Positions 1 to 64,000 of a stretch of 64,000 nucleotides of DNA are shown piece after piece. The first letter of the stretch is position 1, and every line of letters starts with the position of its first letter. The notes beneath the pieces were generated by a model. The model was not told the origin of the DNA and made no database searches. It saw nothing but the letters and a program-made list of their open reading frames with translations. Made by a program: the position numbers and the translations under genes. Source of the stretch: Actinorhabdospora filicis (GTDB taxonomy: Bacteria; Actinomycetota; Actinomycetes; Mycobacteriales; Micromonosporaceae); the NCBI RefSeq assembly GCF_030269765.1, contig NZ_BSTX01000003.1, positions 496,001 to 560,000 on the forward strand. The letters run 5' to 3'.

Positions 1-97
1 CACCGTCGGGTGGGGACGCCTGCGCGGGCGTCACCACTCCGAGGGTCAATGCTCCGGCCGCCGTCATGGTGGCCAGGAGGCGTGTGCGTCGTCGCAC
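1..97 (-). CDS. Secreted protein, N-terminal fragment (cut by window edge)
   Basis: A GTG start at 97 follows a strong ribosome site (GGGGAGGAG, four bases away). The 32 visible codons read as a classical Sec signal peptide: a basic start (VRRRTR), a hydrophobic core around LLATMTAAGALTLGVV and a TPAQA-S cleavage motif near residue 26. Only the export signal is in the window, so the mature function cannot be read. The start and export signal are well supported; the product is unknown. Confidence 0.7.
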   Translation of the reverse strand, partial: MRRRTRLLATMTAAGALTLGVVTPAQASPPDG

Positions 98-126
98 CGG
101 GCTCCTCCCCTAGAAAGGATTTCGGG

Positions 127-157
127 CAGCGCGCTCACTCCCGGAGTGGGCGCGCTG
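127..157. terminator. Hairpin between the oxidoreductase gene and the secreted-protein gene
   Basis: CAGCGCGCTCACTC and GAGTGGGCGCGCTG form a 14-bp stem with one G-T pair around a CCG loop. It lies about 50 bases past the stop of the oxidoreductase gene. There is no T-run, which is common for actinobacterial terminators. Confidence 0.5.
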
Positions 158-209
158 GATCACCTTCCCGTATCAAGGACCGGTAACGCAATACCGAAAC
201 GCCGCTCGG

Positions 210-1484
210 TCAAACCGTGACGACGGTTCCCGTTTCGCGTGAGCGTTCGGCGGCGAACACCACTTTGTGCGTCGCGAGGCTTTCGGCCACATCCGTCAGA
301 ATGAGTTCCCGCTTGCCGGTGGAGAGAGCCTCCACGAAGGACTTCATGAGCCCGTAATCGCCGCCGCCGTGCCCGCCGCTGGCGGTGTGGTCGACGGGGG
401 CGGTGGGGTGCACGACGGTTTCCTTGGTGCCGAAATCAGTGACCGAGATGGTGTCGGAGTCGCCCACGATCATCCCGTGGGTGCCGAAAATGGACGTCTT
501 GCGCCCGGCGATCAGCGTGAACGCGGTGACCGTGAAGGACGCCGTCACACCGCCCTCGTATTCCAGGTTCACCACCTGGTGGTCGGCCACGTCGTTGTCG
601 CATTCGTAGACGCAGCGCCCGTACTGGCTGGTCAGCAGCGCCTCGGAGACCAGCTCCGGGGTCGGCTGGCGCCCGCCCAGCATCGCCGAGAGCGCGAACG
701 GCAGGTTCCCGATCTCGTAAATGCGCGTGGCGTCGTAGGGACAATCGGCGGCCACGGCGCACCCGACGCAGCGGTCGGCGGCCCCGGCGGGCTTGTTGGC
801 GGCGGTGAAGTGCCGCAGGCTCCCGAAGGACTGCACCCGTTCCACCGGCCGCCCGATCACATAGGACAGCCAGTCGATGTCGTGACAGGACTTCGCCATC
901 AGCATCGGCGCCGCCTCTTTCGTGGTGCGCCACGAACCGCGGACGTAGGAATGCGCGAAATGGTCGAAACCGATCGGTTCGAGATGCTCCACGCTGACGA
1001 TGTCGCCGATGGCACCGTCACCCAGCAGTTCCATCAGCCGCACGGTGTAGGGCGTGTAGCGCAGAACGTGGCAGACGCTGATGGAGACGCCGTACTCGCG
1101 CGAGGCCGCCTCGATCGCCTCGCATTCGGCCTCGGTGATGGCCATCGGCTTCTCCAGCAGGATGTCGTAGCCGAGACGCGCGAAGGCGAGGGTGGGTTCG
1201 AGGTGGTCGTTGTCCTGCGTGCAGATCAGGATCGCGTCGGCCAGCCGGGGACGCCCGGCGAGCTCGCGCCACGAGTGGAACAGGCCGTCCTCGGGGACGC
1301 CGTGCTCGTCGCGGACGTAGTCGAGGCGGCCCTGGGCGGGGTCGGCGACGGCGACGATGCGGGCCGGGTTCTCCAGCAGCGCGTTCATGCGCGCGTACTG
1401 GGATCCGCGGCCGCCGGCACCGGCGATCGCGATGGTCAGCGGTCGGTCGAGGGGGGATTGTGAAATCAGGTTGTGAAACTCCAT
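210..1484 (-). CDS. Gfo/Idh/MocA-family NAD(P)-dependent oxidoreductase
   Basis: A 424-residue protein of the sugar or inositol dehydrogenase-like family. The N-terminal Rossmann motif GAGGRGSQYA starts near residue 21 and the family EKP motif occurs in ILLEKPMA. A C-terminal alpha/beta domain follows. A Cys cluster in the middle (CVGC, then CPYD) is typical of a subgroup of this family and may bind metal. The ATG at 1484 is preferred because the Rossmann fold begins shortly after it; the open frame upstream encodes low-complexity basic sequence. The substrate cannot be told. The gene is monocistronic, with hairpins on both sides. Confidence 0.85.
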   Translation of the reverse strand: MEFHNLISQSPLDRPLTIAIAGAGGRGSQYARMNALLENPARIVAVADPAQGRLDYVRDEHGVPEDGLFHSWRELAGRPRLADAILICTQDNDHLEPTLAFARLGYDILLEKPMAITEAECEAIEAASREYGVSISVCHVLRYTPYTVRLMELLGDGAIGDIVSVEHLEPIGFDHFAHSYVRGSWRTTKEAAPMLMAKSCHDIDWLSYVIGRPVERVQSFGSLRHFTAANKPAGAADRCVGCAVAADCPYDATRIYEIGNLPFALSAMLGGRQPTPELVSEALLTSQYGRCVYECDNDVADHQVVNLEYEGGVTASFTVTAFTLIAGRKTSIFGTHGMIVGDSDTISVTDFGTKETVVHPTAPVDHTASGGHGGGDYGLMKSFVEALSTGKRELILTDVAESLATHKVVFAAERSRETGTVVTV

Positions 1485-1544
1485 GGCCGCCGAGGGTAGT
1501 ACCGATGATCGTCTCGGGGAAGGGCATTCGGCACCGGGCGCGCC

Positions 1545-1576
1545 GATGGGACGCCGCGGGGTCACGGCGTCCCATC
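1545..1576. terminator. Hairpin downstream of the PhoD phosphatase gene
   Basis: GATGGGACGCCG and CGGCGTCCCATC pair perfectly over 12 bp with an 8-base loop, starting 12 bases past the phosphatase stop codon. There is no T-run. Confidence 0.55.
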
Positions 1577-1587
1577 AGGCGAGAGGA

Positions 1588-3141
1588 TCAGTTCGCGGCG
1601 GGGAGCGTCACCTCGAACAGCACGGTGTTGTCCAGGTCGCGCAGCCGGACGGTGAGGTCCTCGCTGTCGCCGTCGATGGCGACCTCGCCGAAGAACTGGT
1701 ACCCGTCGGCCGGGGACGTGTTGGCCACCGGCGGCGCCTTCACGTACCGGGCCTCGGGCCCGAAGGTCCCGTCCAGCTTGTTCGGCCCGAACGCCCCGGC
1801 GTTCAGCGGGCCGGAGACGAACTCCCAGAACGGGTCGAAGTCGCGGTAGGCCGCCCGCGAGGGGTCGTAGTGGTGGGCGGCGGTGTAGTGGACGTCGGCG
1901 GTCAGCCACAGCGTCCCGGTGATGTCCTTGCGCTTGATGTGGGTCAGCAGCTCGGCGATCTCGCGCTCGCGGCCCATCGGCAGGCCGTTGTCGCCCTGGG
2001 CGACGCCCTCCTGGTTGACGGGGCCGTCGGGGACTACCAGACCGAGCGGCAGGTCGTTCGCGATGACCTTCCACGTCGCCGTCGAGCGCCGCAGCTCGCG
2101 CTTGAGCCAGTCCAGCTGCTCGCGTCCGAGCAGCCCGGCCGGAGCCTGCGGGTCGCGTCCGGGGCCGTTGGGGTCCTTGTAGGTGCGCATGTCGAGGACG
2201 AACACGTCCAGCAGCGGGCCATGGGAGATCTTCCGGTAGATGCGGCCGGTGCCGTCGGCCGACAGGCGGTTGGGGGTGTACTCCCCGAACGCGCGCCGGG
2301 CGCGGGCGGCGAGCACGTCGATCGACTTCTCGGTGTAGCGGGCGTCGTCGAGGATCTGGCCCGGGTACCAGTTGTTGCGGACCTCGTGGTCGTCCCACTG
2401 GTTCACGATCGGGGTGGTCGCCAGGAACGCGCGCAGCTTGTCGTCGAGCAGGTTGTACTTGTACTGCCCGCGGTACTCGTCGAGGCTCTCGGCGACCTTC
2501 TGCTTCTCCGGGACCACGATGTTGCGCCAGGTCCGGTCACCCGGCAGCGCGACGGTCTCGGCGAGTGGGCCGTCGGCGTAGTAGTAGTCGCCGCTGCACA
2601 GGAAGAAGTCGGGGTCCACCGAGGACATCGCGTCGAAGATGCGGAACCCGCCCAGCTCGGGGTTGATGCCCCAGCCCTGCCCGGCCAGGTCGCCCGACCA
2701 CACGAAGCGCACGTCCTGGCCGCGCCTGGGGGCGGTACGGAACTCACCGGCGACCGGCGTGCCCTCGGTGCGGCCGTCGGAGGCCCACACGCGGTAGTGG
2801 AGGGCGCGGCCGGAGCGCAGGCCGTCCACGGTGAGCTTGCCGGTGTAGTCGGTGGCGGCGGTCAGGCGCGGGCCGCGGTAGAGGCGGGCGTGCTTGAAGT
2901 CGGGACGGGCGGAGACTTCCACCCACATGCGCGACTCGCGGTCGGCGCGGGTCCAGATGACGGCGGTCTCGCCGGTGACGTCACCGGCCTGGACGCCGTG
3001 GGTGAGGGCGGGACGGCCGCGCAGCAGGGCGGGCGCGGCGGGGGAGGCGGAGGCGCTCGTGGCGGTCAGGCCGCCGCCGATCAGCAGGCCACCGCCGATC
3101 AGTGCGCCGCCGGTCAGCAGACGCCGTCGGTCCACGGTCAT
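1588..3141 (-). CDS. phoD: PhoD-like alkaline phosphatase/phosphodiesterase, Tat-exported
   Basis: A 517-residue secreted metallophosphatase that releases phosphate from phosphate esters outside the cell. The N-terminus has a twin-arginine signal (DRRRLLTGG) and a long Gly/Leu/Ala hydrophobic stretch ending near ATSASA. Next come the PhoD N-terminal beta domain (LTHGVQAGDVTGETAVIW) and the metallophosphatase core, with SGDLAGQ, CSGDYYYADG and NQWDDHEVRNNWYPG carrying the metal ligands. The ATG at 3141 sits five bases after GAGGAG; an in-frame GTG two codons earlier overlaps that site and is less likely. Family known; substrate inferred. Confidence 0.9.
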   Translation of the reverse strand: MTVDRRRLLTGGALIGGGLLIGGGLTATSASASPAAPALLRGRPALTHGVQAGDVTGETAVIWTRADRESRMWVEVSARPDFKHARLYRGPRLTAATDYTGKLTVDGLRSGRALHYRVWASDGRTEGTPVAGEFRTAPRRGQDVRFVWSGDLAGQGWGINPELGGFRIFDAMSSVDPDFFLCSGDYYYADGPLAETVALPGDRTWRNIVVPEKQKVAESLDEYRGQYKYNLLDDKLRAFLATTPIVNQWDDHEVRNNWYPGQILDDARYTEKSIDVLAARARRAFGEYTPNRLSADGTGRIYRKISHGPLLDVFVLDMRTYKDPNGPGRDPQAPAGLLGREQLDWLKRELRRSTATWKVIANDLPLGLVVPDGPVNQEGVAQGDNGLPMGREREIAELLTHIKRKDITGTLWLTADVHYTAAHHYDPSRAAYRDFDPFWEFVSGPLNAGAFGPNKLDGTFGPEARYVKAPPVANTSPADGYQFFGEVAIDGDSEDLTVRLRDLDNTVLFEVTLPAAN

Positions 3142-3276
3142 GGTCACTCCTCGCAGGGGTTCGTGTCTGTCGCCTGCGGTTCTATCGGGGCGGTGCGGCC
3201 CCCGCGTGACGCCTAGGTGAACACCTGCGGCGGCGCGGCGAAGATCACCGTCCGGGCGGGCCGATAAGCTGCCCGG

Positions 3277-4050
3277 GTGCTGATTCTGCTGCCGCCCTCG
3301 GAGGGGAAGGCCACCGCGAAGCGGGGAGCGCCGGTCGACCCGGCCTCGCTGGTCCTGCCGGAGCTGGCCGGCGCGCGCGAGGAGGTCGCCGAGGCCCTGG
3401 TGTCGCTGGTGAGCGGCGATCGGGCCGCCGCGCGGGCCGTCCTGGGCATCAGCGAGGGCCAGGACGGCGAGCTGGACGTGGACGCCCGGGTGCGCACCGC
3501 CCCGGCGATGGCGGCCTCGAAGCTGTACACCGGCGTCCTGTACGAGGCCCTCGGGCTGTCCACACTGGACGCGGCGGCCAAGCGCCGGGCGAACGCGCGC
3601 CTGCTGGTCTTCTCCGGTCTGTGGGGCGTGGTGCGGCCCGGCGACCGGATCCCGCAGTACCGGCTGTCGATGGGCGTGCGGCTGCCCGGCGTGGGCGGCC
3701 TGGCGTCCTTCTGGCGCGAGCGCATGTCGGCGTCCCTGACGGACTTCGCCGGGGGCCGGGTGGTGCTGGACCTGCGCTCGTCCACCTACACCGGCGCCTG
3801 GAAGCCACCGGTCGATGTACCGGTGGTGACCGTGCGGGTCCTGCACGAGCGCGAGGTCGGCGGCGAGATCCGCCGCACCGTGGTCAGCCACTTCAACAAG
3901 GCCACCAAGGGACGGCTCGTGCGGGATCTCCTGACCGCCGGGGCGAACCCGAAGAAACCCGCCGAGCTGCTGGACGCCATGCGCGACCTGGGCTACACCG
4001 TCGAGGGCGAGGGACCGGGTCAGGCCGACGTCGTCGTCTCCGAACTCTGA
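3277..4050 (+). CDS. yaaA: YaaA/UPF0246 family peroxide-stress protein
   Basis: A 257-residue cytoplasmic protein that starts with the family hallmark MLILLPPSEGK and ends with the conserved SHFNKATKGRLVRDLL region. In E. coli, YaaA lowers free intracellular iron during peroxide stress and binds DNA; that role is carried over by homology only. The start is GTG. No Shine-Dalgarno is visible, and a TAAGCT -10-like hexamer ends six bases before the start, so the mRNA may be leaderless. The gene converges with the amidohydrolase gene, leaving one base between stops. Confidence 0.88.
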   Translation: MLILLPPSEGKATAKRGAPVDPASLVLPELAGAREEVAEALVSLVSGDRAAARAVLGISEGQDGELDVDARVRTAPAMAASKLYTGVLYEALGLSTLDAAAKRRANARLLVFSGLWGVVRPGDRIPQYRLSMGVRLPGVGGLASFWRERMSASLTDFAGGRVVLDLRSSTYTGAWKPPVDVPVVTVRVLHEREVGGEIRRTVVSHFNKATKGRLVRDLLTAGANPKKPAELLDAMRDLGYTVEGEGPGQADVVVSEL

Positions 4051-4051
4051 C

Positions 4052-4789
4052 TCACTCCAGGCCGTAGACCTCGGCGGCGGTGCCGCCCAGGATCCGGCGG
4101 CGGCCGGTGGGCGCGAACTCGTCCAGGAGCTCGTCGGCCAGCGCGAAGGCCGCCCGGGCATCCCCTTCGGGTCCCCGCGAGCCCCACATCAGCCGCTCGT
4201 CGCCGAAGGCCGCCACGGCGTGCTCGAAGAACGGCCGCGCCACCGCGACCGTCCAGTCCACCGGCCAGGTCAGCTTCGCCACCACGTGCGGCTGCGCGGC
4301 CAGCGGCGCCAGGGCCTCCCGCCACGCGGCGAACCCGTCCGGCGAGGGCTCGCCCATGTGGTCCAGCACGAACAGGGTCTCCTCGACCGCGGCGGCCAGC
4401 TTCGCCGCGTAGGGCATCTGCTCGGTGCGCACCGCCAGGTCGAAGGTCAGGCCGCGCTCGGCGAGGGTCCGCAGGCCCCGGATGGTCTCCGGCCCGGAGC
4501 ACTCGCCCGGATCGCCGTCGTGGCGCAGGTCGTGGCGGACGCCGCGCAGCTTCGCCGCGCCGGGCAGCTGCGCGTAGCGGTCCAGTGTGGACGCGAGTCC
4601 GGCGCCGCGCACGTCGGCGTCGGCGACGATCCCGGCCACGGCGTCCTCGGCGCCCGCCGCGAGCAGCGCGGCGGTGTCCTGGCCGCGCGAGGCGACCAGC
4701 ACCACCCGGTCGGCTCGGCCGCCCGCGACCGGCGGGCCGCCCTGGGTTCCGGCGGGTCGCCGGAGATGAAGATGAGCGTCTATGATCAT
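4052..4789 (-). CDS. Amidohydrolase-2 family metal hydrolase (possible sugar lactonase)
   Basis: A 245-residue TIM-barrel hydrolase opening with the metal-binding IDAHLHL motif; VLDHMGEPS and WGSRGPEG match later barrel strands of the amidohydrolase-2 family. Its ATG overlaps the stop of the upstream aldo/keto reductase (ATGA), so the two are translationally coupled. In known non-phosphorylating L-fucose/L-galactose pathways an aldo/keto reductase oxidises the sugar to a lactone and a hydrolase of this family opens it. That pairing suggests, but does not prove, the same role here. Confidence 0.8.
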   Translation of the reverse strand: MIIDAHLHLRRPAGTQGGPPVAGGRADRVVLVASRGQDTAALLAAGAEDAVAGIVADADVRGAGLASTLDRYAQLPGAAKLRGVRHDLRHDGDPGECSGPETIRGLRTLAERGLTFDLAVRTEQMPYAAKLAAAVEETLFVLDHMGEPSPDGFAAWREALAPLAAQPHVVAKLTWPVDWTVAVARPFFEHAVAAFGDERLMWGSRGPEGDARAAFALADELLDEFAPTGRRRILGGTAAEVYGLE

Positions 4790-5787
4790 GATGGGACGAG
4801 AGCTTTCTCGCCGAGCAGGCCCTCGCGTTGCAGCTCGGGCCACAGGCCGGCGGGTATGGCGTGGCGGGCCATCGCCACGTTATCGGTCACCTCTTCGGGG
4901 CTGCGCGCGCCGACCACGACGGAGCTCACCGCCGGATGGGCCGACGAGAACCGCAGGGCGGCGGCACGTAGCGGGACATCGTAGCGTGCGCACACGTCCC
5001 GGATCGCCACAGCTCGGGCCAACACCTCCGGCGCGGCCTTCGCGTAGTCGTATGTGGACTGTGCCGAGGGATCGGCGAGCAGCCCGGAGTTGTAGACCCC
5101 GCCCAGGATCACCCCGACGCCCTCCCGCTGACACAGCGGCAGCAGATCGGCGTCCCCGGACTGGTCCAGCAGCGTGTAGCGCCCGGCCAGCAGGACGACG
5201 TCGACGGCCCCGGCGCGCACGAAGTCGGCCAGCATCGCCGACTGGTTCATGCCAGCGCCCACGGCCCCGATGACGCCCTGGTCGCGCAGCTCGGCCAGCG
5301 CCCTCGCCGCCCCGGAGATCGCGTCGTCCCAGTGCCGGTCGGGATCGTGGATGTGGACGACGTCGAGGCGGTCGAGCCCGAGCCGGGTCAGGCTGTCCTC
5401 AATGGAGCGCAGGACGCCGTCGCGCGAGTAGTCGAAGACGGGCACGAGCCCGCTGTCCTCGGCCCAGAAGGCCTGCTCGCCGCCTTCGCCGGGCACCAGG
5501 TTGCGCCCGGCCTTGGTGCACAGGACGAACTCCCCGCGAGGCCGGTCCCGCAGCGCCTCGCCGGTCCGCCGCTCGGACAGCCCGTGCCCGTACAGGGGCG
5601 CGGTGTCGAACAGGCGCAGCCCGGCCTCCCACGCGGCGTCCACGGTGGCGCGCGCGGCGGCGTCGCCGACCTCGGCGTACAGGCCGCCGATGGGCGCCAG
5701 GCCGAGGCCCAGCCGGGTGACCGACAGGCCCGTCCGGCCGCCGAGCGGGACGCGGTCGGTGGGCTCGAATGCGGCGACTGGGGCCAT
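4786..5787 (-). CDS. Aldo/keto reductase (sugar dehydrogenase-like)
   Basis: A 333-residue NAD(P)-dependent TIM-barrel oxidoreductase. It has the family start GGRTGLSVTRLGLGLAPIGGLY, the FDTAPLYGHGLSE motif with the catalytic Asp and Tyr, the catalytic Lys in LCTKAGR, and VVHIHDPDRH. It most resembles the D-threo-aldose/L-fucose dehydrogenase and pyridoxal dehydrogenase branch. GGAGG lies six bases before the ATG. It is the first gene of a two-gene operon with the overlapping amidohydrolase. The substrate is inferred. Confidence 0.85.
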   Translation of the reverse strand: MAPVAAFEPTDRVPLGGRTGLSVTRLGLGLAPIGGLYAEVGDAAARATVDAAWEAGLRLFDTAPLYGHGLSERRTGEALRDRPRGEFVLCTKAGRNLVPGEGGEQAFWAEDSGLVPVFDYSRDGVLRSIEDSLTRLGLDRLDVVHIHDPDRHWDDAISGAARALAELRDQGVIGAVGAGMNQSAMLADFVRAGAVDVVLLAGRYTLLDQSGDADLLPLCQREGVGVILGGVYNSGLLADPSAQSTYDYAKAAPEVLARAVAIRDVCARYDVPLRAAALRFSSAHPAVSSVVVGARSPEEVTDNVAMARHAIPAGLWPELQREGLLGEKALVPS

Positions 5788-5828
5788 GGGACGCCTCCGT
5801 GGGGTGCGGTGGCGTCACAGCATAGGGC

Positions 5829-6434
5829 TCACCGCCGGGTCAGGCGCCCGGCCTCCTCTCTCATGCCCACGGTGAGCGTGGCCAGCAGCGTCCGCGCCGG
5901 CTCCAGCTCGCCGTCGAGCGCGCGCAGGATCGCGCGCACGCGCGCGATCGGCCCGGCCAGGACGGCGGCCACCCGCTCGGGGTCGGGCGGCTGCGGCGGT
6001 CCCTCGGGGACGGTCACCGGCTCGCTGGCCCGGCGCAGGGCGGCCACCGCGCCGAGGAACTCCTCGATGACGCGGCCGCGGGCGCGTTCGACCGCGATGG
6101 CGGCCGCCTCGGCGGCGGCGACCAGGTCGAGGGCGCGAGAGGACATGCGGCCCACCGACTCCGCGGCGGCCAGGACGCGGCGGCGGTAGGCCAGGCCCTC
6201 CGGCGACCAGGTCCCGGGCAGGTCGGTCTCGGCCGAGGCCAGCAGCGCGCCCCGGTCGTCGGCGAGCGCGGCGGCCATGACCCGCCAGGTGCCCGCGCAG
6301 GCCGACAGCCAGGCGGGATCCCCGGCCAGGTCCAGGATCGGGCCGGTGAGGGGCGCGAAGTCCCCGGCGAAGTCGGCCAGCCCGCGGTCGGCCAGGTGCT
6401 CGTCGGGGTGGACGGCGAAGGCGTGGTGGGGCAT
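5829..6434 (-). CDS. Conserved-looking hypothetical protein, helical
   Basis: A 201-residue Ala/Arg/Glu-rich protein predicted to be mostly helical and soluble, with no signal peptide or membrane segment. It begins MPHHAFAVHPDEH and contains a Trp-rich stretch (DPAWLSACAGTWRVM). Its ATG overlaps the stop of the 71-residue gene upstream by one base (TGATG), so the pair is coupled. The layout of a small helical protein followed by a larger helical one resembles type VII/WXG-like pairs, but no WXG motif is seen. I do not recognise the family. Confidence 0.65.
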   Translation of the reverse strand: MPHHAFAVHPDEHLADRGLADFAGDFAPLTGPILDLAGDPAWLSACAGTWRVMAAALADDRGALLASAETDLPGTWSPEGLAYRRRVLAAAESVGRMSSRALDLVAAAEAAAIAVERARGRVIEEFLGAVAALRRASEPVTVPEGPPQPPDPERVAAVLAGPIARVRAILRALDGELEPARTLLATLTVGMREEAGRLTRR

Positions 6435-6649
6435 CACGGCGCATCGTCCATCGTGGACGGCCGCAGCGCCTCGGCGCCGGCCCGGCACCAGGCGGCGAAG
6501 GCGGTCTCGGCCTCGGCGAAGGACGCGGCGAGCTGCGCCGGCACGGCCCGCCCGAAGCGGGCGGTGGCGGCGACGTCGGCGTGGGCGGTGAGGTGGCGGG
6601 ACAGGACGGTCAGGGTCCGGTGATGACGGGCACCGGGCGACGTGTTCAT
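6434..6649 (-). CDS. Small helical hypothetical protein
   Basis: A 71-residue Ala-rich protein (MNTSPGARHHRTLTVLSRHL, later FAEAETAFAAWCRAG) predicted to be a helical hairpin. The start at 6649 is the first ATG in the frame; a TTG at 6715 is possible, and neither has a strong ribosome site. It is coupled by TGATG to the next gene. The same DNA is also open in the frame of its neighbours, but the amino-acid composition favours this one. Function unknown. Confidence 0.5.
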   Translation of the reverse strand: MNTSPGARHHRTLTVLSRHLTAHADVAATARFGRAVPAQLAASFAEAETAFAAWCRAGAEALRPSTMDDAP

Positions 6650-6791
6650 GCGCGGCTCGTCGGATGGGTGGGCATTCCCATGAAACTCCCCGTTTTCTTC
6701 CGTGTTGCCGAACAAGAATGCTAACCGCGAGAGGGGTGATCTCGCCGTCCCTTAAGAAGACGCTCCCCGGCGGCAGTTCGTTTACACCCCG

Positions 6792-6819
6792 GCGCGGGAC
6801 GCCGCCGGGCGTCCCGCGC
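6792..6819. terminator. Perfect 12-bp hairpin after the small membrane gene
   Basis: GCGCGGGACGCC pairs with GGCGTCCCGCGC around a GCCG loop. It lies just past the lysine-rich end of the small membrane protein, where its terminator would be expected, although the reading frame now runs through it. Confidence 0.55.
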
Positions 6820-6826
6820 GAGTCGG

Positions 6827-7118
6827 CTAAGTCCTTCTTCTTGCGCCAGATCCAGGTCGCCAGTGGGATGAGGCCGATGCCCAGGGCCGTCACCCCGACG
6901 AGCCCGACCTGGACGGTCCCCGGCCCCTCGGACGCGGTGGCGGGCGCCGAGGACGAGCCGCTGGACGGCGTGGGCGCGGGGGTGACCACCGCCGAGCGGG
7001 TCGGCGGGTTCGGGGGAGTGGGCGGGGCGGGCGGTGAGCCGAGGCCGAGGGCGGCGGTGATGGCGGCGACCACGTTCAGGACCGTGCCGAGGATTCCGTT
7101 CAAAAGACTGCCGAGCAT
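6827..7118 (-). CDS. Small two-helix membrane protein, stop codon lost by an apparent 1-base frameshift
   Basis: An ATG at 7118 follows AAAGAGGTG with good spacing. The product has a hydrophobic N-terminus (MLGSLLNGILGTVLNVVAA), a Pro/Thr/Ser linker (PPAPPTPPNPPT), a second hydrophobic helix (VQVGLVGVTALGIGLIPLAT) and a basic stop-transfer end (WIWRKKKD), about 96 residues in all. Right after KKKD the sequence reads GAC-TTA-GCC; without one T it would be GAC-TAG. A terminator hairpin follows at once. As sequenced, the frame stays open to 5829 and merges with the downstream hypothetical gene. The 3' boundary given here is the out-of-frame TAG. Confidence 0.55.
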
Positions 7119-7248
7119 GGGGCACCTCTTTGACCGTTGATGATCGGATCCCGGTGACCGTAACATCGCTTTTGGACGGTGTTAACCCCGTAGATTCGCT
7201 TTGTCGGGATACCGTCTTCTCGGTGGACAGCGGAGAGATCATTGCGGC

Positions 7249-7638
7249 ATGGATCTTGAACTGACCGCCCGTGGACCCGTCGCCGACGACGAGATGCACA
7301 CCCTGTTCGACGCCGCCTGGGGCGGCACCTCCGGCACCGCCTGGGGCCCGCTGCTGGAGCGCAGCCTGACCTGGGTCACCGCCCGCCGCGACGGGCGCCT
7401 CGTGGGCTTCGTGAACGTGGCCACCGACGGCGGCGCGCACGCCTTCCTGCTGGACACCACCGTCCACCCCGACGAGCAGCGCAAGGGCCTGGGACGGCTG
7501 CTGATCGACGAGGCCGCCGCCGACGCGCGGGCGCGCGGCGCGCACTGGCTGCACGTGGACTTCGAGCCGCACCTGACGGAGTTCTACCGGGGCGCGGGAT
7601 TCCGCGACACCCCCGCCGGGCTGATGCGGCTTCAGTAG
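7249..7638 (+). CDS. GNAT-family N-acetyltransferase
   Basis: A 129-residue single-domain acetyltransferase. It has the acetyl-CoA binding motif in VHPDEQRKGLGRLLIDEA (Q/RxxGxG/A type) and the late FYRGAGF motif. It starts at MDLELTARG; GGAGAG lies 11 bases upstream, a little far. The 3' end overlaps the convergent hypothetical gene by seven bases. The substrate is unknown. Confidence 0.85.
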   Translation: MDLELTARGPVADDEMHTLFDAAWGGTSGTAWGPLLERSLTWVTARRDGRLVGFVNVATDGGAHAFLLDTTVHPDEQRKGLGRLLIDEAAADARARGAHWLHVDFEPHLTEFYRGAGFRDTPAGLMRLQ

Positions 7639-7883
7639 AAGCGCCAGCCCACCTCGGCCGGGCCGTGCCGGACGATCCAGAAGCCCGTCACGGCCTCGCC
7701 CTCGTCGTCCACAAGGGACAGCGGCGGCACCGACTCGTCGGACACCTCCGGCAGCTCCGCCCACGGCCCGAAACCGGGCAGCGGGCGGATCGTGCCGTGC
7801 AGCCACGGGAAGTCGCCGCCGGTCACGCACAGCTCGGCGACCCTGGCGCCCCCGGCGTCCAGCAGGGTCCAGGGAGCGCTCAC
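7632..7883 (-). CDS. Hypothetical protein in the NADAR cluster
   Basis: An 83-residue soluble protein rich in Trp, Gly and Pro (MSAPWTLLDAGG, GFWIVRHGPAEVGWRFY), probably a small beta-rich fold. Its start overlaps the stop of the NADAR gene by four bases (ATGA), so it is the last gene of a three-gene unit. I do not recognise the family. Confidence 0.6.
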   Translation of the reverse strand: MSAPWTLLDAGGARVAELCVTGGDFPWLHGTIRPLPGFGPWAELPEVSDESVPPLSLVDDEGEAVTGFWIVRHGPAEVGWRFY

Positions 7884-8434
7884 GAGAGGCGGTCCCGGGC
7901 GTCCATGAGCGCGAAACCCAGCAGGTTCAGGCCACGCCAGCGGCCGGGATGATCGGCGTCGGGATTGCCCGCGCCCATCCCGATGCCCCAGATCCGGTCG
8001 CGCGGGCTGGCCTCGACCAGGACGCGCTTCGCGGTGGCGCGCAGGAAGTCCCCGATGTCGTCGTGCTGACCGAACTTGGCGACGTTGGCCTCGGTCACCA
8101 CGCCCATCCGGTGGGCGACCCAGGTGGCCTCGTCGAAGCCGCGCACCTTGCGCCCCAGCGCCTTCGCCTCGGCGGCGGTGGACGCGTCCAGGATCAGCCG
8201 CTCGTGCTCCTCATCGCCGAACAGCCGCGCCTTCGCCGCCATCATGTAGTGCTCGCAGGTGGCGTAACCGACACCGTCCACGGTGAACGGATGGCCCGTC
8301 CACCACTGGCTGAAGCACGAGGCGGTCACCTCACCGCTGGCCGAGGGGCGGTGGCCCCAGAAATGCACGAACCGCAGGCGCTCGCCGCGCGCCACGGCGG
8401 CGACGGCCTCTTCACGGGAACGGGGCAGGGACAT
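7880..8434 (-). CDS. NADAR family N-glycosidase-like protein (YbiA-type)
   Basis: A 184-residue protein with the NADAR/YbiA signature: an FxxFW-like start (FVHFWGH), CFSQWW, YATCEHYMMAAKARLF with the conserved Glu and Met, ALGRKVRGFD, and the terminal WGIGMGAGNPDADHPGRWRG followed by NLLGFALM. Known members remove toxic riboflavin-pathway intermediates or cleave ADP-ribose from modified guanine in DNA. Which activity applies here cannot be read. It lies four bases after a 130-residue hypothetical gene and overlaps an 83-residue one. Confidence 0.88.
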   Translation of the reverse strand: MSLPRSREEAVAAVARGERLRFVHFWGHRPSASGEVTASCFSQWWTGHPFTVDGVGYATCEHYMMAAKARLFGDEEHERLILDASTAAEAKALGRKVRGFDEATWVAHRMGVVTEANVAKFGQHDDIGDFLRATAKRVLVEASPRDRIWGIGMGAGNPDADHPGRWRGLNLLGFALMDARDRLS

Positions 8435-8438
8435 CGGG

Positions 8439-8831
8439 TCAGCCTCCCACGAGGGGGACCAGCTTGACGAACGAGATCGCGGGATCGCGGTCGAGGTCGA
8501 TGAGCGCGCCGGGATCGTCCACCTGGCGCTCGCCGACCAGGACGATGAAGCCGTTGCGGCCGAAGGCGTCCAGGGCGATGGCGGCCTGCTTCTCCCAGTC
8601 GAGCGTGCGCGCCTTCGGCAGCCGGAAGCCGTTCAGGGCCGTCTCGGCGTCGGTGGGGCGGACCAGGCCCTGGTAGAGCTCGGTGGGGGCGGCGTTGTGA
8701 CGGGCGACCTCCTCGCGCACCCGCAGGCGGATGAGATCGCGCAGCGCGATGGTGGAGGGCAGGTCGGGGACCGAGAACTCGGCGATGGGCTTGCCGGTCA
8801 TCGTCTCGTCCCGGAAGGTGACGGTGGCCAT
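8439..8831 (-). CDS. Hypothetical protein, first gene of the NADAR cluster
   Basis: A 130-residue soluble protein beginning MATVTFRDETMTGKPIAEF, with a helical middle (RDLIRLRVREEVARHN) and a beta-rich end (GFIVLVGERQVDDPGALI). The start at 8831 is chosen because upstream codons in the frame overlap the mannosidase promoter. It runs four bases ahead of the NADAR gene, so co-translation is likely. Family not recognised. Confidence 0.6.
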   Translation of the reverse strand: MATVTFRDETMTGKPIAEFSVPDLPSTIALRDLIRLRVREEVARHNAAPTELYQGLVRPTDAETALNGFRLPKARTLDWEKQAAIALDAFGRNGFIVLVGERQVDDPGALIDLDRDPAISFVKLVPLVGG

Positions 8832-8882
8832 GGACGCATCATGCGCCACGGGTGCGACGGTTTCGCCCGCCGCCGCTCGCCC

Positions 8883-8927
8883 TTGACATCGCGGGCTCGG
8901 CTCAATACGTTCCAGACAACGTTGTCT
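8883..8927 (+). promoter_or_regulatory. Promoter with overlapping 14-bp palindromic operator for the GH92 gene
   Basis: TTGACA at 8883-8888 and TACGTT at 8906-8911 are spaced by exactly 17 bases. Immediately after lies the perfect palindrome AGACAACGTTGTCT (8914-8927), covering the expected start site. A palindrome with a central CG is typical of LacI-family operators. A sugar-responsive repressor is likely, but no LacI gene is in the window. Confidence 0.8.
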
Positions 8928-8957
8928 CGCCACTTCCGAGCCACCCCTGGAGCCCCC

Positions 8958-11900
8958 ATGCCCACACGCTCGAAGAGAGCCCTCGCACCCGCCTTATTAC
9001 TGGCGGCGGGCCTCCTTCCCATGGCCGCGCCCGCCCCGGCACAGGCGGCGGCCGACCTCTCCCTCACCCAGTACGTCAACCCGTTCATCGGCACCGACGA
9101 CAGCAACTCGCCCAACCCGGTGCCCGGCGGCGCGGGCGGCAGCACCTACCCCGGCGCGACCGTTCCCTTCGGCATGACCCAGTTCAGTCCCGACACCCCG
9201 ACCGGCTCGCCCTCGGGCTACCGGTACTCCGATACGAAGATCGAAGAGTTCAGCCTCACCCACTTCAACGGCGCCGGCTGCGCCAACAACGAGGACCTCG
9301 GCATCCTGCCGATGACCGGCGCGATCGGGACCTCGCCCGGCACGGGCTGGACGGGTTACGCCGGCACCTACGCCAAGGCCAACGAGGCGGCCTCGCCCGG
9401 CTACTACAAGACCGTGCTGGACAACTACGGCGGCACCGGCGTCGAGCTGAGCGCGACCACGCGCACCGGCGCGATGAAGCTGACCTACCCGTCCTCGGCG
9501 AGTTCGCGGATCCTGGTCAACACCGGCCGCTCGGCCACCGGCAACCGCTCGGGCACGATCGCCATCAGCGGCGCCGAGATCACCGGATCGGTGACCGGCG
9601 GCGGGTTCTGCGGCTCGTCCAAGACCTACCAGATCTTCTTCGTGATCCGCTTCGACCGCGCGCCCAGCGGGCAGGGGACGTGGGTCGGCTCGACGGTGAC
9701 GGCCGGTTCGGGCTCGGCCTCGGGGACCAACTCCGGCGGGTACGTCACCTTCGACACCACCGCCAACCGGACGGTCAACGCCACCGTCGGCATCTCCTTT
9801 GTGAGCCTGGACGGCGCCAAGGCCAACCTGAACGCGGAGAACCCCGGCTTCGACTTCGCCGCCGTGCGGGCCGCCGCCGACCAGCGCTGGAACGCGATGC
9901 TCAACCGGGTCCAGGCCACCGGCGGGGCCTCCGCCGACCTGCAGAAGTTCTACACCGCGCTCTACCACGTGCTGCAGAACCCGAACATCGCCTCCGATGT
10001 GGACGGCCGCTACAAGGGCTTCGACGGGCAGCTGCACACCGCCTTCCATCAGGTCTACCAGAACTACTCCGGCTGGGACATCTACCGCTCCTGGGCCTCG
10101 CTGGTGGCGCTGATCGCGCCCGTGGAGATGGCCGACATCGTCAAGTCGATGGTTCTGGACGGGCAGCAGGGCGGCCTGCTGCCGAAGTGGTCGCACAACT
10201 CCAACGAGCACTTCGTGATGACCGGCGACCCGGGCCCGATCATCGTGGCCAGCGCCTACGCCTTCGGCGTCACCGGCTTCGACACCGCCGCCGCGCTGTC
10301 CCTGATGGACAAGTCCAGCAACGGCGGGACCGCGCAGGGCAGCCCGATCCGCGGGCTCCAGGGCACCTACACCGCCAACCACTTCATCCACCAGGACCCC
10401 TCGGACTCCCTGGAGTACTCGGCCTCCGACTTCGCCGTCGCGCAGTTCGCCAAGGGTGTCGGCGACGGCGGGAAGTACACCACCTACATGCAGCGCGCGC
10501 AGTGGTGGATGAACGTCTTCAATACCGATTCGGGCTACGTGCACGACCGCAACTCCGACGGCTCCTGGCCGTGGCCGCTGGATCCGGCCGGCCCCGGCGG
10601 TTACACCGAGGGGAACGCCTCCCAGTACACCTGGATGGTGCCCTACGACTTCGCCGGGCTCATCGACCTCATGGGCGGGCGCGACACCGCCGTCCAGCGC
10701 CTCGACCACCACTTCACCGAACTCAACGGCGGGCTGTCGCGGCCCTACTTCTACATCGGCAACGAGCCCGAGCACGGCGTCCCGTGGGCCTACCACTTCG
10801 CCGCGCATCCACAGGGGACGATGTCGGCGGTCCGGCGGGTGATGAACGAGTCCTTCACCACCGGCCCCGGCGGCCTGCCGGGCAACGACGACCTGGGCGC
10901 GACCTCGGCCTGGTACGTGTGGAGCGCCATCGGGATGTACCCGCCGACCCCGGCGGCCGACACCCTGGCCCTGCACGGGCCGCTGTTCCCGTCCGTCCTG
11001 ATCCAGCGGCCCGGCGGGAACATCCAGATCAACGCCACCGGCGCCGGGCCGGGAAACCAGTACGTGCAGTCGTTCGCGCTGAACGGCGCGGCGCGCTCCA
11101 AGGCGTGGCTGCGGTACCCGGACCTGGCCGCCGGGGCGACCCTCAGCTACACGATGGGCTCCTCGGCCTCGACCTGGGGCAACAACCCCGCCGACGTGCC
11201 GCCGTCCTTCACCGACGGCGCCTCCCAGCCCCCGGCCGCGCCGGAGCTGGGCCCGAACCTGGCGCTCGGCAAGCCCGCCACCTCCTCGGCCACCTGCAAC
11301 GCCGACGAGAACGCCGCCAAGGCCTTCGACGGCAGCCTCAGCGGCAACAGCAAGTGGTGCTCGACGGCCTCGGGGACCAAGTGGCTCCAGGTCGACCTGG
11401 GCGCGCCCACCAACGTCGGGTCCTTCGTGGTCAAGCACGCCGGGCTGGGCGGTGAGACCACCGGCTGGAACACCGGTTCCTTCGCGATCCAGACCAGTGT
11501 GGACGGTGCGAACTGGACGCAGGCCGTCTCGGTGTCCGGCTCGCGCGCCAGCCGCACCTACCACCCGGTGAGCGCGCGGACGGCCCGGTACGTGCGGCTG
11601 GACGTCACGACGCCGACCAACAACGGCAACGGCGCCGCCCGGATCTACGAGTTCGAGGTGCACGGCAGCCCGTCGGGCACGTCCAATGTGGCCCTGGGCA
11701 GGCCCGCCACCGCCGATTCCTCCTGTAACGCCAATGAGGGGCCGGAGAAGGCGGTCAACGGCTCGGTGAGCGGCGGAACCACCGACAAGTGGTGCTCGGG
11801 CGGCTCCTCGCGCTGGCTGCGGGTCGACCTGGGCGCCTCCTACGCGGTGAAGTCCTTCACCGTGCGGCACGCGGCGGCCGGAGGGGAGTACGCCGGGTGG

Positions 11901-12104
11901 AACACCCGCGACTTCGACCTCCAGGTCTCCACCGACGGGACCAACTGGACGACCGTCTCGCAGGCGCGCGGCGTCAACGCGGCGGTCACCGAGCATCCCC
12001 TCGCGACACCGGTGAACGCCCGGTACGTGCGCCTGTCGGTGATCACCCCGACGCAGGACGGCGGCACGGCCGCGCGGATCTACGAGCTGGAGGTCTACGC
12101 GTGA
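8958..12104 (+). CDS. Secreted GH92 alpha-1,2-mannosidase with two F5/8C (CBM32-like) domains
   Basis: A 1048-residue extracellular glycosidase that trims alpha-mannose from glycans. A Sec signal peptide (residues 1 to about 32, ending APAQAAA) is followed by the GH92 N-terminal beta domain (VNPFIGTDDSN, YPGATVPFGM, LTHFNGAGC). The (alpha/alpha)6 catalytic domain follows (HQVYQNYSGWDIYRSW, IGNEPEHGVPWAYHF, GNDDLGATSAWYVWSA). Two discoidin/F5-8C carbohydrate-binding repeats lie near residues 765-905 and 910-1048, each starting NxALGxPAT. GGAG lies five bases before the ATG. Regulation is probably by the upstream palindrome. Confidence 0.94.
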   Translation: MPTRSKRALAPALLLAAGLLPMAAPAPAQAAADLSLTQYVNPFIGTDDSNSPNPVPGGAGGSTYPGATVPFGMTQFSPDTPTGSPSGYRYSDTKIEEFSLTHFNGAGCANNEDLGILPMTGAIGTSPGTGWTGYAGTYAKANEAASPGYYKTVLDNYGGTGVELSATTRTGAMKLTYPSSASSRILVNTGRSATGNRSGTIAISGAEITGSVTGGGFCGSSKTYQIFFVIRFDRAPSGQGTWVGSTVTAGSGSASGTNSGGYVTFDTTANRTVNATVGISFVSLDGAKANLNAENPGFDFAAVRAAADQRWNAMLNRVQATGGASADLQKFYTALYHVLQNPNIASDVDGRYKGFDGQLHTAFHQVYQNYSGWDIYRSWASLVALIAPVEMADIVKSMVLDGQQGGLLPKWSHNSNEHFVMTGDPGPIIVASAYAFGVTGFDTAAALSLMDKSSNGGTAQGSPIRGLQGTYTANHFIHQDPSDSLEYSASDFAVAQFAKGVGDGGKYTTYMQRAQWWMNVFNTDSGYVHDRNSDGSWPWPLDPAGPGGYTEGNASQYTWMVPYDFAGLIDLMGGRDTAVQRLDHHFTELNGGLSRPYFYIGNEPEHGVPWAYHFAAHPQGTMSAVRRVMNESFTTGPGGLPGNDDLGATSAWYVWSAIGMYPPTPAADTLALHGPLFPSVLIQRPGGNIQINATGAGPGNQYVQSFALNGAARSKAWLRYPDLAAGATLSYTMGSSASTWGNNPADVPPSFTDGASQPPAAPELGPNLALGKPATSSATCNADENAAKAFDGSLSGNSKWCSTASGTKWLQVDLGAPTNVGSFVVKHAGLGGETTGWNTGSFAIQTSVDGANWTQAVSVSGSRASRTYHPVSARTARYVRLDVTTPTNNGNGAARIYEFEVHGSPSGTSNVALGRPATADSSCNANEGPEKAVNGSVSGGTTDKWCSGGSSRWLRVDLGASYAVKSFTVRHAAAGGEYAGWNTRDFDLQVSTDGTNWTTVSQARGVNAAVTEHPLATPVNARYVRLSVITPTQDGGTAARIYELEVYA

Positions 12105-12111
12105 GGTGAGC

Positions 12112-12138
12112 GGGGCGGCCGTCACCGATGGTCGCCCC
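12112..12138. terminator. Weak hairpin after the GH92 gene
   Basis: GGGGCGGCC and GGTCGCCCC pair with one G-T mismatch about seven bases past the GH92 stop. There is no T-run. Confidence 0.35.
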
Positions 12139-12252
12139 GCACGACGTGCGGTGTCCCCGCCGTCACCTTTTCCGTCCCCGTACCTCCCCGCGCCCCCTCT
12201 CGTTGGGGATGATGGAGGTTCGGGGACGGATTCGCAACGCGTGGGGGCGCAC

Positions 12253-13155
12253 ATGAGCAGCACGTTGTCCAAGGGCTGGCGGCACGGAACCGCGTGGCTG
12301 GCCGTCACCGGTTTCGTCACGCGGGTGGCCACCGCCGGGTCGCGCGACTTCGTGCCGCCCGAGGAGCGGATCGCCGTCCTCGACGACGACGGGACACTGT
12401 GGACGGAGCGGCCGGTATCCATGCGGCACGACTTCATCCTGCGCCGCCTGGTCGAGCGCGCCAAGCGCGACCAGGCCCTGCGCGGGCGGCTGCCGTGGCG
12501 GGCCTCGGCCGAGGTGGACCTGGCGAAGGCCTCGGCGTACCTGGCCGAGGCGGTGGCCTCCTTCGACGAGCAGGACGCCGAGTCCTACGCCGAGCAGGTG
12601 GCCTGGTTCCTGGCCGCCGAGGCGCACCCGGAGCTGCGGGTGCCCTACGCCCACGCCGCCTACCTGCCGATGGCCTCGCTGATCGAGTACCTGGAGGCGC
12701 ACGCCTTCACCGTCTACGTCCTCACCGCCGGGGACCGCGACTTCGCCCGCCCGGCCGCCGCCCGGCTCTACGGCGTCCCGCCCGAGCGGGTCATCGGGGA
12801 CGCGGCCGGCCTGCGCTACCGCGACGACGGCGCGACCATCGCCCACGAGGAGTACGCCGGGGGAGCGGAGGCCGCGGCGCGCCCGGCGGTGTTCTGGAGC
12901 CGGGTGGGGCGGCGGCCGATCCTGGCGATCGGCAACTCCAACGCCGACATCCCGCTGCTGCGCTTCGCTGGGGGACAGAGCACCGGGGGGCAGAGCGGCC
13001 GTCCGGTGCTGCGGATGCTCGTCGTCCACGACGACGCCGAACGCGAGTACGCCTACACCGACGGCGCCGAGGACGCCCTGGCGCACGCCAACACCGAGGG
13101 CTGGACGCAGATCTCGATGCGGGAGGACTGGTCGGCGGTCTTCGGCCGTCCCTAG
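12253..13155 (+). CDS. HAD-superfamily phosphatase
   Basis: A 300-residue cytoplasmic hydrolase. HAD motif I is AVLDDDGTLW (nucleophilic Asp and DGT loop), motif II the Thr of VLTAGDRDF, and motif IV IGNSNADIPLL. A helical cap lies between motifs I and II, as in phosphoserine phosphatase-like members. The ATG at 12253 is preferred; a GTG 12 bases upstream is possible and neither has a strong ribosome site. The substrate is unknown. Confidence 0.82.
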   Translation: MSSTLSKGWRHGTAWLAVTGFVTRVATAGSRDFVPPEERIAVLDDDGTLWTERPVSMRHDFILRRLVERAKRDQALRGRLPWRASAEVDLAKASAYLAEAVASFDEQDAESYAEQVAWFLAAEAHPELRVPYAHAAYLPMASLIEYLEAHAFTVYVLTAGDRDFARPAAARLYGVPPERVIGDAAGLRYRDDGATIAHEEYAGGAEAAARPAVFWSRVGRRPILAIGNSNADIPLLRFAGGQSTGGQSGRPVLRMLVVHDDAEREYAYTDGAEDALAHANTEGWTQISMREDWSAVFGRP

Positions 13156-13244
13156 TGGACGGTCACGGTCGGCTGTTGCCGCGTCTCGCGGGCACCGAGT
13201 ACGGTGGCGCCGTCACAGCGCGCCTCACCCCTTAGGGAGCCCTC

Positions 13245-13616
13245 ATGACCAACCCGGAGCCGGTCTTCGACAAGAATGGACAGCTGGAGCAGGTCCAGGA
13301 GGTCCTTCTCAACGGCGAGCAGGTCATCGCCGTCTACGACGCGATCGGCGTCGGCACCGGCTTCATCGGCCTCACCGACCGGCGGGTCATCTTCATGGAC
13401 AAGTCGTTCGTGGGCAAGGAGGAGGCGCTGACCAGCGTCCCCTACAGCAAGATCAGCGCGGTGAGCCTGGTCAGCAACCGATCCTTCGCCGGGCAGTTCT
13501 TCTCCTCGGGCAAGATCGCGGTGCACATCGGCACCCACATCCAGGAGGTCGAGTTCCGCGGCGACAAGAAGACCAAGCACGTGCACGACGTGATCATGCA
13601 CTACTCGACGGTCTGA
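13245..13616 (+). CDS. Small bacterial PH-domain protein (YokE-like)
   Basis: A 123-residue soluble protein made of one bacterial pleckstrin-homology-like domain: GEQVIAVYDAIGVG, LTDRRVIFMDKSF, PYSKISAVSLVSNRSF, then a C-terminal helix (KKTKHVHDVIMHY). GGGAG lies five bases before the ATG. Proteins of this kind are widespread and uncharacterised. The gene stands alone. Confidence 0.8.
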   Translation: MTNPEPVFDKNGQLEQVQEVLLNGEQVIAVYDAIGVGTGFIGLTDRRVIFMDKSFVGKEEALTSVPYSKISAVSLVSNRSFAGQFFSSGKIAVHIGTHIQEVEFRGDKKTKHVHDVIMHYSTV

Positions 13617-13643
13617 GCTGCGGAGCCGGGAGGCCCCGGCTCC

Positions 13644-13811
13644 TCACTCGTCCTTCGCGGCCGCGTCGATCGGCGCGGCCGGCTTGGCGTCCTTGCCCGC
13701 GAGCAGGCTGCGCCGCTTGCGGCGGTGCTTGGCGACATAAGCGCCGGTGCCCACCGCGGCGGTGCCGAGAACCGCTCCGGCGACGACCGCCCACCACTTC
13801 TTGACCTTCAT
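13644..13811 (-). CDS. 55-residue single-pass membrane protein with a basic tail
   Basis: An ATG at 13811 preceded by GGAG (five-base spacing) opens a 55-codon gene: MKVKKWW, a Gly/Ala/Val membrane helix over residues 8-26, a strongly basic stretch (KHRRKRR) and an acidic end (AAKDE). The pattern predicts one membrane helix with a basic segment directly after it. Almost every codon ends in G or C, as in neighbouring genes, which supports real coding. Function unknown; it converges with the PH-domain gene. Confidence 0.65.
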   Translation of the reverse strand: MKVKKWWAVVAGAVLGTAAVGTGAYVAKHRRKRRSLLAGKDAKPAAPIDAAAKDE

Positions 13812-14125
13812 TAGCTCTCCACCACCCCTTCGTTGTCAGCGCCAACGTACCGTCGGCGTGCGACATCCGCAGCCGAGTCGGCGCGAGTCGAAACCGGGTG
13901 TAACCGGATCGTGTGTCACCCGGTCGGGGGAGAGAAAGCCCAGGTCAGTGCCTCGATCATGGCCGAGCGTCGGTTAACGCCCGGTGACGTCGCCGGTGAG
14001 ACCCTGTGCGGGAGGTCACCGGCGGCCGGACGCGCCGGATCTCACACCGCCGCGCGCGAAGCGGGGTGGAGCGGGATGATCTGGGCGGGGTGGCGCCGAC
14101 GGCGCTCCGCACCCAGAATCACCCG
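13812..14125. other. Intergenic region between divergent genes
   Basis: About 310 bases separate the small membrane gene from the HIT gene. They hold a possible hairpin, ACCGGGTG (13893-13900) with CACCCGGT (13917-13924), and otherwise no gene or clear promoter that I can support. Confidence 0.4.
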
Positions 14126-14647
14126 ATGACCGCAGAGCTCCCCGGCGTCCCGACGCCCCCGCCCGCCAAAGTCCCCATGGACCTCGCGGCCTACGAGACC
14201 CGCGTGCGCACCGGCGGCTGCTTCATCTGCCCCATCGCCACCGGGGAGGAGCGCACCCACGAGGTCGTCTACGAGGACGACGACCACATCGCCTTCCTCG
14301 GCGCCTACCCGACCCTGCTCGGCCACACCCTCGTGTGTCCCAAGGAGCACCTCACCCGGGTCGTCGCCGACTTCACCCCGGCGGCCTACCTGGCGATGCA
14401 GGCCGTCGTCCACCGCGTCGCGCGAGCGGTCGAGACCGTCGTCGGCGCCGAGCGCATGTACGTCCTGTCCCTGGGCAGCATGCAGGGCAACGCGCACGTC
14501 CACTGGCACCTCTCACCCCTGCCGCCCGGCGTCCCCTACCGCGAGCAGCAGCACCACGCGCTCATGACCGAGAACGGGATCCTCGCCTGGGACCGCGAGC
14601 GCGCCGCCGCGCTGGGGGCGCAGATCCGTGACGCGCTCGGCGGATAA
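14126..14647 (+). CDS. HIT-family nucleotide hydrolase/transferase
   Basis: A 173-residue histidine-triad protein. It has a CxxC-type start (GGCFICPIATG), the central FLGAYPTLLGHTLVCPKEH and the catalytic triad HVHWHL. Such proteins split nucleoside phosphoramidates, dinucleoside polyphosphates or adenylates. There is no clear ribosome site, so translation may be leaderless. A terminator separates it from kptA. Confidence 0.87.
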   Translation: MTAELPGVPTPPPAKVPMDLAAYETRVRTGGCFICPIATGEERTHEVVYEDDDHIAFLGAYPTLLGHTLVCPKEHLTRVVADFTPAAYLAMQAVVHRVARAVETVVGAERMYVLSLGSMQGNAHVHWHLSPLPPGVPYREQQHHALMTENGILAWDRERAAALGAQIRDALGG

Positions 14648-14733
14648 GGCCCCCATGTGCCCCTTGTCCGACATACGGGTGATCCCTTAACGTGCAGGAC
14701 ATCCCGGTCCGTCCCGGCGTGATCGGACGTCCG

Positions 14734-14783
14734 GGGGTGGCGGTTGGTGCGCGCCGGCCGCCACCCCGCCATGCCCTTTTTTC
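14734..14783 (+). terminator. Terminator after the HIT gene
   Basis: GGGGTGGCGG (14734-14743) and CCGCCACCCC (14758-14767) form a perfect 10-bp stem, followed after ten bases by a six-T run. Confidence 0.6.
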
Positions 14784-14821
14784 ACTCGCCCCCGCGCCAC
14801 GCCCCTACCTACCCTGAGTCC

Positions 14822-15361
14822 ATGAGAGACACAGAGATAGTCCGCGTCAGCAAGACGCTTTCGAAAGCCCTCCGCCACAACCCCGGCGGCCTCGGCATCA
14901 GCCTCGACGCCAACGGCTGGACCGACGTCGAGGAGGTGCTGGCAGCCTTCGCCGCGCGGGGACGGCGGCTCACCCGCGAGCAGCTCGACCTCGTCGTCGC
15001 CACCAACGACAAGAAGCGCTTCACCATCCAGGACGGGCGCATCCGCGCCAACCAGGGCCACTCCATCGAGGTCGACCTCGCCCTCGAACCCACCGCGCCG
15101 CCCGCGCTGCTCTTCCACGGCACCGCCGAGAACAGCGTCGGCTCCATCCTGGCCACCGGCATCGACAAGGGCGGCCGCCACCACGTCCACCTGTCACTGG
15201 ACACCGAGACCGCCCGGCGGGTCGGCGCGCGCCACGGACGTCCCGTGGTGCTCACCGTCCTCGCCGGGGAGATGGCCGCCGCCGGGGCCGAGTTCTACGT
15301 CTCGGCCAACGGCGTGTGGCTCGTCGAGCACGTGCCCGCCGAGTACGTGCGCACCCCTTAG
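14822..15361 (+). CDS. kptA: RNA 2'-phosphotransferase KptA/Tpt1
   Basis: A 179-residue enzyme that transfers an RNA 2'-phosphate to NAD+, releasing nicotinamide and ADP-ribose 1''-2'' cyclic phosphate. Motifs: LSKALRHNP in the N-terminal winged domain, DKKRFTIQDGRIRANQGHS, and the ART-like C-terminal LLFHGTAENSVGSILATGI with GGRHHVHLS. The start MRDTEIVRVSK matches the family N-terminus. Most bacteria have no known 2'-phosphorylated substrate. The stop abuts the stop of the convergent uvrA2 with no spacer. Confidence 0.92.
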   Translation: MRDTEIVRVSKTLSKALRHNPGGLGISLDANGWTDVEEVLAAFAARGRRLTREQLDLVVATNDKKRFTIQDGRIRANQGHSIEVDLALEPTAPPALLFHGTAENSVGSILATGIDKGGRHHVHLSLDTETARRVGARHGRPVVLTVLAGEMAAAGAEFYVSANGVWLVEHVPAEYVRTP

Positions 15362-17638
15362 CTAACGCTCGTGGTACCGGCGCAGGAACTCGCCGGTCAG
15401 CGACTTCTCCGCCTTCAGCAGCTCCTCCGGGGTGCCGGTGAACACCACCTCGCCGCCGTCGCGGCCACCGTCGGGGCCCATGTCGATGATCCAGTCGGCC
15501 TGCTGGACCACGTCGAGATTGTGCTCGATGGCGATGACGGTGTTCCCGTCGTCCACGAACCGGTTCATCAGCGCCAGCAGCGTGTCCACGTCGGACATGT
15601 GCAGGCCCGTGGTCGGCTCGTCCAGGACGTAGACGCTGCCCGAGCGGCCCAGCTCGGTGGCCAGCTTGATGCGCTGGCGCTCGCCGCCCGACAGGGTCGA
15701 GACGGGCTGGCCGAGGCTCAGGTAGGCCAGGCCGACGTCGACCAGGGCGCGCGCCTTGGTGAGCATGGCCTTCTCGGTGAAGAACCCGGTGGCCTCTTCC
15801 GCCGACAGCTCCAGCACGTCGGCGATGGACTTGCCGCGCAGGTGGTGGCGCAGGACCTCCTCCTTGAAGCGCCGTCCGTGGCAGGACTCGCAGTGCGTGG
15901 TGACCGGGTCCATGTGGGCGATCTCGGTGATGATGACGCCCCGGCCGCCGCAGGTCTCGCAGGCGCCGTCGGAGTTGAAGCTGAACAGGCCCGGCGCGAG
16001 TCCGCTGACCTGCGCGAAGGCCTTCCGCAGCGGGTCCATGATGCCCAGGTAGGTCGCCGGGGTCGAGCGCGAGGACGTCCCGATCGGGCCCTGGTCGACC
16101 AGTACCGCGTTGGGGTGCTCGGCCATGAACACCTCGCCGATGAGGGTGCTCTTGCCCGAGCCCGCGACGCCGGTGACGGCGGTGAGGACGCCGGTCGGGA
16201 TCGACACCGAGACGTTCTTCAGGTTGTGCAGGTTCGCGCCGGTGACGTTCAGGTGCCCGGTGGCCTCGCGGACCCGCTGCTTGACGGTGCCGGTGCGGGC
16301 GAGCGCGTTGCCGGTGCGCGTCCCGGAGGCGCGCAGCCCGGCCAGGTCGCCCTGGTAGACGATCTCGCCGCCGTGCGCGCCGGCGCCGGGGCCGACGTCG
16401 ACGATGTGGTCGGCGACGACGATGACGTCGGGGTCGTGCTCGACGACCAGCACGGTGTTGCCCTTGTCCCGCAGCGCCACCAGCATGTCGTTGAGGCGGT
16501 GGACGTCGCGCGGGTGCAGGCCGGTGCTGGGTTCGTCGAAGATGTAGGTGACGCCGGTGAGGCTGCTGCCCAGGTGCTTGACCATCTTCAGGCGCTGCCC
16601 CTCGCCGCCGGACAGGGTCGCGGTGGCGCGGTCCAGGGACAGGTAGCCCAGGCCGATGTCGGCGACGCGCTGGAGCAGCGCGCGGGTGGTCGCCGCGGCC
16701 GGGCCCGCGGCCGGGTTCGAGACGGCGGCCAGGGCCTCGATGAGATCGGTGATCTGCATGGACGTCCAGTCGCCCACCGTGCGGCCGTCGATGCGCACCG
16801 AGCGCGCCCGCGGGCTCAGGCGCGAGCCCTCGCAGCCGGGGCACATGCCTTCGGCGAGGAAGGGCTGGAGCTTGTCGCGGGTGCGCTGGGAGACGGTAGG
16901 GCTGGCGAACTGCTTGGCGACGCGGTCCACCAGGCCGACGTAGTCGGCGTTGTACACGCCGCTCTTGACGCTCAGCGCGACCTTGCCCCCGCTGCCGTGC
17001 AGCAGCGTGTGCCACTCGGCCTCGGAGTAGTCGTCGAGCTTCTTGGCCGCGTCCAGGCCGTCGTAGCCGGCGTACATCTGCCACTCCATGCCGCCGACCT
17101 TGAAGCCGGGCAGCAGGACGGCGCCCTCGTCGAGGGACTTCGAGCGGTCGACCAGGAGGTCCACGTCGGGCCGGATGGTGCGGCCCAGGCCCTCGCAGTC
17201 GGGGCACATGCCCTGCGGCGAGTTGAAGGAGAAGAGGAGCACGTCGTCGGTGACGGGGTCGCCGAACTTGGCGAACAGGCCGCGCACGAGGGCGTAGATG
17301 TCGGTCATCGTGCCGACGGTGGAGCGCGGGTTGCCGCCCACCGGTTTCTGGTCGACGATGATCGGGGTGGTCAGCTCGGCGATCGTCTCGGCGTCGGGCC
17401 GTTCGTACTTGGGCAGGAAGTTGCGGATGAACGCGCTGAAGGTGGCGTAGAGCTGCCGCTGCGCCTCGACGGCGATGGTGTCGAAGACGATGGAGGACTT
17501 GCCCGATCCGGAGACGCCGGTGAAGACGGTGATCTGGTTCTTCGGGATGGTGAGGGACACGTCCTTGAGGTTGTTGACGCGGGCCCGGGTGATCACGATG
17601 CTGTCGTGGCTGGCGCTGGTGCGGGGAAGGTCGGTCAC
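15362..17638 (-). CDS. UvrA-like ABC protein (UvrA2 type, drug resistance or repair)
   Basis: A 758-residue soluble tandem ABC ATPase, shorter than canonical UvrA (about 950). First Walker A: TGVSGSGKSSIV near residues 40-51; signatures LSGGEGQRLKM and LSGGERQRIKL; second Walker A: GVAGSGKSTL. Zinc-type Cys motifs survive (CPDCEGLG, CPGCEGSRLS, CETCGGRG, CESCHGRR). This form occurs as UvrA2 and as resistance proteins for DNA-binding antibiotics. GAGAGG lies six bases before the GTG start, and a 13-bp palindrome sits upstream. Confidence 0.88.
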   Translation of the reverse strand: MTDLPRTSASHDSIVITRARVNNLKDVSLTIPKNQITVFTGVSGSGKSSIVFDTIAVEAQRQLYATFSAFIRNFLPKYERPDAETIAELTTPIIVDQKPVGGNPRSTVGTMTDIYALVRGLFAKFGDPVTDDVLLFSFNSPQGMCPDCEGLGRTIRPDVDLLVDRSKSLDEGAVLLPGFKVGGMEWQMYAGYDGLDAAKKLDDYSEAEWHTLLHGSGGKVALSVKSGVYNADYVGLVDRVAKQFASPTVSQRTRDKLQPFLAEGMCPGCEGSRLSPRARSVRIDGRTVGDWTSMQITDLIEALAAVSNPAAGPAAATTRALLQRVADIGLGYLSLDRATATLSGGEGQRLKMVKHLGSSLTGVTYIFDEPSTGLHPRDVHRLNDMLVALRDKGNTVLVVEHDPDVIVVADHIVDVGPGAGAHGGEIVYQGDLAGLRASGTRTGNALARTGTVKQRVREATGHLNVTGANLHNLKNVSVSIPTGVLTAVTGVAGSGKSTLIGEVFMAEHPNAVLVDQGPIGTSSRSTPATYLGIMDPLRKAFAQVSGLAPGLFSFNSDGACETCGGRGVIITEIAHMDPVTTHCESCHGRRFKEEVLRHHLRGKSIADVLELSAEEATGFFTEKAMLTKARALVDVGLAYLSLGQPVSTLSGGERQRIKLATELGRSGSVYVLDEPTTGLHMSDVDTLLALMNRFVDDGNTVIAIEHNLDVVQQADWIIDMGPDGGRDGGEVVFTGTPEELLKAEKSLTGEFLRRYHER

Positions 17639-17688
17639 GGACGTCCTCTCGCTCTTGCTGTCCTGGAGCCGGTACTGCGGCCGTCCAT

Positions 17689-17701
17689 CGTACAGTGTAC
17701 G
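17689..17701. promoter_or_regulatory. Candidate operator upstream of uvrA2
   Basis: CGTACAGTGTACG is a perfect odd-length palindrome about 50 bases upstream of the uvrA2 start. It does not match the actinobacterial SOS box (GAAC-N4-GTTC), so a TetR-type regulator is more likely than LexA. The regulator is unknown. Confidence 0.45.
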
Positions 17702-17756
17702 GAGAAGTTTCGCCAACCCGGTCGGGAGTGACGGTCTCCACCCCGGCCGAATCTAG

Positions 17757-20099
<2,343 letters not shown>

Positions 20100-20194
20100 T
20101 CGTCGTTGCTCACATGGGGGAAACGCGGTAGGACTAGGGGACACGTCCTGGCCGACGCGTGTCAGCAACCGGTCTCGACGTCCGGGAGGGGCTA

Positions 20195-22264
20195 ATGACG
20201 TCGATGAACTTCCGCAACACCGCCCCACCGAACCGCGCCGGGGTCTTCTTCGGTTTCGTGGGTCTGGTGATCGCGGTATCGGCGGTGATCGCCGCCGCGA
20301 CCTTCCGGTCGGATCTGGACGTCATCGAGCACGGCAAGGCCGCCTTCTGGGCGCTCGCCGCGCTCGCGCTCGTCGTCGACGCGCTGCCGCTGTCCCCGCC
20401 GGGGCCGCGGCAGTCCTCGGCGACGGTCATGTCCACCTGCTTCAGCTTCGCCGTCCTGATCGGCTTCGGCCTGGGCCCGGCGATCATGGTGCAGGTCGCC
20501 GCGTGCGTGATCTCGTCCTGGCGGATGCGCTACGCGGTGTGGCGGGCGGCGTTCAACGCCGCCCAGTACGTGCTCTCGCTGACCGCGGCGTGGGCGGTCA
20601 TGCGCGTCCTCGGCGGCGCGGCCCTGGTCGCGCCCAACGCGCCCATCCCGGCCGAGCCGCGCGCGCTCGTCGGCCTCATCCTGGGGGCCGCCGCCTGGAT
20701 CGCGGTGAACCACACCCTGGTCAGCGTCGCGGTGTGGCTGCGCTTCGGGCGTCCCTGGTGGCAGGGCTTCCTCGGGCACCTCGGCCAGGACACCCTCGCC
20801 GACGCCGCGCTGCTGGTCACCGGGCCGGTCCTGCTGACCGCCGCCATCGCCAACGTGTGGCTGACACCGCTGATCGCGCTGCCGCTGTACGCCGTCTACA
20901 AGAACGCCCGCCTGTCCAACCAGATGGAGGACCAGGCCCGCACCGACCCGCTCACCGGCCTCCCCAACCGCACCGCGCTGCACCGCTGGGTGGACGCCGA
21001 GATCGCCTGGTACAAGGAGCGCGGCGGCGGTGTCGCGCTGCTGGTGTGCGACCTCGACCGCTTCAAAGAGGTCAACGACGCCATGGGCCACGCCATCGGC
21101 GACCAGCTCCTCGTCGAGGTCGGCCACCGGCTCACCTCGGCCATGCAGCCCGGCCAGCACCTCGCCCGCCTGGGCGGCGACGAGTACGCGGTGGTGCTGT
21201 CCGGCGTCGGCGACGCCGACGAGGCCGCCGCCATCGCCGAGCGCATCAGCAAGGCCCTCACCGAGCCCGTCGAGATCGGCGACATCACCATCGACGTCGC
21301 CGGGGCCATCGGCGTGGCCGTCTGCCCCGACCACGGCACCGACTTCGACGCGCTGATGCAGCACGCCGACGTGGCGATGTACGAGGCGAAGCGGCGCGGC
21401 GACCCCGTCGCGGTCTACGCGCCGGAGTCCGACCAGAACTCCCCGGAGCGCCTGAGCCTGCTCGGCGACCTGCGCCGCACCCTGGAGGACCGCGCCCGCC
21501 CCGGCATCGAGCTGTACTGGCAGCCGCAGGTCTCCATCCAGACCGGCGAGGTCCTCGGCGTGGAGGCGCTGCTGCGCTACCGCCACCCCAAGCAGGGCCA
21601 GGTCGACCCCGGTGAGCTCATCTCCCTCGCCGAGCACTCGGCGGTCATGCGGCTGCTGACCTTCCGCGTCCTCGACGACGCCGTCGGCCAGATCGCGGCG
21701 TGGACGAAGGAGGGCCTGGACCTGCGCGCCTCGGTCAACGTGAGCGTGCGCGACCTCCAGAACCCGACCTTCGTGGACGGGCTCACCGCCTGCCTCGACC
21801 GGCACGGCGTCTCTCCCGGCCAGCTCCAGCTGGAGATCACCGAGAGCGCGCTGATGGCCGACCCGCGCCGGGTCCTGACCACCCTGACCCGCCTGGAGCG
21901 GCTCGGCGTGGCCCTGAGCCTCGACGACTTCGGCACCGGCTTCTCCTCGCTTCAGCACCTGCGCCGCCTGCCGGTCTCGGAGGTCAAGATCGACCGGTCC
22001 TTCGTACTGGGCATGGGCAACGAGGGCGGCGACGACGCGGCCATCGTGCGCTCGATCATCGAGCTCGCCGGCTCCCTGGGCCTGCGCGTGGTCGCCGAGG
22101 GCGTCGAGGACGAGCAGACCTGGCGGCGGCTGGCCGGACTCGGCTGCCACCTCGCCCAGGGCTGGTTCCACGCCCGCCCGATGCCCGCCGCGGAGTTCTC
22201 CGGCTGGCTGGCGCGCTACCGGCCACCGAGCCTGCTGCGCTCGGTGCGGCCGTTATACCGGTAG
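20195..22264 (+). CDS. Membrane GGDEF-EAL cyclic di-GMP enzyme
   Basis: A 689-residue bifunctional-type enzyme. The N-terminal third holds about six membrane helices, serving as a sensor. The diguanylate cyclase domain carries GGDEY near residue 327 and DPLTGLPNR at its start. The phosphodiesterase domain keeps VEALLRYR, NVSVRDLQ, ITESALM, LDDFGTGFSS, KIDRSF and VAEGVED, so it is probably active. The ATG follows GGGAGGGG. It makes and/or degrades c-di-GMP, which controls development in actinomycetes. It is separated from ligA by 95 bases. Confidence 0.92.
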   Translation: MTSMNFRNTAPPNRAGVFFGFVGLVIAVSAVIAAATFRSDLDVIEHGKAAFWALAALALVVDALPLSPPGPRQSSATVMSTCFSFAVLIGFGLGPAIMVQVAACVISSWRMRYAVWRAAFNAAQYVLSLTAAWAVMRVLGGAALVAPNAPIPAEPRALVGLILGAAAWIAVNHTLVSVAVWLRFGRPWWQGFLGHLGQDTLADAALLVTGPVLLTAAIANVWLTPLIALPLYAVYKNARLSNQMEDQARTDPLTGLPNRTALHRWVDAEIAWYKERGGGVALLVCDLDRFKEVNDAMGHAIGDQLLVEVGHRLTSAMQPGQHLARLGGDEYAVVLSGVGDADEAAAIAERISKALTEPVEIGDITIDVAGAIGVAVCPDHGTDFDALMQHADVAMYEAKRRGDPVAVYAPESDQNSPERLSLLGDLRRTLEDRARPGIELYWQPQVSIQTGEVLGVEALLRYRHPKQGQVDPGELISLAEHSAVMRLLTFRVLDDAVGQIAAWTKEGLDLRASVNVSVRDLQNPTFVDGLTACLDRHGVSPGQLQLEITESALMADPRRVLTTLTRLERLGVALSLDDFGTGFSSLQHLRRLPVSEVKIDRSFVLGMGNEGGDDAAIVRSIIELAGSLGLRVVAEGVEDEQTWRRLAGLGCHLAQGWFHARPMPAAEFSGWLARYRPPSLLRSVRPLYR

Positions 22265-22299
22265 CGCGGCCTCGCGGAGGCGAGCGGGAGAGCGAGTGG

Positions 22300-23000
22300 A
22301 AGGGCGGGACGGCGCCGGGCTGACGCCGATGCCCGTGTAGCAAGGGGCTGGGTGGTTCCGCCTCGCGCGCGTGGCGGACAGGGCCACCCTCACCGGGGTC
22401 GGGGCCACGCGCCCGGGGCGGCGGTGATGCCGCCGGTGAGGAACCCGGGCTCCCGTGGCGACATGGGGCTAGTGGTTCCGCCTCGCGTGTGGCGGACGGG
22501 ATCACCCTCACCGGCGTCGCGGCTGTGCGCCCGGGGTGGGGTGGTGCCGACGCGGTGTGGTGCGGCCGTGGGCAGCCCGAGACCCGGCGGGGACACGGAG
22601 GCCAGAGGCTGTGCCCGCCCGATGTGGGCACATGGGTGGCAGTCCCGAGGCGACGCCGATGTGGCATGGCGCCGACTCGCGGGGCGTGAGTGGCGGCCCG
22701 GCGCTGCTGATGTGACCTGGTGGCGCCAGTGGGCACTCGGCGGCCGGGCACCGAAGGGGAGACGGTGGCCGGGGCGACGTCGTCTTGCGGGGTGTGAGCA
22801 GAGGCCCGGGGTGACATCGGCGCGGCATGGTGCCGCCGTCGCGCAGAAGGGGGCCGGGGTGACTCCACCTCGCGGAGGCGCGGGTCGCGGGCCCGGGCGA
22901 CGCCGATGTGGTGCGATGCCACCCGCCAGTGCAAGGGGCCCAGGGGTGCCGCCTCGCGGAGTGCGAGCGGGAGACCGGCGCGGCTACGGCGTGCTTCATG
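22300..23000. repeat. Degenerate GC-rich repeat array without a gene
   Basis: Between the GGDEF-EAL gene and the MarR-GNAT gene, 1.1 kb (22265-23386) holds no convincing gene. A 65-base unit starting TGGTTCCGCCTCGCG occurs at 22353-22418 and 22473-22536 with roughly 80% identity. GACGCCGATGTGG recurs at 22652 and 22899, and CCTCGCGGAG-type blocks recur near 22271, 22869 and 22949. Open frames here are rich in Arg, Gly and Pro and lack ribosome sites. Bases 23001-23348 show neither repeat nor gene. Confidence 0.6.
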
Positions 23001-23348
23001 TCGCCGCGACCGCGAGACACGCTCCCGCCATCTGGTCGGCCGTCACCCCGTCACCCGCCGGGGACCGTCCCGGACACAACCCCGGGCCCACCACCACCGC
23101 AGCGCAAAGAACCACGCAAAGAACGTCGGCCACCAGCGGCTCAGCCCGAAGATGCCGCGCGGCGCGGGTCATCGCCACCCACCATCCTGCCGTCCCACGA
23201 TCTCACCTTGCGGGCGCCGGTGGGGTCGGGTGACGTCCGCGAGTGGTCCGGCGAGTACGCCCGGAACGGCATCCGGCGGCGCGGCCGGCCCGGGCGTCCG
23301 CCTCGCACTCGCGCGCCCCCTTCCCCTCGCCCCCACAACCCGATACCG

Positions 23349-23383
23349 TTGCCTCAGTCAACGACTTCTCTTGACGGAGGCAA
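23349..23383 (+). promoter_or_regulatory. 13-bp inverted-repeat operator containing the ribosome site of the MarR-GNAT gene
   Basis: TTGCCTCAGTCAA (23349-23361) and TTGACGGAGGCAA (23371-23383) pair at 12 of 13 positions with a nine-base spacer. The GGAGG in the right arm is the ribosome site, six bases before the ATG. MarR-family proteins commonly bind such dyads in their own promoter, so autoregulation is the likely reading. Confidence 0.75.
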
Positions 23384-23386
23384 GCA

Positions 23387-24289
23387 ATGACCCGCGTCGA
23401 CGCCGTCCGCTCCTTCAACCGCTTCTACACCAAGGTCATCGGCACCCTCACCGACTCGCTCCTGGACAGCGGCTACAGCCTCACCGAGGTCCGCGTCCTG
23501 TTCGAGCTGAACGCCGCCGGGACGCCCGTGCCCGCCGCCTACCTGCGCCGCCTACTCGGCCTGGACGCCGGGTACCTCTCCCGCATCACCACGCGCTTCG
23601 AGGCCGACGGGCTGCTCACGCGCTCGCCCTCGCCGGAGGACCGGCGGGTGCAGATGCTGGCGCTGACCGCGAAGGGCGAGGTGGCGCAGGGCGAACTCGA
23701 CGAGCGATCTTCGGGGGAGATCCGCCGCCTCCTGGACTCCCTCGGTGAGGCCAAGGAGGAGCGCCTGGTCGCCGCGCTGAGCGAGGTCCGGGCGCTGCTG
23801 GAGCCACCCGGGACGCCGCGCGTGCTGCGCCTGCGGGAGGCGGCGGTGGGCGACTACGGCTGGATCGTCTACCGGCACGGCGAGCTCTACTCGCGCGAGC
23901 ACGGCTACGACGCGGCCTTCGAGGCACTGGTCGCGCGCATCGCCGCCGACGTGGCGGCCTCGGCCGATCCGGGGGAGCGCGCCTGGATCGCCGAGCTCGA
24001 CGGTGAGCGCGCGGGTTGCGTGGTGTGCTCGCGGCAGGACGGGACCACGGCCCGGCTGCGGGTGCTGCTGGTGGAGCCGTGGGCGCGCGGCAACGGCGTC
24101 GGCGCGGCGCTGGTGGAGGAGTGCCTGCGCTTCGCGCGCGGCGCCGGTTACGCGCGCGTGACCCTGTCCACGAACGGGAAGCTGCTCTCGGCGCGCAAGA
24201 TCTACGCCGGGGTCGGCTTCGAGCGGGTGGCGGGTGAGGGCGCGCACGGGCATCCCAATGTCAATGAGCACTGGGAGCTGGTGCTGTGA
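23387..24289 (+). CDS. MarR-GNAT fusion regulator/acetyltransferase
   Basis: A 300-residue protein. Residues 1-145 form a MarR winged helix-turn-helix ([35 protein letters not shown], wing [16 protein letters not shown]). Residues 148-300 form a GNAT domain ([20 protein letters not shown] with the acetyl-CoA motif, [13 protein letters not shown]). Bacteria use this fusion as a repressor that also acetylates a small molecule or protein. The operator overlapping its ribosome site points to self-regulation. Confidence 0.92.
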
Positions 24290-24296
24290 GCCCCGG

Positions 24297-24791
24297 CTAG
24301 CTCGCGCTGAGGACCTCGCCGAGGAAGCGCCCGACGCGCACCCGCAGCCCGGCGGCGCGCTCGTCGGCGCCGAGGGTCCCGTCGGGCATGAAGTCGCCGG
24401 TGGCCTTCTCCAGTCGCGCGTACTTGGAGCAGGCGAGGTCGGCGCACATGTACATGCCCAGCGAGTTCCACTCCTGGCTGGCCTTGGTGGCGCGGCGGGC
24501 GGTGAACAGCTTCACCATCCCGGTGCGCGTCGAGCGGCACAGCCCGCACAGGCCGGCCAAGCGGCGGGTGCCCTGCGAGTCGGCCACGCGCAGCCCGATG
24601 CCGACCGGTTCACCGTCGTGCCAGGCGACGATGTAGGCGCGCAGCGGGGCCTTCGGGTCGGTCCAGCCCAGGAAGTCCAGGGTGTCCCAGTCGAGGCCGG
24701 TCACGTCGAAGGGGATCGTCATGCGGTCGGCTTCGCCTCGGGAGCAGTTCACCATCGAGCGGCGGATCTGCTTGTCGGTGAGGGCGTCCAT
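24297..24791 (-). CDS. FBP-domain (EF-G-binding, treble-clef zinc finger) protein
   Basis: A 164-residue protein resembling fusidic-acid-resistance-type elongation-factor-G binding proteins. The N-terminal helices ([21 protein letters not shown]) precede a treble-clef zinc finger made by CGLCRST and [12 protein letters not shown]. The ATG at 24791 is chosen from the family-like start [14 protein letters not shown] lies ten bases upstream. It may release stalled EF-G from the ribosome; this is known for FusB/FusC and only inferred here. Confidence 0.82.
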
Positions 24792-24965
24792 GGTCGTTGG
24801 TCCTCGTGTGTCGGTGGCATCGGACGCCGGGACGCTACCTGTCCGGTCCGTCCGGCGCGAGGTGTTTTGGCCCGGCGGCGGTCGCTTACCTCGGCTCAGG
24901 CGGGTGGACGCGCACCCCATAGACTCAGGCGGTTACACGAAACCGCTGGCCGAGGGGATACACCG

Positions 24966-25262
24966 ATGTCTGCCATCTCCCGTGACGAGGTAGCGCACCT
25001 GGCGCGCCTCGCGCGGCTCGCCGTGACCGAGGACGAGCTGGACAGGTTCGCCGGGCAGCTGGACTCGATCCTGCAGCACGTGGCCCGGATCGGCGAGGTG
25101 GCCGCCGACGACATCCCGCCGACCTCGCACTCGGTTCCGCTGGTCAACGTGATGCGCGCCGACGTGCCCGAGCCGTCGCTGGCGCGCGAGGACGTGCTGG
25201 CCGGCGCCCCGGACTCCGCCGAGGACCGTTTCCGTGTGCCGCGCATCCTGGACGAGGAGTAG
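24966..25262 (+). CDS. gatC: Aspartyl/glutamyl-tRNA amidotransferase subunit C
   Basis: A 98-residue subunit that stabilises GatA in the GatCAB complex, which converts Glu-tRNA(Gln) and Asp-tRNA(Asn) to the amidated forms. Typical motifs: [32 protein letters not shown] and a C-terminal [10 protein letters not shown]. It sits three bases before gatA, so the pair is co-translated. Confidence 0.96.
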
Positions 25263-25265
25263 GCC

Positions 25266-26741
25266 ATGACCGACGTGACGAACCTGACCGCCGCCGAACT
25301 GGCCGGCGTCATCGCCTCCGGTGAGGCCTCCGCCGCCGAGGTCGCCGAGGCGTTCCTGGGCCGCATCGAGGCCGAGGACGGCGCGATCAACGCGTTCCTG
25401 CACGTGGACGCCGAGGGCGCCCGCGCCGCCGCGCGCGCGGTGGACGAGGCCCGCGCCGCCGGGCGCGAGCTGGGCCCGCTGGCCGGTGTGCCGGTCGCGG
25501 TCAAGGACATCATGACCACCAAGGGCGTGCCGACCACCGCCGCCTCGAAGATGCTCGAAGGCTGGAAGCCGCCCTACGACGCCACCGTCGTGGAGCGCCT
25601 GAAGGCCGCCGGGACGGTCATGCTCGGCAAGACCAACATGGACGAGTTCGCGATGGGCTCCTCCACCGAGTACTCCGCCTACGGCCCCACCCGCAACCCG
25701 TGGGACCTGTCGCGCATCCCCGGCGGCTCCTCCGGCGGCAGCTCGGCGGCGGTCGCCTCGCGCATGGCGCCGCTGTCCCTGGGCACCGACACCGGCGGCT
25801 CGATCCGCCAGCCCGGCGCGGTCACCGGCACCGTCGGCGCGAAGCCGACCTACGGCGGCACCAGCCGTTACGGCCTGATCGCCTTCTCGTCCTCGCTGGA
25901 CACCCCCGGCCCGTTCGCGCGAAACGTCCTGGACGCCGCGCTGCTGCACGAGGTCATCGCCGGTCACGACCGCCGCGACTCCACCTCCATCCCGCAGCCG
26001 GTCCCGCCGGTGGTGGCCGCGGCCCGCCAGGGCGCCACGGGCGACCTGACGGGGATGCGCGTGGGCGTCGTCCGCGAGTTCGACGAGGCCGAGGGCGCCG
26101 AGCCGGGCGTCATCGCCGCCTACAAGCAGGCCGTGGAGACCCTCGGCAAGCTCGGCGCGGAGGTCGTGGAGCTGTCCTGCCCGCACTTCCCGTACGCGCT
26201 GCCCGCCTACTACCTGATCGCGCCCAGCGAGTGCTCCTCGAACCTGGCGCGCTTCGACGGCGTCCGCTACGGCGTGCGCACCGGCGACGACGGCCACAAC
26301 TCCCTCGAAGAGGTCATGGCCCTCACCCGCGAGGCCGGTTTCGGCCCCGAGGTCAAGCGCCGCATCATCCTGGGCACCTACGCCCTGTCGGCCGGTTACG
26401 TCGACGAGTACTACGGCAAGGCGCAGAAGGTGAAGACGCTCATCACCCGCGACTTCACCGCCGCCTTCGAGCAGGTCGACGTGCTGGTCTCGCCGACCAC
26501 GCCGTTCACCGCCTTCGAGATCGGCAGCCGCACCGAGGACCCGGTGCAGATGTACCTCGCCGACCTGTACACGATCCCGTCGAACCTGTACGGCGGGCCG
26601 GCCATCTCCGTGCCCTGCGGGCTCTCCGACGGCCTGCCCGTGGGCCTGCAGATCATGGCCCCCACGATGCGCGACGACCTGATGTACCGGGTCGGCGCGG
26701 CCTTCGAGACCACGCAGACCCCGCTGGTCCCGCAGCGCTAG
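25266..26741 (+). CDS. gatA: Aspartyl/glutamyl-tRNA amidotransferase subunit A
   Basis: A 491-residue amidase subunit that frees ammonia from glutamine. The Ser-cis-Ser-Lys triad lies in [14 protein letters not shown] (Lys), the glycine/serine loop [14 protein letters not shown] and [12 protein letters not shown]. It is the second gene of gatC-gatA and ends at a perfect terminator. gatB lies 4.4 kb downstream, beyond unrelated genes. Confidence 0.97.
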
Positions 26742-26748
26742 ACGCACC

Positions 26749-26782
26749 ACGAAGGGCCGCTCCCACCGGAGCGGCCCTTCGT
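26749..26782. terminator. Bidirectional terminator between gatA and the LtrA gene
   Basis: ACGAAGGGCCGCTCC and GGAGCGGCCCTTCGT form a perfect 15-bp stem with a CACC loop. It lies seven bases after the gatA stop and reaches the first base of the stop codon of the convergent gene. Confidence 0.75.
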
Positions 26783-27885
26783 CACACCCGCCCGGTCCTG
26801 GTCACGTTGCGGTACTCCCACGCGTTCAGCGCCACCAGCAGCGCCGCCAGGATCCCCATCGCCGCGATCGCCGGGACGAACACCGCCACCGGCGCCAGCA
26901 GCACCGCCAGGCCCGCACCCGTCAGCCGCCACGTGGCGACCTTGCGGAACATCGCCCACCGCGTGTAACCGAACGTCCCCAGGTACAGCGCGCACCCGCC
27001 GTACAGCAACGCCACCACCGCCACCGGCAGCCGGTGCGAGTAGTGCGCGACCGCCTCGTCCAGGCCCACCGCCACCGCGATGATGCCCGCGATGAACAGG
27101 AAGTGCCCGTAGGTGAGCACCTGCCGCACCAGATCCGTCTTGATCTCGGTGGTCGCCAGAGCGTGCCGCACGGCGTCGGCGGCGTAATTGAAGTACACCC
27201 ACCACAGGCCCACCGCGATCACGAACGCCACCGCGACCCCCGCGATCGCACCCGCCGCCACGTGCTTCGCCGACGCCAGGGGCGCGCCGATCGCCACGAT
27301 CGACTCGCCCAGCGCGATGATCACCAGCAGCCCGAAGCGCTCCGCCAGGTGCGGCGCGTCGAACTTCAGCCGCAGCAGCCGCTTACGCGTCAGCCGCGGC
27401 GTCGACAGGTCGATCAGCGCCGCCAGTCCCCACAGGATCCAGCGCGCCCGGCCGTCCAGAAAACCGCCCACGATCAGCAGCGGACCCGACGTGAACAGCG
27501 AGATCCCCACCGGGTTCAACAGCAGCGGGACGCCCATGAACGTCATCGCCGCGATGATCGCCCGCGCCACCAGGTACGCCACGCCGAACCACACACCGCG
27601 CTCGCCGTAGGCGTCCGGGATCGCCAGGGCCATCAGCAGCGAGCACAGACCCACCCCGAACACCCCCAGCCGCTCCAGCGGCCGGTCGGTCCCGCGCGTG
27701 TTGATGAACACCGACGTGCCGATCCACACCCAGTACACCGGGACCAGCACCACCAGCGCCCTGGCCACCCCGGCGGGGGAGTGGCCGCTCAGCAGCAGCG
27801 CCGAGACCTGCGTGACGGCGAACACGAAGATCAGGTCGAAGAACAGTTCCGCCCAGCTGACCCGCCGCTCGGCCACCTCAGCCAA
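26782..27885 (-). CDS. LtrA-family (low temperature requirement) membrane protein
   Basis: A 367-residue integral membrane protein with about ten helices and the family signature ELFFDLIFVFAVTQVS near the N-terminus; ERFGLLVIIALGESIVAIG lies in the middle. The biochemical role of LtrA proteins is unknown. A TTG start at 27885 has GGAG seven bases upstream and overlaps the dienelactone hydrolase stop by eight bases; a GTG at 27876 is an alternative. It is translationally coupled to the upstream hydrolase. Confidence 0.88.
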   Translation of the reverse strand: MAEVAERRVSWAELFFDLIFVFAVTQVSALLLSGHSPAGVARALVVLVPVYWVWIGTSVFINTRGTDRPLERLGVFGVGLCSLLMALAIPDAYGERGVWFGVAYLVARAIIAAMTFMGVPLLLNPVGISLFTSGPLLIVGGFLDGRARWILWGLAALIDLSTPRLTRKRLLRLKFDAPHLAERFGLLVIIALGESIVAIGAPLASAKHVAAGAIAGVAVAFVIAVGLWWVYFNYAADAVRHALATTEIKTDLVRQVLTYGHFLFIAGIIAVAVGLDEAVAHYSHRLPVAVVALLYGGCALYLGTFGYTRWAMFRKVATWRLTGAGLAVLLAPVAVFVPAIAAMGILAALLVALNAWEYRNVTRTGRV

Positions 27886-28591
27886 AGCGCTTCTCCAGCG
27901 CGCCGATCACCCGCGACCACGCGTCACTGGCGGCGTCGGCGTCCCAGTCGGGACGGTCGGCGCACATGAACCCGTGCGCCGCCCCCGGGTAGCGGACCCG
28001 CTCGTGGGAGACCCCGTAATTGGTCAGCCTCGCCCCGATCGCCGCCCAGTCCTCGTCGCCGATCAGCCGGTCGCGGTCACCGGCCAGGACCATCACCGGC
28101 GTGCCGTACGCGGCGATCGCGTAGGCCTGCGCCAGCGGCGGCTCCGGCTCGGCCAGCGGCACCCCGCCGCCCACCGTCCAGCCGCCGTAGAAGTCCACCG
28201 CCAGGACGTAGGGCGCCTCGGTGGCCGCCAGCAGCGCGATGTGCCCGCCCAGGCTGAAACCCACGATCGCGGGCTTGCCCTCGACCGTGGCCCGCGCGGT
28301 GTCCAGATCGGCCAGCACGCCCTCGCGCGTCAGGGACCGCATCTGCGCCATCGCCTTGGCGCGGCCCTCATCGTCGTAGGCGAACTCAAGGCGCTCACCC
28401 GAGCGCCAGTAGAAATCGGGCGCGACCGCCGTGAAGCCCTCCCGGGCCAGGTGATCGGCCATCTCACGGACGTGCGCGGTCACGCCGAAGATCTCCTGGG
28501 CGACGAGCACCGTCCCCTTGGATGGGGCGTGCGGCGTCGCCACGTACAGCGAGGGCCCGCCGTCGAGGCGGGTCCAGGTGCTGCTCTGCAC
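27878..28591 (-). CDS. Dienelactone hydrolase family alpha/beta hydrolase
   Basis: A 237-residue hydrolase with family motifs VAQEIFGVTAHVREMADHLAR, APDFYWRSG and the nucleophile elbow GFSLGGHIALL, then LAGDRDRLIG (Asp) and GAAHGFMC (His). Classical dienelactone hydrolase has Cys at the nucleophile site; here it is Ser, which suggests an esterase-like activity. GTG at 28591 follows GAAGGAG with good spacing. It is in an operon with the LtrA gene. Confidence 0.85.
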   Translation of the reverse strand: MQSSTWTRLDGGPSLYVATPHAPSKGTVLVAQEIFGVTAHVREMADHLAREGFTAVAPDFYWRSGERLEFAYDDEGRAKAMAQMRSLTREGVLADLDTARATVEGKPAIVGFSLGGHIALLAATEAPYVLAVDFYGGWTVGGGVPLAEPEPPLAQAYAIAAYGTPVMVLAGDRDRLIGDEDWAAIGARLTNYGVSHERVRYPGAAHGFMCADRPDWDADAASDAWSRVIGALEKRFG

Positions 28592-28648
28592 GAAGGCTCC
28601 TTCAGGGAGAGAACGAGGGGACGGCGGCAAGGATATTGCCGCCACCGC

Positions 28649-30466
28649 TCACCGCGTCACCGCCGCCTCGTCGGCCCACTCCTCGATGGCGTCCTGGGCC
28701 AGCAGATCGGCGTACCTGCCGCCCAGCGCGACCAGCTCGTCGTGCGTGCCGCGCTCGGCCACCACGCCCTTGTCCAGCACCACGATCTGGTCGGCGTCGC
28801 GGATCGTGGACAGCCGGTGCGCGATCGCGATCGTCGTCCGGCCCGACGACAGCGCGTCCAGCGCCGCCTGCACCTCCTGCTCGGTGCGGTTGTCCAGCGC
28901 GCTGGTCGCCTCGTCCAGCACCAGCACCGGCGGGTTCCGCAGGATCATCCGCGCGATCGCCAGCCGCTGCTTCTCACCGCCGGAGAAGCGGTAGCCGCGC
29001 TCGCCGACGATCGTGTCGTAGCCCTCGGGCAGGCTCGCGATGTGATCGTGGATGCGGGCGGCGCGGGCGGCGGCCTCCAGTTCGCCGTCGGTGGCCTCGG
29101 GCTTGGCGAAGCGCAGGTTCTCGGCGATGGAGGCGTGGAACAGGTGCGTCTCCTGGGAGACCACGCCCACGGTGTCGGCCAGCGAGGCGAAGGACAGGTC
29201 CCGCACGTCCACGCCGTCGATGGCGACCCGGCCCTCGGTGGCGTCGTAGAGGCGCGCGACGAGGTAGCCGAGGGTGGTCTTGCCCGAGCCGGTCGCGCCG
29301 ACCAGGGCCATCGTGGTGCCGGGCGGGACGGTCAGGTCCACCTCGCGCAGGGTCCGGGCGTTCTCGGCGTAGGAGAAGCCGACGTCCTCGAAGCGGACCT
29401 CGCCGCGCACACCGGTCAGGGTCTTCGGCTCGGGCTTCTCGGTGATGTCGACCGGCAGGTCGAGGTAGCCGAAGATGCGCCCGAACAGCGCCAGACTGGT
29501 CTGGAGCTGCACGCCGACGCCCATGAGCGACATCAGCGGGCGGAACATGCGCACCTGGACGGTGGTGAAGGCGACCAGCGTGCCCAGCGAGACCAGCGTG
29601 CTGCCGGAGGCGCTGCCCAGCCCGGCGGCGAAGTAGACCAGGGCGGGGATGACGCCGAAGAAGACCTGGATGGACGCGAAGCGCCAGCGCCCGGCCAGCT
29701 GCGCGTTGACCTCCAGGTCGGCCAGCCGGTTGGACTCGCTGGTGAAGCGCTCGACCTGGGCCGGGCCGCGCCCGAGGGTCTTGCCCAGCAGGATGCCCGA
29801 GACCGACATGGACTCCTCGATCAGCGAGGTCACGTCGGCCAGCTGCTCCTGGCGGCGGGCGCGCAGGGCCCGGCGCTGCTTGCCGACGCTGCGGGCGATC
29901 CAGATGAAGAAGGGGATGGTGGCCAGGCACATCAGCGCCAGCCGCCAGTCCAGCAGCAGCATCGCCGCCACCGCGGCGATGAGGGTGGTGCCGTCGCCGA
30001 CGATGTTGCCGACGGTGTTGGTCACCACGCTGTCCACGCCGCCGATGTCGTTGTTGATGCGCGACTGGACCTCACCTGTGCGGGTGCGGGTGAAGAAGGC
30101 CAGGGACTGGCGGGAGAGGTGGCCGTAGACGGACACGCGCAGGTCGTGCATGACGCGCTGGCCGACGATGTTGGCGATCCAGTTCTGCAGGACGCCGCCG
30201 ACCGCGCCGGCCAGGGTCACCGCGATGGTGGCCGCGGTGAGCCAGGTCAGCAGCTTGACGTTCCCGTCCGGGATCGCCTCGTCGAGAATCCGCTGGAGCA
30301 GGAATGGGGAGACGGCCGTGAACGCTGAGGTGATGGCGATGATGAGCAGCATGAGGGCGAGTCGCCCCCGGTAGGGCGTGAAGAGGCGGGCGATCCGCGA
30401 CAGCTGGCGCGGCTTCCTCTTCGGGGCGGTCTTCGTACCGCCTTCTGATGTGAGATCTGTTGACAT
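28649..30466 (-). CDS. ABC exporter, fused membrane and ATPase domains (ABCB type)
   Basis: A 605-residue half-transporter. Six membrane helices fill residues 30-330 (RLALMLLIIAITSAFTAVSPF onward). The ATPase has Walker A GATGSGKTTLGYL, Q-loop VVSQETHLFHA, signature FSGGEKQRLAIARM, Walker B PVLVLDEATSALD and H-loop IAHRLST. It probably works as a homodimer exporting a drug or lipid. It is divergent from a MarR gene, with a 31-bp perfect dyad starting five bases upstream of its ATG. Confidence 0.93.
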   Translation of the reverse strand: MSTDLTSEGGTKTAPKRKPRQLSRIARLFTPYRGRLALMLLIIAITSAFTAVSPFLLQRILDEAIPDGNVKLLTWLTAATIAVTLAGAVGGVLQNWIANIVGQRVMHDLRVSVYGHLSRQSLAFFTRTRTGEVQSRINNDIGGVDSVVTNTVGNIVGDGTTLIAAVAAMLLLDWRLALMCLATIPFFIWIARSVGKQRRALRARRQEQLADVTSLIEESMSVSGILLGKTLGRGPAQVERFTSESNRLADLEVNAQLAGRWRFASIQVFFGVIPALVYFAAGLGSASGSTLVSLGTLVAFTTVQVRMFRPLMSLMGVGVQLQTSLALFGRIFGYLDLPVDITEKPEPKTLTGVRGEVRFEDVGFSYAENARTLREVDLTVPPGTTMALVGATGSGKTTLGYLVARLYDATEGRVAIDGVDVRDLSFASLADTVGVVSQETHLFHASIAENLRFAKPEATDGELEAAARAARIHDHIASLPEGYDTIVGERGYRFSGGEKQRLAIARMILRNPPVLVLDEATSALDNRTEQEVQAALDALSSGRTTIAIAHRLSTIRDADQIVVLDKGVVAERGTHDELVALGGRYADLLAQDAIEEWADEAAVTR

Positions 30467-30470
30467 GGTA

Positions 30471-30501
30471 GCGAGCCTAGCTCTTAGCGAGCTAGGCTCG
30501 C
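30471..30501. promoter_or_regulatory. Perfect 13-bp inverted-repeat operator between exporter and MarR genes
   Basis: GCGAGCCTAGCTC and GAGCTAGGCTCGC pair perfectly around TTAGC. The site lies between divergent genes, immediately upstream of the exporter start and 70 bases from the MarR start. Control of both by the MarR protein is the simplest reading. Confidence 0.8.
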
Positions 30502-30571
30502 AATAGTGGGTGGCGGTGGCCACCGCGCCGTCCCGTACTCTCAGTGCAGAACCGTTTCCCGGGAGCCAGTC

Positions 30572-31066
30572 ATGCCGACCACCGACGCAGCCACGCCCCA
30601 CGTCGACGAAGACGTGATCGGCGAGCTCACCCACCTCTTCTTCCGGTTGGGCCGCCGCGTCCGGCACCGCGCGAACAAACAGCTGGCGCCCACCGGCATG
30701 ACGGCCTCGCAGGCCCGCGCGCTGCGCATCATCGACTTCCACGGCCCCCTGCGGATCGTGGACCTGGCGCGCAAGCTCGACATCGGCGCGCGCTCGGCGG
30801 GTGACATCGTGGACATGCTGGTCGAGGCCGGTTTCGTGGAGCGCAATCCCGATCCCGACGACCGCCGCTCCATCCGGGTCTCGGTCAACGCCGGTGGCGC
30901 CCAGCGCGCCGAGGAGCTGCGCCAGTTGCGCCGCGAGGGCGCCGAGGAGATCTTCGTGACCCTCCCCGAGGACCGCCAGCGCGAGCTCCTGGCCCTCCTG
31001 ACCGAACTGGAGGCGGCCTCCCGGCAGGAGTGCACGCCCCAGCAGGGCGAGCGCAAAGCCGGATAA
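30572..31066 (+). CDS. MarR-family repressor next to the ABC exporter
   Basis: A 164-residue winged helix-turn-helix protein: [20 protein letters not shown] dimer helix, [19 protein letters not shown], recognition region [21 protein letters not shown], and wing [14 protein letters not shown]. The start MPTTDA follows GGGAG. It is divergent from the exporter and likely binds the intervening dyad; a ligand exported by the transporter may be the inducer. Confidence 0.9.
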
Positions 31067-31121
31067 CTACCCTGTTAGCAGCGCTCCCCCTGTTCGACCG
31101 CACCTCACCGGAAGGCCGATG

Positions 31122-32615
31122 ATGAGCACCAGCACCCTGCCGTCGTACGACGACGTCGTCTCTCGCTACGAGCCCGTCATCGGGCTGGAGACGCACGTGG
31201 AGCTGGGTACGCGGACCAAGATGTTCTGCGGATGCAGCACCGAGTTCGGGGGCGAGCCCAATACGCAGGTGTGCCCGGTGTGCCTGGGCCTGCCCGGCAG
31301 CCTCCCGGTGGCCAACGCCGCCGCGATCGAGGCGACCATCCGCATCGGACTGGCGCTCAACTGCACGATCGCCGAGTGGTGCCGCTTCGCGCGCAAGAAC
31401 TACTTCTACCCCGACATGCCGAAGAACTTCCAGACCTCGCAGTACGACGAGCCGCTCTGCGAGAACGGCTACCTGGACGTCGAGGTCAACGGCGAGACGG
31501 TGCGCATCGAGATCGAGCGGGTGCACCTGGAGGAGGACACCGGCAAGTCGCTGCACGTGGGCGGCGCGACCGGGCGCATCCACGGCGCGACGGAGTCGCT
31601 GGTCGACTACAACCGCGCGGGCATCCCCCTCGTCGAGATCGTCACGAAGCCGGTGCCGGGCACGGGTGTGCTGGCGCCGGAGGTGGCGCGGGCCTACGTG
31701 ACCGAGCTGCGCGACGTCATCCGCTCCCTGGGCGTGTCCGACGTGCGCATGGAGCAGGGTTCCCTGCGCTGCGACGTGAACCTCTCGCTGAACAAGCCGG
31801 GCGAGGAGTGGGGCACGCGCTCGGAGACCAAGAACGTGAACTCGCTGCGCAGCGTGGAGCGCTCGGTCCGCAGTGAGATGCTGCGCCAGGCCTCGGTGCT
31901 GGACGCCGGTGGCTCGATCCTGCAGGAGACCCGCCACTTCCACGAGGACACCGGTGAGACGACCTCGGGCCGCTCCAAGGAGACCGCGACCGACTACCGC
32001 TACTTCCCCGAGCCGGACCTGACGCCGATGGCGCCGGACCCGGCGTGGGTGGCCGAGCTCAAGGCGGCCCTGCCGGAGCTGCCGCGCGTGCGCCGGCTGC
32101 GTCTCCAGGCCGACTGGGGCATCTCCGACTTCGAGATGGCCTCCGTGGTCAACGCCGGCGCGGTGGAGCTGATCGAGGCGACGATCGCGGCGGGCGGTTC
32201 CAGCGAGGCGGCCCGCAAGTGGTGGCTGGGCGAGCTGTCCCGCCGCGCCAACGAGTCCGGCGTCGAGCTGGGCGAGCTGGCGATCACGCCCGCGCAGGTG
32301 GCCGAACTGCAGTCCCTGGTGGACGGCGGGAAGATCACCGACAAGATCGCCCGGACCGTCATCGAGGCGGTGCTGGCGGGCGAGGGCGACCCGGCGGCGA
32401 TCGTGTCCGCGCGGGGCCTGGAGGTCGTCTCCGACACCGGCGCGCTGACGGCGGCCGTGGACGAGGCCATCGCGGCCAACCCGGACGTGGCCGAGAAGAT
32501 CCGTGGCGGCAACCACGCCGCCGCCGGTGTCCTGATCGGCGCGGTCATGAAGGCCACCAAGGGCCAGGCGGACGCCAAGACGGTCCGCGAGCTGGTCATC
32601 GCGCGCCTGTCCTGA
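31122..32615 (+). CDS. gatB: Aspartyl/glutamyl-tRNA amidotransferase subunit B
   Basis: A 497-residue subunit that binds tRNA and carries out the kinase/transamidation half of the GatCAB reaction. Motifs: [70 protein letters not shown], and the C-terminal tail helices ending [17 protein letters not shown]. Two adjacent ATGs exist; the second (31122) has better spacing from GGAAGG. It is separated from gatCA by four genes, and a perfect terminator follows. Confidence 0.97.
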
Positions 32616-32625
32616 ACAACGACGA

Positions 32626-32658
32626 AGCCGCCGCCGTCCGATGTGGACGGCGGCGGCT
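32626..32658 (+). terminator. Terminator after gatB
   Basis: AGCCGCCGCCGTCC and GGACGGCGGCGGCT form a perfect 14-bp stem with a GATGT loop, followed by CTCTGTTT. It also serves the convergent membrane-protein gene. Confidence 0.75.
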
Positions 32659-32687
32659 CTGTTTCCGGCGGTTCCGTTTCCGGGTGT

Positions 32688-33530
32688 TCAGGCCCGCTCG
32701 GGCACGCTCATCGCGGTGAGCGCGGCCATCAGCCCGAGGGTGACGGGCCCGGCCGGAAGCATGTCCGGCCCGTACCCGAGGATCAGGGTGAGCGTCCACG
32801 AGGCCATCAGGCAGGCCACGAGGACGGCGGTGTAGCGCACGAGGAAGCGGCCCGCCGCCGCCGGTGCGCGGGTCGACCACACCAGCACGGCCGGGACCGA
32901 GGCGAAGACCACGCAGCTGAACAGCCACATCGCGTAGAGGGCCGGTTTCGCCGGGGACGCGGTGTCGCCGTCCAGGAGGTCGGCGGGCCAGCTGTGGAAC
33001 GTGCCCACGATCAGGTGGTAGACCGCCGCGCAGCCCGTGACGATGGTGGTCGCCCACAGCAGGACCAGGCGGGCGCGGCCGCGGTGGCCCGGGCGGCCCG
33101 GTTCGGTGGGTGCGGACGGGCGCGCCGCCCAGGCGAGCGCCGCGACGGCGGCGTGCGGCGCCCACTGCGGCAGCGACAGGAGCCCGGCCGCGCCCTCGGC
33201 CCACAGCCCGGCCGCGACCAGGAACAGCGCCTGCGTGCCGTTGAGGACGGCGAGGAAGGCCAGTGCCGGCCGCGCCACGCCCGCCGGGCGGCGCCACAGC
33301 AGCGCGAGCAGGACCGGGTGGGTCCAGGCGATGGCGGACATGCCGTGCCACATCATCCGCAGCGACTGCCGCGTCTCGGGGGCGGCGGTGGAGGCCATGA
33401 GCGCGTCGAGGGTCGGCGTGGCCTGGACGAAGGTGTGCAGGATCGCGGCGGCGGCGCTTAAAAGGGCGGCCGCGCCCAGCGTCCACGTCTGGAAACGGAT
33501 GGTCTTGGTGAGTGGTGCCGGGCCGTTCAT
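32688..33530 (-). CDS. Multi-pass membrane protein of unknown function
   Basis: A 280-residue protein with about seven or eight hydrophobic helices (TWTLGAAALLSAAAAILHTF near the start; ILGYGPDMLPAGPVTLGLMA near the end) and a loop with HTFVQATPTLDALMAS. No catalytic motif was recognised. The ATG at 33530 has GAGAGG eight bases upstream; an ATG at 33557 is also open. It is divergent from a TetR gene with two related dyads between them, so it is probably TetR-controlled. Confidence 0.7.
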   Translation of the reverse strand: MNGPAPLTKTIRFQTWTLGAAALLSAAAAILHTFVQATPTLDALMASTAAPETRQSLRMMWHGMSAIAWTHPVLLALLWRRPAGVARPALAFLAVLNGTQALFLVAAGLWAEGAAGLLSLPQWAPHAAVAALAWAARPSAPTEPGRPGHRGRARLVLLWATTIVTGCAAVYHLIVGTFHSWPADLLDGDTASPAKPALYAMWLFSCVVFASVPAVLVWSTRAPAAAGRFLVRYTAVLVACLMASWTLTLILGYGPDMLPAGPVTLGLMAALTAMSVPERA

Positions 33531-33560
33531 GTCGCCCGCCTCTCTGTTGCCCGCCACTTC

Positions 33561-33614
33561 TATACGGTGGCGTATAAATCGAGGCTAGTAGCATCTGTAC
33601 GCCGCCGTACAGAT
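33561..33614. promoter_or_regulatory. Two related TetR-type operators
   Basis: TATACGGTGGCGTATA (33561-33576) and ATCTGTACG-CCGC-CGTACAGAT (33593-33614) share the core TACGGYGGCGTA, the second on the opposite strand. They lie between the divergent membrane-protein and TetR genes, where a repressor would shut both promoters. Confidence 0.75.
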
Positions 33615-33635
33615 GATGGACAGGTGACGTTGCTC

Positions 33636-34193
33636 ATGGCGAACGCGCGAACCCCCCGCGACAACTGGATCACCGCCGGGCTGCGGGTCCTGGCCGAGGG
33701 CGGTGTCGACGCGGTGCGGATCGAGTCGCTGGCCCGCGAGCTGGGCGTCACCAAGGGCGGCTTCTACGGCTACTTCGCCGACCGCCCGGCGCTGCTGGGC
33801 GAGATGCTCGACGTCTGGGAGCGCGACGTGACCGACACGGTCATCGAGCGGACCGAGGCCGACGGGGGCGACGCGCGCACGCGGCTGGGGCGGCTGTTCC
33901 GCATCGCCGCCTACGGCGACGGCGTGCTCACCGACATCACCACCGACAGCGCGGTCCGCGACTGGGCCCGCCGCGACCCGGCGGTGGCCGAGCGGCTGCG
34001 CCGCGTCGACAACCGGCGCCTGGCCTACCTGCGCGCCCTGTTCGGCGAGCTGTTCACCGACGCCGACGAGGTCGAGATCCGCGCCAGTCTGTGCTTCATG
34101 GTCTGGGTCGCCAACCGGAGCCTCGACCTCGACCACGGCTCGCGCGACCCGGCCGCGTTCATGGCCGGGATCCAGCGGTTCCTGGTGGCCTGA
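33636..34193 (+). CDS. TetR-family repressor
   Basis: A 185-residue regulator with the TetR helix-turn-helix AVRIESLARELGVTKGGFYGYFADRPALL and a ligand-binding helical domain. ATG at 33636 follows AGGTGA at nine bases; a GTG at 33624 is possible. It is divergent from the multi-pass membrane protein and probably represses it through the two dyads. Confidence 0.9.
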   Translation: MANARTPRDNWITAGLRVLAEGGVDAVRIESLARELGVTKGGFYGYFADRPALLGEMLDVWERDVTDTVIERTEADGGDARTRLGRLFRIAAYGDGVLTDITTDSAVRDWARRDPAVAERLRRVDNRRLAYLRALFGELFTDADEVEIRASLCFMVWVANRSLDLDHGSRDPAAFMAGIQRFLVA

Positions 34194-34245
34194 GCGGTGA
34201 ACCCTTTACAGTCCCTGAAGCGTTATACCGGCCAGGAGGTGCCCG

Positions 34246-34881
34246 ATGGTGGACGACGTCTCGCGCAAGGTCGCGATGCTCTCGGCGGAGATCCGCGCGC
34301 TGGCGGCCAACGGCCTGCACTTCGCCGAGGACCCGTACAACACCGCGCGTTTCACGCGGCTGCACGAGATCTCGGCGGAACTGCTGGCCATGGTGGACAC
34401 GCGCACGGTGGAGGAGATCACCGAGGAGTACCGGGGAGCCCTGGGCTACCGGACGCCGATGACGGCGGTGGACGCGGTGGTCTTCGACGATGAGGACCGG
34501 CTGCTGCTCGTCCAGCGCGCCGACGGGTCCGCCACGTGGTGCATGCCCGGCGGCATCGCCGACGTGGGGGAGTCCCCGGCCGAGACGGCAGTGCGCGAGT
34601 GCTGGGAGGAGACCGGCCTGAAGGTCCGCGCGGTGGAGCTGATCGGCCTCTACGACAACCGGCTCATCTACGACCACCAGCCCGCCTGGCACCTGTACAT
34701 CCCGGTGGTGCTCTGCGAGGTGGAGGGCGGTGAGCTGCGGCTGACCAACGAGACACTGGACTTCGGCTGGTTCACCCGCGAGGCGGCCCTGGAGCTGCCA
34801 CTGTTCCGGGGCTACCCGACCAAGGTCGCCGACGCCTTCCGCTGGCGCGCCGGCGAGCTGGACCGCCCGGTCCTGCACTGA
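34246..34881 (+). CDS. NUDIX hydrolase with an N-terminal NUDIX_N-like domain
   Basis: A 211-residue hydrolase. The first 65 residues form a helical extension (VSRKVAMLSAEIRALAANGL) seen in a Nudix subgroup, followed by the catalytic Nudix box that opens GGIADVGE and runs through SPAETAVRECWEETGL, fully matching Gx5Ex7REUxEExGU. It cleaves nucleoside-diphosphate compounds; ADP-ribose or a CDP-alcohol is possible. AGGAGGTG lies four bases before the ATG. Its stop abuts the stop of the convergent phosphoesterase gene. Confidence 0.92.
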   Translation: MVDDVSRKVAMLSAEIRALAANGLHFAEDPYNTARFTRLHEISAELLAMVDTRTVEEITEEYRGALGYRTPMTAVDAVVFDDEDRLLLVQRADGSATWCMPGGIADVGESPAETAVRECWEETGLKVRAVELIGLYDNRLIYDHQPAWHLYIPVVLCEVEGGELRLTNETLDFGWFTREAALELPLFRGYPTKVADAFRWRAGELDRPVLH

Positions 34882-36612
34882 CTAGGACGCCGAGGGGCTG
34901 GGCGAGCCCGGCCCGTTCTCCGGCTCGACGGCGTCGATGACGTGCCGCTGGAGCGACACCTCCGCCTGCCCGGTGCCGCCCAGGGTGATGTCGTCGTAGG
35001 CCTGGAGGACCTTGGTGCCCTTGTGGAAGTACAGCACCGACAGCTCCATCGGCGTGGGCTGGTCGTGCTCCAGGCCGCGCAGCCCCGCCGCGCCCGTGGA
35101 GCCCTCGACCATGAGCCTGGTCGTGGAGTCGGGCAGCGTCGACACCTCGCGCTGGTGCCGGTGCCCCGCCAGCACCAGCGGGACCTTCCCGCCCAGCGGC
35201 GAGGCCGAGACCGGATCGTGGACGAGGGCGACGTCGACCGGCGTCGGCGACTCGGCCACGATCCGCGCCAGCTTCGCGCCCGAGTTGTACATGACCTGCT
35301 CCTCGCGCACGTCCCCCGGCTCGGAGCTCTTGTCGGGGGTGAAGCGCGGGTCACCGATCCCGGCGAAGGTCAGGCCCGCCACGGTGACGGTGTCGCCGTC
35401 CAGCACGAACGCGTTGTCGTGGACGCGCACGGCGTCGGCGGTGGCCTCGGAGTCGTGGTTGCCGCGGATGTACACGTAGGGCACCGGAAGATCGCCGATG
35501 GCGGCGGTGAAGGCCTTCGCCTCCTGCTCGGTGCCCCAGTCGGTGATGTCGCCGGTGTCGACCACGACCTGGATCTGGAACTGCTCGACCACCGTGGCGA
35601 TCACCGACCACGCCGCCGGGTTCAGGTGCAGGTCCGACACGTGCAGCACGCGCACGGTGTTCGGATCGGGCGTGAAGTTCGGCAGGGTCCGCGCGGTGGT
35701 GTACAGCTGCGCGGCGTTGGTCACCATCTTCTGCAACTGCGCCCGGTAGGCCTCGTAGCGGTCGGCGATCTGCCGCGCCTCGCCCACCACCGCCGGCGCG
35801 TTGGCCAGCAGGCCCTCGTAACGCGGTTCCTCGATCGACTGCGGACGCAGCGTCGCCGCCGCCAGCCCGATCACCCCGGCGGTCAGCGCCAGCGCCAGCC
35901 CGCCCGCGATCGCCGTCCGCCGCATGTTCCGGAACAGCAGCCCCGCCAGCACCAGCGTCGCCAGGACCGCCCCCGCGATCGCCTTGAACGCCACCGTGAT
36001 CAGCGCCGACACCACGTCCTCCGGCACCGTCTCCGAGGCCTTCGACAGCCCGTCCGGATCGGCCACCAGCGCCTGCGTCCGCGTCTGGTCCAGCGCGTTC
36101 AGGCTCACGTCCAGCTTCACCGGCCCCGCGTGGCTGTCCAGCGTCAGCGAACCCAGCGGCGGCAACGCCACCCGCGTCTCACCGCGCGTGGCCGGCTCGA
36201 TCGACACCGACGACTGGAACGGCCCGATCGGGACCGTCGCCGAGCCCGTCAGCGTCACCCCCAGCATCGCCCCGGCGACGGCCACCGCGCAGATCGCCAC
36301 CGACACGCCCAGCCGCCGCGCCACCCGGTTGCCGCGCAGCCACCGCCACGACCGTCCCGTGCCCCGCCGCACCGCCGCCGCCCGCCGCGCCCACGGGCCC
36401 GCCTCATAGCGGTCCCAGGCGTCCCGGCGCCACGTGCGCGTGGCCTCGGCGTGCTCCCGCGCGCCGCCCGACCACAGGCGCCGCGCGAAAGCCCACACTC
36501 CCGCCAGCCACGCCAGCGACACCGCCGTGGCGCGGCTGTCCCGTGCACGCGCGAACCCGGCGCGCGTGCGGTCGACCGCCTCGCGCAACCGGGTCCGGGC
36601 GTCCCTGTTCAT
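34882..36612 (-). CDS. Membrane-anchored calcineurin-type metallophosphoesterase
   Basis: A 576-residue protein. A basic N-terminal region of about 100 residues leads to one hydrophobic helix (VSVAICAVAVAGAMLGVTLT), an extracytoplasmic domain, two further helices (VLATLVLAGLLFRNM; TAIAGGLALALTAGVIGLA) and the phosphoesterase domain: VLHVSDLHLNP, VVVDTGDITDWG, YIRGNHDSEATA and LVLAGHRHQREV. It starts two bases after the stop of the sugar dehydrogenase gene, so the two form an operon. The substrate is unknown. Confidence 0.88.
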   Translation of the reverse strand: MNRDARTRLREAVDRTRAGFARARDSRATAVSLAWLAGVWAFARRLWSGGAREHAEATRTWRRDAWDRYEAGPWARRAAAVRRGTGRSWRWLRGNRVARRLGVSVAICAVAVAGAMLGVTLTGSATVPIGPFQSSVSIEPATRGETRVALPPLGSLTLDSHAGPVKLDVSLNALDQTRTQALVADPDGLSKASETVPEDVVSALITVAFKAIAGAVLATLVLAGLLFRNMRRTAIAGGLALALTAGVIGLAAATLRPQSIEEPRYEGLLANAPAVVGEARQIADRYEAYRAQLQKMVTNAAQLYTTARTLPNFTPDPNTVRVLHVSDLHLNPAAWSVIATVVEQFQIQVVVDTGDITDWGTEQEAKAFTAAIGDLPVPYVYIRGNHDSEATADAVRVHDNAFVLDGDTVTVAGLTFAGIGDPRFTPDKSSEPGDVREEQVMYNSGAKLARIVAESPTPVDVALVHDPVSASPLGGKVPLVLAGHRHQREVSTLPDSTTRLMVEGSTGAAGLRGLEHDQPTPMELSVLYFHKGTKVLQAYDDITLGGTGQAEVSLQRHVIDAVEPENGPGSPSPSAS

Positions 36613-36614
36613 GC

Positions 36615-37730
36615 CTATGCCTTGCCGATACCCGAAGATCCGGTGACGATGCGCAGGATCTTGTCATCGCCGGGACCGGGCTCGCCCCGGCCGTCCTTGT
36701 TCGAGGTGCTCACCCACACCGAACCGTCCGGCGCGACCGCCGCCGCGCGCAACCGCCCGAACTGGCCCACCAGCGCCGGCTGCGGCTCACCGCTCACCCC
36801 GCCCTTGCCGTCCAGGTTCACCAGCCACAGGCGCTTGCCGCGCAGGCACGAGGCGATCAGGGTCTTGCCCGCGATCGCCGCGCCCGAGCACGACGCCTCG
36901 GCCGGATCCCACTGCACCAGCGGATCGATGTACTTGGAGTTACCCGCCTTGCCCTCGACCTCCGGCCAGCCGTAGTTGCCGCCGGGGGTGATCAGGTTGA
37001 CCTCGTCCCAGGTGTCCTGGCCGAACTCCACCGCGTACAGCCGCTTCTGCTCGTCCCAGGCGATGCCCTGCACGTTGCGGTGACCGTAGGAGTAGACCAG
37101 CGTGCCGAACGGATTGCCCTCGGCGGGCTTCCCGTCGGTGTCCATCCGCAGGATCTTCCCGCCCAGACTCGCCTTGTCCTGCGACAACGGCTTGTCATAG
37201 GTCTCACCCGTGGTGGCGTACAGGAACCCGTCCGGGCCGAAGGCCAGCCCGCCGCCGTTGTGGTTGGCGCCCTTCGGGATGCCCGTCACGATCGGCGTGG
37301 GCGCCTCGCCCAGCTTCAGCTTCGCGATCCGGTTGTCGGTGGCCGAGGTGTAGTAGACGAAGACCGTCTTGTCCTGCTCGTACTTCGGCGACACCGCCAC
37401 GCCCATCAGGCCGCCCTCGCCCTCATGGACCGACTCGGCGATCTTCTGGACCTCCTTGACGCCCTCCTCGCCCACCGACAGCAGCCGCCCGCTGTCGCGC
37501 TCGGTCACCAGCGCCGTCCCGTCGGGCAGGAACGCGATGCCCCACGGCACCGCCAGGTTGTCGGCGACGATGTCGGCGGTGGCCGCCTCGTCGGAGGCGC
37601 TCGCCGAGGGCCTGGGCAGGTTGGGGGGTTTCCCGGGGTCGTTCGGGGGCGGATCGCCGAAAGCGCAGGCGGACAGCAGGAAGGTCGCCGCGAGCAGGGC
37701 CGCGGCCGCGCGGACAGGCCGTGAGGTCAC
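36615..37730 (-). CDS. PQQ-dependent sugar dehydrogenase-like lipoprotein
   Basis: A 371-residue secreted beta-propeller. The GTG at 37730 opens a lipoprotein signal ([14 protein letters not shown]) with the lipobox Cys. The propeller shows family motifs: [68 protein letters not shown] and [13 protein letters not shown]. It likely oxidises an aldose outside the membrane, though many members have untested cofactors. It is the first gene of a two-gene operon with the phosphoesterase. Confidence 0.9.
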
Positions 37731-37813
37731 CAGGCCAGCGTAGTCAGCCCCGGCCCGCTCCGGCTCACCCGGCGAGTCGGGAAGGCCCGCGCCGATCTCT
37801 AGGCTGGGGCCCC

Positions 37814-38740
37814 ATGAGGACTGAGTCTGGCAAGATCTGGATCGCACACGAAGAAGGCCGCGAGTACCTCGGCGCCATCCCGGACGGGGTGGAGATCGAG
37901 GTCTACGACGGCCGGGGCGAGTACCCCTCCGACCCCTCCGACGTGGTGTTCTGGGTCGCGCCGTACATGGCCCTGGCCGACAGCACGCAGACCCTGGCGG
38001 CCATGCCGGCCCTGAAGGTGGTGCAGCTCCTGTCGGCCGGCGCCGAGGTGTGGGAGCCGGTCGTGCCCGCCACGGTGACCCTCGCCGACGCCAAGGGCGT
38101 CCACACCGTCGCCACCGCCGAATGGGTCCTGACGGCCGTCCTGGCCTCCCTGCGGGACTTCCCGCACTACGCCCGGGCGCAGAGCGCGCGCATATGGGAC
38201 CGGCGTGAGGGTTCGACCCTGTACGGCGCGCGTGTGCTGATCCTGGGCGCCGGGGCGATCGGCGAGGCCGTCGCCGTGCGCGCCGAGGCCTTCGGCGCGC
38301 GCATCACCCGCGTGGCCCGCACCGCCCGCGAGGGCGTCCACGCCATCGACGAGCTCCCGGGCCTGCTGCCCGAGCACGACATCGTGGTCGTCATCGTGCC
38401 GCTGACCGAGGCCACCACCGGCCTGGTGGACGCGAAGTTCCTGGCCGCGATGCCCGACGGCGCGCTGCTGGTCAACGTCGCCCGCGGCAAGGTCGTGGAC
38501 ACCGCCGCGCTGCTGGCCGAGACGTCCTCGGGACGCCTCAACGCCGCCCTCGACGTCTTCGACCCCGAGCCGCTGCCGGCCGGCCACGGCCTGTGGGGCC
38601 TGCCGAACGTCCTGATCACCCCGCACGTCGGCGGGAACGTGCCCGGCATCGAGGAGCGCGGCTACACCCTCGTCGGCGAGCAGATCCGCCGCTTCGCCGC
38701 CGGTGAGCCCCTGGAGAACGTGGTGGTGAACGGGTACTGA
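37814..38740 (+). CDS. D-isomer-specific 2-hydroxyacid dehydrogenase
   Basis: A 308-residue NAD(P)-dependent enzyme. Substrate-domain halves flank a Rossmann fold with [20 protein letters not shown]. Catalytic residues: Arg in [11 protein letters not shown], Glu in [12 protein letters not shown] and His in [10 protein letters not shown]. The start is MRTESGKIW. It stands alone and ends at a strong hairpin. The substrate is not evident. Confidence 0.92.
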
Positions 38741-38748
38741 CACGGCGA

Positions 38749-38778
38749 CGGCGTGCTCCCCGGGTGGGGAGCACGCCG
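38749..38778. terminator. Terminator between the dehydrogenase and the Cys-rich peptide gene
   Basis: CGGCGTGCTCCCC and GGGGAGCACGCCG pair perfectly over 13 bp with a GGGT loop. It serves convergent transcripts. Confidence 0.7.
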
Positions 38779-38795
38779 TGTGCGTTCGGGTCGCC

Positions 38796-38996
38796 CTAGT
38801 GGCAGGAGCCCCAGGCGGTCCACGCGCTGCAGGTCCAGGTGCAGTGCTGGCCGCGGTAGCAGCAGGTCTTGTAGCGGCAGTAGCCGTCGCTCATCTCCCG
38901 GTACTGGATGCAGTCCGGAGGACACACGGCCGCCGCCTCCTTGGCGGGGACGACCTTGGACAGGATCTTGTCGGTCAGCTTGCCCAGCATGCTCAT
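38796..38996 (-). CDS. Cys-rich peptide, divergent member (8 Cys)
   Basis: A 66-residue peptide. Residues 1-20 (MSMLGKLTDKILSKVVPAKE) form a basic amphipathic helix without a signal peptide. Residues 25-66 carry eight cysteines (25, 29, 40, 45, 46, 52, 56, 65), many aromatics and the end AWGSCH. GAGAGGAG lies six bases before the ATG. It resembles the three tandem peptides at 44.8-45.9 kb in layout, and the same operator-like dyad lies 147 bases upstream. It could be a RiPP-like precursor, a zinc or metal peptide, or a disulfide toxin. I do not recognise the family. Confidence 0.72.
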   Translation of the reverse strand: MSMLGKLTDKILSKVVPAKEAAAVCPPDCIQYREMSDGYCRYKTCCYRGQHCTWTCSAWTAWGSCH

Positions 38997-39143
38997 GAGG
39001 GGCTCCTCTCGCGCGCGGGATCCCCGCGCGGGATGTGCGCGGGGGCGAAGGCCGCCGCTGCACCCCTGTCTCTTGAGCACAGTGGACGACCCCCGGCAGA
39101 GCCTCCTCATGTCACGAACGGGTGTCAATCTTGAAGAACCCGG

Positions 39144-39164
39144 CTTGTGCACTGCCGTGTGCAT
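39144..39164 (-). promoter_or_regulatory. Peptide-family operator, copy upstream of the 38.8 kb gene
   Basis: Read on the minus strand this is ATGCACACGGCAGTGCACAA followed by G. It aligns without gaps to sites before two of the tandem peptide genes. TTGACA, a possible -35, lies about 15 bases nearer the gene, but no clear -10 was found. Confidence 0.65.
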
Positions 39165-39175
39165 AGGACATGCGG

Positions 39176-39460
39176 TTACCCACCGGCAACCGAAGGGATG
39201 ATCTGGACCTCGGAAGACGCGCCCACGGGCGTGTCCAGGCCCTCCATCCGGCGGCACTCCTCACCGTCGACGTACACGTTCACGAAACGCCGCAGCACGC
39301 CCTGCTCGTCGCGCAGGCGGCGGTCTATGCGCGGATGCCGGGCGGCGAGGGCGTCCAGCGCGTCGCGCAGGACGGCGTCCCCGCCCAGCTCGACCACGGC
39401 CTTCGACTCGCCGCCGGTGTCGACCCGCAGCGCGCCGGGGATGATGACGGTGACGGCCAC
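39176..39460 (-). CDS. MoaD/ThiS-like ubiquitin-fold sulfur carrier
   Basis: A 94-residue beta-grasp protein (MAVTVIIPGALRVDTGG, LRRFVNVYVDGEECR) ending in the Gly-Gly tail VAGG, the residue activated as thiocarboxylate in sulfur carriers. It starts with GTG directly after the stop of the BNR-repeat gene, so the two are co-translated. No adenylating enzyme or sulfur-using enzyme is nearby. Its partner pathway is unknown. Confidence 0.85.
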   Translation of the reverse strand: MAVTVIIPGALRVDTGGESKAVVELGGDAVLRDALDALAARHPRIDRRLRDEQGVLRRFVNVYVDGEECRRMEGLDTPVGASSEVQIIPSVAGG

Positions 39461-40549
39461 CTAGACCACCGCGGCCCGCACGCAGAGCACGTCGGGGAGA
39501 TGCCCGGCGGCCTGGACGAAGGACTCGCCGTCGTCGGCGGACACGAACACGTCGCCGACCCGGGTGCCCACGTACAGCCCCGGCGTCTCGGCCCCGTCGG
39601 TACAGAGGGCGTCGCGCAGGACGATGCCGTAGTACGGGTCGTCCAGCACGTTCAGGCCGGTCCAGCTCGCCCCGGCGTCCTCGGTGCGGTAGACCCGCAG
39701 CCGGTAGTCGTAGGGGTAGCGGTTGTCGGAGAAGGCCACCGGCGCGTTGAACGCCACGCCCTCGCGCGAGGGGTGCGCCAGGATCGAGAAGCCGAAGTCG
39801 GTCGGCAGGTCATCGGCGATCGACGTCCACGACCGGCCGTCGTCGTCGCTGCGGTACACGCCTCCGTGGTTCTGCAGGTACAGCCGCTCGGGGTTCTGCG
39901 AGTCGCGCGAGACCTTGTGGATGCACTGCCCGTACTCGGGGTAGTGGAGGTCGCCGGGCATGAACTCGGTCTTGACGCCGGTGTTGGACGCCGTCCAGCT
40001 CGCCCCGCCGTCCTCGGTGCGGTAGACGCCGCCGGTGGACATCGCGATGAGCATCCTCCGCGCGTCGGCGGGGTGCGGGACGATCGTGTGGATCGCCGGG
40101 CCGCCGGCGCCCTCGCCCCACTCCGCCCGGTGCGGGTGCTCCCACAGCGAGCGGACCAGCTCGTAGCTGGCGCCCCGGTCCGCGCTGCGCCACAGCGCCC
40201 ACGGCTCCGAACCGGCGTAGACGACGTCCTCCTGCCCCGCCGGGGCCGGGAACGCGAACTGCCAGGCCCGCTTGTAGGTGGCGCCGGTGTCGGCGGGGAA
40301 CGCGATCGGCGGGGCGTGCTCCGCCTCCTCCCAGGTCTTGCCCAGGTCGTCGCTGGTGTAGACGCTGGGACCGAAGTGCGCGCTGTCGGCGCTGACGACG
40401 ATGCGCGGTGTGGTCCTTCGTGTGTCGATGCCCACGGCGTACACGCCGTTCACCGCGAACATCGGCGTGGAGACCTCCCAGCGGCGGCGGTCGCGACTGG
40501 TGGCGAGGAACAGGCCTTTTCCCGTTCCGATGGCGAGTAGATACGTCAT
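39461..40549 (-). CDS. BNR/sialidase-like beta-propeller protein
   Basis: A 362-residue cytoplasmic protein of repeated Asp-box motifs: YTSDDLGKTWEEAE, WRSADRGASYELV, YRTEDGGASWTAS, YRSDDDGRSWTSI, YRTEDAGASWTGL and VSADDGESF. There is no signal peptide, so extracellular sialidase action is unlikely. AAAGGAG lies six bases before the ATG. It is paired end-to-end with the MoaD/ThiS-like gene; this pairing suggests a shared, still unknown function. Confidence 0.85.
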   Translation of the reverse strand: MTYLLAIGTGKGLFLATSRDRRRWEVSTPMFAVNGVYAVGIDTRRTTPRIVVSADSAHFGPSVYTSDDLGKTWEEAEHAPPIAFPADTGATYKRAWQFAFPAPAGQEDVVYAGSEPWALWRSADRGASYELVRSLWEHPHRAEWGEGAGGPAIHTIVPHPADARRMLIAMSTGGVYRTEDGGASWTASNTGVKTEFMPGDLHYPEYGQCIHKVSRDSQNPERLYLQNHGGVYRSDDDGRSWTSIADDLPTDFGFSILAHPSREGVAFNAPVAFSDNRYPYDYRLRVYRTEDAGASWTGLNVLDDPYYGIVLRDALCTDGAETPGLYVGTRVGDVFVSADDGESFVQAAGHLPDVLCVRAAVV

Positions 40550-40667
40550 GATCCACTCCTTTCGTCCGAGTCGGGCGCAGGATGGCAGGAGGGTATGACA
40601 TTTCCGCGGGACACGTGCCGTTTCGGGCCTCTCGGGGGCACCGGAGGCCCTGTGGGACCATCACCGT

Positions 40668-41084
40668 ATGACCGTCATCAGCGTCGCCAAGGCCGGTATC
40701 CGCTTCCGCCACAGCGGCGGCATGTGGATCGCGGCCGTGCTGTTCTTCATCAGCGGGCTGCCCCTGGCGATGTCGTCGTGGTACCTCGCGCCGATCCTGC
40801 TGGTGCCCGTCGGCGCCGCCGTCTGGGCCTGGCGCTCGGGCGTCGACGCCTCCTCCAACGGGCTTCGCGTACGCGGCCTCGTCGGCAGCCGCCGCGTCAC
40901 CTGGGAGCAGGTCGAGGGCTTCGGCGCCGGACGCCGCGACACCTTCGCGGTCCTGCGCGACGGCACGCGCCTGCCGCTCCCGGCCGTGCGCCGGGCGGAC
41001 CTGCCCCGGCTGATCGCCGCCGGCGGCACCGAGCTCGTGCTCGCCGAGACCGGCGACGACGCCGGCGAGACCGCCGCCGAGTAG
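40668..41084 (+). CDS. Membrane protein with bacterial PH domain
   Basis: A 138-residue protein. Two membrane helices (WIAAVLFFISGLPLAM; LAPILLVPVGAAVWAW) precede a small PH-like domain (SNGLRVRGLVGSRRVTWEQVEGF). Such proteins are common and uncharacterised in actinomycetes. It stands between divergent neighbours. Confidence 0.75.
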   Translation: MTVISVAKAGIRFRHSGGMWIAAVLFFISGLPLAMSSWYLAPILLVPVGAAVWAWRSGVDASSNGLRVRGLVGSRRVTWEQVEGFGAGRRDTFAVLRDGTRLPLPAVRRADLPRLIAAGGTELVLAETGDDAGETAAE

Positions 41085-41206
41085 GGCCGCCGCACCCGCG
41101 ACGCCGGGTGATCGCGCCATGCGGGATCGGTGATGATCCCCGACTCCGGCCCTCGCATGTGGTCGAATCACCCCCATACGGCCTTTCCAGGCAGGGGGTG
41201 GCACTC

Positions 41207-42691
41207 ATGTCCCGTTCGGGTATCTGGCGCACCAAGCCGGTCGAGAAGTGCATCAGCGACGCCGAGGAGCCCAAGCACCGGCTCAAGCGCGAGCTGACCG
41301 TCTGGGACGTCACCGTCTTCGGCGTCGCCGTGGTCATCGGCGCCGGCATCTTCACCCTCACCGCGGGCACGGCCGGTGACCTGACCGGACCGGCGGTCTC
41401 GCTCTCCTTCGTCATCGCGGCGGTGGCCTGCGGCCTGGCCGCGCTCTGCTACGCCGAGTTCTCCTCCACCGTCCCGGTGGCCGGCAGCGCCTACACGTAC
41501 TCCTACGCCACCTTCGGCGAGTTCGCCGCCTGGATCCTGGGCTGGGACCTGATCCTGGAGTTCGCGCTGGCCGCGGCCGTGGTCGCCAAGGGCTGGTCGA
41601 CCTACCTGGCGCAGGCGGTCGGCCTGTTCGGGGTGGACGTGCCGACCACCGTCGGCGGCTTCGACTGGGGCGCGGTGCTGGTGGTGGCGGCGCTGACGCT
41701 GCTGCTGGTGCTGGGCACGCGGCTGTCCTCGCGGGTCAGCCAGGTGATCACCGCGATCAAGGTGGCGGTGGTCCTGTTCGTGATCGTGCTGGGCATCGGC
41801 TACATCAGCGCCGGGAACTACCACCCGTTCATCCCCCCGGCCGCCTCGGGCGCCGACGGGCACACCGGCGTCGAGCAGTCGCTGCTGGCGGCGGTGTTCG
41901 GCGACGTGGGCAGCACCTACGGGATCTTCGGGATGCTGGCCGGCGCCGGGATCGTCTTCTTCGCCTTCATCGGCTTCGACATCGTGGCGACCACCGCCGA
42001 GGAGACCCGCAACCCGCAGCGGGACGTGCCGCGCGGCATCCTGGGGTCCCTGGCGATCGTGACGGTCCTGTACGTGGCGACGTCGCTGGTGGTGACGGGC
42101 ATGGTGCCCTATACCGCGCTCAAGACCGCGCCGGACGGGACCAAGGCCACCCTCGCGACCGCGTTCGAGGTCCACGGGGTGAACTGGGCGGCCACCATCA
42201 TCTCCGTGGGCGCGCTGGCGGGCCTGACCACGGTGGTCATGGTGATGATCCTCGGGCAGACGCGCGTCGCCTTCGCCATGGCCCGCGACGGGCTGCTGCC
42301 GCGCCGCTGGTCGCGCACCGGCAAGCGGGGGACGCCGGTGGGCCTCACGCTCGGCGTCGGGGTGGTCGTGGCCGTCGCGGCGGGCTTCTTCCCGGCCGGG
42401 CGGCTGGAGGAGATGGTCAACGTCGGCACGCTCTCGGCGTTCGTGCTGGTCAGCATCGGGGTGATCATCCTGCGCCGGACGCGCCCGGACCTGCCGCGCG
42501 GGTTCCGGACGCCGTGGGTGCCGGTCGTCCCGGTGCTCGCCGTGCTGGCGTGCCTGTGGCTGATGGTGAACCTGACCGTGCTCACCTGGATCCGCTTCCT
42601 GATCTGGATGGCCATCGGCGTGGCGGTGTACTTCCTGTACAGCCGCCGCAACTCGGCCCTGGCCACGCGCGACCGCTCAGCCAGTGGGTAA
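41207..42691 (+). CDS. APC-family amino acid permease (cationic amino acid transporter-like)
   Basis: A 494-residue transporter with about 12 helices. The start after a cytoplasmic leader is HRLKRELTVWDVTVFGVAVV, followed by IGAGIFTLTAGTAG (the GIF/GAGI substrate loop of helix 1), AFIGFDIVATTAEETRNPQR, and MILGQTRVAFAMARDGLLP. These match the YfnA/CAT branch. AGGGGGT lies seven bases before the ATG. It is close to ilvD but separated by 37 bases with no shared signal. Confidence 0.92.
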   Translation: MSRSGIWRTKPVEKCISDAEEPKHRLKRELTVWDVTVFGVAVVIGAGIFTLTAGTAGDLTGPAVSLSFVIAAVACGLAALCYAEFSSTVPVAGSAYTYSYATFGEFAAWILGWDLILEFALAAAVVAKGWSTYLAQAVGLFGVDVPTTVGGFDWGAVLVVAALTLLLVLGTRLSSRVSQVITAIKVAVVLFVIVLGIGYISAGNYHPFIPPAASGADGHTGVEQSLLAAVFGDVGSTYGIFGMLAGAGIVFFAFIGFDIVATTAEETRNPQRDVPRGILGSLAIVTVLYVATSLVVTGMVPYTALKTAPDGTKATLATAFEVHGVNWAATIISVGALAGLTTVVMVMILGQTRVAFAMARDGLLPRRWSRTGKRGTPVGLTLGVGVVVAVAAGFFPAGRLEEMVNVGTLSAFVLVSIGVIILRRTRPDLPRGFRTPWVPVVPVLAVLACLWLMVNLTVLTWIRFLIWMAIGVAVYFLYSRRNSALATRDRSASG

Positions 42692-42728
42692 TTAATCCCA
42701 CCATGTGAACAGTGCGAGACTGAGGGGT

Positions 42729-44573
42729 ATGCCGCAACTCCGCTCTCGCACCTCGACGCACGGACGCAACCAGGCCGGTGCCCGCGCCCTGTGGCGCGCC
42801 ACCGGCCTCACCGACGGCGACTTCGGCAAGCCCATCGTCGCCATCGCCAACAGCTACACCCAGTTCGTACCCGGCCACGTGCACCTCAAGGACCTCGGCG
42901 ACATCGTCGCCGGGTCGATCCGCGAGGCGGGCGGCGTTTCGCGCGAGTTCCACACCATCGCCGTCGACGACGGCATCGCCATGGGCCACGGCGGGATGCT
43001 CTACTCGCTGCCCAGCCGCGAGCTGATCGCCGACAGCGTCGAGTACATGGTCAACGCGCACTGCGCCGACGCCCTCGTGTGCATCTCCAACTGCGACAAG
43101 ATCACCCCCGGGATGCTGCTGGCCGCCCTGCGCCTGAACATCCCCACCGTCTTCGTCTCCGGCGGGCCCATGGAGGCCGGGCGCACCTTCGCCGTGGGCA
43201 ACGTGGTCAAGCCGCGCCTCGACCTCGTCGACGCCATGGTCGCCAGCGCCGACGCCTCGGTGGACGACGCGACCCTCGACGAGATCGAGCGCAACGCGTG
43301 CCCGACCTGCGGGTCCTGTTCGGGCATGTTCACCGCCAACTCGATGAACTGCCTGCTGGAGGCCATCGGCCTGGCCCTGCCGGGCAACGGCTCCACCCTG
43401 GCCACCCACGCCGCCCGCCGCGGCCTGTTCGAGCGCGCCGGGACCACCGTGATGGACCTGGCCCGCCGCTACTACGACGGCGACGACGAGTCGGTCCTGC
43501 CGCTGAACATCGCCACCCGCGAGGCCTTCGACAACGCGATGACCCTCGACGTGGCCATGGGCGGCTCCACCAACACCGTCCTGCACCTGCTGGCCGCCGC
43601 CCGCGAGGCCGGGGTCGAGTTCGGGGTCGGCGACATCGACGCCATCTCCCGGCGCGTGCCGTGCCTGTCCAAGGTCGCGCCGAACTCGCCGAAGTTCTTC
43701 ATGGAGGACGTGCACCGGGCCGGCGGCATCCCCGCGATCCTGGGTGAGCTGAACCGCGCCGGGCTGCTGAGCACCGGCGTCCGCAGCGTGCACTCGGCGG
43801 GCCTGGCCGACTGGCTCGACGACTGGGACGTGCGCGGCGGCAAGGCGGGGGAGGCGGCGATCGAGCTGTTCCACGCCGCGCCCGGCGGCGTCCGCACCAC
43901 CCAGGCCTTCTCGACCGAGAACCGCTGGGAGAGCCTGGACGTCGACGCGGCCAACGGGTGCATCCGCGACAACGCGCACGCCTACAGCGCCGACGGCGGC
44001 CTGGCGGTGCTGTTCGGGAACATCGCGCCGGAGGGCTGCGTGGTCAAGGCCGCGGGCGTGCCCGAGGAGTGCCTGACCTTCGCCGGGCGGGCGCGCGTCT
44101 TCGAGTCGCAGGACGACGCGGTCGCCGCGATCATGAACGACGAGGTCGTCCCCGGCGACGTCGTGGTGATCCGCTACGAGGGGCCGCGCGGCGGTCCCGG
44201 CATGCAGGAGATGCTCCACCCGACCTCGTTCCTGAAGGGCAAGGGCCTGGGCCGGGCGTGCGCGCTCATTACCGACGGCCGCTTCTCCGGCGGGACCTCG
44301 GGCCTGTCCATCGGGCACATCTCGCCCGAGGCGGCCTCGGGCGGCGCGATCGCGCTGGTCCGCGACGGCGACACGATCGCCATCGACATCGCCGCGCGCT
44401 CGATCGCACTGGAGGTCTCCGAGGACGAGCTGGCCGTGCGCCGCGCGAAGGAGGAGGCCCGCGAGCACCCGTACACGCCGGTGGACCGCGACCGCCCGGT
44501 GACCGCCGCGCTGCGCGCCTACGCGTCCATGGCCACCTCGGCCAGCGACGGGGCGTACCGCCTGGTGCCGTAA
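42729..44573 (+). CDS. ilvD: Dihydroxy-acid dehydratase
   Basis: A 614-residue Fe-S enzyme giving the 2-oxo acids of valine and isoleucine from dihydroxy acids. Cluster-binding Cys lie in [10 protein letters not shown] (near residue 121) and [11 protein letters not shown] (near 190-196). The C-terminal [16 protein letters not shown] is typical. The start [12 protein letters not shown] matches the family; a GTG 24 bases upstream is open. It is followed by a perfect terminator and separated by 6.2 kb from ilvBNC. Confidence 0.97.
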
Positions 44574-44586
44574 CACCGCTCGACGA

Positions 44587-44613
44587 GGCCCCCGCCACCG
44601 GCGGGGGCCTTTT
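44587..44613 (+). terminator. Rho-independent terminator after ilvD
   Basis: GGCCCCCGCC and GGCGGGGGCC form a perfect 10-bp stem with an ACC loop, then TTTT. Confidence 0.85.
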
Positions 44614-44635
44614 CGCGTCCGCCGTAATACATCTG

Positions 44636-44684
44636 CCGCACACTGGTGCGCATAAGAATGCATGTTCGATCATGATCGAGCATT
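44636..44684 (+). promoter_or_regulatory. Double regulatory block upstream of Cys-rich peptide 1
   Basis: CCGCACACTGGTGCGCATAA (44636-44655) matches the peptide-family dyad. Nine bases further lies TTCGATCATGATCGAGCATT (44665-44684), with a 12-bp perfect palindrome CGATCATGATCG. The same two blocks in the same order and spacing precede peptide 3. A third block, starting GCATTCTTTCCGATCG at 44708, is also shared. Confidence 0.7.
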
Positions 44685-44779
44685 GAACGATCATGGAGTG
44701 ACTGCAAGCATTCTTTCCGATCGCGTTCGGTGGGACCTCGCGTCAGTGGGGGCCGGACGCGGTTCGTGGAGGGATGACC

Positions 44780-44968
44780 ATGAAGTTCGTTGATCGTGTT
44801 CTGGACCGCCTGGTCGGCACCGGCCGGGCCCGGGCGGCCTGCGACTACAAGAAGTGGCGCGAGTGCGTCTACAGCGGCATCTGCAACACCAACGGGTGGC
44901 ACGCCCGCTACGAGTACGTCCGGCACACCAACTGCAAGGTCGACACGACCTGGCTCGGCTGCTGCTAG
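44780..44968 (+). CDS. Cys-rich peptide 1 (6 Cys, tandem family)
   Basis: A 62-residue peptide. Residues 1-16 (MKFVDRVLDRLVGTGR) form a basic amphipathic helix with no signal peptide. The rest carries six cysteines at 21, 29, 35, 52, 61 and 62, with SGIC in the middle and a WLGCC end. An ATG six bases upstream is in frame, but the second ATG (44780) has the proper spacing from GGAGGG and matches the siblings. Core spacing is C-x7-C-x5-C-x16-C-x8-CC. Function unknown; it could be a modified-peptide precursor or a disulfide/metal peptide. Confidence 0.78.
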   Translation: MKFVDRVLDRLVGTGRARAACDYKKWRECVYSGICNTNGWHARYEYVRHTNCKVDTTWLGCC

Positions 44969-44981
44969 CCGCCCGTCCCGG

Positions 44982-45013
44982 CCCCGTCGTCCCCGCGTGC
45001 GGGGGTGGCGGGG
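44982..45013 (+). terminator. Terminator-like hairpin after peptide 1
   Basis: CCCCG and CCCCGC pair with GCGGGG and CGGGG in an interrupted stem around GT, then TTTCGTTT. Confidence 0.5.
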
Positions 45014-45115
45014 TTTCGTTTACGTGCCCTCGGCTCGAATAGGCCGCCGGTATCGCGGCCGGAGCGCGCCGGAAGCATGATCCGGCCGGGACGCGTAACC
45101 GTAAGGATCCTTTGT

Positions 45116-45137
45116 GGACGCGGCGGGGGCCGCGTCC
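45116..45137 (+). other. 5' leader hairpin before peptide 2
   Basis: GGACGCGGC and GCCGCGTCC pair perfectly around GGGG, 14 bases before the peptide 2 ATG and just ahead of its AAGGGAG ribosome site. It could affect translation. Confidence 0.5.
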
Positions 45138-45151
45138 GCGAAGGGAGCGAA

Positions 45152-45337
45152 ATGAAGCTCATCGACCGTGTCGTGACCCGTCTCGTCGGCAAGGCCGTGG
45201 CGAAGGCGAGCCCGTGTCAGGGCTCGCAGTACACGTACTGCGTGCCCAGTGGCATCTGCGCCGGCGGGCACTCGCGTTACAAGCACGTCATCAAGCCCGA
45301 CTGCACCGAGAGCGACACCTGGATCGGCTGCTGCTAG
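45152..45337 (+). CDS. Cys-rich peptide 2 (6 Cys, tandem family)
   Basis: A 61-residue peptide that starts MKLIDRVVTRLVGKAVAKAS and ends DTWIGCC. Cysteines at 22, 30, 36, 51, 60 and 61 keep the C-x7-C-x5-C-x14-C-x8-CC pattern; PSGIC and HSRYKH align with the siblings. AAGGGAG precedes the ATG at five bases. Unlike peptides 1 and 3 it lacks the upstream dyads, so it may be read from the peptide 1 promoter. Function unknown. Confidence 0.78.
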   Translation: MKLIDRVVTRLVGKAVAKASPCQGSQYTYCVPSGICAGGHSRYKHVIKPDCTESDTWIGCC

Positions 45338-45585
45338 CCAGAACCCTGTGGCGATCGTCCCGTGCGCCGCGCGTGCCTCCCCGGCCGCGTGCGCGCGGGG
45401 GCGGGGATCTAGCCGTCCCCGCCGGCCGGACGCCGGGTGCGCGAGCGGTACTCGGACTCACCGCGCGCGTCCCGGCCCGGACGCCGAACCCCGTCGTCCC
45501 ACCGCCTGTCTCGGAGCGGAGGGGCGGCGGGGTTCTTCCCGTGCCGGGCGCGTTCGGCCGCCGGTCTTGCGGAGACGCACATTCG
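45338..45585. other. Spacer between peptides 2 and 3
   Basis: Apart from the terminator-like hairpin at 45486-45535, this 250-base GC-rich spacer shows no further peptide gene or clear promoter. Short open frames here lack ribosome sites. Confidence 0.4.
45486..45535 (+). terminator. Terminator-like hairpin between peptides 2 and 3
   Basis: GAACCCCG (45486-45493) and CGGGGTTC (45528-45535) pair over a long loop, followed by TTC. The arms are the same sequence as the outer stem of the terminator after peptide 3, which points to duplication of whole cassettes. Confidence 0.45.
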
Positions 45586-45634
45586 ATGCACACTCACGTG
45601 CATAGCCAGGGCATTTCGATCATGATCGAGCATT
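45586..45634 (+). promoter_or_regulatory. Double regulatory block upstream of Cys-rich peptide 3
   Basis: ATGCACACTCACGTGCATAG (45586-45605) contains the exact arms ATGCAC and GTGCAT. TTCGATCATGATCGAGCATT (45615-45634) is identical to the block before peptide 1. The dyad ends 124 bases before the ATG, against 123 for peptide 1. A third block starting GCATCCTTTCCGGTCG at 45659 ends exactly 50 bases before the ATG, as in peptide 1. Confidence 0.72.
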
Positions 45635-45730
45635 GTCCAGGTGAGGGGCCCACTGTCAGCATCCTTTCCGGTCGTGTCCGGCAGCCACTCGCGCAGCGAG
45701 AGCGGTGCACGGCCGCTTGGGAGGATCGAC

Positions 45731-45913
45731 ATGAAGCTCATCGACCGCGTTCTCACCCGTCTCGTCGGCAAGGCCAGCGCCACCGCGGGCTGTCCCTACG
45801 AGAGCTGGACCGGCTGCGGCATCAGCGGCATCTGCCCCGGACTGCACACCAAGTACCGCTACACCCAGGGCGGCAACTGCAAGGTGACCCAGGTTCAGAT
45901 CGGCTGCTGCTAA
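45731..45913 (+). CDS. Cys-rich peptide 3 (6 Cys, tandem family)
   Basis: A 60-residue peptide: MKLIDRVLTRLVGKASATAG, then cysteines at 21, 29, 35, 50, 59 and 60 in the same C-x7-C-x5-C-x14-C-x8-CC pattern, with ISGIC, HTKYRY and a QIGCC end. The ATG follows GGGAGG at six bases. The N-terminal 14 residues differ from peptide 2 at one position only, while the Cys-containing half is much more divergent apart from the cysteines. That pattern is typical of leader-core precursors but is not proof of one. Confidence 0.8.
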   Translation: MKLIDRVLTRLVGKASATAGCPYESWTGCGISGICPGLHTKYRYTQGGNCKVTQVQIGCC

Positions 45914-45967
45914 GCCGCTCCGGACGTCTCGCCCCGGAGACAGGGGGCGAGCCCTCCTCCTCACGCC

Positions 45968-46000
45968 GAACCCCGCCGCTCCCTGGAGGCGGCGGGGTTC
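45968..46000 (+). terminator. Terminator after peptide 3
   Basis: GAACCCCGCCG and CGGCGGGGTTC form a perfect 11-bp stem 54 bases after the stop, followed by TTC. Confidence 0.65.
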
Positions 46001-46465
46001 TTCATGTCCATTTTCGACACTCGCGTGTCGGCTTCCCGACTCACCGAAGTCGCGCCCCCCTTCGTGTCCAGGGCACCACCGCATCCACCGCGAGTCCACA
46101 TGGGGGTCGCCCGACCGGGGCTTGACCGCACAGTGCGGGAACTGGAACGATCGCTTCTGGCGAATCCGGCTAAAAGGTTCGCGGCACGAGAAGACAAGGG
46201 CCCCGGGATGGCCGTGGTTGTCGGCGGTCCCGGGGTGCCGCGCCATGGCGCGCCCATGACCGGCGGAGGGGTCGCGGGGGCGATCGGGGCGTCCCGGAGA
46301 GGCCGAAGGGGGAAAGCGCCGACGCGGACCCGACAAGGGCTTTCCAGGTCCTGCTAATTTCTTTAGATGGCCGTGCGCGAAGCCCGGCCGTTCAGTCCAC
46401 AGCCGACGGCTCGGGCCCGCCCGGGCGGCCGTTTCCGTCGAGATCAGATCGGGCACTGAGAACTC
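46001..46465. other. Intergenic region before the second GGDEF-EAL gene
   Basis: About 460 bases without a supported gene. A 117-codon frame at 46004-46357 has no ribosome site and a low-complexity Arg/Gly/Pro product. I saw no c-di-GMP riboswitch signature. The DNA around 46360-46380 is locally A/T-richer and may hold the promoter. Confidence 0.4.
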
Positions 46466-49093
46466 GTGTGGCGCACCTGGGGACAGCGGCGAGCTGAGAC
46501 TTTAACCGCCCTGCGCCGTGCCGTGCTGGCCTTCACCCTCCTCTACGCCGTCGGCATCGGCCTGCGGTACTTCGGCGACGACAAGCGCGTCCCCGGCCTC
46601 GGCACGGCATCGGTGGCCGTGGTCATCGCCGTCGCCTCGGCCGCCGCCGCCCACCTCGCCGACCGCCTTCCCGGACGCGAGGCCTACCGCAACATCGCCA
46701 TCGGCATGGGCGTGGGCGCCTTCTCCGTCGGCATCGCCGTCATCCTCGCCCGCCCCCACGCGCTGTGGGCCGTCGGCATCGGCAGCGTCATCTCGGCCGG
46801 CTTCTTCATCCACGGGCTCCTGCGGCTCCCCGGCGGCGTCAACGGCCTCGCGCCGCGCCTCGGCCTTGCCCTCGACGGCCTCATCATCGCCGCCTGCCTG
46901 TCCTTCACGATGTGGATGCTCTTCTTCGTCGACTACCGGCCCGACGCGCTCTCGCCCGCCTTCACCTGGAGCTACGGCTTCGTGCTGACCGTCGCGCTGC
47001 TGTCGGCGACCATCGTCGGCATCGGCATGGTCGCCGCCGTCCGCGCCACCGGATACCGCCGCGCCCACATCCTCCTCGCCCTCGGGCTGTCCATCGTGGC
47101 CCTGGCCGGGCCGCCGATGCTCATCGGCGTCGACGTCGGCTCCTACGGCATCTGCCGCGCGGCGATGCTGTCCTGGGGAGCCGGGGCCATGCTCGTGGTC
47201 ATCGCGCTGCTGTTCGGACTGCGCTCGCCGGGTGCCGCCCGCGCGCGGCCGATCCCGCACATCGGGCTGCTGGTCACCCTCGTGCCCACCGCGATCGCCG
47301 GTGGCGCGGCGATCTACCACGCCGCCGCGAAGGGGCCGCTGCGCCTGGACACCGTCATCGCCGCCGTGTTCGTGGTGGCCGCGCTGATCTCCCGGCAGAT
47401 CCTGACCCGCTTCGACGTCCGCCGCGCCGCCGAGCAGCTGGCCGACCGGGAGGCCTACTTCCGGTCCATCGTGGCCGGATCCTCCGAGGTCATCACCGTC
47501 CTCGACGACGACATGGTGGTGCGCTGGCAGTCGCCGTCCTCGACCTGGCGGATGGACTGGACCGAGGCGCAGGCGCGCGGCCGCTCCTTCGACGAGCTCG
47601 TCCACCCCGACGACGCCGCCCCCGTCCGCAAGCAGCTCACCCGCGCCCTCACCGGCGAGGCGGTCATCCTCGACGGCCGCATCATGGACGCCGACGGCGA
47701 CTGGCGCGACACCGAGTCCACCGTGGCCGACCACCGCGACGTCCCCCAGGTGCGCGGCCTGGTCGTCCACACCCGCGACGTCGGCGACCGCAAGCAGCTG
47801 GAGCGCGAACTGGCGCGCATGGCCTACGCCGACCCGCTCACCGGCCTGGCCAACCGCCGCCAGCTGCTGCGCAAACTGGAGAACGACGTCGCCGGATCCG
47901 GCATCCCCTGCACGATGCTGGCCATCGACCTCGACGAGTTCAAGAACGTCAATGACCTGCACGGCCACGACGTCGGCGACGAGGTCCTGGTCGAGGTCGC
48001 CGAGCGCCTGCGCGCCAACCTGCGGCCCACCGACCTGGGCGCCCGCCTCGGCGGCGACGAGTTCGCCGTCCTGCTCTGGTGCGGCGTCAAGGACGCCGGG
48101 GACATCGCCGAGCGGCTGCTGGCCGCGCTGTCGGAGCCCTACGACTGCGGGCGCACCCGCGTGTTCCTGTCGATCTCCATCGGCGTGGCCGGCTGCGGCA
48201 CCGCCGACGACGTCGAGACGCTCATGCGCAACGCCGACCTGGCCCTGCGCTTCGCCAAGGAGCGCGGCAAGAACCGCATCGAGCGCTACGACGCCGACTT
48301 CGAGGCCCTCGTCCGCCGCCGCACCACCCTGGAGCAGGAACTGCGCGGCGCCAACGAACGCGGCGAGCTGCACCTGGTCTACCAGCCCGTGGTCGCCCTC
48401 CCCGGCCGCGAGATCGTCGGCGCCGAGGCCCTGCTGCGCTGGACGCATCCCGTCCTCGGCTCGGTCTCGCCCGCCGAGTTCATCCCGGCCGCCGAATCGG
48501 CCGGGATCATGGACGAGCTGACCGCCTGGTCGCTGCGCGAGACCGCCGGGAAGCTGTCCCAGTGGCGCGCCTCCGGGCACCGGCTGTGGGTCTCGCTGAA
48601 CGTCTCGGTCCGGCAGCTGCACTCGCCGAACTTCGCCGTCGAGGTCGCCCAGTCCCTCGTGGAGCGCGGCGTCCCGCCGCACCAGCTGGTCGTGGAGATC
48701 ACCGAGCACGACGTCGCCTACGACGTCAACCGCCTGGTGGCGCAGCTGACCGGGCTGCGCGCGACGGGCGTCCGCATCGCCCTGGACGACTTCGGCGCCG
48801 GCTACTCCTCGCTGGGGCAGCTGCACCGGCTGCCGGTGGACATCATCAAGATCGACCGCGCGCTCGTCGTGGGCGCCGAGGACGGCACCGCGCCCCTCTC
48901 CGACGTGGTCGTGCGCCTGGGCGAGCGCCTCGGCCTCGACGTGATCGCCGAGGGCGTGGAGACCGAGGCGCAGCTGGCGCACGTCGTCGAGGCCGGTTGC
49001 CCGCTGGGGCAGGGCTACCTGTTCCACCGGCCGCTGATGGCGGTCGACCTGGAGGCGCGCCTCGCCGAGGGCGTGGCCGCGGCGGGGGACTAG
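46466..49093 (+). CDS. Membrane PAS-GGDEF-EAL cyclic di-GMP enzyme
   Basis: An 875-residue protein. About nine membrane helices fill residues 15-310, followed by a PAS domain (REAYFRSIVAGSSEVITVLD, residues 330-440). The diguanylate cyclase domain has GGDEF near residue 529. The phosphodiesterase domain has EALLRW near 653, NVSVRQLH, EITEHD, LDDFGAGYSS, KIDRAL and IAEGVETE. Both active sites look intact. The GTG start has no strong ribosome site. Its end overlaps the convergent MarR gene by four bases. Confidence 0.92.
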   Translation: MWRTWGQRRAETLTALRRAVLAFTLLYAVGIGLRYFGDDKRVPGLGTASVAVVIAVASAAAAHLADRLPGREAYRNIAIGMGVGAFSVGIAVILARPHALWAVGIGSVISAGFFIHGLLRLPGGVNGLAPRLGLALDGLIIAACLSFTMWMLFFVDYRPDALSPAFTWSYGFVLTVALLSATIVGIGMVAAVRATGYRRAHILLALGLSIVALAGPPMLIGVDVGSYGICRAAMLSWGAGAMLVVIALLFGLRSPGAARARPIPHIGLLVTLVPTAIAGGAAIYHAAAKGPLRLDTVIAAVFVVAALISRQILTRFDVRRAAEQLADREAYFRSIVAGSSEVITVLDDDMVVRWQSPSSTWRMDWTEAQARGRSFDELVHPDDAAPVRKQLTRALTGEAVILDGRIMDADGDWRDTESTVADHRDVPQVRGLVVHTRDVGDRKQLERELARMAYADPLTGLANRRQLLRKLENDVAGSGIPCTMLAIDLDEFKNVNDLHGHDVGDEVLVEVAERLRANLRPTDLGARLGGDEFAVLLWCGVKDAGDIAERLLAALSEPYDCGRTRVFLSISIGVAGCGTADDVETLMRNADLALRFAKERGKNRIERYDADFEALVRRRTTLEQELRGANERGELHLVYQPVVALPGREIVGAEALLRWTHPVLGSVSPAEFIPAAESAGIMDELTAWSLRETAGKLSQWRASGHRLWVSLNVSVRQLHSPNFAVEVAQSLVERGVPPHQLVVEITEHDVAYDVNRLVAQLTGLRATGVRIALDDFGAGYSSLGQLHRLPVDIIKIDRALVVGAEDGTAPLSDVVVRLGERLGLDVIAEGVETEAQLAHVVEAGCPLGQGYLFHRPLMAVDLEARLAEGVAAAGD

Positions 49094-49548
49094 GCCCGCT
49101 CCAGCACCCGCTCCCGGAACGGCTTGCGCTCCACCGCGGCCAGCACCGCGAGCAGGACCTCGGCCAGCGGGGCGGGGAGTTCGGCGTCCAGCTCGGCCAT
49201 CGCCTCCGAGACCACCCGCCATTCGCGCTCCACCGCCGGGAGCAGCGCCTCGGCGCGCGGGGTGAGGTGGGCGATGCGCTGCCGGGCGTCGTCGCCGGGG
49301 CGCAGCTCGACCAGGTCGCGCTCGGTGAGCTGGGCGACGGTCTGGCTGGCCGCGGAGTGGGTCACCCCGATGGCGGCGGCCAGGTCCCGGATCGGCAGCG
49401 GCCCGCGCGCCAGCGCGCGCAGGACGGGGGAGAAGCGCGGCCGGTAGTCCTCCGGCAGGCCCAGCGCGGCCTGGGCGCGGGCGACGTCGCCGTCGAGGAC
49501 GTCGTGGACGTGCCGCAGCAGGGTCCCCACGGCTTCGCGATCGATCAT
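49090..49548 (-). CDS. MarR-family regulator next to proline iminopeptidase
   Basis: A 152-residue winged helix-turn-helix protein: PIRDLAAAIGVTHSAASQTVAQL recognition region (residues 52-74) and wing ELRPGDDARQRIAHLT. It is divergent from the iminopeptidase gene; a TAACAG-CA-CTGTTA dyad lies 11 bases upstream of its start. Confidence 0.88.
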   Translation of the reverse strand: MIDREAVGTLLRHVHDVLDGDVARAQAALGLPEDYRPRFSPVLRALARGPLPIRDLAAAIGVTHSAASQTVAQLTERDLVELRPGDDARQRIAHLTPRAEALLPAVEREWRVVSEAMAELDAELPAPLAEVLLAVLAAVERKPFRERVLERA

Positions 49549-49558
49549 GGGGTTAATG

Positions 49559-49572
49559 TAACAGCACTGTTA
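49559..49572. promoter_or_regulatory. MarR-type operator between MarR and iminopeptidase genes
   Basis: TAACAGCACTGTTA has perfect six-base arms around CA. It sits in the 40-base gap between divergent genes, so one bound dimer would block both. Confidence 0.7.
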
Positions 49573-49588
49573 GATCGAGGAGGACAGC

Positions 49589-50545
49589 ATGAGCCGCTAC
49601 CCGGAGATCGAACCGTACGAGACCGGCGTGCTCGACGTCGGCGACGGCAACCGCGTGCGCTGGGAGGTGAGCGGGAACCCCGCCGGCAAGCCCGCGGTGG
49701 TCTTCCACGGCGGACCCGGCTCGGGCGCCACCCCGGGCTGGCGGCGCTACTTCGACCCGGCGCGCTACCGGATCGTGCTCTTCGACCAGCGCGGCAGCGG
49801 CGGCAGCACACCCGACGCCGGGCTCGTCACCACCGACCTCTCGGTGAACACCACCGCCCACCTGATCGCCGACGCCGAGCGGCTCCGCGAGCACCTGGGC
49901 GTCGAGCGCTGGCTGATCATGGGCGCCTCCTGGGGCGCGACGCTCGGGCAGGCCTACGCGCAGGCCCACCCGTCCCGGGTCAGCGAGGCCGTCCTGTTCA
50001 GCGTGACGCAGACGACGCGCCGCGAGGTCGACTGGGTCACCGGCGACATGCGGCGGGTCTTCCCCGCCGAGTGGGAGCGCTTCCGCGCAGCCGTCCCCGC
50101 CCCGATGCGCGACATGCGCCTGGTGGACGCCTACGCCGAACTGCTCGCCGACCACGACGAGCGGGTGCGCGAGGAGGCCGCCCGCGCCTGGTGCGCGTGG
50201 GAGGACACACACGTGGCCACCGTCCCCGGCTACGAGCCCGACGAGCGGTACCTGGACCCGGTCTTCCGCATGCGGTTCGCGCGCCTGGTCACCCACTACT
50301 GGCGCCACTCCGCCTGGTACGCCGACGGCGAGCTCATGGCCGGTGCCGCCGCTCTGGGAGACATCCCCGCCGTCCTCATCCACGGCCGCCTCGACGTGAG
50401 CGGCCCCATCGACATCGCCCACGATCTGGCCCACGCGTGGCCCGGCGCCGAACTCGTCGTGGTCGAGGATGCCGGGCACGGCGCCTACCCGGGGACGGTG
50501 GAGAGCGTGCTGGCGGCCACCGATCGCTTCGCCGCCAACGGATAG
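49589..50545 (+). CDS. pip: Proline iminopeptidase-like alpha/beta hydrolase
   Basis: A 318-residue serine peptidase of family S33 that removes N-terminal proline. Motifs: HGGPGSGATPG oxyanion loop, FDQRGSGGS, nucleophile elbow GASWGATLGQAYAQ, then HGRLDVSGP (Asp) and DAGHGAYP (His). The ATG follows GAGGAGGAC. Likely repressed by the divergent MarR protein. Confidence 0.9.
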   Translation: MSRYPEIEPYETGVLDVGDGNRVRWEVSGNPAGKPAVVFHGGPGSGATPGWRRYFDPARYRIVLFDQRGSGGSTPDAGLVTTDLSVNTTAHLIADAERLREHLGVERWLIMGASWGATLGQAYAQAHPSRVSEAVLFSVTQTTRREVDWVTGDMRRVFPAEWERFRAAVPAPMRDMRLVDAYAELLADHDERVREEAARAWCAWEDTHVATVPGYEPDERYLDPVFRMRFARLVTHYWRHSAWYADGELMAGAAALGDIPAVLIHGRLDVSGPIDIAHDLAHAWPGAELVVVEDAGHGAYPGTVESVLAATDRFAANG

Positions 50546-50617
50546 CGCCATCGAGGTCGTCGCGGCCCGGTGACAAACGCCATTCCCACCCACCGCGACG
50601 ACATCTCAGCATCCGGG

Positions 50618-50631
50618 ATGAGTTGACTCAT
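50618..50631 (+). promoter_or_regulatory. Palindrome overlapping a possible ilvB promoter
   Basis: ATGAGTTGACTCAT has perfect six-base arms around TG and contains TTGACT (50623-50628), which could be a -35 box. No convincing -10 was found at 17 bases. The leader peptide begins 27 bases downstream. Confidence 0.4.
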
Positions 50632-50657
50632 GGCATGAGATCGGGCAGTCTTACCGG

Positions 50658-50711
50658 GTGCGTTCATGCTTGATGAGCGCTGCCCCCGCGCAGCGCCTCG
50701 TACTTATCTAG
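50658..50711 (+). CDS. ilv leader peptide ending in Leu-Val-Leu-Ile
   Basis: A GTG start at 50658 opens a 17-codon frame, [17 protein letters not shown], ending CTC-GTA-CTT-ATC-TAG. A run of branched-chain codons right before the stop is the hallmark of translational attenuation in ilvB leaders of other actinobacteria. An internal ATG at 50673 gives a 12-residue form. No strong ribosome site is visible for either. Confidence 0.7.
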
Positions 50712-50771
50712 CGCGCCGTCGTTCCAACGACGGTGCGCCCGCCCCCGTGCGTCTTGCACGCGGGGTTTTTT
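50677..50771 (+). promoter_or_regulatory. ilvBNC transcription attenuator
   Basis: Three stems follow in order. GCGCTGC/GCAGCGC (50677-50696) lies within the leader codons. GCGCGCCGTCGTT/AACGACGGTGCGC (50711-50738) is the second. The terminator hairpin is at 50742-50765, followed by six Ts (50766-50771). Ribosome stalling at the LVLI codons would change pairing and let transcription enter ilvB. The exact antiterminator pairing was not folded. Confidence 0.78.
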
Positions 50772-50829
50772 GTTACCCGAAAACCGCCCCAGGACCTCAC
50801 AGCAGAGAAACTTCCACCGAGCGAACCGG

Positions 50830-52686
50830 ATGAAGGTCATGACAGATCCCGTCAAGCATCCAGTCCCACACCCGCCCGCGGCGGCCACGCCGCTCGCCCT
50901 CGCCGGCCGCGCCGCTCTCCCGGCGCAGCGGCAGGCGGGCGTCGAGGTAACCGGCGCGCAGTCGCTCATCAAGTCGCTAGAGGCGCTCGACGTGGAGGTC
51001 GTCTTCGGGATCCCGGGAGGGGCGATCCTCCCCGCCTACGACCCGATGCTGGACTCGACGAAGGTCCGGCACATCCTGGTCCGGCACGAGCAGGGCGGCG
51101 GCCACGCCGCCACCGGGTACGCGCAGGCCACCGGCAAGGTCGGCGTCTGCATGGCCACCTCCGGCCCCGGCGCGACGAACCTCGTCACGCCCATCGCCGA
51201 CGCCTACATGGACTCGGTGCCGCTGGTCGCCATCACCGGGCAGGTCTCGCGCAACCTGATCGGCACCGACGGGTTCCAGGAAGCCGACATCGTCGGCATC
51301 ACCATGCCCATCACCAAGCACAATTACCTGGTCACCGAGGCCGAAGAGATCCCGCGCGTGCTCGCCGAGGCCTTCCACCTCGCCGCCACCGGACGCCCCG
51401 GGCCCGTCCTGGTCGACATCCCCAAGGACGTCCTCCAGGCCAGGACCACCTTCTCCTGGCCGCCGCGCAAGGAACTGCCCGGCTACAAGCCGACCACGCA
51501 CCCGCACGGCAAGCAGGTCCGCCAGGCCGCCGAGCTGCTCGCCGAGGCGTCCCGGCCCGTCCTGTACGTCGGCGGCGGCACCCTCAAGGCCGGCGCCACC
51601 GACGAGCTGTACGCGCTGGCCGAGAAGAGCGGCGCGCCCGTCGTCACCACCCTGATGGCGCGCGGCGCGTTCCCCGACTCGCACCCGCAGCACCTGGGCA
51701 TGCCCGGCATGCACGGCACCGTCTCGGCCGTCTACGCCCTCCAGCGCTCGGACCTGATCCTGGCCCTCGGCGCGCGCTTCGACGACCGCGTCACCGGCAA
51801 GCTCGACAGCTTCGCGCCGGACGCCAAGATCGTCCACGTCGACATCGACCCCGCCGAGATCGGCAAGAACCGGCACGCCGACGTCCCCATCGTCGGCGAC
51901 GCCAAGGCCGCCATCGGCCAGCTGGTGGAGGCCCTCGCCGAGTCCGGCGGACGCGAAGCGCCCCGCCTCGCGCAGTGGTGGGCGCAGCTGGACGACCTGC
52001 GCCGCCGCTACCCGCTCGGCTACGACCGTCCCACCGACGGCGCGCTCGCCCCGCAGTACGTCATCCAGCGCATCGGCGAGATCGCCGGTCCGGACGCGCT
52101 GTACGCCACCGGCGTCGGGCAGCACCAGATGTGGGCGGCGCAGTTCATCTCCTACGAGAAGCCGTACACGTTCCTGAACTCCGGCGGCGCCGGGACGATG
52201 GGATACGCGGTCCCGGCGGCGATGGGCGCGAAGTTCGGGCGTCCCGACAAGGTCGTGTGGGCCATCGACGGCGACGGCTGCTTCCAGATGACCAACCAGG
52301 AGCTGGCCACCTGCGCCATCGAGGGCATCCCCGTCAAGATCGCGGTGATCAACAACGGGAACCTGGGCATGGTCCGCCAGTGGCAGACCCTGTTCTACGA
52401 CAAGCGCTACTCGAACACGAACCTGGGGACGCACGGCAGCGGCCGGATCCCCGACTTCGTGAAGCTGGCCGAGGCCCTCGGCTGCGTCGGCCTGCGCTGC
52501 GAGTCCTATGAGGACGTCGACCGGGTCATCAACGAGGCCATGGCGATCAACGACCGGCCCGTGGTGATCGACTTCATCGTGGGCGCCGACGCGCAGGTGT
52601 GGCCGATGGTGGCCGCCGGCACCGGCAACGACGAGATCATGTTCGCGCGGGACGTGCGTCCCATCTTCGACGAGGACGACCTGTGA
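50830..52686 (+). CDS. ilvB: Acetolactate synthase, large subunit
   Basis: A 618-residue TPP enzyme that makes acetolactate or acetohydroxybutyrate. Motifs: [15 protein letters not shown], the catalytic Glu in [17 protein letters not shown]-binding [13 protein letters not shown], and the TPP motif GDGCFQ ending in INN. ATGs at 50830 and 50839 are both possible; neither has ideal spacing. An extra Pro/Ala-rich stretch of about 35 residues precedes the conserved VTGAQSL start. It is the first gene of ilvB-ilvN-ilvC, controlled by the attenuator. Confidence 0.96.
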
Positions 52687-52768
52687 GTGAGCGCAGCGAG
52701 CGAACCAGAAAACAGGGCATGACGTTCTTCGCGCCGACGACGAAGCGCAATATGTGGAAGGTGCCGCG

Positions 52769-53284
52769 ATGACTACACACACCCTTTCCGTCCTGGTGGA
52801 GAACAAGCCGGGTGTCCTGGCCCGGGTGTCGGCGCTGTTCTCGCGGCGCGGCTTCAACATCGACTCCCTCGCCGTGGGCGAGACCGAACAGCCCGGCGTC
52901 TCCCGGATCACCATCGTGGTCAATGTGGACGAACAGCCGCTGGAGCAGGTCACCAAGCAGCTCAATAAGCTGGTGAACGTCCTCAAGATCGTCGAACTGG
53001 AACCGTCCTCGTCGGTGCAGCGCGAACTGCTGCTCGTCAAGGTCCGCGCCGACGCCACCACGCGATCGCAGGTGGTGGAGGCCGTGGAACTGTTCCGCGC
53101 CAGGGTCGTCGACGTCGCGCCGGACAGCGTGATCGTCGAAGCCACCGGTACCGCCGACAAACTCGGCGCGTTGCTGCGGCTCCTGGAGCCCTACGGGATC
53201 AAGGAGATGGTCCAATCGGGTCTCGTCGCCGTCGGACGCGGCAGCAAGGCCATCACGACCCCGGCTCTGCGCAGCGCCGCGTAG
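52769..53284 (+). CDS. ilvN: Acetolactate synthase, small regulatory subunit
   Basis: A 171-residue subunit. An N-terminal ACT domain (LSVLVENKPGVLARVSALFS, then RRGFNIDSLAVG) binds valine for feedback inhibition, and a C-terminal domain (LLLVKVRADATTRSQVVEAV) activates IlvB. GGAAGGTG lies before the ATG at 52769. It lies 82 bases after ilvB; that gap contains a GAGCGCAGCGAGCGAACC repeat-like stretch. Confidence 0.95.
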   Translation: MTTHTLSVLVENKPGVLARVSALFSRRGFNIDSLAVGETEQPGVSRITIVVNVDEQPLEQVTKQLNKLVNVLKIVELEPSSSVQRELLLVKVRADATTRSQVVEAVELFRARVVDVAPDSVIVEATGTADKLGALLRLLEPYGIKEMVQSGLVAVGRGSKAITTPALRSAA

Positions 53285-54396
<1,112 letters not shown>

Positions 54397-54449
54397 TCGA
54401 AGTGATCCATGGGTAGAGCACGGAGACGGCTTAGTAGTCGGATCGCTCG

Positions 54450-54480
54450 GGCCGCCGCTCCGGAAGGGGCGGCGGCCTTT
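54450..54480 (+). terminator. Terminator of the ilvBNC operon
   Basis: GGCCGCCGCTCC and GGGGCGGCGGCC pair over 12 bp with one mismatch around GGAA, then TTT. Confidence 0.7.
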
Positions 54481-54539
54481 GTCGTGTCACCTGGTCGTGC
54501 GCTATGTCGGCGGATTGAATTGTGTTGTCTGTATAGGCG

Positions 54540-54803
54540 ATGACAACTCGGGCGCGGTGGGGTGCCGACATGCTTCTCGAAAGCACCACCTGGCTCGCCG
54601 AACGCCGCAACTCCTTCGCGCATCAGTTCATCGACGAGGCGGGGATACCTGGCGTCGCAGCAGGCAGGCTCGATTTCACCGACGATGCAGTCGAGGAGGC
54701 GTTCCATCGGGTAGGCCGGTCGGCCATGATCCTGGCCGATGGGTGGGAAGCGCATCTAAGGAGACTGGGTCGTCCCGCGCGTGCGTCGGCTGGACACGGC
54801 TAA
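54540..54803 (+). CDS. Orphan hypothetical protein within duplicated flanks
   Basis: An 87-codon frame (MTTRARWGADMLLESTTWLA, later DDAVEEAFHRVGRSAMILAD) with less biased third codon positions than its neighbours. A start at 54570 (MLLEST) is also possible. No ribosome site stands out. It lies in a locally lower-GC insert between two copies of the ilvC tail, and may be a remnant of acquired DNA. Function not recognised. Confidence 0.4.
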   Translation: MTTRARWGADMLLESTTWLAERRNSFAHQFIDEAGIPGVAAGRLDFTDDAVEEAFHRVGRSAMILADGWEAHLRRLGRPARASAGHG

Positions 54804-54964
54804 GGCCTGCTGTGGTCTCGGAGACCTCTTGACCGGTGTTTCGCGGCATCGGGGCACCTCGCACATGGAGGCTGCCGACCTTGCCGAAGGCTGGGTATGC
54901 CGTACCGCGATGGTGGAATAGGTGACAAACTCGCTAGACCATGTTCCGTGAAAGCGCTGCGTTC

Positions 54965-55050
54965 TGGGTGAAGCGGAAGATCACGGAGACGGCGTAGCCG
55001 CGAGGTGATCCATAGGCAGAGTACGGAGGCGGCGTAGCGAAGCGGAGCCG
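54965..55050 (+). repeat. ilvC tail and 3' flank, copy B
   Basis: It starts TGGGTGAAGCGGAAGATCAC and follows copy A with only a few changes through the ilvC stop and 50 bases beyond. No ilvC body precedes it, so it is a displaced fragment. Confidence 0.8.
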
Positions 55051-55113
55051 CGGGTGGAACACCGAGACCGTGTAGCCACGTGATCGGCGCCCAGACGGCT
55101 CGCCGGTGCCGAT

Positions 55114-55148
55114 GAGGGCCGTCCATCCACGGTGGATGGACGGCCCTC
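55114..55148. terminator. Long hairpin before the convergent membrane-protein gene
   Basis: GAGGGCCGTCCATCCAC and GTGGATGGACGGCCCTC are exact complements over 17 bp, seven bases past the stop of the convergent gene. It is probably a bidirectional terminator. Confidence 0.65.
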
Positions 55149-55155
55149 GCCGTGC

Positions 55156-55671
55156 TCAGCCGCGCTTCCGTGATGTGCGTTTCCGCTCCGGGTCCTTCCC
55201 CACCGTCACCAGGTGCGCCGCCGCGACCCCGGCGGTCATCAGCGCGAATACGGCCGCCGCCGCTCCCATTCCCGTCAGGGACGAGGGCCGCGACGAGAAG
55301 CCCGGCCGTGTGAGCAGCATCAGCGTCATGCCCGCGCTCAGGACGATCAGGGTTACGGGCGGGCCAGTGGTGGCGCGGGCGGTCGCGGCGCCGTGGATCA
55401 GCAGGACGAGGATCGTCGTGATCATCACCAGCATGAGGAGGGCCAGGCCGTGGCCCCGGGGCAGCACGTCGGCGAGGGAGAAGTCGCGGTGGCCGCCCTC
55501 GATGCGCTCGACGGTGACGGTGGGCACGAAGAAGAACAGGATGGGAAACGGCGCGGCGGCGGCGTACAGGCGGCGGATCGGGTCGTAGCGGCGCATGCGA
55601 AGAACCTCCCGCCACAGGCGGTCGGTCTCGCGCTTCAGGGAGTTGATCTCTTTGTCATCGGGCACGTGCAC
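55156..55671 (-). CDS. Four-helix membrane protein with an N-terminal coiled segment
   Basis: A 171-residue protein. A charged helical start (DKEINSLKRETDRLWREVLRM) is followed by four membrane helices (PFPILFFFVP; LALLMLVMITTILVLLIHG; VTLIVLSAGMTLML; GAAAAVFALMTAGVAAAHL) and a basic tail. GTG at 55671 or 55665 may start it; neither has a clear ribosome site. Function unknown. Confidence 0.6.
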   Translation of the reverse strand: MHVPDDKEINSLKRETDRLWREVLRMRRYDPIRRLYAAAAPFPILFFFVPTVTVERIEGGHRDFSLADVLPRGHGLALLMLVMITTILVLLIHGAATARATTGPPVTLIVLSAGMTLMLLTRPGFSSRPSSLTGMGAAAAVFALMTAGVAAAHLVTVGKDPERKRTSRKRG

Positions 55672-55695
55672 ACGGTAGTGACGGTCGGCAAATCC

Positions 55696-55863
55696 TCACC
55701 GCGACAACCCCTGCCGCTCCGGGTATGCCACGGACCGGCGCACCGCCTCCACCCGGCGGTCGCCGCGGGCGGCGATGCCGGCGACGGCCACCTCCACCGG
55801 CTCGGCGGCGAGGCCGTGGCCGCGGTGTTCGGAGAGGTGCGGGCGCGGGTCAGCGGTCGTCAC
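55696..55863 (-). CDS. Possible small hypothetical protein
   Basis: A 55-codon GTG-started frame (MTTADPRPHLSEHRG, ending SVAYPERQGLSR) with strongly G/C-ending codons like real genes here. No ribosome site is visible, so this could be a gene remnant. The surrounding 290 bases contain nothing else I can support. Confidence 0.3.
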   Translation of the reverse strand: MTTADPRPHLSEHRGHGLAAEPVEVAVAGIAARGDRRVEAVRRSVAYPERQGLSR

Positions 55864-55960
55864 GGTAGCCGAGGGTGGCCAGGAGTGTGCCGTCACGCGT
55901 GAGCGTGCGGTGGCCTGAAAACCCCTCGCCCCCACCCCCGTCCCGGGGTTCCATACCCCC

Positions 55961-56446
55961 ATGAAGATCCGCCCCATCACCCCCGCCGACGCCGCCGCGA
56001 TCGCCTCCTGGCGCTACCCCGCCCCCTACGACGTCTACGACGGCGATGACGAGCCGGACTACCTCCTCGACCCGGCCAACGGCTTCGTCGCCCTCGACCA
56101 CGACGGCGAGCTCGCCGGGTTTCGCTCCTTCGGCCCGGACGGGCGGTTTCCGGGTGGCCCGTACGACGACGCGGCGATCCATCCGGGCGGGCTGGACGGT
56201 GTCCTCGACACCGGGGGTGGCCTGCGTCCCGATCTCACCGGGAGGGGGCTGGGCGGGGCCGCCATCGCCGCGGGCCTGGCCTACGGCGAGACCGTCCACT
56301 CCCCGCGGTTGTGGCGGATCACGGTCGCCGCGTTCAACACGCGGGCTTTGACGGTGGTCGGCAGGCTGGGTTTCGCGGCCGTCGCGGAGTTCTCCTCACC
56401 CAGGGGCGCCGACTTCGTGATTCTGGTGCGGGCGGCGGCCGGTTAA
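55961..56446 (+). CDS. GNAT-family N-acetyltransferase
   Basis: A 161-residue acetyltransferase: MKIRPITPADAAAIASWRYP start, GGGLRPDLTGRGLGGAAIAA with the acetyl-CoA loop, and TVAAFNTRALTVVGRLGFAA. These fit a RimI-like fold. No strong ribosome site is seen. It ends nine bases before the histidine kinase gene and may be co-transcribed with it. Confidence 0.85.
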   Translation: MKIRPITPADAAAIASWRYPAPYDVYDGDDEPDYLLDPANGFVALDHDGELAGFRSFGPDGRFPGGPYDDAAIHPGGLDGVLDTGGGLRPDLTGRGLGGAAIAAGLAYGETVHSPRLWRITVAAFNTRALTVVGRLGFAAVAEFSSPRGADFVILVRAAAG

Positions 56447-56455
56447 CCTCGACGG

Positions 56456-57607
56456 GTGCCGTCCCCGCGTTCCCGCCTGTTCGACCTGCTCATCGCGCTG
56501 TCGGTGAGCGGGCTCGCGCTCGCCGAGCTTGGCATCGGGCGTTCGCCGGTGATGGTGGGCATCGGCGTCGTCATGGGCGGCGCACTGTTCTGGCGGCGGA
56601 CGCGGCCGGTGGCCACGGCATGTGCCGTGGCGGCGCTGGGGTGCACGCAGGTCGTGCTGAGCCTGAGCAACTACGACGGCACGGTCACCTACCTGGCGCC
56701 GTGCCTGTACGACGTGGGCGTGCTCATCGCGGTGCACGCCGTGACCAAGTACGCCGCGCGGTTCTGGCAGGTCATGGCCGCCGGGGTGGGCGGAGTCATC
56801 GCGGCGGTGCTGGCCTCACTTCCGGCGTGGGACGGGTGGTGGCGGCAGGCGCTCATGCTCGGCGCGTTCGCCGTGGCGGTGTGGGCCGTCGGCCTCAACG
56901 CGCGCACCGGACGCCTGTACGCGCAGGGCCTCGAAGAGCGCGCCGCCGTCCTCGAACGCGAGCAGCGGCACCTCGCCGAGGCCGCCGCCGCCGGTGAACG
57001 CGCCCGCATCGCCCGCGAGATGCACGACGTCATCGCCCACGCCCTCGCCGGGATGATCGCCCAGGTCGACGGGGCCGCCTACGCCATCGACGGCGACCCC
57101 GCCGGGGCGCGCAAGGCGCTCACCGCCGCCGGGGACGCCGGGCGCACCGCCCTCGCCGAGCTCCAGGGCCTCGTGGGGGTCCTGCGCGAACCGCCCGAGG
57201 CCGACCCGCATCCCCCGCACCGGCGGCCCCTCGGCAGCGACCGCGTCGGGGAGCTCGCCGACTGGGCCCGCGGCGTCGGGCTCGACACCACCGTCCGCGT
57301 CTCCGGTGACCTGGCGGGACTGCCCGTCGGCGTCGCGCTCGCCGTGCACCGGATCGTCCAGGAGGCCCTCACCAACGTGCTGAAACACGCCGGACCGGGC
57401 ACGCGCGTCGACATCGACGTCGCGCGCGCCCACGGGGAGACCCGCATCGAGATCACCGACCACGGCCGCGCGATCCGCGAGGCCGGACCCGGCGGGCACG
57501 GCCTGGCCGGCATGCGCGAACGCGTCGCCGTCTACGGCGGGGTGTTCGAGGCGGGCCCGCTGCCGGTGGGCTGGCGGGTCCTGGCGACCATCCCGGACGC
57601 CCCGTGA
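56456..57607 (+). CDS. NarL-type sensor histidine kinase
   Basis: A 383-residue membrane kinase. About five helices span residues 8-140. The HisKA_3 box is ERARIAREMHDVIAHAL, with the phosphorylated His in MHDVIAH, and the ATPase domain has VQEALTNVLKHAGPG and GHGLAGMRERVAVYGG. The GTG start lacks a clear ribosome site. Its stop overlaps the response-regulator start (GTGA). Confidence 0.92.
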   Translation: MPSPRSRLFDLLIALSVSGLALAELGIGRSPVMVGIGVVMGGALFWRRTRPVATACAVAALGCTQVVLSLSNYDGTVTYLAPCLYDVGVLIAVHAVTKYAARFWQVMAAGVGGVIAAVLASLPAWDGWWRQALMLGAFAVAVWAVGLNARTGRLYAQGLEERAAVLEREQRHLAEAAAAGERARIAREMHDVIAHALAGMIAQVDGAAYAIDGDPAGARKALTAAGDAGRTALAELQGLVGVLREPPEADPHPPHRRPLGSDRVGELADWARGVGLDTTVRVSGDLAGLPVGVALAVHRIVQEALTNVLKHAGPGTRVDIDVARAHGETRIEITDHGRAIREAGPGGHGLAGMRERVAVYGGVFEAGPLPVGWRVLATIPDAP

Positions 57608-58260
57608 TCCGCGTGGTGCTGGTCGACGACCAGCAGCTCGTGCGCACCGGCCTGCGGCTGGTCATCGACTCCCAGCCCGACCTGACCGTGGTCGGCGAGG
57701 CCGGGGACGGCGCGCAGGCCCTGGCGCTGCTGCGCGAAACGGCCGCCGACATCGTCATCATGGACGTCCGCATGCCCGTCATGGACGGCATCGAGGCCAC
57801 CGCGCACCTCACCGCGCTCGCCGAGGGCCCGAAGGTGCTGGTGCTGACCACCTTCGACGCCGAGGAGGAGGCCTTCGCGGCCCTGCGCGCCGGGGCCGCC
57901 GGTTTCCTCCTGAAGAACGGCACCCCCGAGGAGCTGCTCACCGCCGTCCGCGTCATCGTCGCCGGGGACGCCATCGTCGCCCCCCGCATCACCCGCCGCC
58001 TGCTGGACCGCTTCGCGCCCCAGTTCGCCGCGCCGCCCACCGGCGGCGACCGCCTCGCCGGGCTCACCGCCCGCGAGCGCGAGGTCGTCCTGCAGATCGC
58101 CCGGGGCCGCTCCAACCTGGAGATCGGCGCCGACCTCGGCGTGGCCGAGGCGACCGTCAAGAGCCACGTGCGCCGGATCCTGGCCAAACTGAGCCTGCGC
58201 GACCGGGTGCAGCTCGTCGTCCTCGCCTACGAGTCGGGGCTGATCAGGCCCGGTACCTAG
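57604..58260 (+). CDS. NarL/FixJ-family response regulator
   Basis: A 218-residue regulator. The receiver domain carries the phospho-acceptor Asp in IVIMDVRMPVMDG and the conserved Lys in GAAGFLLKNG. The LuxR helix-turn-helix is GLTAREREVVLQIARGRSNL, then EIGADLGVAEATVKSHVRRI. It forms a two-gene unit with the kinase. The downstream FtsX-like permease is a plausible target, because similar systems often control ABC permeases. Confidence 0.93.
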   Translation: MIRVVLVDDQQLVRTGLRLVIDSQPDLTVVGEAGDGAQALALLRETAADIVIMDVRMPVMDGIEATAHLTALAEGPKVLVLTTFDAEEEAFAALRAGAAGFLLKNGTPEELLTAVRVIVAGDAIVAPRITRRLLDRFAPQFAAPPTGGDRLAGLTAREREVVLQIARGRSNLEIGADLGVAEATVKSHVRRILAKLSLRDRVQLVVLAYESGLIRPGT

Positions 58261-58400
58261 CGGATCGCGTCCCCGATCTGCTCCAGCGCCAGGTACGCCA
58301 CCACGATCAGCGTGATCGACCCCAGGATCGCCACCCACGCGCACCCCCTCAGCGGACGTGGGGGAGGACGCTCGTCACCAGGGGGCTCGTTCGACCACAT
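58257..58400 (-). CDS. 47-residue single-pass membrane protein
   Basis: An ATG at 58400 opens MWSNEPPGDERPPPRPLRG, a Pro-rich head, then a membrane helix (CAWVAILGSITLIVVAYLAL) and EQIGDAIR. The stop overlaps the response-regulator end by four bases on the opposite strand. No strong ribosome site is seen. The head-helix-tail design is like other uncharacterised actinomycete microproteins. Confidence 0.5.
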   Translation of the reverse strand: MWSNEPPGDERPPPRPLRGCAWVAILGSITLIVVAYLALEQIGDAIR

Positions 58401-58420
58401 GCGCGAACCCTACGCCCTAG

Positions 58421-58448
58421 GGCGCAAGATCCACCGGGATCTTGCGCC
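58421..58448. promoter_or_regulatory. 12-bp inverted repeat between the small membrane gene and the FtsX-like permease
   Basis: GGCGCAAGATCC and GGATCTTGCGCC pair perfectly around ACCG. It lies 20 bases upstream of the small gene's start and 67 bases before the permease start, with no T-run. An operator is more likely than a terminator. Confidence 0.55.
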
Positions 58449-58515
58449 CCCCGAGCAACCCGATCTCGGCACTCGGCCCGAGGTGCCGGGCCCGCCCCGG
58501 CCATAGCGTCGGGAC

Positions 58516-60888
58516 ATGCTCAAGCTGACCCTGCGCACCGCCCTCTCCCACGTGCCGCGACAGGCGCTGGCCGCGCTCGCGGTCGTCGTGGGCGTCGCGT
58601 TCATCGCGGGCACCTTCATCTTCACCGATGGGGCCAAGGACGCCATGCGCGCCCAGGCCTCCGACCTGTACCGGGGCACCGACGCCGGCGTCTACACCGA
58701 AGACCACGACGGCTTCGGCGACGCCGCGCTCGCCAAGTTGCGGAAGGTCCCGGGCGTCACCGCCGTGGAAGGCGCGCTCTTCGCCTCCGGCTCGGTCCTG
58801 CCCAGCCCCGCCGAGCCCACCCGGCGTCCCCCCATGGGCTGGATCGCGGCCATGCCGCAGAACCCCGTCTTCACCCCCTACGACCTCGTCGAGGGCCGCA
58901 CGCCCGGCCCCGGCGAGGCCGTCCTGGACGCCGAGACCTACACCGACTACGGCTTCGAGCTCGGCGACCCCGTCGGCGCCGACGGCGACGGCGCCACCAG
59001 GTCCTTCACCCTCGTCGGCGTCATCGACGTGTCCAAGACCCGCGTCGCCGGGCGCTCCGTCATCGGCGTGGCCCCCGCCGACGCCCTCGCCCTCAACGGC
59101 GACACCGGCTTCCGGCAGCTGCGGGTGGCCGCGCCCGGCGTGGACGAGGCCACCCTCGTCGCCGCCCTCACCAAGGCCGCCGGGCCCGGCGGGTCCGTCC
59201 TGGGCCACGACGAGATCGTCGAGCTCGAACTCGCCGACGCCTACCGCGACGTCGACATGATCGAGAAGGGGCTCCTGCTGTTCGTGCTGGTGGCGATCCT
59301 GGCCGCCGGATTCGTCATCGCCAACACGTACACGATCGTCATGGCCCAGCGCGCCCGCCAGATCGCGCTGCTGCGGCTGATCGGCGCCTCCCGCGCGCAG
59401 ACCTTCGCGTCGGTGCTCGCCGAGGCCGCCGTCATCGGCGCCGCGGCCGCCTTCGTGGGGCTCGGCGCGGGCATCGGCATCGCCGCGTTGTTGTCGCTGG
59501 TCATGGGCAACCTCGGGCTCGGTTTCGGCTCGGCCTTCGTCATCGAGCCGCGCACCCTGGGCGTCGCGTTCGCCACGGGCGTCCTGGTGACGGTCGTGTC
59601 GGCGCTGCTGCCCGCGTGGAGGGGGACGCGCGTCCCACCGGTGGTGGCCCTCTCGGCGACCGCGACGGAGACCATCCGGCCGGTGGGACGCGTGCGGGTG
59701 CTCACCGGGCTGGTGCTGCTGGCGGCCTCCGCGGGTGCCTTTCTCCTGCCCGCCTCGGTACCGCAGGTGGGATTCATCGGGATCACCGGCTTCTTCGGGC
59801 TCGTCGCCCTCGGGCCCGCGATCGTGCCCGCGCTCGCCAGGATCGTCGGACGGCCCCTGCACGGCCTCGGGGGCTGGGCCAAACTGGCGGTCTCCTACAC
59901 CGCCCGCAACCGCCGGCGGGTCGCGGCGACCACCACGACGCTGATCCTGTGCGTGAGCCTGGTGTCCTCGGTGATGATCGGCGCCGCCAGCATCTCCGCG
60001 GCCCTGGACCGCGAGGCGGAGAAGAACTTCCCCGCCGACGTGACCGTGCAGGGCCAGGACGTCCCGGACGCCCTGGTCGCCCGGCTGCGCGACAGCGGCC
60101 GCTTCACCCTCGTCCACGCCGCGCGCACCGGCGAGATCGGCGGCCTGCGGGTGGTGGGGACCGACCCGGGCCTGCTGGAGAAGTCCGAACCCGGGCTGGG
60201 GCTGGCCCCCGGGAAGGCGGTGGTCTCCAAGGGCGTGGGCAAGAAGGCGGGGGAGAAGCTCGTCCTGGCCGGGCACGCGTTCACCGTCGCCGGGGTCTCG
60301 GGGATGCCCGGCGAGCTGGTCCTGGTCACCGCGCCCGACGCCGCCGCGCTGATGCCGGACGCGCCGGTCACCGAGCTGAGCCTGGTCGGCGGCGACGCGG
60401 AGTTCGTCCGCGAGGCCGTGGCGGACTACCCGGGGCTGACCGTCATGGACGTCGACGCCTTCAAGGAGGCCCGCACCGCCGGGCTCGACCGGCTGCTGGC
60501 CTCGGTGATGGCGCTGCTGGCCCTGGCGGTGTTCATCGCGCTCGTCGGCATCGCCAACACGCTGACCCTGTCGGTGGCCGAGCGCGGGCGCGAGCACGGC
60601 GTCCTGCGGGCGCTGGGGGTGAGCCGCGCGGGGATGCGCGCGATGCTGTCGGTGGAGGCGCTGCTGGTGGCGATCGTGGGGGTGGCGCTGGGGCTGGGGC
60701 TGGGCCTGGCGGTGAGCGCGGCGACCGTCCGGCTGCTCGGCGAGGTCTCCGACGCCGGACTCGTGGCGCCGTGGGGACGGTTGGCCGCGCTGGTCGGGGC
60801 GATGTCGGTGGCGGCGCTGCTGGCGTCGGTGCTGCCCGCCTCGCGGGCGACCCGCAAGCCCATCGTCACCGCCCTCTCGGGGGAGTAG
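58516..60888 (+). CDS. FtsX-like ABC transporter permease, orphan
   Basis: A 790-residue permease with the MacB/FtsX layout. An N-terminal helix (ALAVVVGVAFIAGTFIF) is followed by a large extracytoplasmic domain and a first FtsX domain (residues 255-390, with RQIALLRLIGASRAQTF). A second extracytoplasmic domain and a second FtsX domain (residues 665-790, with EHGVLRALGVSRAGMR) follow. Such permeases need an ABC ATPase, usually encoded next door; none is adjacent here. It ends at a perfect 28-base palindrome. Confidence 0.9.
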   Translation: MLKLTLRTALSHVPRQALAALAVVVGVAFIAGTFIFTDGAKDAMRAQASDLYRGTDAGVYTEDHDGFGDAALAKLRKVPGVTAVEGALFASGSVLPSPAEPTRRPPMGWIAAMPQNPVFTPYDLVEGRTPGPGEAVLDAETYTDYGFELGDPVGADGDGATRSFTLVGVIDVSKTRVAGRSVIGVAPADALALNGDTGFRQLRVAAPGVDEATLVAALTKAAGPGGSVLGHDEIVELELADAYRDVDMIEKGLLLFVLVAILAAGFVIANTYTIVMAQRARQIALLRLIGASRAQTFASVLAEAAVIGAAAAFVGLGAGIGIAALLSLVMGNLGLGFGSAFVIEPRTLGVAFATGVLVTVVSALLPAWRGTRVPPVVALSATATETIRPVGRVRVLTGLVLLAASAGAFLLPASVPQVGFIGITGFFGLVALGPAIVPALARIVGRPLHGLGGWAKLAVSYTARNRRRVAATTTTLILCVSLVSSVMIGAASISAALDREAEKNFPADVTVQGQDVPDALVARLRDSGRFTLVHAARTGEIGGLRVVGTDPGLLEKSEPGLGLAPGKAVVSKGVGKKAGEKLVLAGHAFTVAGVSGMPGELVLVTAPDAAALMPDAPVTELSLVGGDAEFVREAVADYPGLTVMDVDAFKEARTAGLDRLLASVMALLALAVFIALVGIANTLTLSVAERGREHGVLRALGVSRAGMRAMLSVEALLVAIVGVALGLGLGLAVSAATVRLLGEVSDAGLVAPWGRLAALVGAMSVAALLASVLPASRATRKPIVTALSGE

Positions 60889-60892
60889 GGGA

Positions 60893-60920
60893 GTGGGGGC
60901 TCCCGGCCGGGAGCCCCCAC
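60893..60920. terminator. Perfect palindromic terminator after the permease
   Basis: GTGGGGGCTCCCGG and CCGGGAGCCCCCAC are exact complements with no unpaired loop base, starting five bases past the permease stop. Confidence 0.7.
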
Positions 60921-60964
60921 GGGTGCCCTTGATCACCAGAGCCTCAAGGCCGCGTGACAAATGT

Positions 60965-61020
60965 GAGACCTGGACGTATCGTTTGAGACAAGCTTGTTTC
61001 ATTCGAGACGTCCAGTTCTC
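60965..61020. promoter_or_regulatory. Nested three-layer dyad upstream of the TetR-MFS unit
   Basis: An inner palindrome GAGACAAGCTTGTTTC (60985-61000, one mismatched pair) lies inside outer arms CTGGACGT (60970-60977) and ACGTCCAG (61008-61015), and inside a third layer TGAGA and TCTCA. All are centred at about 60992.5. This is a likely multi-dimer TetR operator, 24 bases before the TetR start. Confidence 0.75.
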
Positions 61021-61043
61021 ATCATGCCCTTGAGGAGGTGGCC

Positions 61044-61610
61044 ATGGTCGCCAGTCGTGAGCAGATCGCCCGCGCCGCGATCCGGCGTCTGAACGCCGAT
61101 CCGGCCGCCTCCATGGCCGAGATCGCCGAATCCGCCGGGGTCTCGCGGGCCACCCTGCACCGCAACTTCGCCAGCCGCGAGGCGCTCATGGCGCACCTCG
61201 GGCGGATGTCGACGGAGAGCTGGACGCAGGTCCTCGACGACGCCGGGCTGGCCGAGGCCGTCGCCGACGGCTCACCGGAGGCCCTGCGCGCGGCCATCGA
61301 CCGGCTGTGCCACCACAACATCCGCGACGTCGAGGAGTTCGGCTTCGTGCTGACCGAGCACGTGGTCTTCGAGCAGGACGACGAGCTCGCCCAGGTGGTG
61401 GAACGCTGCCAGACGCGCGAGCAGGAGTTCTACGCCGCCGCGCAGAAGGCTGGCGTCCTGCGCGCCGACCTGCCCCCGGTGTGGATCGGGCACATGAGCT
61501 ACGGGCTCCTGGTGGGCCTGCGCGAGGCCCTGCGGCGCGGGGACGTGGCCGTCCGCGACGCCGAGCGGCTCCTGCGGGAGTCCTTCCTGCGAGGGTGCGG
61601 CGCTTCCTAG
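61044..61610 (+). CDS. TetR-family regulator of the MFS efflux gene
   Basis: A 188-residue regulator with an N-terminal helix-turn-helix (SMAEIAESAGVSRATLHRNFA) and a helical ligand domain. GAGGAGG lies five bases before ATG 61044. It is 56 bases ahead of an MFS drug transporter and behind a large dyad, so self-repression together with the pump is likely. Confidence 0.92.
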   Translation: MVASREQIARAAIRRLNADPAASMAEIAESAGVSRATLHRNFASREALMAHLGRMSTESWTQVLDDAGLAEAVADGSPEALRAAIDRLCHHNIRDVEEFGFVLTEHVVFEQDDELAQVVERCQTREQEFYAAAQKAGVLRADLPPVWIGHMSYGLLVGLREALRRGDVAVRDAERLLRESFLRGCGAS

Positions 61611-61666
61611 CCCCCTCGCCACATTCGTTTCACGTACCACTTCCTGAGCTTGTCTGGAGCACCACC

Positions 61667-63214
61667 ATGACCACCACCCTGCCCGTCACCGGCCGACATA
61701 CGCCCACTCCGGCCCTCAACCCGCGTCGCTGGGTGGGGCTGGCGGTGCTGTGCGCGAGCCTGCTGATCGTCGTCATGGACATGACGATCCTCAATGTCGC
61801 GCTGCCGTCGATCTCCGAGCAGCTGCGGCCCGGCTCGGTCCAGCTGCTGTGGATCGTCGACATCTACCCGCTGGTCGTGGCCGGACTACTGGTCACCGCC
61901 TCGGGGATCGCCGACCGCTTCGGCCGCAAGCGGATGCTCATGGTCGGCTTCGCCGTCTTCGGGCTCGCCTCGACGCTGGTGCTCATCGCCGACAACGCCG
62001 CCGCGCTGATCGCGATCCGGGCGCTGCTGGGTGTCGGCGGCGCGCTGATCATGCCCTCGACGCTGTCGATGATCCGCAACCTGTTCACCGATGGCAAGGA
62101 GCGGGCCGTCGCCCTGGGCATCTGGGGTTCGATGGCGGCCGTGGGCTCCGGCCTCGGGCCCATCGCGGGCGGCGCGCTGCTGACCCACTTCAGCTGGCAC
62201 TCGGCGTTCCTGGTGAACGTGCCGATCATGGCCGTCGCGCTGGTCGCCGCCTACTTCCTGCTCCCGGAGTCCAAGGGCGCCGTGGTGCGCTGGGACGCGC
62301 TGGGCACCGGCCTGTCGATCGTGGGCATGGTCGCGCTGATGCTGGCCATCAAGAACTTCGGCAAGCACGGCATGGCCGACCCGGCCGCGCTGGTCTCGGC
62401 CGCCGTCGCCGCGATCGCGCTGGGCTGGTTCGTCCGGCGGTCGCTGAACCGGCCCGACCCGATCCTGGACATCCGGCTGCTCAAGCGGCGCGGACTGTCG
62501 GCGGGCCTGATCGCGGCGCTCACCACGAGCATCGCCACCGCGGCGATGATGCTGCTGCTGGCGCAGTGGATGCAGCTCGTGGAGGGCATGAGCGCGCTGG
62601 AGGCGGGCGTGCACCTGCTGCCGGTCGCCATCGCCGCCGGGATCCTCTCGCCGCTGGCGCCCGCCATCGCCGCCAGGATCGGCACCCGCACCGTCATGGC
62701 CGGTGGCCTGCTCATGAGCGCGACCGGGTTCCTGGTCCTGTTCTTCGCCCCGGCGCCGCTGACCTACCCGTTCCTGGCCGTGAGCATGCTCTTCGTCGGC
62801 GTGGGCATGTCCTCGCTGGCGATCGGCTCGGCGGCGGTCATGGCCAGCTCGCCGGCCGAGCGCTCCGGCAACGCCGCCGCCCTGGAGGAGACCAGCTTCG
62901 AGTTGGGCGCCGCCCTGGGCGTGGCGATCCTGGGCAGCGTGGCCGCGCTGGTTTACCGCAACGGGCTCTCGACGGGTGAGCTGGCCGCGTCCGGCGTCAC
63001 CGGCGAGTCCGCCGAGGCCGCCCGCGAGAGCCTCGGCGGGGCCATCGCGGTCGCCGAGCAGGCCGGGGCGAGCGGACTGGCCGACGTGGCGCGCGAGTCG
63101 TTCACCACGTCGCTCCAGGTCACCGGCATCGCCGGGGGCGTCCTGATGCTCGTCGGTGCGGTCACCGTGTGGCTGCTGACGCCGAAGGACCTCTCGGTCA
63201 CCGGGGCGCACTAG
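61667..63214 (+). CDS. MFS drug/proton antiporter, 14-helix EmrB/QacA type
   Basis: A 515-residue exporter. Motif A is GIADRFGRKRMLM; motif C-like sequence is WGSMAAVGSGLGPIAGGALL; the first helix has VVMDMTILNVALPSI with the family's membrane Asp. About 14 helices fit. The ATG follows GGAG. It is probably an efflux pump induced by its TetR partner; the substrate is unknown. It overlaps the convergent gene by 17 bases. Confidence 0.94.
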   Translation: MTTTLPVTGRHTPTPALNPRRWVGLAVLCASLLIVVMDMTILNVALPSISEQLRPGSVQLLWIVDIYPLVVAGLLVTASGIADRFGRKRMLMVGFAVFGLASTLVLIADNAAALIAIRALLGVGGALIMPSTLSMIRNLFTDGKERAVALGIWGSMAAVGSGLGPIAGGALLTHFSWHSAFLVNVPIMAVALVAAYFLLPESKGAVVRWDALGTGLSIVGMVALMLAIKNFGKHGMADPAALVSAAVAAIALGWFVRRSLNRPDPILDIRLLKRRGLSAGLIAALTTSIATAAMMLLLAQWMQLVEGMSALEAGVHLLPVAIAAGILSPLAPAIAARIGTRTVMAGGLLMSATGFLVLFFAPAPLTYPFLAVSMLFVGVGMSSLAIGSAAVMASSPAERSGNAAALEETSFELGAALGVAILGSVAALVYRNGLSTGELAASGVTGESAEAARESLGGAIAVAEQAGASGLADVARESFTTSLQVTGIAGGVLMLVGAVTVWLLTPKDLSVTGAH

Positions 63215-63653
63215 CCTCCGGCTCGGCCTCTTGCTCCGCCACGGCGGGCGCGGACTCCCGCGCCCGCCGCTTCCACGCCAGCCACTCCCGGCTGCCCGGC
63301 AGCCACAGCGCCACCAGGATCCACAAGGTCATCGGCGCGAACACCAGCCACGCCTGGAACACCCACGGCGAGACCACGTCCTCCGGCACGATCCCCGGGA
63401 TCGCGCCCAGGCAGCCCACGGCGTGCGCGACCGCCACCGCGATCACCCCGCCGGGCGAGCCGCGTCCCAGCATCAGCGCCGGGCCCGCGAAGGTCAGCAC
63501 CGCCAGGACCAGGGCGGCCACCAGGAAGACCATCGCGATCTTCCCCGCGCCCATGCGCGTCAGCGCCACCCCGACCGCGCCGGCCATCGGCACCACCAGC
63601 GCCCGGCAGGCGTGAGCCGAGGACTTCACCGTCGACGGAGGTAGATTCGCCAC
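63198..63653 (-). CDS. Four-helix membrane protein
   Basis: A 151-residue membrane protein. Hydrophobic helices occur at ALVVPMAGAVGVAL, IAMVFLVAALVLAVLTFAG, GVIAVAVAHAVGCLGAIPGI and WLVFAPMTLWILVALWL, with a Glu/Ala-rich tail. GTG at 63653 is chosen because the frame upstream looks non-coding. It is divergent from the SDR gene. Function unknown. Confidence 0.65.
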   Translation of the reverse strand: MANLPPSTVKSSAHACRALVVPMAGAVGVALTRMGAGKIAMVFLVAALVLAVLTFAGPALMLGRGSPGGVIAVAVAHAVGCLGAIPGIVPEDVVSPWVFQAWLVFAPMTLWILVALWLPGSREWLAWKRRARESAPAVAEQEAEPEASAPR

Positions 63654-63685
63654 ACCTGCTTCTACCACCCCCGGAGGGCGACACC

Positions 63686-64000
63686 GTGACGACACGACGT
63701 GACAAAAGCCGGGGTGACAGCGCCCAGGTCGCCGTCGTCACCGGTGGCAACCGGGGCATCGGCCGCGAGGTCTGCCGCAAGCTCGCCGACGGTGGATACC
63801 GCGTCGTCCTCACCGCCCGCGACCCCGCCAAGGCCGCCAAGACCGCCGCCGAGATCGGCGTCGACTGGTACGCCCACGACGTCACCTCCGACCCCGTGCC
63901 CCTCGTGCGGCACCTGGAACGCGAGTACGGGCGCCTCGACGTCCTGATCAACAACGCCGCCATCAACTACGACACCTGGCAGCACGCGCTCACCGCCGAC
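63686..64000 (+). CDS. Short-chain dehydrogenase/reductase, 5' part (cut by window edge)
   Basis: GTG at 63686 follows GGAGGG at seven bases. The 105 visible codons give VAVVTGGNRGIGREVCRKL (NAD(P)-binding TGxxxGIG) and RLDVLINNAAINYDTW (the NNA motif). A short charged extension precedes the fold. The catalytic Tyr-Lys lie outside the window. The family is certain; the substrate is unknown. Confidence 0.88.
   Translation, partial: MTTRRDKSRGDSAQVAVVTGGNRGIGREVCRKLADGGYRVVLTARDPAKAAKTAAEIGVDWYAHDVTSDPVPLVRHLEREYGRLDVLINNAAINYDTWQHALTAD

Follow-up and report, generated by a model that had tools for sequence, protein, structure and literature searches.

The closest described systems come from the decRiPPter survey of 2020 (Kloosterman et al.), which predicted candidate RiPP families in Streptomyces and reported MauE in three of them and MauD in one (PMC7794033). 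Each of these MauE/MauD clusters has a precursor with at least eight Cys residues, and the survey's text on them proposes a role in precursor modification (PMC7794033). The same text relates a speculation that, in methylamine utilisation, MauE assists disulfide formation in the β-subunit of methylamine dehydrogenase (PMC7794033, citing van der Palen 1997).

The peptide family described here, from Actinorhabdospora filicis and other actinobacteria, shares with the survey clusters a MauE homolog (PF07291) and a MauD/thioredoxin homolog, encoded in our case in the cassettes of other actinobacteria. Against the eight or more Cys of the survey precursors, one precursor studied here has eight (P0005), three have six (P0001–P0003) and their relatives have 4–12. 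Compared with those clusters as the survey's text describes them, additional features here are a common leader ending in AxA, an S26 peptidase, a rule of even Cys numbers and ≈60 precursors fed, as we propose, in trans, as well as a spread over Streptomyces, Streptosporangiaceae-type and Micromonosporaceae genomes. As in methylamine utilisation, the MauE protein belongs to PF07291 and is paired with a thioredoxin-like protein. The substrate, unlike in that system, would be a peptide of 40 residues that has an ABC exporter and an S26 peptidase of its own, and the cassettes showed no genes for methylamine dehydrogenase.

Two other kinds of peptide invite comparison. Prochlorosins belong to the lanthipeptides, use a LanM enzyme and are exported by the double-glycine route, and they follow a similar logic, in which a conserved leader precedes a hypervariable Cys-containing core and many precursors depend on one enzyme set. 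The family studied here differs from them in its predicted disulfide chemistry, its AxA cleavage site and its S26 peptidase. Defensin-like bacteriocins such as laterosporulin are also small disulfide mini-proteins of bacteria, the bonds being predicted in our case; the PDB title of laterosporulin describes it as leaderless, whereas our precursors have a leader. We found no description of the common leader, the S26/ABC cassette, the parity rule or the dispersed regulon in the open-access literature, and they may be described elsewhere. The family has a fair chance, slightly better than even, of being a new class of bacterial ribosomal peptides with a secretion and oxidation route of its own, marked by ABC, S26 and MauE/MauD proteins and by an AxA leader, which would have grown from a one-peptide cluster into a genome-wide regulon of ≈60 members in one branch of the Micromonosporaceae. 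Otherwise it would be a variant of a kind already predicted.

The precursors and their genomic setting

The stretch analyzed (the window) covers 64 kb and contains three consecutive open reading frames for peptides of 60–62 aa, all present as a sequence-only reading had described them. P0001 (44780–44968, + strand, 62 aa), P0002 (45152–45337, + strand, 61 aa) and P0003 (45731–45913, + strand, 60 aa) have six Cys residues each and are predicted to be leader-core precursors. Against the whole genome all three match the family profile at E values of about 1e-13 (1.8e-13 for P0001 and 6.8e-13 for P0002), the profile having been built with them included. Their alignment has 24 invariant columns and agrees with that reading in the pattern MK[LF][IV]DRV..RLVG, in the six Cys with SGIC and GCC, and in the single difference between P0002 and P0003 over the first 14 residues. 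The spacing C-x7-C-x5-C-x(14,16)-C-x8-CC holds for these three peptides but not for the family, in which both the number of Cys (4–12) and their spacing differ.

Shine-Dalgarno-like motifs (GGAGG, GGGAG and GGAGG, respectively) precede the ATG of P0001, P0002 and P0003. For P0001 the motif lies 7 nt before the ATG at 44780, a start that we preferred to the ATG at 44774. The DNA of the region shows three direct repeats in register. The sister genus (genome G025) has a single-copy relative (L293:9008-9193) at the same site, between ilvD and a GGDEF-EAL gene, and the triplet is therefore a local duplication. Judged by the profile E values, the related genes in other genomes and this syntenic relative, the similarity of the three peptides exceeds chance.

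A fourth and divergent precursor, P0005 (38796–38996, − strand, 66 aa, eight Cys), is located 6 kb from the triplet. It gave the best profile match (E 4.1e-17), and its leader, MSMLGKLTDKILSKVVPAKEAAA (38928–38996, − strand), matches that of the family. The sequence-only reading had missed this gene as well as ≈56 paralogs outside the window and the upstream direct repeats at 44637, 45587 and 39146.

Four further genes of the window have informative counterparts elsewhere. These encode a dihydroxy-acid dehydratase (ilvD, 42729–44573, + strand), a MoaD/ThiS-like protein (39176–39460, − strand), a BNR-repeat-type protein (39461–40549, − strand) and, 3′ of P0003, a GGDEF-EAL protein (46466–49093, + strand) of the kind that flanks the single relative in G025. 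A related genus, g5 (G004, G065 and G082), has an intact cassette of precursor and machinery genes amid orthologs of the window's own genes: ilvD, which lies beside or near it in L190, L191 and L195, and an APC permease are on one side, and the MoaD-like, BNR and 2-hydroxyacid dehydrogenase genes are on the other. For this reason the window looks like a former cassette neighborhood from which the machinery has gone and in which the precursors are left. Gene calling at one of the g5 loci (L191, G004 C1:800000-814000) gave no leader gene between MauE and MoaD, where one was expected; G082 has it, and in G004 it may have been lost or missed.

Searched against its own genome (7.2 Mb), P0002 found only P0001–P0003 plus weak matches, and P0005 found itself and 18 weak matches. 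A pattern scan of the genome contigs with the three peptides found no relative, since the P0001–P0003 subfamily is narrow and the leader degenerate. The common design of the family is M-x-x-[LI]-x-x-[LIV]-[AGT]-D-x-[LIV]-[LV]-x-x-[LVF]-[VA]-P-x-x-x-A-x-A, followed by a Cys-rich core of 35–50 residues. The family profile (A2), built from 24 members, gave 61 matches at E<0.1, nearly all of them short ORFs; 59 could be read as short ORFs with at least four core Cys, and 54 of these have a Shine-Dalgarno motif no more than 18 nt from the start. The genes are found at ≈48 separate sites, and a profile of the leader only recovers the same genes and almost nothing else. The profile was extended with matches from the genome under study, which makes those at its weak end (E>1e-3) uncertain. 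The family-wide counts, for which 31 candidates per genome were scored, are lower bounds. One member (C3:985007; L049:1508 onward) has a stop at its second codon and is an apparent pseudogene.

Neither the three peptides nor the 24-member family had a match above cut-off in sequence searches of Pfam, NCBIfam and the PDB. Homologs outside this strain were found by profile search in other actinobacterial genomes. The earlier idea of a leader-core design is thus strongly supported, as one and the same leader is found on ≈60 distinct Cys-rich cores of this genome and on the cassette precursors across actinobacteria.

Export and oxidation genes, in cassettes and apart

One of the ≈60 precursor genes has a gene for an S26 peptidase, P0006, 55 bp downstream. 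A search of relatives with P0006 showed that, in almost all genomes that have few peptides, S26 genes lie at a distance of 0.1–3 kb from the leader peptides. Gene calling in 20 such regions revealed a recurrent set consisting of the peptide, a MauE-like membrane protein, a membrane thioredoxin, an ABC transporter and an S26 peptidase, often adjoined by a SARP/AfsR-type regulator. The MauE proteins match PF07291 above cut-off (E 1e-20 to 1e-28), as the S26 proteins match PF10502 (Peptidase_S26) and the transporters ABC_tran. All 16 thioredoxin-like proteins have a CxxC motif, their scores being below gathering for AhpC-TSA/Redoxin. Large regulators of the SARP/AfsR or NB-ARC-TPR type (L293:12123-15332 and L127:9991-12309) are found repeatedly beside peptide genes or cassettes. 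The L127 regulator, from Actinoplanes nipponensis, has in addition a match, below the model's cut-off, to the TPR protein found in cyclophane RiPP clusters.

When 80 loci from named genomes were picked by the ABC membrane domain alone, 66 had a leader peptide, 63 had MauE and 53 had all five elements, while the same peptide scan on the reversed locus sequences gave none. Genera with cassettes include Streptomyces, Micromonospora, Nonomuraea, Microbispora, Nocardiopsis, Thermobifida, Actinomadura, Dactylosporangium and Actinoplanes. Among 395 genomes of the class, the 24 with peptides were all among the 30 with the ABC transporter (hypergeometric 4e-33). In the 23 other than the present genome, 48 of 52 peptides are encoded within 5 kb of the ABC gene.

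The sequence-only reading had noted that no modification enzyme or transporter was nearby. This is true within the window, but the inference drawn from it was too local, as exporter, peptidase and thiol-oxidase genes are present elsewhere in the genome. There is a single cassette-type ABC gene (C4:636863, E 9e-110, no second match at 1e-10), tens of kb from the nearest precursor and followed by an S26 gene (C4:638695-639117). MauD is encoded at C1:29062 (E 3e-46) beside a SARP gene (C1:30017-30763) and pheT, and pheT is also where the cassette sits in L132–L134. A second, weaker MauD (C1:1067891) lies directly 3′ of a precursor gene, and a cassette-type MauE (C4:773463) is not adjacent to genes of the window. 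Many precursors together with one or two ABC genes are also seen in G025 and genus g5. Virgisporangium aurantiacum (G074) has ≈20 separate copies of an ABC/MauD/S26 cassette (e.g., L142, L197 and L198). With ABC genes about as numerous as peptides, it is the opposite solution to a regulon served in trans.

In our reading, the precursors are probably secreted as disulfide-locked mini-proteins along a route of leader, ABC transporter, S26 peptidase and MauE/MauD, which in this genome would be served in trans. The leader would mark the precursor for a dedicated ABC exporter, a permease-ATPase without a peptidase domain of its own. A membrane-bound S26 signal peptidase would cleave behind A-x-A on the outer side of the membrane. 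The cysteines would be oxidised to disulfides by MauE paired with a membrane thioredoxin (MauD/TlpA-like, CxxC). Most cassette-bearing actinobacteria keep precursor and machinery in one cassette, often with a SARP/AfsR-type regulator. Here the cassette is split over three sites, one with ABC and S26, one with MauD beside SARP, and one with MauE. The three machinery sites would serve ≈60 precursors at ≈48 sites, tied to them by an operator of 12-bp direct repeats. The window holds two of these precursor sites, namely P0005 and the tandem triplication of one ancestral gene (P0001–P0003). We infer service in trans because there is only one cassette-type ABC gene in this genome.

Three of the putative operators are present in the 64-kb window: CGCACA-N6-CGCATA upstream of P0001 (44637–44654, + strand), TGCACA-N6-TGCATA upstream of P0003 (45587–45604, + strand) and TGCACA-N6-TGCACA upstream of P0005 (39146–39163, − strand). 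In the 247 kb of this genome that the counts cover, YGCAYA-N6-YGCAYA occurs 16 times, 15 of them within 220 bp upstream of precursor genes, and other spacings are nearly absent. The binomial value for this enrichment (1e-18) is inflated, since these same genes served to find the motif. Outside the discovery set, the repeat recurs 71 bp ahead of MauE and in the interval that separates MauD from the divergent SARP gene. It accompanies only some third of the precursor genes (15–20 of 59), and it is missing at P0002, P0006 and the ABC gene. It precedes 8 of 23 genes in G025 and is absent from genus g5 and the named cassettes. The 12-bp direct repeat before many precursors, MauE and MauD/SARP suggests a single regulon. 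The direct repeats bound by SARPs have a spacing of 11 or 22 bp (PMC10936776), to which 12 bp is close but not equal, so a SARP as the regulator is a guess.

The upstream regions of P0001 and P0003 also contain the palindrome TCGATCATGATCGAGCATT (44662–44679 and 45616–45633), which belongs to their duplicated promoter. The palindrome TCGATCATGATCGA was rejected as a family operator, being carried only upstream of P0001 and P0003.

Predicted cysteine pairing and leader cleavage, and rival explanations

According to the sequence-only reading, homologs should keep all six cysteines. This fails as stated, as the homologs have 4–12 Cys, but nearly always an even number. Among 192 different precursors, chosen in steps blind to Cys parity, the count was even (4 to 12) in 189 and odd in three (p 4e-52), which makes disulfides very likely. 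The closest or syntenic relatives of P0001–P0003 (L293:9008-9193 and L322:1554-1757) have eight Cys, and P0001–P0003 all lack the same two, which is what a bond between those two would lead one to expect; the pair predicted in this way is the fourth and sixth Cys of the eight-Cys relatives. AF2 models from shallow alignments gave a helical leader, a flexible linker of low confidence and a confident β core (pLDDT blocks of 87–94); in P0003, a predicted helix at residues 3–13 is followed by a three-stranded core. Foldseek searches of the PDB with both models found no significant match, and laterosporulin (4ozk) was far down the list (E 5.2, not significant).

These data bear on two other explanations of the cysteines, neither of which we consider probable. 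The peptides could be RiPP precursors that belong to a class with thioether or other covalent chemistry (lanthipeptide, sactipeptide or thiopeptide) and whose modifying enzyme is encoded elsewhere, and their leader-core design, the use of one enzyme set for many precursors and the resemblance of the cassette SARP/TPR regulators to those of RiPP clusters would all suit that idea. Yet no lanthipeptide synthetase or similar enzyme recurs among the annotated cassettes of the family, the redox genes that do recur are MauE and the CxxC thioredoxin, and thioethers would not require the even Cys numbers found. No better placed is the option, also raised in the sequence-only reading, of metal-binding or metallothionein-like peptides, cytoplasmic or exported. 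Cys does make up 19 percent of core residues, but His makes up only 2 percent. A metal ligand would hardly account for even parity with free choice of 4, 6, 8, 10 or 12 Cys, for the concerted absence of two Cys in P0001–P0003, or for the linkage to thiol-oxidising membrane proteins and an exporter.

The metal-binding option draws some further support from the nickel superoxide dismutase SodN of this genome, a weak profile match (C8:170149 region, L060:1277-1687, − strand). Its leader, MLFNRLLSAITPSTTASA, resembles those of the Cys peptides and precedes HCDLPCG, with the HC motif, and the processed N-terminus known for this enzyme follows a leader of similar type. SodN differs from the precursors in being an enzyme and not a Cys-rich peptide. 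SodX is the protease of SodN. The cassette S26 peptidase was rejected as SodX on scores of 46.9, 45.9 and 41.9 bits against the TIGR02754 cut-off of 63.25. No protein of this genome exceeds that cut-off, P0006 being the best SodX-like protein.

The leaders are consistent with the reading preferred here, that of disulfide-locked peptides secreted by a dedicated exporter. They are ≈19–25 residues long, amphipathic and end in A-x-A, usually as P-x-x-x-A-x-A. A-x-A lies within residues 15–30 in 57 of the 59 precursors of this genome, usually 0–2 residues before the first Cys. Predicted cuts are after ARA in P0001 (leader ≈residues 1–19, 44780–44836, + strand), after AKA in P0002 (45152–45208, + strand) and after ATA in P0003 (45731–45787, + strand). 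The helical hydrophobic moment of the leaders is 0.54, against 0.30 in shuffles. A Sec-type h-region is absent from them, the longest run without D/E/K/R/H/N/Q/P being mostly 3–6 residues. Nor do they have the GG/GA cleavage motif of double-glycine leaders. In the cassette ABC protein (≈600 aa) no recognised peptidase domain was found; there is no match to Peptidase_C39, and TIGR01193 scores far below cut-off. This fits a separate S26 enzyme. We infer the order of export, cleavage and oxidation, and likewise the substrate relation and the cleavage site.

That the general Sec/Tat pathway takes the leaders, the link to the cassette being incidental, is very improbable. The A-x-A that precedes the core is typical of signal-peptidase I sites, and the cassette S26 proteins exceed the cut-off for signal peptidase I, but the leaders have a strong helical moment in place of an uncharged hydrophobic stretch of Sec length, and every peptide-bearing genome of the class sample has the dedicated ABC transporter.

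In the recent duplicates P0002 and P0003, dN is 0.03 and dS 0.31 for the leader, and 0.75 and 0.51 for the core (small numbers). The diversifying selection proposed earlier is weakly supported between these two, but not between reciprocal best matches of the sister genera, where no dN excess was seen: 17 such pairs with G025, some of doubtful orthology, gave a dN/dS of 0.60 for leaders and 0.85 for cores. Some cores are well conserved between genera, e.g., that of the CGSDTTKC member. This speaks for a diversity that is old and stable, with local bursts after duplication. Selfish or decaying paralogs without a secreted product, 60 copies having drifted after the cassette broke up, would match the fragmented cassette, the stop codon in the C3:985007 copy and a core dN/dS only mildly below 1, but are highly improbable given near-perfect Cys parity, intact frames and ribosome-binding sites in 54 of 59 genes, cores kept between genera and operators in common, also on MauE and MauD.

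Possible roles of a large putative peptide regulon

The leader, the family, the linkage to the cassette, the Cys parity, the dispersion of the genes and the common repeat can be read directly in the sequences. The function of the mature products is putative, inter-microbial antagonism and signalling being the most likely roles and about equally probable.

The family turns an isolated observation of three peptides into a testable pathway. If our reading is right, this genome would encode one of the largest repertoires of different disulfide mini-proteins that have been proposed in bacteria, all using one promiscuous route of export and oxidation, and the leader could serve to export disulfide-rich peptides of foreign origin from a bacterium. 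It would also give access to a pool of natural mini-proteins, which standard cluster mining misses because precursors and machinery are not neighbors. A regulon of ≈60 peptides, if true, would be a bacterial counterpart of the nodule Cys-rich peptides of plants or of conotoxins, and it raises the question of why one bacterium keeps 60 such precursors.

Follow-up and report, generated by a model that had tools for sequence, protein, structure and literature searches.

Leader and operon

What controls ilvBNC, the operon for making valine, leucine and isoleucine, in the soil-type actinobacterium Actinorhabdospora filicis, and how would a leader in front of the operon do so? In the window, by which we mean the whole 64,000-nucleotide stretch of DNA that was analyzed, a leader sits between a prolyl aminopeptidase gene and ilvB-ilvN-ilvC, directly upstream of the three genes, which follow in that order by NCBIfam profile matches (Table 1). 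The first-pass annotation had assigned an attenuator at this place to ilvBNC, and the profile matches agree with it. The region 50604-50771 is most likely the ilvBNC promoter together with a ribosome-mediated transcription attenuator built on a leader peptide, of the type known for ilvB in actinobacteria. Many members of the Micromonosporaceae produce antibiotics, and branched-chain precursors are important to them.

What was noted here is genuine, though it belongs to a type already known. A prediction of leader peptides with terminators in front of ilvB dates from 2005 (Seliverstov 2005; PMC1262725), and ilvB leader attenuators have been described in Corynebacterium, Mycobacterium and Streptomyces (PMC1262725, PMC8079986, PMC10272879, PMC11857589, PMC13236596). 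They have been put to experimental test in C. glutamicum and M. tuberculosis (PMC11857589, PMC13236596), and the mechanism in Streptomyces is reported to be unclear. A literature search returned no paper joining Micromonospora, ilvB and leader peptide; outside its results lies an RNA-seq study of Actinoplanes from 2017 (J. Biotechnol. 251), which PMC8079986 cites for such leaders and in which the family-level case may already be in print. Rfam 15 gave no match at the gathering threshold in the whole window. One model below threshold, RF02837 (27.5 of 49.5 bits, E = 0.0002), consists of two hairpins and a U run, and we take its match as a chance resemblance.

Table 1. Features of the ilvBNC promoter, leader and operon (window positions)
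Feature	Position	Strand	Basis or remark
15-bp dyad TCTCAGCATCCGGGA, probable NdgR/LtbR-type (IclR) operator	50604..50618	+	4 nt upstream of -35
-35 hexamer TTGACT	50623..50628	+	TTGA 35 or 36 nt before in-frame start codon in 98/98 leaders
Putative -10 CAGTCT (nAnnnT)	50646..50651	+	17-nt spacer; by eye
17-codon leader peptide ORF starting with GTG, probably leaderless	50658..50711	+	Sequence, family comparison, S. lividans IlvL RNA-seq (PMC8079986)
Control codons CTC-GTA-CTT-ATC	50697..50708	+	Conserved and rare: GTA and CTT
Stem II, GC-rich hairpin, 50711-50722 paired with 50727-50738	50711..50738	+	Fold; covariation; modelled occupancy
Intrinsic terminator, 50741-50750 paired with 50756-50760 and 50762-50766	50741..50771	+	Fold, alignment, terminator scan
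ilvB, acetolactate synthase large subunit	50839..52686	+	NCBIfam PRK07789, 1118.5 bits (cut-off 881)
ilvN, acetolactate synthase small subunit	52763..53284	+	NCBIfam PRK11895, TIGR00119
ilvC, ketol-acid reductoisomerase	53330..54343	+	NCBIfam PRK05479, TIGR00465

Several neighbors deserve mention. The prolyl aminopeptidase gene upstream of the leader (49589-50545, plus strand) matches TIGR01249, and a frame beyond it (49090-49548, minus strand) has weak matches to MarR/ArsR-type regulators, below their cut-offs. The window also contains an ilvD gene (TIGR00110) at 42780-44558, some 6 kb ahead of ilvBNC. For ilvB itself there are two start candidates, ATG 50830 and ATG 50839; by eye, the ATGAC form at 50839 is favored in some relatives.

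The leader design recurs across the family

We gathered 99 loci, the window's own included, from 300 genomes searched in the same family, Micromonosporaceae: 29 came through similarity to the leader DNA and 70 through IlvB matches (40 of these 70 hand-chosen from the listing). The leader design recurs in 98 of the 99, a count that includes the window's own locus and five duplicates, and the one locus that does not fit is L110. The loci derived from IlvB are the fairer sample, and all 70 fit. Removal of L110 and the five same-genome duplicates left 93 distinct loci, among them the window's own. The same type of leader occurs in Virgisporangium, Salinispora and Dactylosporangium, the first three named IlvB matches listed. 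Many loci among 80 IlvB matches, chiefly from Microbacteriaceae and other Micrococcales, have no T run of five, and these groups may be without this leader design.

Comparison gives good support to what the first-pass annotation had predicted, namely that a branched-chain leader peptide attenuates ilvBNC: the design is conserved family-wide and matches the published actinobacterial ilvB leaders.

The leader ORF carries two near-invariant rare codons

The ORF runs from GTG 50658 to TAG 50709-50711 and ends CTC-GTA-CTT-ATC-TAG (Leu-Val-Leu-Ile), exactly the 17-codon frame noted earlier. GTA is present in 92/93 and CTT in 93/93 distinct loci, counts to be read with the knowledge that loci were recruited with the pattern GT[AT]CTT, which itself asks for these codons. 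Both codons are rare: in seven ORFs of the window, GTA accounts for 1 of 285 Val codons and CTT for 5 of 288 Leu codons. The final leader codon is variable (ACC, Thr, in 49/93 distinct loci and ATC in 22/93), and at the position of the window's Leu-Val-Leu-Ile most other family leaders keep only Val-Leu or Val-Val-Leu. Since the last codon is free, the conserved sensor in the family would be Val-Leu, and the window's Ile is not part of it. ORF length ranges from 9 to 35 codons across the 93 distinct loci.

These codons have counterparts elsewhere. GTACTT, as here, is found in the Streptomyces and Kitasatospora loci L018, L019 and L025. The Corynebacterium ilvB-II motif and the C. glutamicum ilvBNC attenuator likewise use CUU and GUA as control codons, in a uORF described as usually 15-17 codons long, to which the window's 17 compare (PMC10272879, PMC11857589). 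The M. tuberculosis ilvB1NC attenuator resembles the window in having a terminator and a long leader, with a uORF that is translated there; its control codons are LVVI with GUA, against LVLI with GTA in the window (PMC13236596). Regulation in M. tuberculosis was tested by experiment (PMC13236596); for the window's leader it is predicted.

The transcript probably starts at the leader start codon

The -35 hexamer TTGACT is conserved and the -10 CAGTCT is weak; a generic sigma-70 scan called no promoter at the leader. In all 98 leaders that fit the design an in-frame start codon (ATG in 65, GTG in 33) lies 35 nt (25 loci) or 36 nt (73 loci) past the 5' T of the -35. The distance from promoter to start is fixed while ORF length varies, which is the pattern expected from a leaderless transcript. 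The ilvBNC mRNA therefore probably begins at or next to the leader start codon. By RNA-seq the S. lividans IlvL leader is leaderless (PMC8079986), as is probable here, and for C. glutamicum ilvBNC the transcript start is placed one nt from the start codon (PMC11857589).

Between -35 and -10 the promoter spacer holds a CTCA-N5-TGAG repeat (50627-50639). Inspection by eye finds it in many relatives, not in all, and by the same inspection it appears to exceed what a promoter needs, so that it could be the mark of a second regulator or a promoter feature.

Two conserved hairpins follow the ORF

RNA 50658-50775 folds at -60.3 kcal/mol (z = -5.81, 200 shuffles) into structures at 50658-50703, 50711-50738 and 50741-50766. 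Three stems had been described before; three structures are indeed present in the fold and the second and third are conserved, but the first is not generally so. Of the 93 distinct leaders, 14, among them the window's, contain a perfect 6-bp stem at any place in the ORF; ORFs down to 9 codons leave little room for one. The H1 hairpin of C. glutamicum is accordingly without a general counterpart in this family. The last stem ends, as also described before, in a U tract of six Ts (50766-50771), and a terminator scan scored it in two overlapping versions, against an average of 0.1 in shuffles.

Conservation of stem II and the terminator was measured on an alignment (A1) of 34 of 42 non-redundant loci. 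L135 was omitted from it (the T run was set inside the terminator loop), as were L128, L130, L141, L162, L165, L168 and L173, with long or odd stem II loops. Over the 10 consensus pairs of stem II and the 7 of the terminator, 97.1% of cells are paired. Covariation was judged by five measures, two of them weaker. Changes on both sides of a pair were found in 35 cells, compared with 11.1 in shuffles, and none of 500 shuffles reached as high. The weaker measures were the number of pairs with a two-sided change (6 versus 3.7; 13/500 shuffles as high) and pair types (129/500 as high). The two-sided changes belong mostly to stem II, where they affect 5 of the 10 consensus pairs; the terminator has one such pair.

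Stem II begins at the last base of the leader stop codon and abuts the terminator. The gap between the two hairpins is -1 to +1 nt in 88/92 loci, made up of 28 with a one-base overlap, 48 with a gap of 0 and 12 with a gap of +1. The remaining four have one locus each at -5, -4, +2 (the window) and +22. With its gap of +2, the window's pair has no base in common. This arrangement resembles the three-hairpin attenuator of C. glutamicum, in which a strong terminator stands beside the second hairpin; there, however, antiterminator and terminator are described as sharing a GCC trinucleotide (PMC10272879, PMC11857589), and a shared boundary trinucleotide of that kind was not seen in the 88 of 92 loci at gaps of -1 to +1, nor in the window.

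The S. lividans ilvBHC leader (ilvL; IlvL, MRTRILVLGKRVG*) is similar in its position upstream of the ilvB operon, its short ORF with branched-chain codons, its hairpins and its U-rich tract (PMC8079986). The IlvL ORF as given there continues past the control codons into a GCGCGT hairpin arm, whereas here a single codon separates CTT from the stop, and the hairpin starts from the last stop-codon base. In the mycobacterial locus L021, unlike in the window, the stop follows the 5' arm of the stem.

Ribosome position and stem II

To model a translating ribosome, RNA was masked to 13 nt past the codon centre, near the 26-nt footprint given in PMC13236596; both the footprint and the energy model are assumed, and the values on GTA change if the mask is moved by a few nt. 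Equilibrium folding and stem II occupancy were computed for 92 loci and capture of the terminator 5' arm for 91. Stem II occupancy follows the ribosome, falling from 0.93 on the codon before GTA to 0.66 on GTA, 0.37 on CTT and 0.22 at the stop. The terminator, by comparison of its states at equilibrium, hardly responds: the six bases before the U tract are paired whatever the ribosome position (means 0.86-0.90, with a minimum of 0.66), and from GTA to stop the shift exceeds 0.2 in none of the 92 loci.

We also scored capture, the pairing of the terminator 5' arm with upstream RNA before the 3' arm is made, with E. coli trpL, leuL and thrL as controls (ivbL has no six-T run within 150 nt and was unscored). 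These resemble the window's leader in having a leader peptide, control codons and a terminator. On their control codons capture was 0.62 for trpL, 0.67 for leuL and about 0.9 at most Thr/Ile codons of thrL; at the stop it was 0.04, 0.01 and 0.00, with leuL back to 0.3-0.4 in between. The family gave the opposite order, with means of 0.18 on GTA and 0.46 at the stop; capture differed by more than 0.2 toward the stop in 70/91 loci and toward GTA in 1/91. A 2:3 antiterminator that is captured at the control codons and freed at the stop was thus recovered in the E. coli controls and not in the family, and neither equilibrium folding nor capture before the 3' arm found a classical antiterminator at the control codons. 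Outside the family, capture was at most 0.17 on the codon before the first GTA and mostly rose afterwards, in 23 of 25 loci of other Actinobacteria; the 25 were hand-picked out of 80 for a visible T run and leader, and the 23 are those with that codon printed. RNA folding, the check proposed with the original prediction, accordingly gives a divided answer: stem II tracks the ribosome, but the stems do not form a textbook 1:2/2:3/3:4 attenuator.

How the leader may act

These results suggest the following mechanism. Transcription would start at the GTG of the 17-codon ORF, and a ribosome would be slowed at the rare GUA and CUU codons when charged Val-tRNA or Leu-tRNA is scarce. Its position would then decide whether stem II forms. 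With the ribosome on CUC or GUA, stem II would be mostly free and would fold directly against the terminator; with the ribosome at the stop codon, the 5' arm of stem II would be covered and the terminator would stand alone. An abutting stem II would hinder the terminator and give read-through (operon on), and its absence would give termination (operon off). Hindrance of the terminator by the abutting stem II, as has been proposed for C. glutamicum, would be the most likely mode of action. The modelled behavior of stem II fits both the role assigned in C. glutamicum to the second hairpin and the logic of exposure on stalling proposed for M. tuberculosis, but in this family the two hairpins have hardly any bases in common. 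We give even odds that stem II is the antiterminator.

A more specific possibility, which we put forward tentatively and consider less probable, is that in the Micromonosporaceae-type ilvB leader termination is weakened by contact of a hairpin flush with the terminator and not by competition for bases, without any base-paired antiterminator. The ribosome on the two near-invariant rare codons would do no more than permit or forbid the flush hairpin. If true, this could account for the paradoxical Streptomyces results too. For ilvB leaders in general the comparative set offers a precise test, with a near-invariant GTA-CTT and a terminator-abutting hairpin that shares at most one base in 88/92 loci.

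There are two other ways to read the leader. In a classical four-segment attenuator, a variant within attenuation that we regard as unlikely, stem II would be the protector (1:2), and its 3' arm with the terminator 5' arm would form the antiterminator (2:3), so that a ribosome held up towards the ORF's end would mask the stem II 5' arm and cause read-through. With that arm masked, many loci do allow the 3' arm to pair with the terminator 5' arm. Among the truncated RNAs listed, minimum energies range from -1.4 to -15.2 kcal/mol, with -8.3 for the window (some include other hairpins), and capture, 0.02 while the ribosome edge lies where stem II starts, grows to 0.16 at +2, 0.31 at +4 and 0.46 at +12. 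The order of capture along the ORF speaks against this arrangement, being weak on GTA and stronger at the stop, the reverse of what trpL, leuL and thrL give under the same script and of an antiterminator favored at control codons. For the four-segment arrangement to work, the ribosome would have to wait at CTT or beyond and then leave the stop quickly.

It is improbable that the leader is a constitutive partial terminator behind an unregulated short ORF, with amino-acid control exerted only through an upstream NdgR/LtbR-type regulator. The stability of the terminator across all modelled ribosome states and the good conservation of the operator-like dyad upstream would agree with it. So would the S. 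coelicolor leader, in which substitutions of the control codons reportedly were without effect and regulation was kept (Craster 1999, as told in PMC1262725), a result that also counts against the favored reading. Against the partial terminator stand the rare and near-invariant codons for Val and Leu, whose distance to stem II is fixed, and the M. tuberculosis leader in which LVVI was changed to AAAA, for which low, inhibitor-independent expression is reported (PMC13236596).

A conserved dyad upstream of the -35

In addition to attenuation, there would be a second layer of control, probably through an NdgR/LtbR-type IclR regulator bound to the dyad that immediately precedes the -35. The dyad pattern TCYCRNNATNYGRGA is present with at most two mismatches at this position in 92/93 distinct loci. 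The site at 50604-50618 has one mismatch to the NdgR/LtbR motif KTYCRSMWYSYGRRM published in PMC8222616, a loose motif with 27 sites at up to one mismatch in the window.

Because the pattern was written from ilvB leaders, the ilvB site carries no weight in a genome search. With that site among them, the 7.2-Mb genome has 8 exact dyad sites, versus 1 for the reversed pattern; the exact sites other than that at ilvB show 1 to 3 mismatches to the loose published motif. One exact site lies 35 nt before a leuC match and beside an IclR gene, a frame on the other strand with IclR_C and HTH_IclR domains whose longest form overlaps the dyad site. Another lies about 207 nt before leuA. The dyad is therefore shared, occurring upstream of both ilvB and leuC, the latter beside the IclR gene. 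Some 100 nt ahead of a leuB-like match (257.6 of 353.2 bits, below the family cut-off) lies a site with one mismatch, and for ilvD no site with at most one mismatch was seen within 1.6 kb upstream in this genome.

The leuC association holds in the family. Among loci from 30 of 39 genomes, the window's included, a dyad within 150 nt upstream of leuC was found in 30/30 at up to two mismatches and in 24/30 at up to one, compared with 1/30 for the reversed pattern. The leuA signal, from 30 of 36 genomes, is weaker: 21/30 have a dyad at up to two mismatches within 350 nt, and 3/30 the reversed pattern.

In S. coelicolor NdgR is reported to bind upstream of ilvB, ilvD, leuB and leuC, and weakly at leuA (PMC4340878). 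The likeness to the NdgR/LtbR regulon (PMC4340878, PMC8222616) lies in a 15-bp imperfect palindrome at ilvB, leuC and leuA and an IclR gene adjoining leuC. Two differences are that half-sites here are TCCCA/TGGGA-like, those of the regulon being TYCAC/GTGGAC-like, and that ilvD, bound by NdgR in S. coelicolor, has no site seen here. From these comparisons the regulator at the dyad is probably an NdgR/LtbR-type IclR protein, and it may activate rather than repress.

The first-pass annotation had instead predicted repression through a perfect palindrome, ATGAGT-TG-ACTCAT (50618-50631), over the -35. The palindrome is there, with exact arms and a 2-nt spacer across the -35, but a repressor operator at it is very improbable: it is exact in 1/93 distinct loci, the window's own, and its left arm varies (most often ATCAGT, 42, or AAAAGT, 21) while the -35 is constant. 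Repeats of its form (exact arms, 2-nt spacer) are common, with 58 in the window and a mean of 41.7 (30-60) in 20 simple shuffles. We judge it a coincidence of this genome, and repression through it is not supported. A regulator more likely acts at the conserved dyad, 50604-50618, so that the probable operator is no longer the chance palindrome but this NdgR-like dyad, common to leuC and leuA.

Some observations on the dyad and on repeats remain. In L113 (genus g5) several operator-like dyads (TCCCGATATTCGGGA and variants) apparently stand in a row upstream of the ilvB promoter. Five more exact dyad sites of the present genome are at G000:C4:413674, C8:123960, C2:1593142, C1:1891111 and C4:447359, and a caspase-like EACC1-associated frame adjoins the site at C4:413674. 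The 15-mer TCTCGGGATAGGAGA occurs at least 15 times on contigs C1-C3 (for example C1:124876-124890 and C3:448403-448417), and this recurrence suggests a dispersed repeat in this genome.
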